Below are positions 1-64,000 of a stretch of 64,000 nt of DNA, one piece after another (within the stretch, counting starts at the first letter, position 1; each line of letters starts with the position of its first letter). The position numbers and the translations under genes were made by a program. This DNA comes from Perkinsus olseni (taxonomy: Eukaryota; Perkinsozoa; Perkinsida; Perkinsidae), in NCBI GenBank assembly GCA_013115135.1, contig JABANP010000087.1, positions 1 to 64,000 on the forward strand, read 5' to 3'. The notes below the pieces were generated by a model. The model searched no databases. It was not told the DNA's origin and saw nothing but the letters and a program-made list of their open reading frames with translations.

Positions 1-21
1 GTGAACTCTGTCAGTGCCGTG

Positions 22-2478
22 TCATTCCACCATTTCCAACATACGGAAGCAATTCTTCTCAAGCCTGGCGTAGGTACCTCCCCGATACGCCTCGAATTTC
101 TTCGATCGGTCTACATAAAGACCATCTTCCCGACGCTCACCTCTAAAGCAGAACTTTCCTCGAATCTGTTCGGGAAAAGTGAAGCCCAAGTATTCTGCGT
201 CCCACTTCGATTCTCTCGACTCTCTACTGGCGAGCACCGCAGTCCCACCCCCATCAGCGACGATAAAACGCTTGATCCCATCGCTCTGCGATTCACTGAG
301 GGAGGAGGCGGCGCAGACCGCAAGGGCTGCCTCGCCGACGAAGGTCACTTCAAAGCAAAAACCCATGTCGTTAACAATTTCCCCTTTGGCAATCCACGAG
401 ATCTCCAAGTTGTCCAACGGAAGGTCCGCGGCCGATACCAAACGGATTCTGGCGCACGAGCAAGCAGAGAGGAGGTATATCTTATCCCCACAGTTACAGC
501 AAGTTGAGAACGCGTCGATCTCTCTCAGCCAAGACACTCGCCCCGCTACCCAGAAAGTCTCAGGCGACGCATGCGGGCACATCGCGAGGGGAAGTCGAGG
601 CCATCGCAGATCAACGAAGCCGGTTGGCAACAGAACCGCGAACGCCGGGCGGAAGGGCCCGGCAGTATGCCGCTCGGGCACAAAGTCGTTCATGAGTAAG
701 ACCGCATCAGAAATGTCCACCAGGGAAGGCACGGGAATTTCCCGTTTTAACTGAGCTCTCGAGATCCACACTCGCAAGAGCCGTCCAGTAGGCGCCACAT
801 CTTGGATGGCCACGTCCCATCCCTCGGCGTTCACGTTGGCGAGAAGAACGTCTGGGGCACGTGACAAATTCCTGTGCAGTATTTCGCAAATTACCACGGC
901 CTTCAGAGTGAACGGTGACGAGGGAGGCATGCGGGAGACCTCTTCCACCGTATCAAGAAGCGGGTGAAGGGAAGCTGCGTGAGATAATGCCAGTTTTCCC
1001 TCTTGGTCTGAGAGCCGACCGATGACAGACATCGCAGGACGCGGGTCCCCCTTGCTGTGCCCTAACGTTCCGTCAGAGCATTGGAAGTAGCAGACACCCT
1101 TCGCACAACGTACCACCACTCCGTTCTTGTCAGTGAGGGCATCAGGGGGAACGCAGCTCCCCACGACCACGGGCCCTCCAACATGTATCCCTACAGCATT
1201 CCGGCACGGTAAACCAGTAGCTAGACTGTAGGTGCTCACTGAGGGCGCCCGAGCAACTTTGAACGGGTCCTGTGGCATCATATTTCGAGCGCACTCGAAG
1301 ATCTGTCGACGCCAGCAAGCAGGCAGCTCGCGGAAAGTGATCGGCGCAATATCGCATGAAGGACGGACCGGCTCGGGTCGCGATAGTAGAGAAGCATAAC
1401 CTAATGCCGGGGCCTGATTCGTACACGACCCTCTAGATGCCGGTCCGCTTTCAATCTGAGGGTCCAGATGGTGACACAAAGCTCTCGCCGCATGCAATGG
1501 GCACCCCTCGTGAACGCTAGAAGGGAGCCCTGTTACTAGCTTGTAGAGCGGGTCAAGCTTCGCCCTTCTCTCCTGAACATCATCTACCGATCGTATAATG
1601 ACCGTCGAGTGAATATTCGCCATCAGAATTCTCGATACGGGCGACGATTTGCTCGGAACCTCGGTTAGACCGTAGCACTCTATAACCATCCTGGGACATA
1701 AAACTTCGCTCTGACAGCGGCACCATTGATGGAGGCACACCAAAGTCAACTCGTTATGCGGACCGCTCCCCAGGACAGCACCACCAGGCAAAACATAAGC
1801 AATTGTTATCTTCAATCCAACATGACCATCGCCTAGACGACGAATCGAGACCTTCAACTCGGCCAAGTGTATGTCGCGCCGTCGCCCGCCTACGGGCACA
1901 GACCCTCGCTTGAGCACCCCAACGATCTCGACCGGGAGACCCTGGGCAGAGACAATTGCGGTTCACGATATTGCTGGCTCCTTTAAAAGCAACCGGAACG
2001 TCGCTATCGGCAAGATGTAGAACCCACACAACGGAGCCCGCGCTCCCACGAGGCCGCAGGGCGCATGTAACCGCGAGAACGACGCCTGATACGCTCGGCT
2101 CGTCGTCCAGCGACCCAGCAGCGGGACGCATAATAGATTCGGCATCTGCGAAGGTAACGTCATCTACCGTCTTCAATACAGGCAGAGACCAGCCCGATTT
2201 CAGGGACTGCTTGAGTAGCCCAACTAACTGGATATGCTGTTCACCAGCCTTAGGCCTCATGGTTTCTGGATCCACCACGATGTCACCCACGGTCATAATC
2301 ACAGAACGGAGAGGGATGCAATGACAAGCGTCGATCAACTGCAGAGTACTGATGAACCACAGGGAGGCCTGACTGCGTATAGGTCCTCAGGACTCTATCG
2401 TTCAATTATCCTCCCGGCCTCAACCAACTCCCCAGAGAGCACTCGGGCGTTGAAAATATTCAATTCGAGTTTTTCCAT
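22..2478 (-). CDS. hypothetical protein with OB-fold-like segments
   Basis: I do not recognise this as a named protein. Three exons fit: 2425-2478 (ATG at 2478), 2338 down to about 2000, and 1941 down to the stop at 22. Exon 1 ends after SGEL at a GT, and the next exon opens after CTGCAG. The second junction needs a short intron; GT donors at 1999 or 1993 with the acceptor before 1941 restore the frame and read through LHLADSD into GLPVEIVGVLKRG. That stretch, with hydrophobic strands around an acidic turn, looks like a nucleic-acid-binding OB fold (RPA/POT1 style). A CxCG...CxC cysteine set near the C-terminus could bind zinc. The gene starts about 130 bp past the stop of the giant receptor gene. 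Coding is likely; the function is inference only. Confidence 0.55.
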
Positions 2479-2611
2479 TTGAAGCAGCGGAAAGCGGAAA
2501 CCCGTAAAGTATGATACACGCCTCCGATTGAACGCAGACTAACACGGAACGGTATGTATAGAACGACTGGTCGAATGATGTCTAATCATAGGCGTTTGTG
2601 CCGCAGCATGT

Positions 2612-5600
2612 TCAAGACTTCCGATGCCGCTTCTTCAGACGAGCACTGATCACAATGAACAGAATAACAAATCCTCAGCTACGGCGTATCCAAGTTATGT
2701 GAGCTTACCGGGCTTCCTTCGCCCAATGCAGTAGCATCTCCTTCGACGCGAGTGTGATATTTGCCGTCAGCCAATCTGGATAAGGGTCAAGTTCCGCGAT
2801 CTGGAGTACAAAGACCGCGATCTCGCTCGCGATTCTCGTGCGAAAAAGTTCACCTCGTCGTTCTCCGCTATAATTGCAGGCGACACAAGCTGGCTCCCAC
2901 CTAGGTGATACTTCGACCGTGACGCGGACGGCAGTCCAAGACGCTGGGAACTGACGCCGCCCTGCGGAAATTCGGGTTGACCGGAAGCGTTAGCCAATAT
3001 CATTTGAATTTCTTCACCTTTATCCTCTGACGTGCGACTGTGTACCAACTCTCCAGAGCGGCCCAGCCGAGCGTGGTAACTCCCTGGGGGAGCTTCAGTC
3101 GGACCTCATTGACAGCTTCATCCTCTAGACGCTGAGCTCTCCGTTCTTCGTCCTCGGTGAGCCTCTTACCAGCAGTTACCTGCTTCGCGACTGCGACACA
3201 GATGCGAGTTGGGGAAATAATCTCAAGTTGAGATTCTCAACGCGTCGAAACAAAAACTCCAGGCTCATAGAGGATTGTTCCTGCCGGCCAAGCGCGGTCA
3301 TCGCGGTCACTCAGCAGAGAACGGTGCACCCGACCAAACGACGGCTCCTCACCAATGCATCGCCGAGTAGCTCATAATCACTCTCCTCGCCATCATCAAT
3401 TGGGAGAATATCTCCAGCTTCGTCTCCTGAGGTACACCCACGATTCGCCCATATTCACGAGCTTGGCGGCGAGGCTTCCAGCTCCGGGTAAGCGGAAGGC
3501 CGCCTACCTGGCAGCCCGGGCTGAATACGACCCGCCAGAAGGTCTTCATCTGGCATGCGATACCTGAACCCCAAAAAACCATGGCACTTGTTCGAGGACA
3601 CTCCGATAAGGTTGCAGCCCTCGAGGTGCCTACTCGAAAGGACTCTGCAGACTGAGCAGATTCTGGTACATCCCACTGAGCTGTGCCCTGTATCTGAGAA
3701 TGAGACGTTACCCTGGCAGGTGGGTAACCAAACCCAACGAGGATCTCACCTCTGCCGACTGTGTCTCGGTGTGAATATTAGACCGACATTGGAAAGAATC
3801 CACTCTTTATGACGGTGGAAGAAGTTCTCCCTAGGACAACACTAGTTAAGAGTTCTCGATCCGATCGAACGGCAGCATGGCGGGTCAGCGTGCTACCTGA
3901 ACTCTGAGGTACGAGTCTGTATCTCCTTCTGTTTGAGACCGAGTTTGATACTGGCTGCAAAGGCCTTGGCCGAGGCGTTATCCCGGGGCTTCCACAACAA
4001 CTGGCACACTCAGACTGGGTGAAGCAAGACGAGCAAACATAGAGCTGGGCCAGCTCAGCTGGCCGAGCACTTAGACCGCCGACCGCGACAGGTCCAAGCA
4101 GGCCCTTCAACATCATTCAACTCACGTGGAACGTCATCCATCTGATCGTGCTATCCAGTATCCTATTCGCGATGTATTGCTGTGCTATGTAGTAAACGAA
4201 TGCCGGATCCTGAAAATTGACCTTGAATTCAGAACACAGTATTCTGGCCCACTTCTATAAAAGTCCGGGAGGGAATCATTCGGCCGCCGAAGACGGTCAG
4301 CCAGAAGATCGTTAACTCACCTCGAAAGGATTCGCCTGCTTTCTCAGCAAGGTAGTGATACCGAGCAAGGTCATGATCATACCCCAGGTATAGTAGGCTA
4401 CTATGAAGTAGAACTGGGGCGAGAAGCAGAGATGATTGACTCCTTGAACCTAGCAAGAGGAAGCTGCTGCCTGCGCCGGCTTTTCGAAAATAGCCCGAGA
4501 ATTGAGACACCGTGAAGCTTTTGCTCAACCACTGCGTATGCAATTCATAAGAACGAAGCTTATGCAACCTCAGAAATTGTATGCCGCGTCAACTCCTCCT
4601 TAGACGCTCACCTGCTCTCCGATGCTTTGGTCGAATCTGGGATCGTCAAAAAGCCATCTAGTCAATCTATTGCGCCATCTCCATTTTGCATAGAGCATAT
4701 AGTCGTAGATTTTTACCTGGTATAGCAGTTCGGTGACCACACTCACGCGCCCGAACCGGGAAGCAGGAGCGGCACGATTGTACTTTACCCCATGGGCTAG
4801 CTCGGTTGCATGATTCATGAGAATGTCCATTCCGACTTGGAAAGGGACGATAACAACACCAAACAACATATAGTATCTGGCCAATACCGACCAAATCAGC
4901 GTCCGAATGGAACCATTAGTAGTTCTGAGCCAGCACACTAGTGCAGTCAGCAATGCCGCGAAGTACGATATGCTACTCGGATGCTACAGCAAGCATGGCC
5001 CTGGACGAGCGTCTAGACGTGGCAGGCTCACATGAGATCTCCATTGCGAATATCGTATTGCTGCGGCACCTCTGTGGCTGTGGGAAAGGCGATAATGAAG
5101 GCTATGACCATTGGAGCCAGGATGGTACCTGGCACGAGCTGCATCCCGTCTCTACCTATAATAGAATGGCAAACAACGACATTTAGACATGGTGCTCATC
5201 AAGAATTAGAGCCATAATGAAGACGATAGCGCGGATACAACAAGACTGACAGCTGTGGGGTTCGAACCCACGCCCTTTCGGACTGGCCTAACCCACCCTC
5301 CTGGAAAAGTTGAATACTCCTTATGTATCGAAAAAAGAATCGTCACGAAAGCCTTTTGACGATGGACCAGCCCGTAGCTTGTTCTATCACACGCTCGAAG
5401 TTCGCCACCATCTCCTGCACATTGGACAGACCAATGTGCCGCTGCCCTGCCGAGTGTCTCGCTCGTCTTAATTCATGATTCACCGCACCAACAACCCTGC
5501 GCTCTTTCACACAAGTTGCCAGCTTACTCATTGCTGTGCTGCCGCCCCTGACATGCTCCTCTATAGCCTCTTCTATGGCGCTTGGATGTTCGTGTCCTTC

Positions 5601-8600
5601 GTCTTGTTTCTCACCGAGTGAAGCGTTTTCAGCAGGTGTAGCCTGTTGAGCTGAAGAAAGGTAAATCTGCAGAAGAAACGGAGCAAGCTCTCTCTTACCC
5701 TGCGTGGATTTCCTTGCGCGACTAGCGAACTTCAATCCTGGAACTTCTCGTCCGATATCGCTAGCCGCATTCACACTCGTTTTGCTGCGTCTGGGGTCTC
5801 CGATAGCGAGGAGTGCGCTCCAGAGGAAAGAGCGAGTTCCTACGGAGCAGAGACAATCTCATCATCATGGAGTAAAGTCGGTTTTCTGAGGAAAAAAGTA
5901 GAATCGTGAGGAATAATATTTCGCCCGCCTTGGATTGAAGTATTGTGAGTTCGCACGGCAGTAGAATGAGAGTGTTCGTAGCTCGGATGTAAGGCTGTTA
6001 CGCATCCTCAGGATACCGGAAAACTCCTCGGAAAAATGGATTCACTCCATCATCATGTGGCAAACCGACGCGAGAAATAGTGATACATATTGTGCCGAGG
6101 AATTGAAGTTTCATCCAGTGAGCGAGAATCCCGAGACTCAAGTGAAGTCAGCCCGATTCGCCGCAGCGCGACCGGAAGCTGAGGAGTACTCGGCCACGGT
6201 TGAAGGTGATGGGAGAAGCGGCACACCCGTTGCGGCATGCTGACAGTCGGTTCGATACAGAAATTGTGCGCATAGTTGCGAAGGGAACGGAAACAGCAAA
6301 AAGAGTGGCAACGACATCAACGCCCGTCAGTTTCATGTCATCTCACTTAGCCATTCCACAGTGGCAGCTGCGTAGTAATCGATCCATTGGAACACTGAAC
6401 CGAATACCAAGCGATCGGCGATCTTCAGTAGGAGCTCGACGAAGAACGACTCTGCGAAGTCTTGGAAGTTATCAGCTCCCATAGTAGCGATGAAAAGGAC
6501 CTGGGATGAGCCTAATACAATCATGCAGACGCCGCATCGCACGAGAGCCCGTCAGACACCGTGATATGGACTCACAACTTCGCATGCAGCGAGGAAGAGG
6601 AATCAGGAGGAGTGTCTCCCGGACCGCTCGGGCGAAAACACTGCTTCTGCGGCCATCATCATGAAAGTGAAGCCAACAATGAAATTCACGGTATAGGTTC
6701 CAAAAAAATCCGAGTACCTGGAAGAGAAATTCATACCGGATGTAATCGCATAGTTCGCCCCTCGCTGAATCTTAACGAGGGAGCATTCACATGCACTCTC
6801 CAGAATGGCCACTGGAAAAAGCGCTCAGTAGTGAGCCACCGTGAAGACTTACGAGAACTCCATCATGACCATGAGAGCCAGGACCAATAGAATCGAGCAC
6901 CACAGAAGGTGGAAGCGTTTCCACTTCACTGGTAAGCTCGTTATCTTGGACATCTTGGAGCGAGTGGCCGGAATAGGGATCCCCTACATGCGAATTGGCT
7001 CGGACCTCCTCGAAAAATTTCACGAACTTAGATTAGATCGTGAATGACCGCGAGACGACACAGAGCGCATCACTCACCTCTTGCTGCAGGTCATCCGTTT
7101 TTCTCTGCACGAGGAACTTCACTTCAACGTCACGGAGCTTCGGGACCATCAGTTTCGAGCCCGACCACAGCATCATCAACCCAGCCAGGAGAAAAGACTC
7201 GCCTACCGGAGACCACTGCTTCCGCCTTGCCGCAGGGAGACACATACCCATTCTGGCTTGCTTGCAAGTCTCCGTGTCCATCTCCTCGGCAGCTCCACTC
7301 GTGCCAACCGCTTGAGGCCATGAGCAGCCGATTCCCTGCAAGTCGCACCCTCCGTCCGCCCTTCACCGGAGCCCGCCAGCCTACTTGGAAAGGGTCCGCG
7401 AAGTCAGTGAAGGTGACCTTGATGATTATCGACAGAACCTGGCTCACAGCTTGAACTTGGAGCAGTGATAGCGGGCGGTGCTCACCACGACGAGCAGTGA
7501 TGCTATACAGACGCCCTGTATGGGCCACAGCAGCATGAACTCGAAGCACTCGGCCAGTTGGAAGCGAGGGGACTGAAAGCGAGGAGCAGAAATGGCCCTC
7601 CTCCTTTCAGAGCAGGACGGACGTGATGGATACGCATACCTGGACACGCTTCACTCCAATGCGCATAACCAGCCAAGATAGCCAAGTCACGACCACTGCG
7701 AGGGCACCGATCAGGGCAAATAAGACGCAGTACCTTCAGCGACAGAGCTTCCACCCAGCTGGATAAAAATCAGGTGACGGGAACGGGCACCGCAGCCCGA
7801 CCAAGCGGCATACGAATGCGGAGCCCTTACACGGAAAGCGGCAGTTGGAAGGCGTTCATCAGCTCGGACCAAACCATCGGTTTGTACTCAATTGTCAGGT
7901 TGTAGTCAAGCCGACGGAAGTCATCATCGAAATCGTTCACTTCCATACCTGCTGGTCGCTGGTCAGTACGGCGAAAGGCGGTACTCCAACTTACCAGCCT
8001 CAACGATCTTCTTGTACTCCGTCCCCTCTTGTTTGTAGGCTATACTTAAGCTTACGGAGCGGGGATAGGCGCCTGATAGAAGGACCTCGCTACCGGATAT
8101 CTCACGCACACGATTAGCGTTTAGCGATTCATCACCACCTTCCCGTTCTCCCGAAACAAATGTGACACCGACGAGATTATCAGTGCCAACTAGGGAATCG
8201 AAGAGGTCCGCTCCCCGAGCGAAGTCTTCAAAGGAACGCGGATCCCGCGTGAGGTAGTAGAGCTTGGTCTCCTCATCGATCTGAGATGGTACCAGTGCGT
8301 AACGTCAACATGATAGCGGACCTTGCGACTTACCGACATCCAGGGGGTGTTCAGGTGATTCACCATGGGGTCCTCGTAGCGGCAGGGGATAGTCAGACTA
8401 CACTCGTCCGAGTTTGCTTCCATCGTCACTTCTAGGGTCGACAGGTCGATGAATAACGGGGGAACCTGAGACGCTGCCCTCATCACAGTAGAGGGACTAC
8501 CGCCTCCACGGACTGTCCCGCCGAAAATACTTTACTGAAGGCACTCGCAACAGGAAGTAAAGTGCGTGCTTGGGAAGTGAGGTGAGTGCTTGCAGGAGGA

Positions 8601-11600
8601 ATACACATTCTGATCTCTTCACCGGACCCTGCTTCGTCTCGGCGAAAGAAACGTAGACAAGCCAACCTCGGCGCGAAGAGAAGAATTCGCTACGCCGATA
8701 ATCTCATCATTCCCAACACTATAGATAACTGCTCTTGGAGCGCAGGGCTGAGTACATATGATTTTTCTTATTCTTTTCGGTGACGCGCCCCGCATCATTT
8801 GGGCTCCCATCAGCCGCGAGACGCGAACAAAAAGTCTCACCGGCTTCACGTCCTCCTTATTAGGTATCTTGCAGGTTCCTGCCTCAGCGGGCTTGTCAGG
8901 GTTCTCGAGCAAGTCCCAAATGACTATGTGGCTATCAAAATAGTCACAGCTCGAGAAGAAAGGTAGCCAGGGTAGAGCCACGGTCTCAACTTGCATCACG
9001 TTCCAGAACGTACCTGCCGGCGCTCACATTACCACTGGTGTCTTTCCCAGCTCCCCGACCACCCAGCGAGGTCTATCAGGCACAAAGCAACGGATTAGTC
9101 GAAGGCTTAGCTGGACAGTTATGCCCAGCAAGCGAGACGGCATTGCCGACCTCAGTCACAACAGGCTAAGTGGTCGAGTGCATGGTCCGATGAATATGAC
9201 CTCCAGGCATCTGATTGCTGGCTATGGTCCGATCCTCAGCGATGTCCTTCTCGTTCGCCATATCCACAACCACGCTCGGGTCGCCAGGAGTGTCGGCCAA
9301 TCCAGGAGGCATGTTGTACCTTGAAAGCCCATCACCTTCGCGAGTCGCTGTCGAGTTATAATTGCACAAAATCCATCGCAGCAGGAAGGATTAAGAGGCT
9401 CACGGAAGCTCGAAGCCTTTTCCGCTGAGCAATTCCCGATTCAGAATAGCCAAGAATGTCTTGGGTTGCCCTGAAAATGAAGACGATCAGAGAGTCCGGC
9501 GCCCGGGCCCTATCGACTACCCCAGTCCGCTCTATTAGGACGCATTATATTCATCCTCACTGTCTCGTTGAAGTAGTGGAGGTTCTTCAAGTGACTACCG
9601 TGCAGGAGATTCAGCGAGATATTGAACACCACGTCCTCCTCCAAAGCCAGAAGCTTCAGTTCGAAATCGTGGAACAGCTCCTGAAGCAGCAGAGCTGGAG
9701 CACCTCTGAACAGCAACAGCGCTAAGCCTGAGTGAACTCAGGGCGGACAGAGATTGCCCCTTTCCGAAGCCGCTACCCCATCGCTCTCTTCCAGGTGGTT
9801 AGGCAGGTCATAGCCTATCTCCTGCTGCAGAGGACCCAGCTTATTGGACGTTATGACGATATCATAGTGCCCGCTGCTACGCCTAGTGCTCAGCCTAGTG
9901 CCAGAGGCGATCTTCGAAAATTCGAAATATACATGCACCTGATAGACTTCCGGATGGACGCTGAGCCATCCGAAATCGGCACAATGACACCCAAGCTAGG
10001 GCGTGCCCCTGCAGCTTACAATGTCGAATGCTCCGAGCTTGAGGTTGGTGAAGTGGAAGGTACCCCTGTCCGTGTCTTTTCGCTGATCGAAGCCGATGAA
10101 CTCGACCAGAGTCTCATCGTCGTTGCTGATTGGCTGACCGTATCTAACGTAGCAGGACGCTGGCCCGGTAAGGTAAAGGCAGACAGGAAGCTGAACAGCA
10201 CTCATGCTCTGGCCAAAGCAGACCTCAGACTTCCAGACTAATGCCGTCGGATTCACCCAATAGTCTAGCTGCTAGACTCTAGCACCAACATTTGCCGCCC
10301 CACCACGCAAGCCTTCGTGGAAGGCTAATCCCCAGAGCCCACTTGTATGTTGTCTTCGACTGGTATTCACTGGAACCGCTGTCCATCCATCTCAACTCTC
10401 TTTCAGGATTCCATAGTGCCACTTGCTCCCCAGTGCCAGGATACGTAACGGTGTCATTGGCATATCTGACGGAGGGGAGCAACGCCTACCATAGCGCAGA
10501 AAAAACACCGGCGAGCACCATGTCCTATAACAAGGGATGGCATGTGCTTTCCTATCCACATGGCATGGCGGGATTCGATGACTCAGCGGTGAGAGCGATG
10601 AAATGTCTAGGAGTCCATGCCTTACAGATTCACAACGGCGATCACGACCCCTATCTGCTTGCAATCGTCCGGCTTGCTCGACTTCCATATAGACGAAGTA
10701 CCTGGAAAACGTGGACTTGGCTGATGGCAGGCAGAATCGTTCGTCAGAACTTTGACGTACAAATGCATCACCCTCGAGAGAGGTAAATTTTACCTTCGGG
10801 ACACTTGAGGCTCGCCCACTCCTCATTAGGAACCCATACTTCACCCCCGCTGTAGCATCGAGCACTTGTGGCACTCCGCAGGGGAGGCAGCCGGACGTGT
10901 TCACGGCCGATGGTGGAATCTTGAGGTTCAACGGAGGAAGAAATGTTCAAATACCCGAGACTTCGAAGACTCACGAAGGTTTCATCATCACATCGTTTGC
11001 AAATTGAGCCCGTCTCCGGATCCATCTGTTGCACGTACCTGTCAGCCGTGTACAGCCTTCCGTACCGACTCACTGGCTGGCTCACTTGGGCACGGCGTTG
11101 CCATCAGCATCCAAGACGATCCATGATTGAACGTTTTTCAGATCTAGGATGACTTCCGTGCCATTCGTTAAATCCAGACCGCTCGTGCCTTCCGGACAGT
11201 ACCTACAGTGGGCAGCCCATACCGACGGGTGATCCACTTGCCGATTACCAGTTAGTGGGGCAAGTATTGGCTTCCTTCTTGCTGGCTCCTGTGGCCTGCT
11301 TACAGTAGAAGCCCGCAGGGCATAGCAAGAACCTCATCTCGTGCAGTGCTGTTAGGGACTTGCAGTAGTAGCCCGGCTCACACGGGTAGTCGTACCTGAT
11401 GGACGCACCGATAAGGGAGCTCCGGAGGGAGGAAACACTACTGTGTGTAGGCAGTAGTGGAATCGCCGCAAGCGAAGCCTTCCGGGCAGTCGTTGGCCTG
11501 GGAAAGCTGATAGCACAGCGCCACGCCCTGAAAAACACCTAATACTTCTCAAAAACCCAGAGGGGCCGACGCTATTGCTCAGCAGCTGAGAACTGGGTTC

Positions 11601-14600
11601 CGAAGCTTGATGAGCTCACATCCTCATTGGGAGTGCAGTCCGTCTGCTCTTTAGGAGCGAACACGGTAAGGCCTTCTCTAGCACACACGTACCTGAGCGT
11701 ACTCATTCATAACTCTAGCGGGACATCAGGGACTTACCGGCTCGGACAGTTCTCGCACATGAGCTCGCTAGTCAGCTGCCCCCGGTAATTCCACGTCCCT
11801 TGCGGGCAAGGATGGCAGAATATGTTGGCCTCTTCTGTGAAGCTTGGGTCGCCGATAGAACGGTACGTTCCTGGTCTGCAGGGTACCGGCTTCCATGTGC
11901 CTGGTTGCACCTTGTCTTGCCGAGGAGTAGTGAACGATACATAATTTTTCTCGAGGCGACGAGACTTGCCGAGGCAACGGTGGAAAAAATTGAGCTTGCA
12001 TGAAAAACACGTTGACTCGCTAGTCGTGAGCTCATGTGGAATCGGGCTTCTAATCTCTCCGACACTAGTACGGGTATCAAAGGACGACGGATTCATTAGG
12101 TGCAAAACGACTCGATCGATCACACCAGAGGATACTATTAGAGTGTTCCTAGAACGCATTCAGCGAGCGGAGCAGGAAGATCATCCACTTCGAAGCTCAC
12201 CGTCTTGCGTGCACTCGTGGCCGTCAGGACAGGCCTTGCACGTAACCTGCCCGATTTCGTCCTGATATGTACCGGGCTTGCATCTAGACGGTGTGTAGGC
12301 ACCAGTATAGTCAACAAAGTAACTGTACGGATGTTCGGTAGTGGCTGGTGTATCTCTATAGACCCCTACCCCTTGGGAGCCAGCACCGGCTCGAGACTGG
12401 CTCGTACACAGTAGTGCCCTACAGGGCATTCACCCTGCCCTCTGTATGTGGTCTCATTAGCTTGGCAGAAGTACCTGCAGGCAAGAAGGGCCTTCCCTTC
12501 TCTAGCTGCAGGTCCAGAAGAAGTCCGCCTGCCAGCTACCCTTCGACGCATTTCCGTGGCGCGTTCGGGTCCAAGTCGTTGATTTCATTCGTTGTCGTTC
12601 CAGGCATGCAGTACGTCCCATTACCACAGATTGTTGGGAGGTACCTGAGAGCCTCGAATGCCTCAGATGTCAGCGCTTCGGCCTAGCTCACAGTGGGTCA
12701 ACCCCGGCCAAAGTGTTCAGCGTGAAGACACCCGGCAGGCAGTAGCTCCCCGCGGGACACATGTAGCTTGGCTGCGATCGACCAGCGTGAGCACATACTC
12801 GCCCGGCTGGACACAGGCTCGGGAGGGCCGATCCTTCTGCTGCGCACATGGTACCTAGAGACCCCACGCTGTTCCAATCGGCTGCAAGCTAGTCACGCAG
12901 GAATCGATTCCAGCCGCCAGGAGCGAGTGCTTACCAGCAGTACAGGTGCTGCAGAGGGAGCTTCCAGGAGATACCTGGTACGTACCGGGTGGACATGGCT
13001 GAGGATAACCTCCTCCAGATCGAGTCGTCGTACACGAAAACCTGAGATCAAACTTCTCTCGACGTTCGCTATTGGAGTGCTGCGGCTACCCTGGAACGCA
13101 GGGCAACAGCTGGCTGCCATCTTCACTGACATAGAAGCCTTCAGTGATAGGAGTGTCCACGGCCAGCGGGACTGCTGAGCCCTCGGTACAAACAATGCCA
13201 GGAATCGAGCATGCCGGGACCTTCACAACAACGTCACGCGCCACGAAATTCTCAAACTTTGCTCACATTGTCGCTCATTATAATACTGCCGTCTTCCGTC
13301 CGAGCTGCCACGCTTCCAGGAGGGCAGTAAAAGCCCGGCGGACATTCGATGGTCTCCACAGTCGCGGGCACCTCTGCCAGTCTCCGCCGAGATCGCCGAA
13401 GCTTCAGTCTCCGCCGAGTGGCTCTCACCTGAACAAACGTGGATTGATCGCAATAGGTGAGTGTAATAAGCTCACAACGGTAAGCCTCGCAGTGGCAAGA
13501 CTCTCCACGCATATGAGGCCTTGCGGACACAATGGGACGTCTTGGTCATAGCCCTCCCTTCCCCAACATACGTACCTAGAAGGGAATCCTGCGATCGTTG
13601 AGTGCGGGAAGATAGCCAACCTCACCCATCTGGACATTTCGCCGGGGCGACGGCGGCATTGGAATCACACCAGGATCCGATCGGGCAAATGTCACACGAC
13701 CAGTTGCCGGTATGATTTTGATAGTAACCCGAGGGGCAGGGTGTGGCGGACCTGGCTCGAATGACGATAACAACCGCATCATCCGGGATTCTGTTCTCTG
13801 TCTCACTGGGGGGCCGTTGGAGAGATCGTGAGGTTCCGAGCATATCCTCCCTTGCAGTAGTGACCCTGCGGGCAGTCCTTTGGCGCCCCATCCTGATGAA
13901 TCTCAGGACGGTAGAATTTCCCGATCGCCACGTCGAGATACTCATATCTGTACATAGGTCTGCCGCGACCTATAATCATATATCCGAACCCCTACTCCTT
14001 CAGAACTTCCGCTTCTGTCCCTCCAGACTCTAGCAAGCCAGTGAAGAGTCGATCCTAAGGGGCGAATTGGTACTACCAATTTGGTAGCTTGCACGCACGA
14101 GGCCGAAAGGATTTGGCATTCGGTATTTTCATTGTCCGCTGTAAGTTTCGCACGGAGCACCGACCATCCAGACCCTCGCGTTCAAGGAAGAAAGAAACCC
14201 TTCGCGAGCCATCCGGGGCGGATTGATATCAAATATGGAAGCCCCAGAGGGCCCGGCGACAAGCTAGAAATCTACGCTAAGAACCGCTGGTCTACCTGCA
14301 GATTATGAGTCAGGCTGATATCGAACTTTGCTGGAGAGCCGGTGAAGTGTGGTACTGCTGGCAAGCGCACCGTGGCCAACGTGCCGTTGATGGAAGCTGG
14401 CCACGCTGGAACCGGCGTGTCACCGATGATGACATAAAGAGTGTCGGCCAACGAGGAGTTCGCCTGCAGACAATGCGGATGATAAAGTCCATGCGGGGAA
14501 CGAGGCCAGCTCACCTCAGTAGCGGCCTGTGAGTTCCAGAATCCCGTACCATGCAAAGTGAGAACGTTTCCACCAAGGAACGGCCCGGAGTCGTGCGAAA

Positions 14601-17600
14601 CCTCCGCTACGTGTGGACGCTTGGTTCCCTAAACGATTCACTCGACATCACTAGCAGGAGGAGCAGCGGCTGCCTACTAAGATCGTCTTGTTAGAGTCAG
14701 AGTAGACCTCCGGAGTGAGACCAACCTCCACTCGAACGACCATGGCCCCTGTCGCCTCCGAAGGGAGAGACTGGGGGGCTCAGAGGCTTACAACTCAGAA
14801 CGTTGCGTGAAAGGTAGGAGGCAGTAGCGACCTCTGGCGCTTGCCCATCAGAGTCGTACATGAAAGTAAAGACGATCCACGTTCGGAAACTTATCCGAGA
14901 GCGGGCAGCAACAGTAGCGTGGAAGTGGCTGTCAGACGTACGACAGGAGCGTCCTCCACTGCGCTTACCACCATTTGCAGGTGATCTGGCTAGGTGCGAT
15001 GACTCGGAAGCGATTACCGTGAATGAGAAGGCTCCCTTGGAGAGGGAGGCTGTGCCACACCTGAATGCGACTTGGCGAATCACATGCCTAGAAGCCCGAT
15101 GTGGCAACGCAGAGGTATCGACTCACCCGGGAAGGTGAGATGTTCGACACGGCCGGCGGGGAGTAGAAGAACCACTGAGTCCTGTCGCTGGTGAAGTCGA
15201 TGCTATTCGCTGACACTTCGAGATACCTGATCAACACGTTTCCTACTGGCGGCAGCAACTCGCTCGACCAGAAATTAGAGGAAAAGGTTAACGAATGGAC
15301 GCTCTGCAGACTCACCCTAAAAGACCGTCCGTTTCGACGCCACCAGCGAGTCGACGCTCTTCTGGCAAGGCTGGGGCGGTACAAATAGCGTAGGAGTCCG
15401 CCGGCGATGATGGATCAGTGGAGATACCAACCTGTACTTTAAACACTTTTTCATCGAACAAGCTCAGACGAGTGACCACCTCCAACGCCGGAGTCACTCC
15501 CAGATCGAGCCAGCGGCAGTACACTGGCGGGCTCAGACCGGTGCCCAGCAAAGTCACGTTCATCGGCTCATCCCATCTCCCCGGCTGGGAAGGGAAGCAC
15601 GTCAACGATCCTCTGCCGTCTGACGTATTCGTAAGTGAGGTTGCCGAAAAAGTCCAAACCGTTGAAGGATAGCATGACCTAGCGAAAAGTACATCAGAAC
15701 AGGACCTCAACAAAGACAGGATGTTGGGCTAACCAGAAAGCGGCCCAAAGGTGCCAGCCTACCTGTACGGTCCCCTCGCACTCTTCCCCGCGAGACTGGC
15801 CCCCCATCGCCACATCACAAGGCGGTGCAGTGCACTGGACATGCTCAGAGTCGAACCAATCCTTAGCTGCCAGCGGCGCCTGCCCGAATTGGCACTGCAG
15901 CAGTACTGAGTTCACCAGATTCGTCCCTGATATGGACCAGTCTCTGCCTTACGAAGAATTCCAGCAGCTTCTCACCATTGACAAGAATTTCTGTACCGCC
16001 ACTGAAGTATCCCCGCGTCGGGTAAAGACTTAGAAGCGTTGATGGAGGAAGGGTTGTGACACTCTTGCCTGTGTCGAAGTACTCGACCCCGTCGAGGGTC
16101 ATCTTGAAGGGATGAACTCCGACCATTAACGGTGGCGTCGTACACTGCATAACCTGAGAAAGCGAACAACCGATCGCATCTCGTTACGCAGAGGGTCTGT
16201 ACTTCTCGTCACTGACCTGCGATGATATGAAAGTCGCTGGGGCTGTCTCATTGCCGAACTTGCACCCGAGTGCGGGAGAGTCCGTGAATTTGCTTCCAAT
16301 GATTAGAATCAAAGTGCCCCCTCCCGAAACGGCCATATCGGGCGACAAAGCATCCACGACGAAATCCTCGACATAGGAGAATGCAGCCTGAACGAAAAGG
16401 GAGTGACTACTAACGCCACAGCGAGTGAAAGACTCACCAAAATCGGGGAATAGCTGTTGCCAAGGTCGAAGGACAGCTGTACGAGAACATCTGCGGGTGC
16501 CGATGCGCCGAGGTCAATCTGATTCAATCAGTGAGGTACGAGGGCGATTGAGTCGCCTACTTCGGCCAAGGGAGGAGCCAGACACCAAAGGGTGGTCGAA
16601 TTGGCTACATATGCCACTACTTCCACGGTCCCGAACCTGTATGAAAGATCGCTCACAGCCCACTGCACAAAAGTCGCTACCCGGATTTGAACCGGGGTTG
16701 TCACGGCCACAACGTGACGTCCTAACCACTAGACGATAGCGACTCGATAAGTCTCAGATACGACCGTGATAGGCGAGGATCGTGGTTATTATACCTACCG
16801 GCATAGCGCAAATCCTCTTGGGAGTCCTGTTACGAAGTTTGTGCCTCGGATCGTAACATTAGCCCCACCAAGGGACGCCAAAGTCTGCCTCGGAGACAGC
16901 ACGTAGTGGGCCTCGCGTGCAGATATCAGTCCATGCTGACTGAATCCACCCGGCGCCCGTACGCTATAGAACGCCGCAGGGGCTCTCGCAAAGGAGACTT
17001 CCAGCGTCAGCGCAGTGCCCGGTGCCTCGGCTTCACTAGCCGAAAAAGGCAGCACTCTGAACTTTGACGGCACTCCGCATTGAAACGAAGACGTTTCGAA
17101 ATCCAAGCGGCCAATCGCAACAACTGTCTGGTTCCATCTGCATATGACGGTGGCAGAGACGTTCGGAAAATGACGGCCGGATACCGTGACCGAACCTCCG
17201 CCAACGACGGAGCCGAGTGGGGGATAGATGAGGCTGAACTCGGGATGCCGGTGGTAGTAAAAGGTCGCAGTTCTATCGGTGATGGGAGAGAATGTCAGAC
17301 CCGCGTCCATGCTCACCTAACGAGAATCGTGTCGAAAAGGAGAACGCCGCCAAGGAGCAGCTACCTGGACGTGATATGTCCCAGTAGCCTCCATTTGCGG
17401 AGCCTCGCAGTCAATGGTGCGGTGAGTTGCATTCCACCTCCCAGGAGTAGCTACACTGCCGAAACGACAGACTATCAGGAAATCAGCTCTGCCCGGGAAG
17501 CCGCTTCGCCCCGACGTGTGTAGATGCACCGTGACATTGCCATCGATCAGACCCATCGAAGGCTCACAGCGTACAACCGAGTACTGGGAGATGTCAATTG

Positions 17601-19700
17601 GCCAACTGCTGTACAGCATAGGTAGAATGCGACTCGAGTTTATCAAAGTCGGCAGAAGGTTCGCGGCCATTGCACTCGCCTTGTACATTTGTAGACCAGT
17701 AATATTAGAGCTCGTTTGATTGAACGGTGCACGGATTGAGTGTGCAAGCTGACAAGATGTGAGTGGAAACTCCCGTACGGTTACGGCTGCGCCCTACCGG
17801 TGGCCAGACTGGCGGCGGCTCTTCTGGCAGGGGAGGGAAGACCGATTCGTAAACTATCGCAATATCAACGGGCAGCGCCCAATGCACCTACAGGAAGTTA
17901 CTTGAGAGGGACGTCGCTGTAAGGTCTCCCACCTTCTCCAGCGATACCGTCAAAGTTCCTCGCCCATACCCTGGTCTTGAACCCACTCCAGGCGGTAGTT
18001 GACACATGCATGCTGATGTGTTCAGGAAAACAGCTTCTACGATGTACCTGAGGAGATCTATACCGCGAGGAATCGAACCCTGTGTTAACACCTTCCATCG
18101 AACATGCACGACAGCGCCTCAGAGTCCGAAAAGTTCCTTCCAATGACAGTCACGTTCACATCACTCTCGAACGTAACGGTATCTGATCCACGGTGGTAAA
18201 AATCAGAGAATGGACCCTGGCCGAGCTGTACAGAGTTACCTGGCGAAGTCCTCTCGATCGTCGGGGCGGTAGTCCAACTGAAGACTGGTGTTGCTACTCC
18301 CTCAGCTGAGACTAACTCGTTCGACTCCCAGCAGCGGAGCTCAAGCTGATCTATCACAACAGGGAACCTGGCGGGCAGCTAAGATGTTGAGATGGCTGCT
18401 AGCGGTTGTCGCCATGCTACCCAGGAGACCGCAGCTGCAATTTCGCGTGCGTAGTGTTCAAAAGCGTAGTAGCCAGAGCCCGCTGGACACCGGCGTAAAA
18501 GGAGCAATTCAAGGGAGGGTGGGTGTAAGGCAGGTCCTCACCAACCTGTCGAGGATACACGGTCGATAACAGCTGTGCGGCAATGGTAATCAAGCTCGAC
18601 CTACCACAGTGACCCAGGCGAATCCCTTTCCGATGGACCATGGATAAGATGTCGGGAAAATGGCATCTATATACGCTTCGCTCCAGTATCTGGCAAAGAT
18701 CAGATTACAAACGAGAAGGCTGGCATGTTGCCAAGACCGAAAATATAAGGGCTGTGCCGAGAATTGAACTCGGGACCTCTCGCACCCTAAGCGAGAATCA
18801 TACCACTAGACCACACAGCCACACAGCACACTCTCATAAGTCCCGGGGTCATATAGTCCTTCGAACACCTCCCACTAATGGCCTACGTGAATGCAAACTC
18901 CCGCGCGTTGCCAGCAACAAGCTTGGACCCTATCCATAGCGTTACAGAACCTGAAAGGCTCGACATTGTGGGACTTGAAACACCGAAAACTAGGTGGTGC
19001 CTATCTGAAACCAGTCCTGCCTAGAATCAACAGATCCGTTGAATAACACAGTTGCTCCCTATCAACACTCAAATCACCACAGAATATGCCTATTGAACCT
19101 ACCCGAGGAGTTTGTAGGCGGCACAGCACACCAGGCTTTTGTATCACTGACGAAATGCATTCCGCTGTACCCTCGATTCCCAAAGATACACACGGGTGGG
19201 GATTCAAGCTTCTTGACGTGCACAGGGAAATTCACACCCGTGATCCATACCTTGGCTGAACCTCGCGTAGATGCGTGGTGAGGGCTCACGGTACGGTAGT
19301 CAGCAGCCGGTCGAATCAAAATTGCAATTTGATCCGTCTGATAGACGGGCTGCGATAAGGTTTCCAGCCGCAACCAAATCGCTCGTGCCGCAAAGCTTCC
19401 AGTGAACGGAAGTTTGCACTCCACCGCTGACTCGTTAATAACAACCGCCGCTACGCGATGGCCATCGCCCATCTTGCATACCAACAGATCAATCCAGTCA
19501 TCGAAGTACTGGCCCAGTAGGGTGACAATCACAGACCGTGGCGTTGACTCGATCTCGCGCGGCCAAGAAGACCGGAGTACGGGCATAAGCGGGGGCTCAG
19601 GTGGGAAACGCGTATCGAATGGTCGAGGGGGCAATAGACCTGCAATGAACTGTGATTATTCCTACACGGCATTAGAGAGAATGATGCTGTCGGAGAATTA
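2612..19700 (-). CDS. giant TIG / GCC2-GCC3 domain multipass membrane protein (many exons)
   Basis: One minus-strand gene appears to fill about 17 kb. From the 5' side (high coordinates) it encodes a run of TIG/IPT immunoglobulin-like domains, then cysteine-rich GCC2/GCC3 (ephrin-receptor-like) repeats, then several transmembrane helices and a charged tail. Proteins of this order occur in alveolates and oomycetes as large surface proteins; ligand and role are unknown. Checked junctions give in-phase GT-AG splices. For example, the codon CG|G joins across 16798-16637, and near the C-terminus ELAHG joins KIYDYMLY across about 70 nt. The last exons run YELLGDAL into VTAGKRLTEDEERR and end in KKRHRKS with a stop at 2612. 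The true start, which should carry a signal peptide, was not found; 19700 is approximate. A split near 5.2 kb into two genes remains possible but a phase-compatible splice exists. Confidence 0.62.
3900..7700 (-). other. multipass transmembrane block of the giant gene
   Basis: Several minus-strand exons read as hydrophobic helices: about 7.55 kb (FMLLWPIQGVCIASLLVVV), 7.2 kb (SFLLAGLMMLW), 6.93 kb (LLWCSILLVLALMVMMEF), 6.68 kb (NFIVGFTFMMMAAEAVF), 5.10 kb (APMVIAFIIAF), 4.92 kb and 4.37 kb (FIVAYYTWGMIMTLLGI). Between them is the conserved-looking cytoplasmic stretch IYDYMLYAKWRW...RWLFDDPRFDQS at 4.6-4.7 kb. The exons downstream, to 2612, are charged and read as a cytoplasmic tail. Helix number is a by-eye count. 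Confidence 0.6.
5247..5300 (-). pseudogene. tRNA-like 3' fragment
   Basis: The minus strand holds an intact T arm (GTGGG, TTCGAAC, CCCAC) followed by AGCTGTC, which would be the 3' acceptor strand of a Leu/Ser-type tRNA. No matching 5' acceptor strand or D arm was found within 100 nt upstream, so this looks like a truncated copy. It falls in a probable intron of the giant gene. Confidence 0.4.
10770..14000 (-). other. GCC2/GCC3 cysteine-repeat block of the giant gene
   Basis: Minus-strand exons repeat the motif C-P-x-G-x-[YF]-C with a following C-x-x-C, as in CPSGYYQNHTG (about 13.7 kb), CPPGFYCPPGS (13.3 kb), CKPGTYQDEIGQVTC (12.2 kb), CRPGTYRSIGD (11.9 kb) and CPAGFYCKQATG (11.3 kb). This is the GCC2/GCC3 (ephrin-receptor-like) pattern. 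The block sits between TIG domains and the membrane part, as expected for an ectodomain stalk. Each repeat tends to occupy its own short exon. Confidence 0.72.
16673..16743 (-). tRNA. tRNA-His (GTG), nested in an intron
   Basis: The 7-bp acceptor stem GTCGCTA/TAGCGAC is perfect. The anticodon stem TCACG/CGTGA closes the loop TTGTGGC (anticodon GTG), and the T arm is CCCGG/CCGGG with loop TTCAAAT. The gene lies on the same strand as, and inside, the 162-nt GT-AG intron 16798-16637 of the giant TIG gene. Removing that intron keeps the TIG reading frame. Confidence 0.92.
18750..18820 (-). tRNA. tRNA-Pro (AGG)
   Basis: The acceptor stem GGCTGTG/CACAGCC is perfect. The anticodon stem TCTCGC/GCGAGA closes a loop TTAGGGT (anticodon AGG), and the T arm and B box GAGTTCAATTC are intact. 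It lies between TIG-coding exons of the giant gene (19074 and above; about 18660 and below) on the same strand, so it is probably also intronic. Confidence 0.93.
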
Positions 19701-21260
19701 GTGAGTCGAGCTCTCGCAGCCTAACGTTAAGCGGTTCATAATGAACCGTTCATTACCATGTTACGATACGACGCTACAGTCGAACTTCGATGAGTTCTTT
19801 CCATTCGTTCGTATAGAAGGCCAATCGAGCCATGTTCACACTTGAATGATGCGCCCGCTCAATTCACCAGGAATTTTCACATGACAACCTTGCTAGCTCT
19901 AGGGGTGAGGAGAGTGTGCACTGATAGTCTATACTTTGCGCTCAGGAAGACGCAGATCACGAGAAAATCTGGCTAAACCTCGAGCCTAAATGATTTAGGG
20001 AATTGCCGAATGATACATTCCACGATCCCTCTCCTAGCATTACCGCAGTTTTCTCTGCAGGACTCATAGGCCACTAGGGAGCCCACCAAATTCATCAGCA
20101 ATAACATCAGCATGTGCCCTATAGGTATGAAGGAGTAGCCATTTCTGTAAACTGGCTGAGATCAGATCAGTAAAGTCCGTATTCACCACAACCTACCCAG
20201 AATCCTCCGCTACCTTCTTCACCATAACACGTACCACATGAACGGGGTAATCGCATAAACACAACGGTAATTCAAAGGCCCATCGCGATGCTTAGTATAC
20301 TGCTGGCTCATTGACTCGCGCATCTTGCTAGCAATGGAAGTATTTTGATGAAAGGTCAGGAATCGCTTTCGGACTTATCACCCGCTCTTATAAACATTAT
20401 CGCGCAGAAATCCTCGGAACGCCACCCCCAAGGAACAACTCAACACGTACTGCAACAGCAGATAGAATGGCTGGCGCAAAATTTTTGCGGCAAAAATTGT
20501 AATGTAGTCAGCCGGGACCACTCAGCCAGGTTAGGCTGCATCAGCGCGGAAATGAAATCACCAGCGAAATACGGCAAGGATGAATTCGACAAGAAGGTTC
20601 GGTAATTCACACGCAGTGAAAGATCTTGCGCAGTAAGGCTGTAGGTGTACGGCGGAGAATTATACTCGCCCGCCCGAAAATCGAAAAGATATATTGAAAG
20701 ATTGTTTCTTGTCCTGCTGGGGGTCATGACGTGAACAGTTCATTTCATGGAGTTCAATCTGAAGGCACTTTATGAGCGCAGAAACTCGAGAACGGGATTA
20801 ACGTGTAGAAATCGATTCTGAGTTGCGGAATGACTTTACTGAACAGGAGGGGCTCCCCATTGACAGTTGGCCATTGAGGAGTCCCCAAGCAGTGGACAGT
20901 CTTTCCCTGGCTTCCAGAGTGCTCCCAGGATGAGTTAGACGCATCAAGTTTACTTCCTCCGATCCTTGCTTGATTGAGTTTGCACGTTACCTTGCGGGTT
21001 CAATGACAGATGACGATGATGAGCCCGGCTGATGCTCACAGAGTCGGTTACCCAGCTGATTCGCCGTCACCAACCAAAGATAGAACCTCCATGCAACGAC
21101 ATCCACAGGATATCTACTAAATCAACCCTTGGCCTCCATGATGCTGAGCATTCCCTGCACGTGTGATTACCGTTGACTAGCTTTTTATTAATACGCGTTG
21201 GGTTCAGTGGCAGCGTCAATCGAGCTGTATCGTCGCCTGAGTTTTCTAATATTCTTCCGT
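19701..21260 (+). other. divergent intergenic region, no supported gene
   Basis: This separates the start region of the giant minus-strand gene from the plus-strand sortilin gene and should hold both promoters. Two overlapping antisense ORFs (20345-20605 + and 20440-20727 -) are open, but neither shows family motifs. The minus one could be an unrecognised 5' exon of the giant gene. No TATA-like or repeat element stood out. Confidence 0.4.
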
Positions 21261-24200
21261 ATGCGAGCAGCCCTCCTCTCCTTGCTCTTTCTAGTAGCAG
21301 GTGTCGTAACCGCCCTTCAAACCAACAAGAAGGTGTCAGTGAAAGAAGTTGTACGCAACCGTTTCCTATCCTCTGGTAACCTCTCCATCCCTCAGGTCTT
21401 CGACAGCGCTGTTGCTGATATAATATGGCTTGGCTCGGACAGTAAAATCGTTATCGTTCGAACCAGCCGAGGAAGGGTCTACAGGTGGGACAAGCCGCCC
21501 CTTGCCGCATACCAGTTCGCTACTCCCAGATCAATCAACGGCGGTGACGTATGGGATGAGATCACGGATGCGCTTGTCGGAAGCAACTCCGCCAAGTGAG
21601 CCTTGAGCCACCTCTGCGTCGACCTAGAGTGTCGACAGGACCTACGCTGACTACAGCAGCTCTGGTAGCCGTGATTTCTATCTTACCTCGATTGCAGCTA
21701 ATGACAATGACAAGAACATGGTCCTGGCTGTATCCAATCACAGAGTATACTCATACCGCTCTATGAGCGACCTATGATTTATCCGTCAGGTCCACTTCAT
21801 CAGCGATGATGCTGGTCAGCGTTGGCGTGTCGTGAAGTACAAGGGCATACATTCTTATCACTTTTCCATCCAGTTCGGCCGAAGTAGGTTACTCACCACA
21901 AGTACCGTCATCACCATAACCTATTTGTCAGGTGGGCCCTCATGTCTACATGGACCGAAGCGTGTGATTCCCGAACCACCCGAAGCGATGCCGATGTCGA
22001 CCCTTGCCATCACTCTCTTTTCCTCACCCAGGTATAAGCGAACGACTTGCGAGCTGCTATATCGTAGCATCCCGTGGGAAGCGTCACCCCGGAAGCCTTC
22101 GTCCTTCATTCGCCATCTACGGCGGCTCGCTCCATTATATTTCGTGTCGTCCCTATTCCTTAGAGTACTCAACCCTGCTTTTTAGGATGGCGGCCGTACC
22201 TTCCTTCTCGTACAATCGTATGTTGTCCAGTTCGACTGGGGTGACAGGGCCTTCGGTCAAGAGGATAGAATCTATCTAACACACTTCAGGTGAAGGCGGT
22301 GTGCGTCAATCACAGTGTTCACGTGGACCAACTTTGCAGGTCCAAGACAGGCGACCAGCCTAAGCTCACTCTGTGGTCCCCCGGAGTTGACTTTGCTTTC
22401 AGCGATGACATGGGTAGGGTATCGTGATGCGATGTGGCTCTGTAAATAACTTTCACGTCCACGAAACCTCCAATCCTCCGGTGACTTCCCTGAGCAACTT
22501 TGAACGATGTTGGCCGGCGGTATTTTCGGCTCCCCTCAGGCCACACCTTCTATCAGGCTGTATCCCAAGGCAACAAGTTTCTCATTAGCAACGGCTTCAT
22601 TTTTGTAGCCAAACTAGTGGATAAGCGTAGGCTGCCTAGGCTCTATGATGCGTGAATCGCGGTCATCGAACCTGCCTGTTCTCCTTGATGCTGCCAAGAC
22701 CAAGTTGGATTGGAGTGATGTTGTCTTCGTATGGATTAGGCTCTCAGAGCGTGAAGCTCATGGTATCCGCTGATGGTGGGGACCATTTCGAGGCGGCGCG
22801 CCTTCCAGTCAAACTCGAGGAGAAAAGTTACACTATACTGGACACCAGCGAAGGTGCATCTGCTGCTGGACTCCTGTGGTCGGTTAAGTATCCACTTTAG
22901 GTGCTGTCATGCTTCACGTTAATCACGAGTCCCCTGGCAGCGGAGGGATCGGCAATGTTTACGTCAGCGACAAGGACGGTGTCCGATACAGTCTCAGCCT
23001 ACCTAATAACGTATGTTCGAGGATAAGCCTCGGCAACGAGTGGCCACCATTATATTCGATATCTGTATTTTCTGACTCTTGTGGCTACCTGTGTATCTTC
23101 CCATGAATCCTAGTTCGCTCGATAGTTTCGGCTATTCGTCGTAGTATAACCGTCCAAGCTAAGATGAGCGTAGTTAATCGTTGTATCCCGTAGCGCCGGG
23201 GCATCATCGATGACTCATCAACAATATAGGGAAATGAGTTGAAGATATGCATATCCATCCGCTATCATCTTTATGAGAGATTGAACGACTGAGCTGGCTC
23301 GGTGTTCACTTGTCATGTCATCTCTTCATCAGGTACGAGGGAGTAACGGTGACTGTGAGTTCGACAAAGTAGCTTCGCTGGAAGGAGTATACATGGCCAA
23401 CTTCATGGACACTGATTTCGACAATGATGGCTACGAGGAGGATATCATGTCTGACGATGTAAGAGCTGCGCAAGCTGCGCTACTATGCTCCGCAGTGTGC
23501 AGAGTTCTTTCTCCGCTGCTAACGAGCTCGCTCCATTGAAATTGGCTGATCTTCAGGAGTCGGAAGACGCTAGTTTCGGGATGAGCCGCCATCATGGCCG
23601 AGGGAAAAGTGGCAAGGACGAGAGCCTCATACGTGAGAGTCGCCACAGTGCATCGACGCCTTATGAATGAGACCCCGGCAGGCACCGTGATATCATTTGA
23701 TAAGGGTGGCGTGTGGTCCTATCTAATCCCGCCCAGAGTGGATTCTAGAGGCAAGGCAATTGATTGCCCTAGGGATAGGTACGGGGCTATCTGTAATATG
23801 ATACGTCTTATCTGGCCACTCCAGGTGTTTTCTCCATTTGCATGGCATCACCAACTTCCACAACTACGCTCCCATTCTACTCATTGGAAACGGCTGTAGG
23901 GCTCATCATGGGCACCGGTAATTGACTCACGACTACGTTTGGCGCACAACTCGGCGAACAGCCTCGTACGATGTATGTGCATCGTCACAAGCCTTCCAGT
24001 GGCTCGACTATCTTCCGTTCAGTAATGCCAAACAAGGCTAGCTAATTCTGTTAGGTAACGTCGGCCCTTATCTTCGGTTCGAGAAGGATGAAGTGAACAC
24101 TTACCTGTCTCGTGATGGTGGTCTTACTTGGATTGAAGCACACAAAGGTGAGATTTGCGGTCAGGTGCGAACTGTGTATCATTTTCTCTTCGTTCCTTCA

Positions 24201-26763
24201 ACAACCTAGCTCAGTGGATTACCGTGCAGCATACATCAGTCGGACTAGAATATTCATAACAAGAAGCCCTTTGGTTATTGTCAGGTGCATATATATACGA
24301 GTTTGGGGATCATGGAGGTCTCGTAGTGATGGCGGATGATATCCAGAAGACTCGTCAAGTGGTGTTCTCTTGGAATGAGGGTCACAGCTGGTGATGCAAC
24401 CGTCCCTTCTGGTTCACGGCGAGATGGGCATTTTTAGGTACGATTTCGATGTATCAGAACATTCCATGGCCGTCGATAACATCGTCACGGAGCCCACCTC
24501 CACCTCGACAAAGTTCCTGATGCATGGCACAAGGAGTGATGCTGGTAAGCCGCTCACGCGGCAAGGATCTAGCAAGCTGTACTTGCCTAATCCAGCAGGG
24601 ATACTCCTGGCCCGTATCGGCATGGGCACGTATTGTCCGAAGCTTGTTAATTTCTCGTAACTCATGCTAAACGCGTCTAGGCATTCAAAGGGCGTTGTTG
24701 GTGAAATCTAGTCCGCGATAAATATCTAGTCCGTATTGTAGGCGTTGTCCATCCAAATTTTCACCCTCATAAAGCTTCAGATTTGATGTCCTTTAATTGC
24801 TTGTCTTGTGGACGCCCGGTACGAACGTAACACTGCGGATTAGGACGCACATATACTGTGCTAAAGCGTCCGAATCCAGCGTTGGGCGCTGGCACTCATG
24901 CAACAGGCGGCAAGGAAGTGGCCCCGAGCAAGCCTGATGGAGTTGGCTCTATCACAGGCCGCTCGAAGGTTCCATCTTCCACTTCAGTACATCTGAGTCA
25001 CTTAGATAATGCCGTCGGCGCTGAATGCTGGACTCGCAGCACTCGTTTCGCAGGTGTTCTCTACCATATCGACTTCGACACCCTGGGGCAACCTCAGTGC
25101 CAGGGCGCGTGGGCGGCCGATTCATCAGGCAGTGATTATGAGACATGGATACCGAGTGACGGGAGGTAGCCGACATGGTGAGAGGCCCTCTTGCCAGACC
25201 AGACTTCTTCAGGACCTCTGGGGATGCGTGCCTGCTAGGGAGGGTAATGAGCTATGTGAGACGGAAAAAAGACTCAGAGTGCTTCAACGGTAATCACTCG
25301 AATCTGGCCCCGTTGCGTCATCTAGATACACTTGTTGATTCGTTTTGTGCTGAGATGTAGTGTGGCTGATGCAACTCAACCGTGTAATTACAGCGCAGTT
25401 ATGAAACACGGGGTAGCAAGCGATGTGGTTTAGCTAACCAGAGTAATTTTGGATTCTTAAATTGTCGCCTGATTTGCCCGTTTGATGTCTAATACGTGAG
25501 CATATTATATGATGCATATAAGTGTTTCTGATGAGTTGGCGAAAACTTGGCATGAAGATAAATCAAAGTTGAGCTTTATCCGCCGTTGCTAGGTGAGAAG
25601 TTCGAGCGTCCTGTTGTACGTCACAACTGTCCCTGTACCCAAGAGGACTTCGACTGTGAGCTTGGTTTCGCCCGAAAGATTGGCGGTACAGACTGCAAAC
25701 CAGTGGATATCGATGCCGTAAGCTGAGTGAAGGCTTGGGCCTCAACGAGTGATGGTCCAGGTACTCACCCCCGCCGAGATGCAGTGCACTTCCTCGGGAG
25801 TATTCTTTGCTGATGCTTATAGGAAGGTTGTCGGAGATACGTGTGAGGGAGGATGGCAACCTCAGAAGGAACGGGTACCGTGTCCGAGCCATAGTCCATT
25901 TTCCAGAGGTAACGCTAGGAATGATCTCCGCCATAACTCGCACCAGAAGAAGTATTTTTATTCAGGAGCGGTTGCGACTCTACTCGTCATCGGCTTCCTA
26001 GTAGCTGTTATGTTCGGTGGTACTTACATCTCTGGGTCTGAGAGGTGGAAGAATACGATTGGCAACTATGGGTTTGAGACGCTTGAGTAGATCCGACGAG
26101 CCACTACTGATTATCACCCTCACTGTGACCCGCGCAGATACGTGAAATACTCGACTATTGGGCGGAGTGCTAAACTTGCTGTCCGGGCTACTGATGATAT
26201 GGGACCAAGCGAGTAAGCTATGCCCTATTGCCTCATGGAATGTAACACTGGCAAATTGTTGGGATATTAAGTGGACCGTGCAGCGCATTAGTGAGGCTTG
26301 CTGACTGCTTTCATTGCAGCTTCGATGATGCCCCGCAACTTGAGCAATATTCCTCGAGTGTTGGCAAGAGTAAAAAGTTCGATGAGAGTGGAGAAGAGCT
26401 CAGGGTAGGTTCAAAACGCCGCGGTGGCAATGCGAGAATGGTCGACTTTCTGTTTCTCTCTCGGTTGTAGAGCATAGAGTCCCCCAGCGGCAGCGAGAGC
26501 TCGGGGGGCGGTGGTATCCCCGACTTGCTCGGAATTGATGGTGAGGACGATGATGCGGCCGACTCGGCAACACAGGTGAATCGGAGCTCCATCGGAAAGG
26601 GGTTTGTCCGGTTCGAATGATTCGAATTTTATCTTATTAGGTTCGGATGCGATCTGGTGGCCTATCCTCTGCCACGGGGGTCGTGCCTAGGCTACAGCCT
26701 CCACCAGCTGGGCCGAGTAGCAGGCCTTCAAATAATGACGGTGATGATGGGCAACTCCTCTAG
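21261..26763 (+). CDS. VPS10-domain sortilin-like sorting receptor (22 exons, one +1 frame break)
   Basis: A type I membrane receptor of the sortilin/Vps10 family, which carries luminal cargo from Golgi to endosome-like compartments. The ATG at 21261 gives a signal peptide ([16 protein letters not shown]). Twenty-two exons joined by GT-AG introns give about 921 residues. They run through VPS10 beta-propeller blades with Asp-box strands ([29 protein letters not shown]) and the C-terminal ten-cysteine part ([38 protein letters not shown]). A membrane helix ([15 protein letters not shown]) and an acidic tail follow. The last exon (26641-26763) ends DDGQLL, a DxxLL-type signal that GGA adaptors read in sortilins. 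If the intron 26576-26640 is retained, the protein instead ends at 26620. Exon 12 (23825-23917) has one extra base near 23874, so the frame is broken unless it is a sequence error or a recoding site. Confidence 0.88.
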
Positions 26764-27679
26764 CAGAGACTCTACCAAGCATCCGGCTACTTCATGCCGC
26801 AGCTGCTGCATCCGTTGCTGGGGGTGGATCCTATATGTACCATCATACTGTCGTTATGACAGTGCCCCCTGAGTCTCGGGAGCGCCGATAATGGTATGTA
26901 CATGCTGTAGGCTCAATGCTTCTCGTATGAAATGGCGTGTTGTGTCAACGCAGTTTGACAATTTCTATACTATTAGCAAATCGTTGGTATGCGCCCCGCT
27001 CAAGGTCTCTTACTCAGAGAGCGCTGAAGTTTGTGGAAATGTCTACCACATATCTTTCGTCGCAATCACCTTGAGTAGGATGTTTACTCCCTCAATGTGT
27101 CCTCCCATCGATTGTGTAGGGAGTGTCACTGCCGCAGTGATGTTTCCGAGCTCTGTAGCTCGAAAAACTGGTCGATGCATCGTGCGAGAATTGAATTTGG
27201 ACCAACAGCTTGAAGGGAAGATATCCAAACCAGTAGGACGACGGTGTAGTGAATTATAGCAGCGGGCGAGGAACGCCGTGACACCTCCGCGATGCCCATT
27301 TGGCTTGTGCGACATCCCATTACCGACCAACATAACCGAAGCGAGAATCTGGTTCGGGCCCTATTCTGTGCTATACAGTTGACATAGCCGCGTTCCAGCT
27401 TTACATTTTATACCTCCTTCTTCGAGCTGTTAGCCTTCCCCAGCAGCGCCGTGCAACGGATTGTTGCGTGTTGCTTCGAGCGACTTGCTTTCTTGTTCTC
27501 CGATTGTTAGGCTAACAACGTTAGCATCCGAGCTCTGAAGAGACTCCGTAGCCTACGAAACCGTAGGCGCTAGATTGGCAGGACGATTTCCGTTGTAAGG
27601 TGCCATTTCCCTCCGCAAGTAGGGAGAATGTATCTCTAATCCTAGCTTCGGTTTTTCTCTCTCTGGCGAAACAATGTCT
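26764..27679 (+). other. intergenic, no supported gene
   Basis: This lies between the sortilin gene and the tRNA array. Short ORFs occur on both strands, without recognisable motifs or good splice partners. A small perfect inverted repeat (CCTACGAAACCGTAGG) sits near 27552. Confidence 0.35.
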
Positions 27680-27750
27680 AGCAGCTCCTTGCTTCGATCA
27701 AGGGACCCTTAGGATATGAGCCCAACACGCTATCCACTGCGCCAAGAGAG
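27680..27750 (-). pseudogene. tRNA-Met pseudogene (array unit 0)
   Basis: The D arm, anticodon loop CTCATAT (CAT) and T arm match the intact tRNA-Met at 28039-28110. The 5' acceptor strand has been replaced (TCCTCTC against a 3' AGCTGCT), so the acceptor stem cannot form. It is the left-most remnant of the tandem tRNA units. Confidence 0.7.
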
Positions 27751-27903
27751 GACGGGTCGTAGTTCGCAGGCCAAGGTCGCAATTCGCAGGACGCTCTCTG
27801 AGGTAGTTGGCAATTGCCTCCGCGAGCAAGTGATTCTCTTTCGTTGAAGGAGCTCGAAATCGTCAGAGTGGGCGTCGCTTCCGTTTTCCTCTTGCTGAGA
27901 AGG

Positions 27904-27985
27904 GTCAGTTTGGCCGAGTGGTCTAAGGCGCCAGACTCAAGTTCTGGTGGAGAGATCCTCGTGGGTTCGAATTCCACAGCTGACA
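27904..27985 (+). tRNA. tRNA-Leu (CAA), array unit 1
   Basis: The acceptor stem GTCAGTT/AGCTGAC pairs with one G-T. The anticodon stem CCAGA/TCTGG closes loop CTCAAGT (anticodon CAA). A long variable arm and a good T arm fit the class II Leu form. Confidence 0.92.
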
Positions 27986-28038
27986 AGTAATAGTCTGTAC
28001 TTATATTTCTGTTCTCCTTTTCTGGCGAAAGAATGACT

Positions 28039-28110
28039 AGCAGCTCCTTGTTTCGATCAAGGGACCTTTGGGTTATGAGCCCAACACGCTATCCACTGCG
28101 CCAAGCTGCT
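28039..28110 (-). tRNA. tRNA-Met (CAT), array unit 1
   Basis: The acceptor stem AGCAGCT/AGCTGCT and the anticodon stem TTGGG/CCCAA are perfect, with loop CTCATAA (CAT). The T-arm sequence GATCGAAA and the D arm GGCGCAGTGG are typical of elongator tRNA-Met. Confidence 0.93.
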
Positions 28111-28180
28111 TTGACAGGATAATTTGCTTTTGGCACCTGGAAGGAGGTTGCTGCTAATAGTTCAAGTGTATGCACGGCTA

Positions 28181-28246
28181 TGCACCGTCCGGGAATTGAA
28201 CCCGGACCATCTGCTTGGAAGGCAGATATCCTAACCATTAGACCAA
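28181..28246 (-). pseudogene. tRNA-Gly (TCC) broken by a transposon (array unit 1)
   Basis: The 3' part, T arm, anticodon arm (TCTGC, loop CTTCCAA, GCAGA; anticodon TCC) and most of the D arm are intact. After GACCAA (28241-28246) the sequence changes to the DNA transposon. The missing 5' acceptor bases (CGGTGC on the plus strand) reappear at 32753-32758, directly after a second copy of GACCAA. The intact paralogue at 40056-40127 shows the uninterrupted form. Confidence 0.88.
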
Positions 28247-28262
28247 GGGTGGGGGGAAAATC

Positions 28263-28414
28263 GAGAAAAGAGAGGGGGAAAAGAAGAAAAGGAGGAAAAG
28301 GGGGGAAAGGAGAAGGAAAAAAGAGGGGAAAAGGAGGAAGAAGAAAAAAAGGAAGAAAGGAGGGAAAGAGAAGAAAAGAGAGAAAGAGAGAGAAGAGAAG
28401 AAGAAAGAAAAAAG
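28263..28414 (+). repeat. 152-nt pure polypurine tract
   Basis: Only A and G occur on the plus strand for 152 nt. It lies just inside the left end of the transposon, downstream of the transposase stop. Such tracts can form triplex DNA; a structural role at the element end is inference. Confidence 0.9.
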
Positions 28415-28831
28415 CCCAGAAGAGACAATGCGCTGGGGTGTTTCAGTGACGTCAGCTCGGCGCGTCAACTTTCAGGAGACAGCGTGCGCAGTTGCGTTCA
28501 GAGTAGTGATTGATCTCGCGACCTCGGGTTACGCGCGAACTTGACAGCGGAATTTCCGCAACTATCCTACCCTTTCGAGCGCCTATAATCCGTACACAGT
28601 AACACGATTTATTACGGAGTACAAATATGGCACTACTGGCACAAACACAACCGAATCCCAGAATACATTCAACATTATCCATGCACAGCATTTTCAATCA
28701 GTGACAGCCACAGATTGCATCGGGTTTCATCTGCAATTACCTATGACGCAGAGCGATGGACAACCGCACGCGATTTGGACACGAGAGATACTACTCACCA
28801 GAGGCATTCAACTCCATTCATCTGCCGCCCG

Positions 28832-31800
28832 CTATGAATGGCGCTTCAAAGCTGGGCTGCAGAACCTGAAAGATTCTCTACGCGACTGGACCGGCACTGA
28901 AATCGAACTACTTTCAGATTCCTTCTTTGAGTATCGAGCCCGCTTCACCTCATTTCTGCGGCTCTTCTTCTCGGTGGCCCGCCTCTTCTTCAGAGTGATC
29001 AATTCTTGACGCCTGTCGTCAGTGAGATTTTCCGCCAACGGACAATAGTTCAATTGGTGGAAGTTCTCGTCGCAGAAGGTCTCATGAGGATGAAGGACAC
29101 CACTTTTCCCGATGATGCGGCTCTTGAACGGCAGTTGACATAAGCCGCAACGCCGCTTGCCAGTTGTCGAGTCTTCCACCTTGACGTGGCGAGCGGCATC
29201 TTCCGCCTTTTTCTTCATTTCGACGAGGCTCGGATCAACCGGGGGCCTTGGATCCATAGGACAGCGACCAAACTTACTGCCATCGCTTTCGTGATCGTTG
29301 AAGCTTCGGTCGACCGTCAACGGCTTCGAACAGAACTTGCAAATCCCCTTCACGGCTTTCACAGGGGGAATCGCAGGCTCCGGCCGCACACTAGAGGTTG
29401 ACGGGACAATATCCTTGGCCGCCTCAGATCTCTCTCTAAGCTCGCTGCAGAGGTCATCGCCAGTGACTGGCCTCGGCCCAGGTCCCAGAGGTAGACCTTC
29501 GGATCGAACCCGCGCTTGAGGCACCTCATCAAACTGTGGAGCGGCTCCAGGTGTCAGGCTTGCATCCAGCTCCGCTATTGCTTCTGCCCCGCGCACAGTA
29601 GGGGGTACGAATGTGGCTCTACACGAGTTGAGTTGCTTCAGGAAGGTCTTTATACAATCCAGAGACACAGGGTGATAGGGTAGAGGCTTTCTCCCCGTGA
29701 GCAGGGCGTCGTCGACCTCATCGAGAGTTTTGCGCAGATAGGTTCGATAGACGAACGTTGCACACCCACTACCACTCGGAGCTTCGCTGATTATGGCTCT
29801 TACGGTCCCTCGAACAAACTCCGACCATTTGCCCAATTTCACCGTGTGAGTGGTAGTATGCAAGCCTTTCAAGCGACAAAACTTGCGCTTGGGCTTACCT
29901 GCCTCCATCGCTGACCGGAAGGCAGCCTCCGTTCCCTCTACAGAGGGTAAATCCTCAGGGTCAGTCATTTCTACGTCTTCAAAATCGACTCCTTCCCCAC
30001 CCGCGCTGCCTGCTGCTGCATCGAAGACGAGCTCCTCAGTTTCATCACGAGGCTCCTCGTCCCCGGACTCGTAGCCGTCAGCAATCTCACCCCTTTCCTC
30101 CAGCCACTCTTGGACGATCTCCTCGTAGCGTTGGGAGTTCAGCATAGTCAAGTACTCGTGTCCGAATGTTACACCCATCGGATTGAGTGTGATGTCCATC
30201 CCGTCGCACTGACTCAACTGTAACTGGGTAGCCTGATACTCGCTGGCGGATAGGGGGATGGGGATTTTGCTCAGTTGGCTGTCCGGATCAAGACGACTAA
30301 AGAGCCGGCGGTTCGCGAACACTGCCCTCCATAGTATCTTAGAGTCGTAGACCGGACCCCCAGCTCGACTCACATGACTGAGGTCGCGACGTAGGCAAGC
30401 ATGCCGCGACTCATTGCGCGACGTGCCTCGGGTATGGCAGAGATTGCCGTGGGAGTCGGCCATGACCGGAGCGATGATCGTGCTATCAGAAAAACACGAG
30501 TTTCGAATATGCTTTTGGAGAGACTGATACTGGCCCCAGAAGTTCGATGAGGCCCTGAATAGCGGAGCACCAACAGTTCCCATGAACGGTGCACCACTGG
30601 ACGGATCTGCTTGGGACGCATCCGCCGCCGAGCGTCCCTCCTCGTCGAGCTCCCAGAAACATTTCACGACGGCGGCTACCCGCCGGGAGAGCTCCTCAGC
30701 TCCTGGAACCCGCCGCCTTACGTTCTGGCGGATTTCCGTCTTGGACGGAGCGCCTACAAGGCCAGCCGCCGCTCGCTTGGCCCTCAACTGAGCCATGTCC
30801 TCGACAGAATCTTGGTAAAAAGCTCTGCTCAACTGGACTGCGAACATGGTGTGGCGAACATGATTCGGGTCCGTCGCTCTCAAAAGGCGAAAGATGCCAT
30901 GCAGAGGATCTACTTTGAGCTCCAGCGACGTGACCTGGAGAGCCTCAATGAGCTGTCCGTGAGCGCGTGAAGACTCCTCATTACAGCACAGGTAGTCGGT
31001 GAAGATCACCAAGTGGTCCGGTACACGCCCTCGGAGCTCACGTAATGCGGGTAGAAGACCAGCCAGAGAGACGTCCGGAACTGCCACGGTGTTCAGGATG
31101 ACTCCAGCATCGCCGATCACTACGGCTACGTATCCTTGTTTATTCGAGGTCAGACGCTTCGCCGTAGATCTCGTAAAATCCAACGAGATCGACTGAACCA
31201 CGGTATACGAAGCCAGCTCTCGGCAAAGGACTGATCTATGCCTTGAGAGGTCGCGTATAACAGCAGTACGGAGCATGGAGTGACTGACGTGAACTGACGG
31301 CGAGGAGACTGCCTCGGTAGGAGTCATGTCCCAAATAGATCGTGCCTCCTTTGACAGTTGGTGGAGGAGGGATCCTGGCCGGCACTTGTCCCTTACGACA
31401 CAGAAGAGCGCCCGCCGTCTCTGCAAGGCCTCCTGCTCTTCCCCTGCCAGGTTTTCAAGTTCTCGACCGATATGCGATCCGTTGCGCAGCCTCCTTATCA
31501 CTGTCATACTGACCGCAATCTGTTTGCCCACGATCATACAACTCTCCAGAGACTCCCTCACTGACGATGGCAGGCTATCGATGAAACGATAATCTAGGGC
31601 CGAGAAGCAGCTTTTGCACTCCGGGTTGCGACACGACCTCCTGGTCGACACCAAACGGGCGGGCCACCCATTCAATCCTACCACATGCTTCACAGGAAGT
31701 AATTCCTTGACCGAACTTATTGCAATGCTCTTACAGGAAGGGCAGGACCCCCCGAAGGGGTGCCGCACGTATAGAGATGAGCCTCGAAGCCGAGGCAGGA

Positions 31801-32185
31801 CGTTCTCTGTTGGGCAGGTCGTGATGCTCTCCAGAGGCGGTAGGCAGTACTGGTACAGCCCTGGAACGCTGTTGTCCCCTTCTCGGAGCTCTTTTCCAAG
31901 AAGGCGTTCCAAATCGGAAAGGGTCTTCGGAGTGCATCGAAAGTCGCGATATGAAGAACTAGGCGCCTCATTCTCCGGATTCGTCCTCCCTCCGCTACTA
32001 GAACTCGCCTCACAAGCCGTTCCACTGGGTGCAGTAGTAGGTTGCTGCGACGCAGTGGCCGATTTGGCCGCAGAACTGGGTGGGTTGGTAGGGGCCTCAG
32101 CAGCCTTATTTCCGAACCATTTCAGTCCTTTCTGACGAGATTCCTTCTCGCGTGGGCGGATTATTTCATCTCTGATCTTTTTCAC
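28832..32185 (-). CDS. transposase, DDE/KDZ-like, single exon, 1117 aa
   Basis: An intact intron-less reading frame. The N-terminal part is Ser/Pro-rich. It is followed by a cysteine zinc-binding region (CPSCKS ... CRNPECKSCFSALDYRF ... LPSSVRE) like that preceding KDZ/DUF6729-type transposase cores. Candidate catalytic positions are D in SLDFTRS (about residue 335), D in FTDYLCC with KVDPLHG (about 397-430) and E in RGTSRNESRHACLRR (about 588). Then come a D/E-rich stretch and, near the C-terminus, two further C-x-x-C pairs (CKFCSKPL, CGLCQLPF). It would cut and paste its own element. Superfamily assignment is by motif resemblance, not by search; a decayed fragment of the same gene lies at 40965-41220. 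Confidence 0.75.
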   Translation of the reverse strand: MKKIRDEIIRPREKESRQKGLKWFGNKAAEAPTNPPSSAAKSATASQQPTTAPSGTACEASSSSGGRTNPENEAPSSSYRDFRCTPKTLSDLERLLGKELREGDNSVPGLYQYCLPPLESITTCPTENVLPRLRGSSLYVRHPFGGSCPSCKSIAISSVKELLPVKHVVGLNGWPARLVSTRRSCRNPECKSCFSALDYRFIDSLPSSVRESLESCMIVGKQIAVSMTVIRRLRNGSHIGRELENLAGEEQEALQRRRALFCVVRDKCRPGSLLHQLSKEARSIWDMTPTEAVSSPSVHVSHSMLRTAVIRDLSRHRSVLCRELASYTVVQSISLDFTRSTAKRLTSNKQGYVAVVIGDAGVILNTVAVPDVSLAGLLPALRELRGRVPDHLVIFTDYLCCNEESSRAHGQLIEALQVTSLELKVDPLHGIFRLLRATDPNHVRHTMFAVQLSRAFYQDSVEDMAQLRAKRAAAGLVGAPSKTEIRQNVRRRVPGAEELSRRVAAVVKCFWELDEEGRSAADASQADPSSGAPFMGTVGAPLFRASSNFWGQYQSLQKHIRNSCFSDSTIIAPVMADSHGNLCHTRGTSRNESRHACLRRDLSHVSRAGGPVYDSKILWRAVFANRRLFSRLDPDSQLSKIPIPLSASEYQATQLQLSQCDGMDITLNPMGVTFGHEYLTMLNSQRYEEIVQEWLEERGEIADGYESGDEEPRDETEELVFDAAAGSAGGEGVDFEDVEMTDPEDLPSVEGTEAAFRSAMEAGKPKRKFCRLKGLHTTTHTVKLGKWSEFVRGTVRAIISEAPSGSGCATFVYRTYLRKTLDEVDDALLTGRKPLPYHPVSLDCIKTFLKQLNSCRATFVPPTVRGAEAIAELDASLTPGAAPQFDEVPQARVRSEGLPLGPGPRPVTGDDLCSELRERSEAAKDIVPSTSSVRPEPAIPPVKAVKGICKFCSKPLTVDRSFNDHESDGSKFGRCPMDPRPPVDPSLVEMKKKAEDAARHVKVEDSTTGKRRCGLCQLPFKSRIIGKSGVLHPHETFCDENFHQLNYCPLAENLTDDRRQELITLKKRRATEKKSRRNEVKRARYSKKESESSSISVPVQSRRESFRFCSPALKRHS

Positions 32186-32635
32186 AGCTTCGGGTAAACG
32201 ACCTAGCGGAGGTAATCGATCCCGCGACTCCCAAACACCCCTGTATCACCTGATCTTCCACTGCCTGAGTACGGATCGGCGCCGTTTCTCCACTTCTCGA
32301 TCAGATCACTGTACTTCTCTAGAGCTTGCTTTTCAGTCAGCTTTCGGTTGGGCATAAGAGGGACGAGACGAATAAAGGGAGACTTCACATGGAGAAATAA
32401 AATTACTTCACCCCAGTAGCAGACCGTTCGGTGGTTCGGTGACCGAACCGCCATGGAAATGCGCTACAGAGCAAGTGGGCGCGCGCGAAAGCGTCGCCCC
32501 CCCCGTAGTCACCCCCCTTAATTGCGCGGCCCCGCACCATTATGGTGCGTGACCAAACAAAAAGAGGAGCATTACTTTGAATGGCGGTAGCGTAACAAGC
32601 TTCCAAGTGGCGCAGCAGAGAGGTATGAGGGAGAT

Positions 32636-32690
32636 TAAAAAAGCACCGCCTCCGCGGCGGCGAAGCCGCCGCGGAGGCGGTGCTTTTTTA
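32636..32690. repeat. perfect 26-bp hairpin at the right end of the transposon
   Basis: The arms TAAAAAAGCACCGCCTCCGC... and its exact complement are separated by the loop GAA. It lies about 56 bp from the right end and upstream of the transposase ORF. It could be a transposase binding structure or a terminator-like fold. Confidence 0.85.
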
Positions 32691-32752
32691 CTTATTATTC
32701 TTGGCCACCCCCCATTTCGGCACGCCGTGGATAAGCCAAACCATCTGACCAA

Positions 32753-32758
32753 CGGTGC
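32753..32758 (-). pseudogene. displaced 5' acceptor bases of tRNA-Gly
   Basis: CGGTGC follows the right copy of the GACCAA target duplication and completes the acceptor stem of the tRNA-Gly at 28181-28246. The following spacer (CCCAATTAAG...) matches the spacer after the intact tRNA-Gly in unit 2. Confidence 0.8.
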
Positions 32759-32824
32759 CCAATTAAGTCACGGTAGACTAGAAGTCTCGCGACTCACACA
32801 CCTTCAGAGACTCACCAGAAATTT

Positions 32825-32897
32825 ACTGGAACCGAGAGTCGAACTCGGGACCTACTGCGTGTTAGGCAGTCGTCATAACCAACTAGACCATTCCAGC
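32825..32897 (-). tRNA. tRNA-Val (AAC), array unit 1
   Basis: The acceptor GCTGGAA/TTCCAGT pairs fully with one G-T. The anticodon stem ACTGC/GCAGT closes loop CTAACAC (anticodon AAC), and the T arm is CCGAG/CTCGG. It looks functional. Confidence 0.92.
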
Positions 32898-33170
32898 TCC
32901 AGGAGGGGAATCATCTCTGTCCCGAAATCGCGCTGCTAGTGTTCTTCCGCACGCAATGTGCTCTAGCTTAGCACCGGATGTGTCACCCCAAGCGACACGC
33001 CTGTTTTTTTCCGATCGTTACGGTCCACGCTTTGAAGAGAAAGTTTTGTAGGACCTCAATTCGCAAGACGCTTTCTGAGTAAGTTGGCAATTGCCTCCGC
33101 GAGCACTTGATTCTCCTTCGTTGGAGGAGCTCGAGATCTTCAGGGTCGGCGTCGCGTCCGTTTTTCACTT

Positions 33171-33499
33171 TGATGAGACCGAAGACTGTCTCATAGATGA
33201 CCCGCTTCCCTCTCGTGTTGGGATGCGCATCTCTGTCGCTACTGGTGTCTCAGCTGGTGTTCGACGTCCCCGCCGTTACTGGTCGTCAGGTAGGGTCTGT
33301 GGCGTGCGCAGGTCTGGCGCCCTGGATATCCTATGGGACGGCGCCGAAACGGCTGGCTGTGAAACTGTCCGAGTTGATGATGCCGAATTTAAAGTGTTGC
33401 GATGAGTTGCATGCTCAGTATTATTCCGTATATAATCCGTAGCCATCTTGGCTCAAGACCTTAGTTGGGTTTTTGCGTTTCCCCAATTAGGATCTAACA
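33171..33499 (+). repeat. 5' LTR
   Basis: This starts TGATGAGACCG and ends ATCTAACA. It differs from the 3' LTR at 33219, 33237, 33273 and 33343 only. Its first 235 nt contain the duplicated coding end of pol. TATATAAT (33429-33436) directly precedes the spliced-leader sequence, so U3/R is probably near 33436. Confidence 0.93.
33436..33457 (+). promoter_or_regulatory. spliced-leader sequence inside the 5' LTR
   Basis: These 22 nt (TCCGTAGCCATCTTGG followed by CTCAAG) match the dinoflagellate/Perkinsus leader consensus DCCGTAGCCATYTTGGCTCAAG in full. The next bases are AC, not GT, so this is an SL-tagged exon rather than an SL RNA gene. It is followed by a 41-nt leader and the gag ATG. Confidence 0.88.
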
Positions 33500-34935
33500 T
33501 GGCGACACCTTCCGACGAACTCCAAGCGGCAAGAAGCCAAATCCGTCAATCCAAGCGTGCACTCCGTGACACTCGTGAGAAGTTGAAGAACATCCTCGAC
33601 GACGAGACCGACGACACCAAGAAGATTATCAATGACCTTCAGGTTAAAGAAGTCAACCTGACCAAGTGCATCGAGGAACTCGAGTCCCGCATCGCTGAAC
33701 TCGAGCTGTCCATCGACAACGAGCGTTCACAGATCGCTCGACAAGAAGGCCGGTCGAGAGTTGCGCTTCCGACAACGCCAACAGCTGAGAAGCAGAACAA
33801 GCATGCCATTTCATTATTCATGTCCGCCAGCGAGCATGAGCAAGACGACAAACGTGACGACGACATCGACAACCACGAGACTCCCTCGAAGATACTCTCG
33901 TCCGCCTCCTCCGACCAGCTTACCGCGGCTGACCTTGGCGCTCTCTCGGTACCGTCGCTTCAGACTCCGTCATGCATTGGTGCCCATCTATGCTTGCTGG
34001 AACAGCTCTTCCAGGAGGCCGGTGCTGGTACGATCAGCTCTGGTGTGTTCATACCTCATGGACATCTGCGCATCACTGTGTACAACAAGCTGCTCGAGAG
34101 CGTCCAGTCCTGCGAGTTGGTATCGAGTGTAATTCACGACATCGCCCAGAACAGCGAGTACAAATGGTCCGTGATCAAGGCTGAACTACAACAGGAGTTT
34201 GCCCGTCGAGACCTTCTCAAAGCCGAGTACAACGCGGTCATGAGGTCTCTCTCCTTCTCCGGCCTTGGCACTGTGGAAACCTTCTTACGGAAGGCCCTGG
34301 CTGCCTTTCGTATGTACCGTACTGTGTACGGCTCCGACCGGGCTGAACTGCGGTCCATGACTAGATCCGTGGTCATGAAACTGCCAGAGAAGCTCCGGAT
34401 ATGTGTGGTCCAGAGTCTGCAGAGTGAAAAGGTTGGTAGTGGTGACTGGGAACTTGCCTTGCCGTTTGATGATACCAGTGGCCGTCCGTCTGTGATATCT
34501 GTCATCAGATCTAACTGTCGTACCTTCCGAGATGCTGGTGTCTCTCTCGACAGTCATCACGGTTCCAACAACAACAGCAACCGTAACCACAGCAACGGCA
34601 AAGGCTACCACAACTCTACCGACCGAGTAGCTCAAGTATCTGACGGTAAAGGTGGTCGTGGCGAGTCCCTCTCCAAGTGGGCTGGCCGCTTCGCGGCTGT
34701 GTTTGTCGTTACTGGCCCTGGAGTCGCAGGCTCCCCCGAGAATCACGTCCACTACGACGATGCTCGACACTACCCCCGGAAAGATGGTAACGGCGTCATC
34801 TGGTTTCTGGCCTATAAGGATGAGGAGAATGGTTCCAAGATCATCGGTGACCTCTCCAGTGACCAGTTCGAGACCAGAAGGTTCGAGTTCCGTACCAGAC
34901 GCCTCACATCTACCCCGGCCCCGTCAAAAAACTAA
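33499..34935 (+). CDS. gag-like protein, 478 aa
   Basis: The ATG is at 33499-33501, its A being the last base of the LTR and TG the first bases of the internal region. Residues about 5-85 are a charged heptad-rich coiled coil; the middle resembles a retroelement capsid region. The tail is His/Asn/Ser-rich without a CCHC knuckle. The frame ends TCA AAA AAC TAA, so the stop sits directly after a slippery heptamer. Expected to form the virus-like particle core. Confidence 0.82.
   Translation: MATPSDELQAARSQIRQSKRALRDTREKLKNILDDETDDTKKIINDLQVKEVNLTKCIEELESRIAELELSIDNERSQIARQEGRSRVALPTTPTAEKQNKHAISLFMSASEHEQDDKRDDDIDNHETPSKILSSASSDQLTAADLGALSVPSLQTPSCIGAHLCLLEQLFQEAGAGTISSGVFIPHGHLRITVYNKLLESVQSCELVSSVIHDIAQNSEYKWSVIKAELQQEFARRDLLKAEYNAVMRSLSFSGLGTVETFLRKALAAFRMYRTVYGSDRAELRSMTRSVVMKLPEKLRICVVQSLQSEKVGSGDWELALPFDDTSGRPSVISVIRSNCRTFRDAGVSLDSHHGSNNNSNRNHSNGKGYHNSTDRVAQVSDGKGGRGESLSKWAGRFAAVFVVTGPGVAGSPENHVHYDDARHYPRKDGNGVIWFLAYKDEENGSKIIGDLSSDQFETRRFEFRTRRLTSTPAPSKN
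33500..33517 (+). other. putative primer-binding site
   Basis: TGGCGACACCTTCC follows the 5' LTR directly and begins with TGG, as expected for pairing to a tRNA 3' CCA. None of the tRNAs in this window ends with the complement, so the primer tRNA is unknown. It overlaps the first codons of gag. Confidence 0.45.
34926..34932 (+). promoter_or_regulatory. -1 ribosomal frameshift site A AAA AAC
   Basis: In the gag frame the codons are TCA AAA AAC TAA. A AAA AAC is the X XXY YYZ heptamer. A -1 slip there reads AAA AAA CTA AGT AGG and enters the pol frame, which is open from this point. A downstream pseudoknot was not tested. Confidence 0.8.
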
Positions 34936-37900
34936 GTAGGCCTGATGCTGAGGTTCGCGAAACACCTTTGCATCCTGCCGGCCTATCTACTGAAGTTTCG
35001 CAATCCGTCTCTCCTCCAGTTAGCGAGGATAGTGTCCTTGCTCTTTCGTCTGCTACCATTCCGCCCGAGATTCTGCTGCGTGGTGCCCTTCGTTCCACAT
35101 CGTCTAGCACTTGGGACTCTGCCGTTGACGTTCCCGTTCTCGTGGACTCTGGCGCTGGTGGCAACTATTTACTGGTGTGTGATACCGATGCTGATTCTCT
35201 CATTCATAGTTCAGGCGCTCTATTCACCCCGTCCAAGAGCTCCGGCCCAGTGAAGTCAGTGTCCCTTGCCGATGGCTCCCGTCGTACCATCAGCAAGTCC
35301 GTTGATGTCACTATCGGTATCTACCCAGTCGGCTCGTGTGGTCGCGAATCCCTCGTCGGTCAGCAGCAGGTGACTCTTAGCGTGCTCCCCGTCTCACCTT
35401 GTCCTTTTCTCCGTCCAGGATCTTGGTGTACGCTCGCTGGTCGCAGTCTGCTGGCGCTCTGGGATCTGACTACCAAAGGCTCGACTTATGCTACGATAGG
35501 CGACGTATGTGTCTTCCGTACAAGCTCTCCCGATGACCGTGCTTCGGAGACTCATACCCCCTGTCTGGCACTCTGTGACGATTCTGACGGCCCCGACCTG
35601 TCATCGACTGGCGTGGAGATCCAGCCTTCCTGCGAGTCGACTCCTAGCTCCATCAGTGTTGTGCCGTCCGATGACATCGTCCACCGTATTGAGCAGCTTC
35701 TTCAGCAGCTCTGTGATCAAGGATGGCGCCCTCTTGTGCGATGCCCGAGTGAAGCTCTCCGTGTCAAGCTCCGTCGTCTAGCTCCTCATGAACCCCATGA
35801 CACCGATATCCAAGCCTTCTGTTTCACCGTCGACCTCTCCGCCTTCGACAAGTCGAAGGTTGGTCCACAGCGAGGCTACGCACGAGGGCTTTATAACCGT
35901 CTATCGAGCGCGGATAGGGAGACCTATGCGCGGCTCATAAAGGACTACTTGGACCGAGGATGGTGGTCTTCCGTTGAGAAGTGTCAGCTAAACCGCATCG
36001 CCGACATTTCGCCGCCAATTCCCGTCTTCATGATCGGTGGTTCATCATCCAAGTCTTCTGCGACCGTAAAGAAGCCCAGATTAGTCTTGGATTGCCGAGC
36101 CATCAACGAAGGACTCCCGTCAACCAGTAGTGAGAACCCTAGTGGCTCACTGATCATCAATGCTCTCCGCTGGTCTTCCCCCGTCGCCATAGCGAGCATT
36201 GATGCACAGCAGGCGTTTTATCGCCTGCAGGTAAGTGGTCTCACACTGCTGCTGGTGAGTGCCCTCGGATGCTATACCAGCCGTCGCATCTGCTTTGGTC
36301 TCTCCCCAGGAACGTCTTCCCTACAATCCTCGTTGGGAACCCTCTTCTTCCTTGTGACCTACCTCTACATCAGTGGTTTCTGGAGCCTATATGTTGACGA
36401 TGGCATACTGTCCGGGTCCGTCCGTCACCTCGTCTACAACCTCACTGTGCTGGTCTATGCCATGCTCCTCTGCGGCTTCGCGGTGCAGTTGGCCAAGTTC
36501 GCATGCATATGCGAGCCCTCTCATGCAGCAGAACTGAGTGAGTCTCTCAAGCCTCTCGGAACCGTGCCTTCAGAGTCTCTCTCGCTCCTGCGTACTTCGC
36601 TCTGCTACCGCCCTGGCTCTCTCGTACTCCACTGCTGTCGTGAAGAACGTCTCGACCGTGTGTACAAGTTTGCCTGCTCTGATACCATCTATCAGCTCTC
36701 CAAGTCCGCGGCATTTTCCTATGCTGGTGCCCTCTCGTATGATGTGGGAAGAGTCCATCCAGAATGCCGAAGCTGTTCGGATGGCATCCGATCGTTGCTG
36801 GGTCGCTGCTTGGCGAAGCAAGGATGGCAAACGGTGGTCAATCTCCGAAGTCAGCTGACCGCTCCACAACTGGCCGCCTACGACTACTTCATCCGATGGA
36901 TGAAAGAGCTCTCCTCCCCGTCCGCTGCCAAGTGCTCGCACGTCACTCCATGCCCGTCAAATGATGAACTACCGGACCTTACCCTCGTGACCGACGCCTC
37001 TCGTTCCGGTGGTGGCTTCCTTGTACTTCGTGGCTCAGTGGAGGGCGGGAGCGAGACTGGTCTCGCAGATCTGCCGATGCTCTGCGGTGATGCCTTCCGG
37101 TGGTCTAGGACTCAGAGGAACTTCCATTCTAACCGCCGAGAACTGTTATCATTGGTGGTTGGACTCCGTGCCTGCGCCGACTTGGTGTGCCACTACTTCA
37201 CCAACTCGAAGGACTCATCTGCTTGTGGTTCTCGCCGCCGACCCAAGGTGCATGTCCTCTCTGACAACAAGGCCGTCATCCACTGGTCTCGTGAGGATGC
37301 CCCCGCCTTGTTCAACAGTGGCCAAGCGCTGGAGAAACGAGCTCTCACTCGCCTTGTCCTGGTGGCAATGGACGAGCTGAAGGCTCTAAAACGTCATGCA
37401 GATATCGAGGTGAGACACGTTGAGGGTCGTATTAATATCCTGGCTGATAGACTGTCACGTTTATACGATAGTGTGATAGCTCCCGGGATTACTTTGAGTG
37501 ACGTTCTCTGTGATGATCTTCCGAACTCTACTCCCGTGTGGCCGGAGGAATCCGATGATGACATCCGTTTCCTCTCCGTGGAGTCGTCACCCGAGCCGCT
37601 CACTCATTGCTGTGATCCTTACACCCGTGATCGCCTGTTTCTCTTCCGTCACTGCGAGCAGAACGCCGGTGATGTCTCACTCGATCTGCGAACTGATTTT
37701 GTTGGCCTTGTAGCTAGCTCTCCTTTCGAAGTATCGCCGTGCTTCGTGGAACATATAGCTACCCAGTGTTATGATTACTCGACCGTGTTGTCGCGTGTCC
37801 GCTGTCTCCGTTTCATCCTTCGCCTTCTCCGTGCGAATGCTGTAGGAGCGGACCTATCGGTCATCGAGTATTCAGGGGTGCCTTGCGACGCCGACAAGCG

Positions 37901-39665
37901 TGCCCTGGTTTGCGCTGCTCAGCGACACGACGAGTTCTGTTCTTCCACCCGGTCTCGAGGCCCTCCACCGTGTGGCCCTTATGTGATATCTGATGACGGT
38001 TACCTCGATATTCCCTTGGTCTTGTTCCGGTCCGGCAGTCCTTTTGGCACCGAACTCTTCCAGTACGTACTCCCCAAGTCGGTGCCCAAGCTCCGTGAGA
38101 AGGTGCTGAAGGACGCCCACCTCCGTTCGGAACATCTGACCGTGAGGCCTACTCTGTCACTGGTGGTCGACTACCATCTCCCCGGTGCCACTCGTCAGTG
38201 TCGTGATCTTCTGAGCAAGTGCATTACCTGCAAAACTCTCCGAGCTCAGCGGTCGTGGTCCTCACTTCCATCGGTCCGCAGCGAGGCAGCAGCTCTCGCG
38301 CATTTACCTCCGTACTGGCATGTCTCGGTGGACTTCCTGGCCGTTGGCAACCACGTCAAGCTTTTCAGTGCGGTGTGCATGTTCACTCGTCACATCACAC
38401 TCTTCCGTGCCAAGTCGGAGTCGAGCTCGGAGGCGTTGCGGCTGCTGAAGCTCCTCAAGGCGAAGACTGGCTCTGTTCGCATTGTGACTTGCGACCGAGC
38501 CTCCTACTTCAGGTCGACCGATCAGTTCATTCGCCGTGTCGAGTCGGAGCTCGAGGCTAGTGTTTGCTTAGCCTCAAGCAGATCCCCGTGGGAGATCTGC
38601 TCGGAGTCGCACAACGCCATTGTGATCGACCGTCTTCGATGTATGCTTCGACACAGTTCTGGTAAGTGGCCTTCTGACCGTGATGATGAAGACCTACTGC
38701 TAGAGCGGCTAATGTCGATCATCAATTGTCGTCCGCTTGGTACCTTCTTGATCAGTCAAGGTTCCGCCGAAGTCGTCACTCCCGACAGCCTCTACTTCGG
38801 CCGGACGAGAGACGGTGGTGGTTCTCTCAGTGGTTCGAGGCCCACTTCTACTGATCACTCCCATCTCATGCCGAACAGACTGAAGACCTTCCGTAACGTC
38901 TTCCTCAGCTCGGTGTGGTCAGAGCTCAAGAAGCGGTCTCTCACCAATGTGTCTTCCAAATGTAAGAACGGTCACGCCAAGCCTCAGGTATTCTATCCTG
39001 GTGATGCGGTGTTGGTCCACATGACTGGCCGCAAGTGCGGTATGGCTTTCCGCATGGGCCATGTGGTCCGTGTCTTCTCTCCTAGGCGTGTCCAAGTCCG
39101 ATTCCCTGGTGGCCTCTTGACATACGAGAACGCCTTCAACTTGGTCATTCTACGTCCCTTCCCAAGGCTTGACTCCGACGTTCCTGTGGTGTCACGTGAA
39201 GGACTCCGTCTACGAGTACGGGATGACCAGGCGGTTGGTCAGTGGCGTTCTGGCGTCGTTACTCATGATCCTTGTGATCTTGATGACGACCGGGTATGGG
39301 TACAGTTCGACAATGGTGATGCTCCGAAGTTCATCTCCCTCAGCACTTGTCGATGGCAGCCCTTAGACAAGAACATCAACAACAAGGCCGATAATGATGA
39401 TGGTGCTCGCGTGCCCTCGCAAGGGGGGCGTGATGAGACCGAAGACTGTCTCATAGATGACCCGCTTCCCTCTCGTGTAGGGATGCGCATCTCTGTTGCT
39501 ACTGGTGTCTCAGCTGGTGTTCGACGTCCCCGGCGTTACTGGTCGTCAGGTAGGGTCTGTGGCGTGCGCAGGTCTGGCGCCCTGGATATCCTATGGGACG
39601 GCTCCGAAACGGCTGGCTGTGAAACTGTCCGAGTTGATGATGCCGAATTTAAAGTGTTGCGATGA
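34933..39665 (+). CDS. pol polyprotein: protease, RT, RNase H, integrase
   Basis: It is reached by the -1 frameshift at 34926-34932; no ATG is needed. Positions counted from 34968 give an aspartic protease with VDSGAG at about 58, then RT with KPRLVLDC (about 365), SIDAQQAFYRLQ and YVDDG (about 475). RNase H follows with TDASRSGGG (about 675), NRRELL and LSDNKA. The integrase has HLRSEH...CITCKT zinc binding (about 1045), D in HVSVDF, D in VTCDRAS and E in PWEICSES (about 1208). The C-terminal 150 residues contain two small beta-barrel-like segments (RSGVVTHD...RVWVQFDNGD and SSGRVCGV...LDILWDGSE), Tudor/chromo-like by eye. The last 78 residues are encoded inside the 3' LTR. Confidence 0.9.
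39421..39430 (+). other. polypurine tract of the retrotransposon
   Basis: AAGGGGGGCG directly precedes the 3' LTR, the expected place for plus-strand priming. It is also coding (in pol). Confidence 0.65.
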
Positions 39666-39759
39666 GTTGCATGCTCAGTATTATTCCGTATATAATCCGT
39701 AGCCATCTTGGCTCAAGACCTTAGTTGGGTTTTTGCGTTTCCCCAATTAGGATCTAACA
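39431..39759 (+). repeat. 3' LTR (holds the pol stop and a second spliced leader)
   Basis: Same length as the 5' LTR. The pol frame runs in and stops at 39665. The spliced-leader 22-mer recurs at 39696-39717. Confidence 0.93.
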
Positions 39760-39772
39760 CTTGCTGCGACGG

Positions 39773-39853
39773 GTCAGTTTGGCCGAGTGTTCAAGGCGCC
39801 AGACTCAAGCCCTGGTGGAGAGATCCCCGTGGGTTCGAATCCCACAGCTGACA
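39773..39853 (+). tRNA. tRNA-Leu (CAA), array unit 2, partly decayed
   Basis: The acceptor GTCAGTT/AGCTGAC is kept. The anticodon stem has a mismatch (CCAGA/CCTGG), and the D loop lacks one G of the usual GG compared with unit 1. It may be a failing copy. Confidence 0.7.
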
Positions 39854-39906
39854 AGTAATAGTCTGTACCTATATTTCTGTTCACCTTTTCTGGCGAGAGA
39901 ATGACT

Positions 39907-39978
39907 AGCAGTTCCTTGTTTCGATCAAGGGACCTTTGGGTTATGAGCCTAACACGCTATCCACTGCGCCAAGCTGCT
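39907..39978 (-). tRNA. tRNA-Met (CAT), array unit 2, partly decayed
   Basis: Same structure as 28039-28110, but with one acceptor mismatch (C6 against A67) and an A-C pair in the anticodon stem (TTAGG/CCCAA). Anticodon CAT is kept. Confidence 0.65.
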
Positions 39979-40055
39979 TTGACGGGATAATATGCTTTTG
40001 GCACCCGTAAGGAGGTTGCTGCTAATAGTTCGAGTGTATGTGCGGCTTACGCCTA

Positions 40056-40127
40056 TGCACCGTCCGGAAATTGAACCCGGACGATCTGCTAGGAAGACAG
40101 ATATCCTAACCATTAGACCAACGGTGC
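40056..40127 (-). tRNA. tRNA-Gly (TCC), array unit 2, unbroken copy
   Basis: Acceptor GCACCGT/ACGGTGC is perfect, the anticodon arm has loop CTTCCTA (TCC) with one G-T pair, and the T arm is CCGGG/TCCGG. It is the uninterrupted paralogue that reveals the transposon insertion in unit 1. Confidence 0.85.
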
Positions 40128-40191
40128 CCAATCAAGCGAGGCTAGATTAGAAGTCTCACGACTCCCACACCTTCAGAGTCACGAGAAATTT

Positions 40192-40264
40192 ACTAGAACC
40201 GAGAGTCGAACTCGGGACCTATAGCTTATTAGGCAGTCGTGATAACCAACTAGACCATTCCAGC
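40192..40264 (-). pseudogene. tRNA-Val-derived copy with AAT anticodon, array unit 2
   Basis: Clearly homologous to the Val gene at 32825-32897, but the loop is CTAATAA (anticodon AAT, Ile-like). The anticodon stem ACTGC/GCTAT has two mismatches. Probably a pseudogene. Confidence 0.7.
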
Positions 40265-40319
40265 TCCAGGAGGTGAATTATCTCTGCCTCGAAGTGTTAC
40301 GGTCTACGCTTTTAAGAGA

Positions 40320-40560
40320 AAATTTTGCAGGACCTCAATTCGCAAGACGCTTTCTGATTAAGTTGGCAATTTCCTCCGCGAGCAAATGATTCTCTTTCGT
40401 TGGAGGAGCTCGAGATCTTCAGGGTCGGCGTCGCGTCGGTTTTACACCCGACGCGTAGACGGGACGGAGACGGGTCAGTTGCTGATCAGGAAATAGATCA
40501 TTCCTCCCCCGAAATCGCGCTGCTCATGTTCCTGGATCGAGTTTCTCCGAGATTGGCGAG
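40320..40560 (+). repeat. remnant of array unit 3, tRNAs deleted
   Basis: The spacer CAATTCGCAAGACGCTTTCTG... matches those of units 1 and 2 and runs to GGGTCAGTT, the first bases of tRNA-Leu. It then jumps to GAAATCGCGCTGCT, which in unit 1 follows tRNA-Val. An internal deletion of the four tRNAs explains this. Confidence 0.6.
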
Positions 40561-40964
40561 TTGGAACTCGTGGCAGCTCAGTCAAACCGGTATAGTTTCT
40601 CTCTGCGTCGGCGGCTGACGCAGAGCGGGTTTGGTGACTACGGTTGTCTGCTGTATTTCAGAAATACACAAATACTATTCCTTAATAGACGAAATAATAA
40701 TATTATATTAAAGGGCGTCAACTTTTAGCTGGATAGGGTCCGGTTCCTTCTCAGGTGCCAACGGATATCCGTTCAACTGGACTGGAAGGGCCTGGGTCTG
40801 ATTGGGATGAGAATAGACCAGTATCCGTTAATGTTCGGCCTCCTCATCAGTCTTGCGGCCGCCGAATATTCGAGGGGGAATGTAATCTAAGAGGATTACA
40901 GCATCATCATGATAGTAACGAAAAGAGTAAAAGGATCGATAGAGACCCCATCATAGGGTCCGCA
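40561..40964 (+). other. spacer, no supported gene
   Basis: This lies between the unit 3 remnant and the transposase relic. It has AT-rich short runs near 40660-40720 and no recognisable coding or RNA signal. Confidence 0.3.
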
Positions 40965-41220
40965 GCTCACGCAATGCGGATAGAAGACCACTCAAAGAGA
41001 CGTCAGGAGCTCTCATGGTGTTCAGAATAACTCCAGCGTCGGCGATGATGAGACAACGTATTCCTGCTTGTTAGTAGTCAGACGTTTCGTACTGCGGAAA
41101 TCTCGCAAGATCTACTGTGAGGCTCGCAGTAGGACTTGCGAAATCTGATGAGATTGATTGAACCGCGTACAAGAGCAGTACGGAGCATGGAGTAGCTGAC
41201 GTTAACTGATTGCGAGAGCC
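40965..41220 (-). pseudogene. relic of the DDE transposase gene
   Basis: This matches, with many changes and small indels, the transposase region at about 31030-31300 (around the SLDFTRS motif). For example, CGGAGCATGGAGT and AGAAGACCA are shared in order. Frames are broken. It shows an older insertion of the same family next to tRNA-Val. Confidence 0.75.
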
Positions 41221-41344
41221 CTTCAACGGTGCGACGGTGCAATGGTCCGACCAACGCTGCACAAGCATGCAAGTTACGTGTCGTAACAGCAGAAGAGAAG
41301 GCTTGCGACACACCCGCGACCCCTTTAGAGCGTCACAACAACTG

Positions 41345-41440
41345 TACGGGAACCGACAATCGAACTCGGAACCTACTGCCGCAGTATGGTGTTAGTACTG
41401 CGTGTTAGGCACTCGTCATGACCAACTGGACCATTCTAGC
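41345..41440 (-). pseudogene. tRNA-Val pseudogene with insertion in the anticodon arm
   Basis: The 5' half (GGTCCAGTTGGTCATGACG) and 3' half (GAGTTCGATT) match tRNA-Val. About 20-25 extra bases, partly a duplication of the anticodon arm, split it, and the acceptor stem no longer pairs. Confidence 0.65.
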
Positions 41441-41704
41441 TCCAGGGGTGCCTCATACGAGCGACACGCATCACCCTAGCTCACCGTGAGATTCTCACAA
41501 TGGTCACAAAGTTCATCACCCACTAGAAACGTGAACCAAGCTAATCTAAGAAACCAAAAGAGCACATGGAGTCAAACAATAGCAGGCACACAGTCGCCCC
41601 AGCAATAATGCTGTTGACGGCCCAAGTGTTTCGCGTCACAGTCGGCTAATCTGCATGAGACCCCTCCTCCTGGGCTTGATCCACTGCCCATCGTGCATAA
41701 GCAC

Positions 41705-43295
41705 CTACCAAAGGCGTAGGCGATACCTCTACAAGAGACGGTGAAGAGGGCGGAAGACCATTCCGGATTCCGGAAAGGGCCTACGTGATCATCGAGATAG
41801 TCCACATAGCAGGGATTCCGCTTAACATCAGTCCATAGCTGAGGATACCTGAAAAGACAAGATGGCCCGCGTGATAGACAGAGGCCTCCAGCGCATCAGA
41901 CTTGTCGAGTTTCAACGAGTCCATATTGGTACACATCCACTCGTGAGTCATGGTTGGCCAGCGCAGAAGGTTCACGCCAGTAACTCTATCACAGATGTAC
42001 CTACAATTTGTAGGCTGGGCTTGTAGGCTACGAAGTGTGGATCTATGCGAGAAGTTCGAGAGCAACGGACCTCGATAAATGAGGCTGAACCACGTAGTCT
42101 AGGCCTGCAGAAATGTGTGAGAGGGGAACTCCGTGATCCGCAAGTCTCTGAGGATCTTCCCAAGAGCATCCGTAGTTCGGAGCGTGCTGCACCTGTGTGA
42201 CAGTTCCTCACTATGAGGAATGCTCTCTATCCGAGCAACATCAGCATACGATGAAAGAGACGCGCAGGCGTACAAGATTTGCGTTGCATGCTATTCGGTG
42301 CAGTAGTCCCCGCCGGCGGCCTCTGTCGAGCAGTTTCGCGGTGCGGCCCACTGCGGATACGATAGGTTTGAAGATGGATTCTGCTGGGTTCAGCAGCCGT
42401 GGTGGTGCGCCCAAACCGATGCGCCTGAGATAGGTTACTGCAAGTGTCAGAGCAGTCAATGATGCGCGCCTCGTTACTCAGTGAACCCTCGGCCTGCCCA
42501 GTGAACTACTGATAACGTACGTGTGTCAGGCAGGGCCGAGGGAGCCACAAGTACCTACGAAGTATGATGCGGTGAAAATGATGAGCACGACGTAGTTCTG
42601 CCCTCGACTCACAATACGCTCAATCAGGTGCACGTGGCGACTTGCGAATCTCAGCCCTATGCCTCCACCAAGGGACATACCAGCAACGACCTGAAGCATG
42701 AAGCCTGCTCAGTCACGACTGCAAAGGCCTTGCTGTCATCTCACGATTTTTCGATTTGAATCATCCTCTAGCCAGCCAGCCTTCCGAGCGCAGCACTCCA
42801 CTTGCTGCAGGAGAAGGTCCGGCGTCAAATCACGTACTTCGGGAGGGTCAGGCGATCTCCCCATACCAAAAAAATCTGCGTAGATAGATGAATAGTATTC
42901 TGGAGAGAACACATACCAAGTAGAATAACTTCTCCACCGTAGTGTTCAAGCAACCGCTGCGGTAGTCGACCCCATGCTGTCTGGTCTTGAAGCCACCCGT
43001 GCAGCAGTAGAAATCTTGAAGTCGCTTCGCAGCTCTGACACATGGTCGAATGCCTCTCTACGCCGCTGAGTTCTCGAGAACAGTAGCCCCCAGTGGATGC
43101 CTCGCATCTCATTCCCGCGAATAAATACATGAAAGCCACTGTAGCCAAGCCTTCGAACGAGGAATTGCCTCTCAGTGGTACTCGATATTTTACCGTGGTT
43201 TTGGCTCGAAGATGCAACCAGTAGAAATCACTAGCGTCGAAAGGAGTCGTTGGCCTGAGGGTTGTACCCGAGCCGATAGACGTGGTGGAGGACAT
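41705..43295 (-). CDS. alpha/beta hydrolase fold protein, multi-exon
   Basis: The minus-strand ATG at 43295 opens MSSTTSIGSGTT. Exons then give the oxyanion motif LLLHGWLQDQTAWGRL, the strand FFGMGRSPDPPE (the usual D-x-x-G-x-G-x-S) and the nucleophile elbow AGMSLGGGIGLRFA (G-x-S-x-G-G). VLVAPSALPD follows. These are linked by GT-AG introns, e.g. after EVILL and after DDSNRKI. C-terminal exons are less certain; one reads YPQLWTDVKRNPCYVDYLDD, and a stop at 41705 is the simplest end. Likely a serine hydrolase or lipase-like enzyme; the substrate cannot be told. The catalytic His and Asp were not placed. Confidence 0.72.
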
Positions 43296-46090
43296 AACTA
43301 GGGCTGACCCGAGCTGGCACAGCCGAGCGTGGGGCGCTAAAAAATCGGGGCTCACGAAGTTCGATACAATCAGAAAACTCCCGTGCAACGAGTGCAACCC
43401 GCAGCATGAACATGTTAACCTTGCAATCAACCACTCTCATTCCTCACTATTAACACAAAAGGCGGCGATCCCATGCGACGGCAACGTGTCCTCCGATGAG
43501 GGCACAGGAGCTATACGGCCATACTGTGTAGACAGGAGATGCCGTGCTCCCGGACCAAACCAAACCAAACCATGCGACGGCTCCTTCGGCGGTGGACATA
43601 CTGAATTACCGAGTATTAGCAGCACTCTCGGGCCGCCCTTGAGAATGATCATGTGCCTTTTCGAAGCTGACCTCTCATAACCTCCCTGACTCAGTATACT
43701 ACACTAAGCCAGCAAGCATGATGTTATCGGCGTCGCCGATTCGACGATGAACACGTTGACCGTAACAACCAGGGTTCGCGGTGGGCCATGCTCGCCAGTC
43801 CATGCGTAGGAGGTCCCAACAGTCTATGCTAATCACTGATTACTAACCAGATCAGTCAAAGGGAGGTAGTGCCTCCGAGGCACTGTTCCTCCGATTGCGG
43901 CAGTGGATGGCAGGCAAGTCTCATGGGTTTGCATCTCTGAATGAAGAGAGATCACGATGGTTGTCTCGTGCAACTTTTCCATCAGCGGAAGCTCGGTCGC
44001 CTTGATCGTGAATCACCGTGGGGGATCAGCTGATGCTTCCGCTCTCCGCTTTCGGTGGTCGAGCAATAGTGCAACCTCCGTCGGCGCCGTCCGAAACATC
44101 TCATTTACCGGAGGAAGGCAACACGAAACCAACAAACCGAGAAGGTGGATGAAAGGCCGCAGAAGTGCACATGGTCAGCGAGCGCGATGGGGGGGTCAAT
44201 ATCAGTGCTGGCAGGGCGAATTAATGAAGGAACGCGTTACCAGGCGAGGAAGTGCGAAGAGCACCGGAATTAGTAATACGAGCACCGCCGAGTTCATGCC
44301 TGGCGTGTTGTTGTACCTGGAGCCGCGAATCCAGGATTCATATTATATTCATTCAGAGAAGTACTATGACGGCTACATTGCTAAGGAGAGGCAACCCTCC
44401 AGTGCCTGGATTAGGGTGTGAAGGTTCCGTGAGAGAGCAAAGTTGACGACTGGTTAATCGTCATAGTGGAGTTAAGATAATCGCGCACCCGGCAATGCTG
44501 CCAGCCCAAGAGCTAGTAAGCCCCACGAATGGAGGGCGCGCCAAAGATTCCATCACGGAGTATAGCCATGGAGAAGCATGCACTCGAGTGTCACACATGG
44601 TGAGTGGTAGGTTCACAGCACGCTCAGGGGCCCGGAGGCAGGACTAGTGAGAGCACCCGGGAGTCGGTAGCCCTGTACTAAATTTAGCTTATAACAACAT
44701 TCACATAACCAAACATTATACCGCTGGATTATACCAGGACTCGGAGCCGGTCGTTGGGGGAGAATGATTTTTCGACAATGTCGGATTATCCGAGAGTCTG
44801 ATCTAACAAGCGACTTAAATGGCAGCTCCCTGCCCTATTTCTCAGAGCGCCTCCGTATATTGCTAAGGTCCCTTGGAGCTCGAGCATCACGAAGGCCTTG
44901 AGCTGCAACTACTCGGAAACATATGATATATTATATATCGCTCACGGGAGATGCGGGGTCGCAACACGTACCGGGCTGTGAGCTGACTTGACATCTGCTG
45001 GAAGCCTTCCAGTGGAAGAGCAAAAGAGCGTAGTCCAGTTCCATGATTGCTAGGAATTTTCCCTCGACTTCGGTGCGAGTCTCACAGTGAGGACTCGCGC
45101 AATATCTTGAACGACGGAAAATGTCATCTCGGCGAATGAGATGCACAAATGGGGCTCAGTTTTGTAGGTTGGAGACACTCCGGTGCCACTTCGAGACCAA
45201 CACTTCGTGATGATTTTTGAATTTTCAGTCAAATGAGCGGAACTTAGCGATTTTTGACCTCACCCCGAACAATCTTATCTGATGTTCTTCTTTGGTCCAT
45301 CTTGGAATACAGCAATGAAGTTCCACCCGTAATACACGGAGCGCCGTCATTCGCCAAACAAAACTTGCGATGGAATGCGAAATGTTCCTTCACTAGTGTT
45401 TTTCATACCGCGGGTGGAACTCCAATGTGTTCACGCAGAAATACTCCCCTCAAATCATCTGACGACACCAGGGAGAAAGCCACAAGCGGCCCTCCAGAAA
45501 CATCTAACGACCACGGGCACACCTTCTGTGATCGTCTGTCTTCACCCCTGCAGCACCCACTGAGTGCTACAGAGGCACGCGTCGGGGCGTCTCCCAATAG
45601 TGCTCAATGAGCACTGCTCATGGCTTCCTCTCTGGTTCGCGCAAGGTAGATGACGCGCGAGGAGCCTCAGTCGGTGAAGGACGCTGATAGCGTGATAAGC
45701 CGAGCAACTCCAGCTCTGAGGCGTTTGATGCCATAGTTGGTCAATCTCCGTACGGATTTTGATCAACCATCGTGACCAGCGGCATAGCAGACGCCCGACG
45801 GTGGTAGACGCAATCCACGGAAGTGCAATAGGAAATAAACCCTTGACACAGTGGCAAGTGCCTCATGCACTGCAGCGGTTCCATACAGATAGAGTGGGAG
45901 GTGAAGAATCGTCTGGTGTGTTCAACCCAACGCGATGGTAGTAAGAAAATATCACACAGATGAAACCAAATCAAACAGACAGAGAAGTCACGCCGCCGTC
46001 TGCAGAAGACGCTGGTGGCTTCAGTAAGTCCAGTTGAGACGAATTTAGTCGAAGAAATTTACGAGCGACCGAAATGGGAAATTTACGTGT
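43296..46090. other. region without a confident gene model
   Basis: Several ORFs of 60-155 codons occur on both strands. The better ones are 43957-44421 (+) and 45254-45610 (+, Ser/Thr/Pro-rich end). A minus-strand ATG near 45733 opens a Ser/Pro/Arg-rich stretch. None shows a domain, and splice partners are ambiguous. Some may be exons of unrecognised genes. Confidence 0.35.
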
Positions 46091-46099
46091 CTCACCTAC

Positions 46100-47937
46100 T
46101 GTCGCCTAGCATAGTAGTCGAAGTCATGACCAGCTGGCCTGTCGTAGGTGATATCTGTCTCGTTGGAGGGTCCACCCTCCAGCGAGTCTCCATTCATCAT
46201 ACTAAACGAACCCGCCGCTTTTCTCCGTTTTCTCGACTGCCTAGTACGCCCGCCTTGAGATCTGAAAAAAGGCAGCGTACCGAAGTGCGACAAACTGTCT
46301 GATTGCACTGCATATCAGGCTGATATTATCAGCACTACAGGGAGTCCCTAGCTGAGCACATCGGCAAGAGTCTAAGCCGGAACCGGTGTTAGACTATAAA
46401 CTCACACACACGGAGTCTCACTGACCGTCATAGAGTCACCGTCATGTGAGTGACCGATAGTCATCCCTTTGTATGCGACACCAGTAAAAGTTGAGACCGA
46501 TCCTTACAAGTCAGAAGATAGCTGTCGCCGCCTTCCTGAGCCTTTGCGGAACCCCTTTCCTGCCCCTCGAGGGCGCCTTGCTACGACGTCCGAGTCGTCG
46601 AGTCGATTCGGGGACCGATGGCTGGACAAGATCTCCTCCTGAGGCAAGGAGAGATAAACTGACTCCCCCGGCGAAGGAATACAGAACAAACCCCTCGTCA
46701 ACACTCCAGACTGCCGACCGCGCGAAACTCGGCCGAATATATCAGTCACGACAGCAGAGGAGTTCTAGCCCCTCAGTATACAGCGAATGCCTTCACACAA
46801 CGCAGGACAGTACCAACAAGCCGAGCGAGCCCGGAGAGCCCACCTGGGGTATTGTGGTGGAGTAGGCCATTGGCGGCATATCGTGCAAGGGTCCATTGTC
46901 ATAATCACCTTCGGGAGCCCTGTAGCGGTACGGGTCTGGCTCATCCCACGGCCGCATATCCTCTCTATACGGATACTCTTCTATTGGCGGTTCATCCCAA
47001 GGCAGAGGAGGAGGCCCTGACCACTCAGGATACCGCCGCCTCTGACGCTCAAGGGAGACATCTCGCTCCTCCCAGTCAGGTCGGCCCGCGTGGGTTGACT
47101 GAGGAAAAAATACCGCGATCGTCCCGCAATCTCCATCGTATGTGAGTAGCCGACCCAGCACTGTATGATAAATTCACGCTCTATTGCCCAAGTCCATCAT
47201 GCTCAGCTCTGTAGAAAAACTTGCAGTTACAAAAAAACGTCTACTTCAGAAACATTCGTTTATTATAACATTTAACATTGTCTACAGAAATACTTGCTAC
47301 ACCGAGTCATCTATGGTCAACCTAGAGGTGCGCTCGTGCGTTCCGCCCTGTACCCAAGCATAGCCACCTACCGTTGTGAGCCTAGTGTCGTCACATGGGT
47401 GGCCTTCTGTGAGCGGCGGATGAACATCATAAAATGACCGAGGCATCGCATCTTCTCTGGGAGGTTCACCCTGAAAGGGATCCTCCCACACACCCATCCA
47501 TATGCTAACATCCCAAGACCTACATCTTCCCACTCTCCACCATCATCAGATGCTTCATCATCCTTCACCTCCTGCCAATCTTTATACCACTCCTTCTTGA
47601 ACTCGTCCCACTTCCATTCGTACCACCACTTCTTGCCATCCCCCCACGAGCCCCAGCTGTCTCTACCCCAGTCGCCATCCTCCTTATTCGTGTCAGACTT
47701 ATGAGCCTCTTCCCGTTTCTCAGCCGAGTGCCTCAGCCGCTCACCCCAGCCGTCGGCTTCGTGGCCTTGAGAATCCTTCTTAGGTGCCGTCCACGAGCTA
47801 GAATCAGCTGCGTTGTGTTGCTTAGTGAGATGGTCCCATCCTGTGCGTTTGCTCTCCTCAGGGGCGGCTTTAGCTACTGATGTTGCTGACTCAGCGGCAG
47901 GAGCCCTGAGACACAAAGGCCGCTCTTCCCTGTCCAT
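46100..47937 (-). CDS. Trp/Asp/Pro-rich low-complexity protein
   Basis: Not a family I recognise. The ATG at 47937 (MDREERPLCLRAPAAES) opens an acidic, Trp-rich exon (DWGRDSWGSWGDG, WYEWKWDEFKKEWYKDW). A 53-nt GT-AG intron after GGEWED leads to GEPPREDAMPRSFYDVHPP. A later exon (about 46853-47100) is Pro/Tyr/Asp-rich (YPEWSGPPPLPWDEPP). Further exons are Arg/Gly-rich (GAGKGFRKGSGRRRQ) and end in a basic stretch (TRQSRKRRKAAG) near 46.1-46.3 kb. Such composition suits an unstructured nuclear or RNA-binding protein, but that is inference. The 3' end is approximate. Confidence 0.6.
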
Positions 47938-48362
47938 AAAACACAGATGAGACAGTATGTCATGGCCGTTTTCCTGCCGAACTAGTCGGCTCCATCAGAA
48001 GATCTTCCGCGTTATGTCATCTCAAGATATGTGCAACTCTCGGGTTTCCACGCTTTTCACAATTGCTATCCGCTCAACACTTGGCAGAAACTTGATGCTC
48101 CTCTACAAATTCGCTTGGGAGCGCTATTTTTCGCTCTGCCTTTCACTTCACCAGAACCGCAAGAGAACACATCAAAATTCGGGCGGATCGTACGGATCAG
48201 CACAAGGGCAATAGGGGGCGTCCAGACCCAAGCAGTCTCGCTATTCGTAGATTGAGAAGCACACATATACTTATTGGTTATAATCTTACTCCATCGTGAA
48301 CCATCGGTATCACTACGTCGGCAGGAGACCCCAAGGGAAGAGCCGTCCGAGAGCCCCCTTAC

Positions 48363-49053
48363 TTAATCGGCACGGCCGGGCTCTGCGCGTTGCTGGAGGT
48401 CCAGGCCTCTGGTCCCACCAGCTTCACTGCTGATTCGGTCGACACGGGCGTCTGACAATCCAACTGTGGCACCGCGCAGCGCAGCCCTTTTCTATCCTAC
48501 CGAGGCGGAGCCCGTCTTCAAACCGGCCAATGCCTGGGCCCTAGCTGCTTCCCGAGCACGCTCCGCCTGACAGGAGCGAGGAGCCACATTTGGGAGGAAC
48601 CAGTAGGTGCGTCGCGCAGATATGGGAAGAGTAGAAGATAAAGGATGCCATCTTCTGTCTATGGCGGGCCCATCAATTTTTGAGGTGGCAAGCCCGGGAG
48701 TCGTTCAATTCGGTTGCGAAAAGCCTCATATTATATCATCCGCTATAGCGGAAGAGTCTAGTTATGCAAGTGAAGAGCGAGAACGACGCATCCTTCTAGA
48801 GGCTAGTTGCCGTGGTGGCAACAATAACATTAATATCTTCTTCACTTCGAACCTCGAGGCTGTCGAGGTTACATGAGCACTGATGCGCTCTCCCGAGATG
48901 CCGGGAATTAGTCAGACCCGATTCCCCCAGAGGCAGACACACCTCACGATTCATTTCCTCTTCGTCGAAGCGTTGAGCAGATAACTTAGAGTCCACCACC
49001 TCCTGCTTCGTCTTGAGCCACGATGATGTGAAGGATATCTGGTACACCAACAA
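48363..49053 (-). CDS. hypothetical protein, C-terminal exons
   Basis: Two well-formed exons are clear. 48504 to about 48572 reads QAERAREAARAQALAGLKTG, ending at GTAGGA. About 48363-48467 reads LDCQTPVSTESAVKLVGPEA and on to a TAA stop at 48363. Upstream, about 48900-49053 is open with SWLKTKQEVVDSKLSAQRFD, probably an earlier exon. The start is unknown and no domain is recognised. Confidence 0.5.
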
Positions 49054-49766
49054 AGCCTCCCTTTTCGACGAATGAACGCCCGTTGCGGGTAAACAGGCTG
49101 ACTGAAGCTAGTCCACGCCGTGGACTCCGCGGCAGGCACGGAAACTTACAAGCTAACCTGATACTGCAAATTTTCGGACGCTGTCGGAGTGCTATAAAAC
49201 CCGGGATTTCTCCTATACCCAAGCAGGCGTGGAAGACGGCGTCCCTCTTACGTTAACAAGCATCTCCTTCTCTGTATTAACCACCATACTCCTCAGAAGG
49301 AGTCGTCCTCTCTTATCAACCCAACCAGCGTTGATGAGATGGTCTAAGTCCCCTTGGAGATCGAGGAGGCCCGTCCACCCCCTGAGCGATGACGGATAGG
49401 ACTCCTACAAGGTACGAGCCCTACACTGTTGGCTGCTGTTGGGTGAAGGTGGTCGGGCCGTACCGGATGATGGACGTGCTCGGGCACCTGACTCGAGCTA
49501 GTATAAGTGGAAAAAGGGATACTCATGTACTCCACGAGTATATGTGAGTACATGTACTCATGAGTGTGCCGTACCCAGATCGCCAATTCTGTCCCGAATT
49601 CTCACAATTTTGCGTCTGTTTTCACACTATTGAAGCTGGATAGATTCAAGCTGATCTCAATGTTCTTCTCTCTCGAAGGCCGTCTATCTTTCCCCCTTTT
49701 GGTTCCTTCGCGGATTCCCATAACCATATATTACTCCACCCTACCCCCTCGTGTTGTGACACCGCA

Positions 49767-49894
49767 GGTCGACCCCTACTACTTTAAATTCGGAATCCAC
49801 AGCATCACCTGCCGCCGCAATCCTTCAGGATGCTGCCGCCACAGTTCTGCTGCTGATTCTGAAGAGACCAGCTCAAGCGTTCGTTGCGAAGTAA
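49767..49894 (+). CDS. possible terminal exon of a plus-strand gene
   Basis: After the acceptor ACCGCAG the frame reads STPTTLNSESTASPAAAILQ and then a hydrophobic segment TVLLLILKRPAQAFVAK before TAA. The upstream exons are not resolved. It is based on composition only. Confidence 0.3.
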
Positions 49895-50036
49895 GCCTCC
49901 TACGCTGGTTGTCTGCTTCGACCAAGACGTTAACCGATAACCAAGTATCCTGCGCCGTGCTCGCCTGGCCCGTCCCCGCGTAGAAGTAGCTGCACAGATG
50001 GTGAGAAACTCGCTACCACAACCGACGGCTCACCCT

Positions 50037-50597
50037 CTAGGGTAGATCTGCAGACGATGTTTGCACTTTCTCTCGGAGTCCCAGATCTGCTTGCCGAGCA
50101 TCATAGCACTCTGTGGGCCGAACCTCGATCGAGGGTCCCGAGCCAGGCAAATCACCTATCACGAATTGGGAGATGTCGTTCCCTTGCGCAACGTGACGAT
50201 TGTAAATTTTCAGTTTTTTGAACGGAAAAATAGCCATTTTGTGGCAAGTATAGGAGATGGTGTCCTCGAGGCTACGGCTTTTCTCAAGGCAGCGGTACCT
50301 GCTCCGTTTCGTGGGCGCGTAGAGGCGGTAGGATCTCCTTCATCTCCTCGGAATACTCGATGTTGGTTGTGGCCACTGAAAGAAGTCATCATTGCACAGA
50401 GGATAGTCTACAACGTTATCACACGAGAGGTAGGTGGTTCGATCCCTCCCCTCACCATTACCCGTAGTGGATCCCCTCCACTGCCCAGTATCGGTCCAGT
50501 TACTCGCATCCTCCCCTCCAACAGGCGGCGGCGGAGGGGGAGGAGGAGGGAGCGACTGCTTCTGCTGTTGGGGTCGACGGGGGTACTTAGGCGTCAT
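50037..50597 (-). CDS. polyproline hypothetical protein
   Basis: The ATG at 50597 opens MTPKYPRRPQQQKQSL followed by nine prolines. A donor after GSTTGN leads to an exon VATTNIEYSEEMKEILPPLR ending ETEQ|GT. The last exon (to TAG at 50037) reads DISQFVIGDLPGSGPSIEVR. Intron phases fit for the first junction and are less sure for the last. A 218-codon plus-strand ORF overlaps it but has poorer composition. Confidence 0.45.
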
Positions 50598-50967
50598 CTT
50601 TCGTTGCCCCACAGAGCCTTTGCCGCCGCCAGTGATACCTGTTCAGTAAACCTGCTGTCAGGAAAGACTCGTACTTTTTCGGAAAAACTTCAGGAGTTCA
50701 GCAATCAGCGCTTTTGAACAGGCTGCTAGACAGTCCCGAGAAAAGACCAAGACCATCCACTTGCCCGCCTTTTGTGGGGCCCAATGTCCGAGCGACTGAT
50801 CACTCGGGTGCAAAACAAAACCGCAAGCTCGAGTTCACTTCAAAATTTGCCAGGAAACTATTTCCGTCATTCTACCAGTCAATAAGCGCACTTTTTTAAC
50901 CTGTAGCGCCCGACGGCCGGCGCCTGTCCAACCTCTTTAAGGGTCGTGAGCGGGGTGACACACATGC

Positions 50968-52681
50968 TCACTCGATGCCGCATATTTCCCGAGCGCATTC
51001 ATTCTTCACCCGATGATTCGGAAGAGTCTCCCAGCTCGGAGTAGTACTACCCGTCTTAGCTTGCTTGGCAGCATCACCAGTCAAATCAACGACATCTCCC
51101 TGCTGTTTCGTCCCATCTTCCCCTTCTCGCTGTGGGCTCGCTATGGCCAACCTACACGCCCAACTGCAGTGCCATCGTCGTCGTCCCTTCCTACTTCCAC
51201 TGAGGCACATCAGACCGCGCTATCGCCTGCTTGTACATGTCCGCCATGGCCGCCCTGTCCAACTGGGGTGTCTCGGACTCCTTTTTCTTAGGGGTACTTG
51301 TAGCCTGCGTTACCGCCGGTCCCCGAAGCTCTCCCAAGGGCTGCCGACTGCTGGGCGATTTCTCCTTCTCCGGCCGCTGCTGCGGTTTCGCTTCGCCGAC
51401 ACTCACAGCCTCCGGGATCTTTCCTCGGGCCGAGGGGGGTCTGGTTGGCATTGGATTTCCCCTTCTTCTTTTGCCCTCTGCCTCCCTTTCCACCGGCCTT
51501 GCGCTGGTCGAACCTGTTCATCGCCGCCGCTTTTGGTGCCTCCACCGCAGGCACAGAGCTAGGAGAGTGCGAGGCGTTCCTCCCTCTGTATTCTATTGTG
51601 GGGATATCCTCAAGTATGCTCTGCTGCTGCTGCTGCTGCTGCTGTTGAACGGCCGGACGGCCGCGGTACCGATCGTACGTATCCATCACGCTGGTCGAAG
51701 GCCCTCCTTTGCCTCCCACAGGATGCTGAAAGGGACGCCGGACGGGTACTGCGCGGCAACCGGCTGGACCATAGAGTTGACGGGATACGGAGGACCTGTC
51801 GGTCTGCCAGTGGTGGGGAACTGTGCAACAGGTTGCTGCGCTGTGGGTAGGGGTTGGTGGTACTGCTGGGATGGGCCTGGATTTACCATCCCCTGTGGAG
51901 CAAAGGGCGCTTGCTGCTGTGGTTGGGGCGGTGGACGCGCCTGTTGTTGTATGGCCATACCCTGAGGGTTTATAGAACCTTGTGGTTGTGGTTGGGGTAG
52001 AGCCAGAGGTGCCGGCTGTTGCTGTCGTACGGGTAGCGTAGGGGTACCGACAAATCCTCGTCCCTGTGATTGCAGTGGAGGGAGAGTCTGGCGCTGTGGA
52101 GGCATGGTCATGGCTTGTGGACCGATAGCCACTTGCTGCTGTTGTGGTTGGGGAGGAGGGGAAGGCCCGGCTGCTGCGGCTGCTGCTGCTGTTGTTGCTG
52201 CATCGCAATGGCCTGCGCGGTCGCCACGACCTCCTGTTGCTGCCGAGCGAAGTGCTGCTGTACCTAAGAAGACTTCATACAGTCGGTGTTGTGGCATGTC
52301 GCTATCATCTAGAAGACGAGTCGTCCACAAAAGTACGACCATGAACCCTATAAACGCTGCTGCGGCGGGTGTTACCCAAACGCCTTGCAGCAGAGACTAG
52401 AGGAGAGATCCTCTCCCCTGGAAGGCCACGATAGTATAGATCCAGCCATGCAACAGTCACAACCCGATGAGGATTTCTATTTGAATCTATCCTTCGAACA
52501 CCTAGGAGGAGTACTTTCCCCAAGGATCTATCCGTCTTACCGCAGCAGCATACTGGCGTTGGTAGACGACCATCGCCTGCTGGTACTGCATCAACGCCTC
52601 CGCCGGGTCTGCCGAGTACTGTATACCACCGCCTGGTTGTTGCTGCTGCTGTGACGGCGTCGTACCGCCATAGCTCGCCAT
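50968..52681 (-). CDS. Gln/Pro-rich protein with polyglutamine runs
   Basis: The ATG at 52681 opens MASYGGTTPSQQQQQPGGG. Exons continue through ARQQQEVVATAQAIAMQQQ, a long Pro/Gln region, a 44-nt intron after VNSM, a nine-glutamine run, and Lys/Gly-rich (GGKGGRGQKKKGKSN) and Ser/Pro parts. The end is WETLPNHRVKNECAREI with a stop at 50968. Within the Gln tract near 52165 the frame must shift by one base, with no fitting intron, so either a repeat-length error or a break is present. No domain seen; a nuclear scaffold-like role would be speculation. Confidence 0.6.
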
Positions 52682-53195
52682 GGAGGGAGGGTGAGAGGGG
52701 AGGCGACGACGCCTGGGGTGACCATCAACGCATCCACCCAGGCAACGCAACAGGCAAAGTTTGACACGATCGAGACAATGGCGAACTCCGATAGGATGGA
52801 GTTGGACAATGGTATCCTCGAATGGTAGGACAGAACCAGCAGAAGGAAGACAAGAGGGGCTAATATGGGCAGTTGAAAGGAGATTCAGAAGAACCGAAGA
52901 GGAAATTAAGGGTCACACAGAACCGCGTCACCGAGCTGCTGTACAGCATCTCGAGTTGAACGTGCTGATGGCAAGCAACGGAGGTGCCGTTTGTCCCTCT
53001 ACTCCCTCTCCCCTCCAATTACCGGCCATCCCCCAAGGGCCCTTCTCTGTTCACTACCAACGCAAAACTACTGCTGTGGACGTAGTAATCTAGTATACGG
53101 GCAATAAAGCTGCTTCGCCGCTGGAATAATATCAAACTTATGACAACTGGCTGATTCAGGGGAATGGTATTGAACAACAACTACTGTGACTTCTG

Positions 53196-54282
53196 CTAGC
53201 TCACCCATTGCAATGACAATGACGTGCAACACCTGCAAGGATACTGAATCGAAGAACGCCTTCGACGTGTCCTACATAGTCCACATCGGTCGCACTTCCT
53301 GTGATGGCAAGGACATGACCGTCCGCTGGCTGCCGTCCAAAGTACATTACCACGCCTATCGCGCACTGCCTGAACAACACCAAAAGGATGAGGACCGCTG
53401 CGGGGCCATGGTGATAGTAGTAGCAGCAGTCGCGGGAAAACGCCGCGGCAGCAACGGGAGACATCTTGGCGTGTAGGAGGCGAGCTGGCGACGTAGAGGG
53501 TTGAAGCCAATACATGAACAAAAGCCGACTCCTCTGCTGAGCGGCTATGCGACGTGCCTTCCCGAAAATTTCGCCTTTTCGGTAACGGATTGGGGTCCCA
53601 TTTCACACCACTGGCCAACACTCAAGCTTACCGTCCTGTAGTCGCCGTACTTGTGACCAGTTGCTGATGCAGAACTACTATGCTGCTTCGCGGACGAGGT
53701 CTGAACGTTAAGGAAAAGAAGTAACTCCACTCACAAGTCCTTGAGAATCAGTCTTACCGATGCACTAGAGGAAGAGTCGTCCTTGACAGAAGTGGCGGTG
53801 GCCATCTTCTTCATCTGTTCCATGTCCTTGGACATGCTCCTAGTCCGCCGCCGCGTGAGCACCATCGGCTCTTGCTTCACCTCCACCACTTCCTTCTCCG
53901 CCGCTCCGCTCTCGTTCTGGCCAGACACCGCCTACCGCAACAGCTACTATCATGTCGACTGTGCGAAGACGCCCACCTCCAATGGTCTCGCTGCACTCCG
54001 GCGTGTCGTTCGCCGCGCACTCGCACCCACAGACTTGGCCGTCACGTCGTTTCCGCTCGGCGCAGTGCTGCTAGCCGCCGCAATTTTCGACGTCGTCTCC
54101 GACAAGTTTTGTGCTGCAGCCACCTTGGCAACCGCTGCAGCAGCCGCTAGGGCCACCACGTTGGGAACGGACGGGACTTCCGCGGGCGGAGGGTTTTGGA
54201 AGGGAGGAGGAGATGTGGCAGACAGGACAGACGCTACGGCAGGGCAGACGATTGGCCCCCCGGCCTGATAGGAAAAGTCCAA
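53196..54282 (-). CDS. Cys-module protein A (C-terminal CxCHHRKCxxCxxCR)
   Basis: Four exons: 54282 to about 53990 (MDFSYQAGGPIVCPAV, then Ala-rich), about 53928-53753 (NESGAAEKEVVEVKQEPM, a basic RRRTRSM, ending SSSSAS|GTAAGA), about 53700-53630 (TSSAKQHSSSASATGHKYG), and about 53355 to the TAG at 53196. The last exon carries SCPCHHRKCDRCGLCRTRRR and a second cluster PCRCC. The spacing C-x-C-H-x-[RK]-[RK]-C-x-x-C-x-x-C-R recurs in the next gene upstream. Probably zinc-binding and, from the basic stretches, nuclear; both are inference. Confidence 0.6.
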
Positions 54283-54439
54283 TATTATGAATGAAGGTGA
54301 TCGCCTCTCACTTGGTCCGAGGGCGTCGCCGGCGTCTTGACGGTCTTGCGAGTCTTAGCCGTTTGTGGGTAGGGGGTCGGGTCCGCGCACTGGCAGTGTC
54401 GTGTTATACCTGAGCTTTTCTGTAAGTGACAAGCATGAG

Positions 54440-55075
54440 CTAAAGATTCTCATGAAGACGATGATGGCTATGATATGATGCTCTCCTACACTGCTGACAC
54501 TTCATACACCGTCTCTGGTGGCAACCACACTTCACTTCACCCATGCTTGTATAACTGATCCCTGGGATGCGGGGTGCCGGGATTGAACCTCCGGTCTCCG
54601 TCTGTAACCCGGTTGTTGACGATATCCCCCGGTAGGCAACTGCAGCACCAGCGGCACTCAGAGCACTCAGTGAGTTGGCCAGTACAACGCTATTATTCTA
54701 TCAACCCCAGTCCCGACTATTTCCTCAGAATATTTTACAACTTCCCAGTGATACCCCCTTGTTCTCACCAGGGCCGCCTTCTTCGGTCTTCATGGCTTTC
54801 AGTGGGATGGGAGTCTCGCTGAGGCCCTCTCCTGGACGCTTCCTCGACGATGCACCACCTACACAGCCTCTCTACAACACAGGCTGGTAGCCATGCCCCT
54901 ACCCTCTCCGATGCAGATGCAGTGCAGCGCGACACAGTTACCGCACACGACGCCTGAACAGCACAAGTGGTACATCCGAGGCGGCGGAATGTCAAAAAAT
55001 GGTGACCGGTCATCAACCGCACTCTACTCGGGGACGAGAATGCTACGTCGAGGATGATCCGTCCTCGCGGCCCAT
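54440..55075 (-). CDS. Cys-module protein B (two cysteine modules)
   Basis: The ATG at 55075 opens MGREDGSSST. After a very short putative intron the frame reads SPFFDIPPPRMYHLCC and then module 1, VCGNCVALHCICIGEGG. The next exon (GGASSRKRPGEGLSETPIPL) and a long intron lead to the last exon from about 54641. This ends with module 2, KCGCHQRRCMKCQQCRRAS, and a His-rich tail (YHSHHRLHENL), stop at 54440. Module 1 matches C-x-x-C-[VL]-A-[KL]-H-C-x-C of the next gene; module 2 matches gene A. Introns 2 and 3 keep phase; the first (25 nt) is the weak point. Confidence 0.55.
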
Positions 55076-55596
55076 GGGTGATGGTGATGTCAACTCCTTC
55101 AAGACTCGGCGTATGTAGCTCAGTGTTGGCGCAACATAGACAGGATTAGTGTATTCTGTGGTATCAATATATCAATTATGTACTTCGAATGGCATTATAG
55201 TATTATTTAATATCAATTAATATCACTATGCATATCGCTAGGCGTGTTTCGGGTGGCCCTTTGGTGGGTGTACAATAAGGATGTGATGATCTCATTGTTT
55301 GCCTTGTGCCGCCGCAATGACGATTTGAGAGTTGTTGGGATACCTTCCGAAGGACTTTCTTACCGGCTTATGCCGTGCGTCCGACATATTTTAATATCAA
55401 TACTAATTAATAATAGGTATTACAATAATATATCAAAAGTTAATATATAGTTATCCACAACATCACATCAGAAATGCGGCGTGCGACGGCAAGACAAGAC
55501 TCATTCCATTCTCCACTTTCATGCAGCGGGCTATATACGATATACTCCAATATGCTTTCACAGGGGGTATGCATGAGAAGACGGCGATGTGTGGTA

Positions 55597-56098
55597 CTAC
55601 ATACGGGTATCGAGAGCACACTGACTACATCGTTTGCTGCTGTTGCTGTTGCAGCGGCATGTGGGGGTGGTTGTATTCTCCTTCTTAATTCCTAATTTGG
55701 CTTGGACCTAGTGAGAGCAGAGAATGACTACTCATCCTTTCCGAGCCTTCCCGAGGTACATCCGAGCCGAAGCCACCTCGGCGACAAGTGCAATGCTTGG
55801 CAAGACATTTTCGACAATTTTTGCATCGCTTCGCTCGGCCGCGGCGATCGACTGAATATTTATGATGCTGATTGACGGTAAGCAAGAGGCCTCACCACAG
55901 TCGCTGCACTTCGCCACGGGCCATTGGACTCCCATACCGAACGAGTACTGATGGACCTTGGTGCCTGAAAATTGGGGAAGGCGTGGTATGGGATTTTTCA
56001 TGCATGCAGGAGTTGAGCGATGCAGCGATACCACCACTCTTACTGGCTGGGAAATGGGGCAACCCGCTGGAAGTATTCGAGGAATCACCAATCTTCAT
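55597..56098 (-). CDS. Cys-module protein C (two cysteine modules)
   Basis: Exons 56044-56098 (MKIGDSSNTSSGLPHFPA), 55896-55964 (STKVHQYSFGMGVQWPVAKC), 55732-55851 and 55597-55691, joined by GT-AG introns of 79, 44 and 40 nt with matching phases. Module 1 is KRCKNCRKCLAKHCTCRRGG; module 2, in the last exon, is TCRCNSNSSKRCSQCALD. If the last intron is not removed the protein stops at 55685 and lacks module 2. The order of the two modules is the same as in protein B, about 640 bp downstream on the same strand. Earlier exons upstream of 56098 are possible. Confidence 0.55.
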
Positions 56099-56423
56099 CC
56101 TCGGACAGGAGGTGGGGAGAGTCTCCACTCGATGAGCCGTTCCATGGCGATACGTGATAGTCACTAGACCAGTAGCTGAAACCACAGCGCGATTAGACTA
56201 ACACGTCATCGTACACGTTTGGCAGCCCACCATCCCGAGTTCTATTCCCACGAGCTGCGATCAGCACAGTCATTACCTGTCTGGTTATTCGTTATTCTTG
56301 CCCTACACCAGACCTCATCTTCTCCAGGCGCATTCTCCTGCCCCGCCAACACAGACACTGGGCACCCAGGATCAGCCGCTATCTGATGACCGCGCGCCAC
56401 GAAATTGCCGAAGACTCCGCATT

Positions 56424-56790
56424 CTAATCTCGACGCACCCTTTTTGACCCCATGACTGCTCGGGGACTCAGCAGCCTAGCCAGCTTGACCCCGATATCAC
56501 ATCCCATCGTCTTGGCCGAGGCGTAGGTATCGATCCACTGGGCATAGACGAACCTAAGCGAGTGTGATAGGGGAGGATGTGCTCTCCTCCGTGAACTCGA
56601 GCGAAGCAGAGAAGAGCGTGCGTTCGACGATACCCTCCAGCAGGCGGACTGTATCGTCGACCCCACGCTTGGAACTGGGACGGAACGCATAACCGGCGAA
56701 CAAGAGGATCAGTCTAACAGCATGAGTAACCTTGCGAGCCCCAGAGAGTATGTTCGAGTTTCTCGAATGCAATTATATCACGCCCATGGC
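56424..56790 (-). CDS. hypothetical protein, two exons
   Basis: The exon from about 56750 reads KVTHAVRLILLFAGYAF and GVDDTVRLLEGIVERTLF. After a GT-AG intron of about 40-60 nt the frame continues FVYAQWIDTYASAKTMGCDI and ends SKRVRRD at 56424. It has helical, mixed hydrophobic/charged composition. No family recognised; the start is uncertain. Confidence 0.45.
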
Positions 56791-56881
56791 AGCGGAATTT
56801 GAGGTTGAAGCGAGCTGCTCGCAGATTGGTTAAATTAGGTAACCGTCACTTCTCCTGCGGGGACGAGAGTCGCCGCCCATA

Positions 56882-57463
56882 CTACTTCGGCATTCGAACA
56901 GATTCCTCAAATCCGAGAGCCTGGAAGAACCCAATGGCCTTCTGATCAACGCTGCTGATAACCTCCGTGAAACCTACGAAAGGAGTGGTACGAGTAGTGT
57001 GTGCAAGCCTACACCACTACCTTCATGGACCCACTGTTGCATCAACGTATGCAGCAGACTCCGACCGTACCCCGAACCACGGTAGGCCTCTGCGGTCGCG
57101 ATATATGCCAACTCGATGAAGCCAAACTTATAATGACGTGCTGGAGAGAAGAGAGCTCTCAATGCCAAATTACCACGACAATCAACGAGCGATTCTCATA
57201 GTATCGTGATGGTTGCAGATCCATTAATACCAGACAACTGGAGCACCGACTGAAAGCGCGAATTTCCCAGAAACTCAGAGAGGTACAACATCGGTCGTAG
57301 CGAGAGAGTCGGCGCGAGCCTCCATTCGGTTTGGACGGACAACGGCGGACAAAGCACGTGAACTCTCGATGGGGCACAATGCTTCACCGGTAAATTCAAG
57401 AATGCACCCGAACCTCCTAGACTCGAGCCTCCTTCGCGGCCGAAGGAACTCCTCGCGCTCCAT
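56882..57463 (-). CDS. GNAT-family N-acetyltransferase
   Basis: The ATG at 57463 opens MEREEFLRPRRRLESRRFG. Later exons give LSLRPMLYLSEFLGNSRF, then the acetyl-CoA loop YIATAEAYRGSGYGRSLL (R/Q-x-x-G-x-G) and the C-terminal GNAT strand VDQKAIGFFQALGFEE with a stop at 56882. This pattern, an acidic/aliphatic strand before YRGxGYG and A-IGFF-x-x-x-GF near the end, is typical of GCN5-related acetyltransferases. At roughly 150 residues it is a stand-alone domain. Substrate unknown; one middle intron junction (after QLS) was placed by signal only. Confidence 0.72.
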
Positions 57464-58598
57464 ACAACAGCCCCTTGCTATAAGCTGGTTCTACCAGCCT
57501 TCCGCACTGCGCAGTATGATCTCGCCACAACGCCCCCCAGAAAGTCAGATCGTGCATGCAAGTACAGTTGAACACGCCTTACAGTCGATGCAGCTCTCGA
57601 ATACGACAGGTTCCATTCGTTTTCACAGATAATATACTTGACGATAGCACTAATTCAGCTTGCATGCTAAATTTGGTGATACATCTGTTCGCGTATTGAG
57701 TTATTACTCCCCTAATGTTATGTAAAACTCAGCGCTATATTCTACGAAGCTCAGTGACCAAGGCGCGAGATGATAACTAAGAGTGATCTCAGACCTTTTC
57801 CTCACGAAAAGTCGCTTCCCTCGTTCCTCGGCCTGGAAAATTATCAGGCCGAAATCGGCTCAACTGCAAGCGCTGCGCGAGAGAATTTCCACTACTCGAT
57901 CAAGCGCCGGCGACACATTCTCGAAAATTCGCCCTTACGACCGCAAAATTGCACGATGCACATACCATAAAGACTTCTTCATCAATCATCACAACCCTCG
58001 TCAAATGAAGCTGCTCCCTCCCAGATTGGGTGTCCCAGTACTACCAAAGACCGCTGCACTGACGAGATCGCCATCACCGCCGTCCAGAACCAGCCCCCAA
58101 CACTCGAACCGACTGGTACTCGAAGAAAAACTGAAAGATGAAGCGTACCAGGAATCGAACCGAAGGCCTTCCGCTGCTGGAACCAGAAGATTAACGAACT
58201 GAATTATCACATCGACTTCTCCACATGTCCCTCGGGCAGGCCTGGTAGTGACTCTTGTAAAATATTGACAGCATCCCATTTCCTCTCCACTGACATCGCC
58301 GGGCACACCACGTGCTTCCCTTGTCTCACCGAGCCACTGAAATTGGAAAACCGATGTTGAAATATTCCGGATCTGCATCCGCCGTGAACGCTTGGCACCA
58401 GCGTAGCAGCAATAAGTGTGACAACATCAGTCCGATGGTGATGGTGCGATGGCATCTCACACGAGAACCATCATTTATACAATTTGAATGCGAGGGAAAT
58501 TAACATCCGTTATCCCGCAAAATCCAGGCAGGTCGCTCTCGGTAAGCTTCCAGCCTCCGCCCTTCCCCGAGAATCCCAAATCAGATCCGAACGGCGTA
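57464..58598. other. region without a confident gene
   Basis: Overlapping ORFs on both strands (57783-58202 +, 58001-58378 -) are of similar quality and cannot be ranked. A degenerate tRNA-like stretch lies at about 58142-58210 (-). Confidence 0.3.
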
Positions 58599-58820
58599 TT
58601 ACATAGACTCCACTTTGACCGATCCATCCTTCCGTTGACTAACCGAAGCGCTACTGCTATGCAGTGACTCCTTCTTCAGTCGTACACATGCCCGTTGTGT
58701 TGCCAAGTCAGGGTCGTTCACTCGGATGCCGGACTCACCATTAAACATTCCCGAGAGCGGCGGCCGGTACAGAAGACGCCGGACTGGCGAGCTCGTTGCG
58801 GTGCCTAAGAGTGAAAACAC
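58599..58820 (-). CDS. possible C-terminal exon, hypothetical protein
   Basis: The minus-strand frame reads SGMFNGESGIRVNDPDLATQ, a Lys/Ser-rich stretch and a TAA stop at 58599. Composition is protein-like, but no partner exon or domain is seen. Confidence 0.3.
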   Translation of the reverse strand: MFSLLGTATSSPVRRLLYRPPLSGMFNGESGIRVNDPDLATQRACVRLKKESLHSSSASVSQRKDGSVKVESM

Positions 58821-60148
58821 TTCAAGCAGCTCGTCACACGCAGACAGTGAAGGACATTTTCGTCTAAACTGAATTCATCATCACGGTCATTCCGGACCAG
58901 TACTTGGCTGCAAAAATGATGCGGCAAATTCAGCGCGGTATCAAATTGAGTGGGTTGATCACAATGATACTGTTTTCTGTATAATTTTGATTTACTTGGC
59001 GAGCGACCGAAGCTTTCCGTATTTTGGTACAGTATCCCATAGTTGGGCGAATTACTAAATTTTTCGACACAAATTTGTCGTAAATTGAAGTAATGAGAAA
59101 GAGTATAGACAAACTAAAACTTTCTCTGGCCGTTCAACAGTAGCCTTAGAAGACTGGCATGAAAACGAGCGCATTAATTGGAAGCACCACGTAGTACTGA
59201 GCGGGAAAACTACAAAGAGTGCGATAGAGAGAGTGACAGTAGAGATCCAGTGACGTTGTAGGATAGAAAGAGTAATCTCGTTGTATTTGGAGAATGGCTA
59301 AGTAGATAGAGTGTACTGGGCGTCATCCCCATCTCCATACTACCCTTGATGGCGTTTTCTACGGTCTTCAAAGGTGTTGTTGGCCTTCGTGCATCAACAA
59401 TGCTATCGATTGTCGCGAACAGTGGGGTGTACTCTAACTTGCGTGGAGCCAATCGTACCATTGGTACCACTGCCGACTGCTGGTGGCCTGTTGGGGTCGA
59501 TGCTCTGCCCGCTGATATTACTGATAACATCAATTCAATTCAATTCAATTCAAACTTTATTGCCTGGGCATTACAAGCTCGAAGCTTATCGCCCATCACA
59601 CGACCCGCGCAAGCGGATCCCGATATGGTTAGACCCAACCATAGAGCCTTGAAACAACAGAGGTTAATGAATCTCTCATCATCAGCTCGGAGGCTCTTGA
59701 GAGGAACTTCGTCACAACTACGTCGTGCAGCCAGGGAAGGCGAGGAGGGAGGCATGCCACACTGGGCAGCCTATTAGGCATGAGGGAGAAAGAAGGTGAA
59801 AAGAGGATTAAGTAGTCCCAGGACCAACAACTGCGATTGCGGAAACCCAGATGATTAGATGGTGAAAATTTGTGTAGAAAGGGAGGGCCCAACCAATACC
59901 GAGTCACCAGCAAGGGGGACGTATGGGTATGGCAGGTTCGATCTCTACTTCGTACCGGGAAAACCCCGGCCACCCTCACGCGACGTTGACGCGTAGAGAC
60001 CTGTGAGGGCTGATAACATCAAAAGGTGAGTACCGAATTTGTCAAAGTGAAAGTGCGCATCTTGCACTCTTGCTCTCACTTGCAATTACTCTATATGGAT
60101 GCGTTTGGTAACTGTCGCTCACCCGAAAATTGGTGTCTCGACGGGTAA
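58821..60148. other. intergenic region
   Basis: AT-richer sequence with one 143-codon plus-strand ORF (59346-59777) that runs through a pentanucleotide repeat and shows no domain. It ends at the Helitron 5' border. Confidence 0.3.
59531..59550 (+). repeat. (CAATT)4 microsatellite
   Basis: Four perfect CAATT units, followed by CAAACTTTATTGCC. Such tails often mark the end of a non-LTR element, but no element body was identified. Confidence 0.7.
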
Positions 60149-60800
60149 TCTATATTATAATAACGCGACTGTCATCGTTTGAGTTATCCGGTCTAAAAAA
60201 CCCCCCGTTTAGAATTTCTCGACTCTGTTTTCTGTCAAGTATGTCGTCTATACGTGTCTACTCACAGAGCCTATACCCTGCTCTTAGCTTCCCCTATACC
60301 ACTAGGTATACGAGTAAGAGGCGAGCGAGAAGTGTACGAATATATGGGGTTAAACGTCCACGTAAAAATTTCCGAGATATTTCGTCACTTCCATCGAGTA
60401 TACGTGCAAAATCTAAATCGTTTCACAAATTGATCACATCAAGTGTTCCATAGAACGTATCAGGTTATGGTTACTCATGAGTGTTATTTATCCACGTTCA
60501 ATCCTATATATCCCACGACGTTACACTAAAAGTCAGTGTGTTATATCGAAATTTACGTCGAGGTCTTCCGTAAACCGCTCTACTAAATGGGATAAAACGG
60601 GACTGTGTGATTTTCTCCAACGATGTAGCGGGTTACAACGTTCAATGCGTTAATTTTTCCGACTTAAGCACTGATTATTAAAACGTTCATCGAGATGTCT
60701 AGAAAAAAATAGACGAATATCTTGGAATATCTTTCATACTTCGTCCCACTTTCTTCCTAAAACTTGAATAGGACAGATGACTCATAGTTGGACTTGTAGA

Positions 60801-63800
60801 ATGACTGATACTCCTTTAACTGATCCTGATCATTCGTCCGACAACGACGATAGTATATACGACTTACCACAACAAGCAATAGAACCACACGTTGACGAGC
60901 AAGAAAGAGGTTCTCAGGTAAGTCAGTTTATATTTTGAGTATGGACTTTAACGTACGATTTGTGTTATAGATAAATCCAAGCCGACAATTTAATGACAGA
61001 CAGATTTCAATACGTCGTAGATTACCCAATTACCATCAACGTCAGCTGATACACGAAGTGGGCATCGTTCATCTCACAATCGACAATCGCGTTCTAATCT
61101 GCTTCATGGTCAACCAGAACCTGACAATCAGGTTTGTGCGATTTAAACTACGAATACATCATGACTTTAATTTATACGATTAATTTTGTCAGGTCAGTGG
61201 AGTTTCCTCAACTGCTTCACATCGTTCACATCCTTACGTGCATCATCATTCGTCTCTCGATACACTGTCTAATGCTGTTGTATGTTATTGAACGGAATCT
61301 ATGCTGTGTTAAATATCTATATTCAGAACACGTCATATCGTAATCAAGGACAGCCTCCACGAATACTGAATCAACCACTCGTTGACGAGCAAGAAAGAGG
61401 TTCTCAGGTAAGTCAATTTATATTCTGAGTATGAATCTTAGAATACGATTTGTGTTATAGATAAATCCAAGCCGACAATCTAATAACCAACAACTACATT
61501 CTCGCTCAGTTGGTGACCAACAACAACAACATTCTGACTCTGTAGTAAATCACTCGAGATCGATACCCAATATTACGTACGAATTTCCCAGATTATCCAC
61601 TTCTCGTCGAGCCCAAGTCGTTCACATTCAAACCCAGCTAATGTTCAACAAGGAGAACCTGATCATCAAGTAAGTCAAGCTTGATGCAACGATTCAACGA
61701 CAGACAGATTTCAATATGTCGTAGATTACCCGATTACCATCAATGCCAGCTGATACACAAAATGGGCATCGTTCATCTCACAATCGACAATCACGTTCTA
61801 ATCCACCTCATGATCAACCAGAACCTGACAATGAGGTTTGTGCGATTTAAACTACGAATACATCATGACTTTAATTTATACAATTAATTTTGTCAGGTCA
61901 GTGGAGTCTCCTCAACTGCTTCACATCGTTCACATCCTTACGTGCATCATCATTCGTCTCTCGATACACTGTCTAATGCTGTTGTATGTTATTGAACGGA
62001 ATCTATGCTGTGTTAAATATCTATATTCAGAACACGTCATATCGTAGTCAAGGACAGCCTCCACGAATACTGAATCAACCACTCGTTGACGAGCAAGAAA
62101 GAGGTTCTCAGGTAAGTCAATTTATGAATCTTAGAATACGATTTGTGTTATAGATAAATCCAAGCCGACAATCTAATAACCAACAACTACATTCTCGCTC
62201 AGTTGGTGACCAACAACAACAACATTCTGACTCTGTAGTAAATCACTCGAGATCGATACCCAATATTACGTACGAATTTCCCAGATTATCCACTTCTCGT
62301 CGAGCCCAAGTCGTTCACATTCAAACCCAGCTAATGTTCAACAAGGAGAACCTGATCATCAAGTAAGTCAAGCTTGATGCAACGATTCAACGACAGACAG
62401 ATTTCAATATGTCGTAGATTACCCGATTACCATCAATGCCAGCTGATACACAAAATGGGCATCGTTCATCTCACAATCGACAATCACGTTCTAATCCACC
62501 TCATGATCAACCAGAACCTGACAATGAGGTTTGTGCGATTTAAACTACGAATACATCATGACTTTAATTTATACAATTAATTTTGTCAGGTCAGTGGAGT
62601 CTCCTCAACTGCTTCACATCGTTCACATCCTTACGTGCATCATCATTCGTCTCTCGATACACTGTCTAATGCTGTTGTATGTTATTGAACGGAATCTATG
62701 CTGTGTTAAATATCTATATTCAGAACACGTCATATCGTAGTCAAGGACAGCCTCCACGAATACTGAATCAACCACTCGTTGACGAGCAAGAAAGAGGTTC
62801 TCAGGTAAGTCAATTTATATTCTGAGTATGAATCTTAGAATACGATTTGTGTGATAGATAAATCCAAGCCGACAATCTAATAACCAACAACTACATTCTC
62901 GCTCAGTTGGTGACCAACAACAACAACATTCTGACTCTGTAGTAAATCACTCGAGATCGATACCCAATATTACGTACGAATTTCCCAGATTATCCACTTC
63001 TCGTCGAGCCCAAGTCGTTCACATTCAAACCCAGCTAATGTTCAACAAGGAGAACCTGATCATCAAGTAAGTCAAGCTTGATGCAACGATTCAACGACAG
63101 ACAGATTTCAATATGTCGTAGATTACCCGATTACCATCAATGCCAGCTGATACACAAAATGGGCATCGTTCATCTCACAATCGACAATCACGTTCTAATC
63201 CACCTCATGATCAACCAGAACCTGACAATGAGATTAACGTAATCCAGACAACTCCTTAAATCCATACATAATCATTTTTTTACAGGTTAATCACATTTCC
63301 GACGTGTCAGCTCAGAGGCCCTCTCCTATTAATCATCGAAACGTAACGAATGAACATCCCGATCCAAGAGTACCCGTAAGAAGGCATATAGTTCGAAATC
63401 GTCCACGTCGTCGACCTCGACGTGCGTTGCTCAATAATATGGGTAGAGTTTGCACTATTGATGACTTTTCATATGATACCGTAGTATATCATTCCCTAGG
63501 TAGTATGACAGAAGTTTGTCCTTCATGTGGTGCTTTTATGTGGAAACTTGAACGTCTCACTCGTTCAACTTCGCGCAATATATCTTTCGGTTTATGTTGC
63601 TTGTCGGGTAAAGTTGTAATACCGTCTCCTCCTGCATGTCCCCTTTATCTTAAAAATCTTTTGCGAAATGAAGAAGCTATGAACAGATATTTCGTCAAGC
63701 ATATTCGACGATTTAATACTGCATTAGCCATGTGTAGTATGATAGCTAAAGACATCTCACCGAATGGGCCTTCAGCTTACGTAATACAGGGGCAAGTTTA

Positions 63801-64000
63801 TCGACGAATAGGGTCATTATATAGCGGAGATCATGTACGCCCCTCATTTTTTACAAACTTATTTTTATGATCCTATATGCCAAGACACTTTGAGATCCGG
63901 ATTTTTTTATTTATCGATCATCGTCTCAATATTCAAATATTATTCGCTTACTTGCAGGTCTTCGTTCGATGCTTCACTCATTACCTAACACGTACGTACA
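60801..64000 (+). CDS. Helitron Rep/helicase gene, N-terminal exons
   Basis: The ATG at 60801 opens a 39-codon exon (MTDTPLTDPDHSSDNDDS) ending DEQERGSQ|GTAAGT. Exons then repeat as cassettes (see 61327-63285), all phase 0 and rich in Ser/His/Gln/Pro. The exon from 63286 reads VNHISDVSAQRPSP, an Arg-rich stretch, and the Helitron N domain. That domain includes HSLGSMTEVCPSCGAFMW, the GLCCLSGKV cysteines, YFVKHIRRFNTALAM and VIQGQVYRRIGSLY. At the six-T run (about 63848-63853) the frame is lost; with one T fewer it continues into QTYFYDPICQDTL as expected for the family. After about 63957 LRSMLHSLPNTYV fits the next exon. Confidence 0.85.
61327..62030 (+). repeat. exon cassette, first full copy (704 bp)
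   Basis: It contains five phase-0 exons: a (27 codons, ...LVDEQERGSQ), b1 (27, INPSRQSNNQQLHSRS), b2 (26, ending VQQGEPDHQ), c (37, ending DQPEPDNE) and d (29, VSGVSSTASHRSHPYV). They are separated by GT-AG introns. A diverged partial copy (only exons c and d, b deleted) precedes it at 60918-61326. Confidence 0.85.
62031..62723 (+). repeat. exon cassette, second copy (693 bp)
   Basis: Nearly identical to 61327-62030 apart from an 11-nt deletion (ATTCTGAGTAT) in the intron after exon a. Confidence 0.88.
62724..63285 (+). repeat. exon cassette, third copy, lacks exon d
   Basis: Exons a, b1, b2 and c are as in the other copies. Exon c then extends to DNEIN and splices (GTAATC...TTTTTACAG, ending at 63285) directly to the Helitron-domain exon, again in phase 0. 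Confidence 0.82.

Follow-up and report, generated by a model that had tools for sequence, protein, structure and literature searches.

Intron-less copies of the spliced leader (SL) have been described from the genome of Perkinsus marinus, in which more than 100 such sequences, most of them beginning with T and variable in their downstream part, were found and termed non-functional SL-like sequences (Zhang et al., 2011; PMC3101222; this and the other published systems are cited from the accessible sections of the respective papers). 3' RACE and RNA blots on these SL-like sequences gave no clear products (PMC3101222, section 16), and the sole mention of 'retro' in the text of that paper refers to retroviral frameshifting. 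Dinoflagellate retrogenes carry relict SLs, that is, an SL tag in DNA that stems from SL-headed RNA (PMC3229502, PMC6050394, PMC12014239). Their acceptor is an internal AG after nucleotide 7 of the SL, which leads to stacking of relict SLs (PMC3229502), and the relicts are truncated, often in tandem, and located before host genes. Cer1, a Ty3/gypsy element of C. elegans, is an LTR element in a trans-splicing host, and one of its mRNAs carries SL1. However, its 8-kb RNA is not trans-spliced at the SL1 site, and the accessible sections of the account do not mention an SL within its LTR (PMC3315495). Finally, dinoRNAV is a mobile RNA genome whose assembly carries the host SL 5'-terminally (PMC10235124), an arrangement that we propose here as well, but it is a non-retroviral RNA virus without LTR or strand transfer.

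In the Perkinsus olseni DNA studied here, a single, nearly full-length SL is located in both LTRs of elements that encode a reverse transcriptase (RT). Our search of the open-access literature (titles, the openings of abstracts and selected passages) retrieved no description of LTR retrotransposons with a host SL where R is expected to begin, and no paper joining the spliced leader with strong-stop DNA or trans-splicing with retrotransposon template switching and LTR.

Anatomy of the element in the window

The window (the whole stretch of 64,000 nucleotides that was analysed) contains a complete LTR retrotransposon, assigned to family A, with the following features.

33168..33170, plus strand: left target site duplication CTT, flanking the 5' LTR
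33171..33499, plus strand: 5' LTR of 329 bp (TGATGAG...TCTAACA), in direct repeat with 39431-39759
33428..33436, plus strand: GTATATAAT, TATA-like, abutting the SL core on its 5' side (read in the sequence)
33436..33457, plus strand: SL copy in the 5' LTR, T plus the 21-nt host SL core, exact pattern match
33499..34935, plus strand: gag-like open reading frame
33500..33510, plus strand: TGGCGACACCT, candidate primer-binding site position directly 3' of the LTR, with a homologous site in families F and G
34968..39665, plus strand: pol ORF with protease LVDSGAG, RT LYVDD, RNase H, H2C2 zinc finger and integrase D1122-D1176-E1213
39421..39430, plus strand: polypurine tract AAGGGGGGCG, preceding the 3' LTR, with similar stretches in families C, F and G
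39431..39759, plus strand: 3' LTR of 329 bp, direct-repeat partner of 33171-33499
39696..39717, plus strand: SL copy in the 3' LTR, exact pattern match
39760..39762, plus strand: right target site duplication CTT, flanking the 3' LTR

The sequence TCCGTAGCCATCTTGGCTCAAG occurs exactly at 33436-33457 and 39696-39717, and these are the sole matches in the window at up to three mismatches, compared to 0.01 expected from shuffled sequences. A preliminary description had placed an SL in both LTRs of a retrotransposon, and the 329-bp direct repeats, each with its SL, bear this out. Reading of the positions also confirmed that the SL directly follows TATATAAT and that the gag ATG, the first ATG, begins 41 nt past it. 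The SL is followed by AC and not by GT, so that there is no intron and, as had been claimed, no SL RNA gene. However, the match to the consensus, which had been called full, is so only because the D in the consensus allows a T; the 22-mer is exact, but the host SL is matched at 21 of 22 nt. The base before the core, a T in the window element, is an A in all 21 SL RNA genes read, and SLs of P. marinus begin with A as well (PMC3101222, accessible sections).

The order RT-RNase H-integrase in the A pol fits Ty3/gypsy elements. Matches of the A pol to Pfam were weak, with values of 4.1e-05 for H2C2 and 5.3e-05 for rve, both below Pfam's own cut-offs. The RT aspartates, RNase H residues D676/E725/D766 and integrase residues D1122/D1176/E1213, all of which we take to be catalytic, are invariant across four aligned pol sequences, and the DSGAG protease motif is present in A and F. 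The only protein matched by the A pol query is from P. chesapeaki, with 69% identity in the best alignment, which covers 34% of the query; this homologue has the sequence GGRDETED, which is also found at the start of the A LTR. Similarly, a protein database search with the A gag retrieved a single protein, 81% identical, which begins at the gag ATG and does not extend into the leader, and the gag ORFs of A and F share 26.8% identity over 512 aligned columns.

LTR pairs are 98.8% (A), 99.6% (F) or 98.9% (G) identical, and all have the form TG...CA. Target duplications amount to 3 bp (CTT in A, CTA in F, TTA in G), unlike the 4-6 bp usual for Ty3/gypsy elements. A polypurine tract, GGGGGGCG or similar, lies 5' of the LTR in A, C, F and G, and also occurs in C188. 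In A, F and G, the gag ATG straddles the LTR boundary, its A being the final base of the LTR and its TG belonging to the TGG that follows; family B apparently has the same arrangement. As the A pol ORF spans most of the 3' U3 (39431-39665), U3 doubles as coding sequence. ATGs are present 5' of the SL within U3 of A, and with an RNA 5' end at the SL the gag ATG would therefore become the first one.

Past the LTR, families F and G have TGGTGACAGCTGT(G), whose complementarity to CCA plus a tRNA-like 3' end extends over 14 nt in F and 13 nt in G. This tRNA-like end occurs at 42 exact places in the genome, and one of them, in the window (C856:5247-5268), reads as the 3' half of a long-armed tRNA with no tRNA call by ARAGORN. 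In A, the TGG is in place, and the tRNA-end pattern for its primer gave 20 matches versus 16 for the reversed control. Among 47 tRNAs in the DNA examined, no complementarity of at least 7 nt to the primer-binding strings tested was seen (the G string was one base off). Evenly spaced arrays of tRNA-3'-end-like places were also noted; those in C522 and C571 fit the F/G primer site, those in C202 and C324 have the tRNA-Leu(CAA) form. A tRNA-Leu gene starts at 39773, the window element being inserted 13 bp upstream of it. Elsewhere in the window, an unbroken ORF of 1117 aa without Pfam match adjoins the element (28832-32185, minus strand), and 60883-63235 consists of tandem repeats with a unit of about 700 bp.

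Spliced leaders across the genome and its retroelements

The 21-nt core CCGTAGCCATCTTGGCTCAAG was searched in the 61.5 Mb of the genome (968 contigs), which gave 85 exact matches versus none for the reversed pattern. At up to three mismatches there were 199 matches versus 2, and 100 of these 199 were listed with positions. Among the exact cores, 36 of 85 lie in arrays or clusters of SL RNA genes (21 were read, 15 assigned from their position within an array). In the SL RNA genes an A precedes the core and the intron start GTAAATATCAG or a close form follows, in one case GTAAAATATCAG; the host SL RNA genes thus contain CTCAAGGTAAATATCAGGTCC, in agreement with the published P. marinus SL RNA primer.

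The remaining 49 exact cores belong to 11 families (A 12, B 12, C 3, D 6, E 4, F 2, G 2, H2 1, J 2, K 3, L 1) and a singleton at C445; five A cores were assigned from coordinates alone and all other non-array cores were read. That the LTR copies might be chance matches or SL RNA pseudogenes has nothing more in its favor than the existence of SL gene arrays in this genome. Chance is ruled out by 85 exact matches against none for the reversed pattern, an SL RNA pseudogene by the lack of a GTAAATATCAG intron in the LTR copies read, and the recurrence refutes both, so that this explanation can practically be dismissed. The same recurrence in 11 families disposes of the chance or one-off event considered in the preliminary description. 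Its proposal that the SL is a constituent of the LTR is upheld by the recurrence and by the location of the SL where R is expected to begin in A, F and G.

Six of the families (A, F, G, B, K and J) fall within or beside one clade of LTR retrotransposons. Three of them, A, F and G, are complete elements. Pairwise identity among their pol proteins amounts to only 25-37%, whereas their SLs are identical. Their LTRs, the only ones delimited by a repeat pair, measure 329 bp (A), 228 bp (F) and 279 bp (G, whose repeat of 280 counts one chance base). B (C748) and K (C602) are located just 3' of pol genes from the A/F/G clade, and J adjoins a pol fragment of this clade (C470). Some of the remaining families are found in the vicinity of distant integrase genes or of a putative tyrosine-recombinase element. 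Family C is found past an integrase gene and a polypurine tract, and in L an integrase match is 2.9 kb away (C810). In E, protease-RT and integrase ORFs follow 3' of the SL and one same-strand SL pair is 6.1 kb apart (C714); a relative, E' in L047, has a mutated SL and RT and integrase 43% identical to those of E. D includes a same-strand SL pair 7.3 kb apart (C438), as well as a copy (C35) that is followed by host-type genes. In H2 (L047), a possible DIRS/Ngaro-type element, RT-like and tyrosine-recombinase-like ORFs lie 3' of the SL; both are weak matches (RVT_1 0.0015, Phage_int_SAM_1 0.00067, Phage_integrase 0.0052, all below Pfam's cut-offs), and PDB searches with both ORFs gave no match.

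When one representative from each of the 11 families was compared, gap-free 40-nt flanks agreed on average at 11.4 of 40 positions before and 11.5 of 40 after the core (55 pairs), whereas the core was identical at 21 of 21 positions, as only exact cores entered the comparison. In a 90-bp segment around the SL, C and F can be aligned with 79% identity, and GTCTCAGT after the SL is common to C and D. These data bear on the idea of an inert relict, according to which reverse transcription of an ancestor's SL-tagged RNA left a tag that was then inherited without function. SL-tagged retrogenes are widespread in dinoflagellates (PMC12014239, PMC6050394, accessible sections) and provide a precedent. 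However, an unconstrained tag should diverge together with its flanks, yet all 21 nt are identical in 11 families with mostly unalignable flanks, and many independent recent acquisitions would be needed; we therefore judge an inert relict to be quite improbable. The SL feature of these elements is real, repeated, and constrained or renewed.

The base before the core is T in seven, G in three and A in one of the 11 representatives, compared to A in the host gene; within family A, copies C63 and C291 have an A. A shared block that starts at SL nucleotide 2 would be expected if the cap-bearing base is not copied. The extent of this block, from exon nucleotide 2 to the last base without intron or upstream gene sequence, also argues against recruitment of the SL as DNA or RNA for a role other than forming an RNA 5' end, for example in protein binding (as an Sm-like site), as part of a promoter or in packaging. 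The SL exon has been said to hold the only candidate Sm-like site of Perkinsus (PMC3101222, accessible sections), which speaks for such a role, but on balance we find it very improbable.

Like the SLs in the LTRs, the P. marinus SL-like sequences are intron-less; here, the SLs are located in LTRs (A, F, G) or beside retroelement genes. When leaders given as primer strings in the accessible sections of PMC3101222 were compared with the 11 families, the merged P. marinus S-like leader scored J and D above each of 1000 shuffles and the L2-like 3' primer scored D above each of 1000 shuffles, while the L1-like leader scored none of the 11 above shuffles. The S-like leader is preceded by the 21-nt (short) SL type in P. 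marinus, whereas the exact-core J and D copies carry the 22-nt (long) type, so that related LTR leaders differ in SL type between the species, as far as short primer strings permit this comparison.

Junction variants, decay and absence of the leader

In four copies of family D (C35, C423, C869 and C247), the SL is followed by GTCTCAG and then TGTACG or TGTACA, and C36 has GTTTCAC in place of this segment. In contrast, three D copies (two in C438 at LTR spacing, one in C812) lack the 7-nt segment and the SL is joined directly to TGTACG. Similarly, in the B copy of C748, the only such B junction found, the upstream flank is kept and the SL is joined to a base 46 nt further downstream, immediately past ...GGGAG. 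The sequences of these D and B junctions suggest what trans-splicing at another AG would leave. However, the variants are few and could be ordinary deletions via a 2-nt AG microhomology, which weighs against the explanation that we consider best. For B, a deletion by homology appears less apt because the 6-nt CTCAAG, ending four bases before the junction, would serve more readily.

An AG ends exactly 7 nt past the SL in five of the 11 representatives (A, C, D, F and K), the segments being ACCTTAG in A (window 33458-33464), GTCTCAG in C and in D, GCTCAAG in F and GTGCGAG in K (loci L036, L050, L042, L069 and the window). This AG may be a second acceptor, and the short form of D lacks exactly that segment. 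In family F (L042, 2220-2247, SL on the plus strand after turning), GCTCAAG repeats the 7-nt end of the SL, perhaps as a trace of slippage or of a second splicing event; among the SLs read, it is the only repeat directly after an SL.

The whole A LTR was used as a genome query, which avoids the selection of exact cores. It gave 41 matches, 25 of which span or reach the SL position. The core is exact in 12 of these copies, substituted or, in C291, shortened by one deletion in another 12, and deleted in one (C251). None of the 25 copies represents an ancestral form of the A LTR without SL, and in those that span the site at 71-86% identity to the query the SL was always mutated or lost, a decay in old copies that speaks for an inert relict.

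The F pol protein matched 41 times on 30 contigs (30 of 187 candidates scored); by eye, a listed SL could be assigned on 8 of the 30 contigs and not on 22 (in C913, the nearest SL is about 8 kb away). No SL at up to 7 edits occurs in about 390 nt past the polypurine tract of C188 or in the 345 nt from pol to the contig end of C43, a stretch with a direct repeat resembling its LTR. Both belong to the same pol clade, and the stretches read thus rule out the SL as a universal trait. Among 150 scored H2C2 integrase matches (of 458 candidates), a listed SL was seen by eye near 4 (C361, C289, C108 and C810), within about 5 kb on the same strand. With regard to related elements without SL, which the preliminary description had considered as evidence for a chance or one-off event, 24 of 25 A copies keep an SL, intact or mutated, and the C188 and C43 relatives have none in the stretch read. 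An SL is thus a frequent, though not an obligatory, part of the LTR.

A change from C to T at position 2 of the core was present in 17 of 21 places in one examined set of altered SLs. The three places read belong to family E, one further place is the D copy C247, and C206 contains a same-strand pair with the spacing of the E pair. As both members of the C206 pair at LTR spacing carry the change, core position 2 at least is inherited and not renewed there. Propagation of this variant is a further point in favor of a relict and is not predicted by full renewal, but it would fit if the first bases of the SL stay uncopied. A single SL of the short type (CATCTGG) was found in the genome; it lies in an A-family LTR (L062, C291:40005-40345) and may be due to the 1-nt deletion. 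In old relatives of A (C102; C634, C339 and C303; L054, L057-L059), ATTTTGG, the dinoflagellate form, replaces ATCTTGG in the middle of the SL. C634, C339 and C303 were not accepted as independent insertions because the flanks read are common to them.

Source of the RNA 5' end

LTR elements need matching ends of their RNA. Trans-splicing replaces the 5' end and would thereby destroy the match unless the 3' end encodes the leader as well, and the elements seem to have overcome this mismatch by carrying the leader themselves. We propose that R begins with a copy of the host SL, that the element RNA receives its 5' end by SL trans-splicing, and that the SL is used in first-strand transfer, a reading to which we assign a probability of about 0.5. 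The primary transcript would start upstream in U3, and SL trans-splicing would supply the RNA 5' end, with either the terminal AG of the embedded SL or an AG shortly after it as acceptor. As trans-splicing would set the 5' end, the RNA would start with the SL wherever transcription began. From a primer adjoining the LTR, reverse transcription would then run to the start of the SL core, which lies 63 nt (A), 112 nt (F) or 91 nt (G) from the LTR end, and 63-112 nt are a plausible length for strong-stop DNA. The end of this cDNA, complementary to the SL of the 3' LTR, would anneal there for first-strand transfer. Both new LTRs would in this way regain an SL, copied in part from the host SL RNA. 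From the sequences we infer three parts of this scheme, namely trans-splicing of the element RNA, the limits of R and the use of the SL in transfer. The block that begins at SL nucleotide 2, together with the D and B junction variants, leads us to favor putative renewal by trans-splicing over simple inheritance.

Since no stacked relict SLs are found here, the proposed trans-splicing would require the terminal AG as acceptor, or else the SL is encoded mimicry. In the latter case transcription starts at the LTR's own SL, which is selected because host translation or cap addition favors SL-headed mRNAs. The single SL, with no stacking bar the 7-nt repeat in F, is what such mimicry predicts, and a TATA-like stretch lies directly 5' of the SL in both A and F (in F, GTATATGAT, similar to that of A). 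Usually, however, a TATA box is found some 30 nt upstream of the start, whereas TATATAAT abuts the SL. Also, there is no motif common to the families in the upstream columns, the first base is mostly not the A of the host SL, and the junction variants in D and B are unexpected under mimicry. The SL at the 5' end of dinoRNAV was interpreted as molecular mimicry (PMC10235124, accessible sections), which lends the idea a precedent, but taken together we consider encoded mimicry rather unlikely. The first base of the RNA separates it from trans-splicing: ACCGTAGCC reads from copies with TCCGTAGCC in their DNA would contradict encoded mimicry.

A wider form of the trans-splicing proposal, which we put forward only tentatively, is that the host SL RNA would supply the 5' end of the genomic RNA in each round and be written into both LTRs. 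A whole set of retroelements would then possess a part inherited from a host small RNA and tracking the SL type of the species. If true, SLs in LTRs would record in the DNA which trans-splicing sites and SL types were used through evolution, and an explanation could be offered for the P. marinus SL-like sequences of 2011.

A scan of viral contigs for SLs yielded one contig (L051; IMGVR_UViG_3300045993_001077), unrelated to the LTR elements. At 1936-2913 on its minus strand are two DinoSLs of the CATTTTGG type, 147 bp apart. The genes of L051 are AT-rich, whereas the second DinoSL precedes a 254-aa ORF of richer composition, and from its sequence the segment looks like a captured dinoflagellate SL-tagged cDNA.
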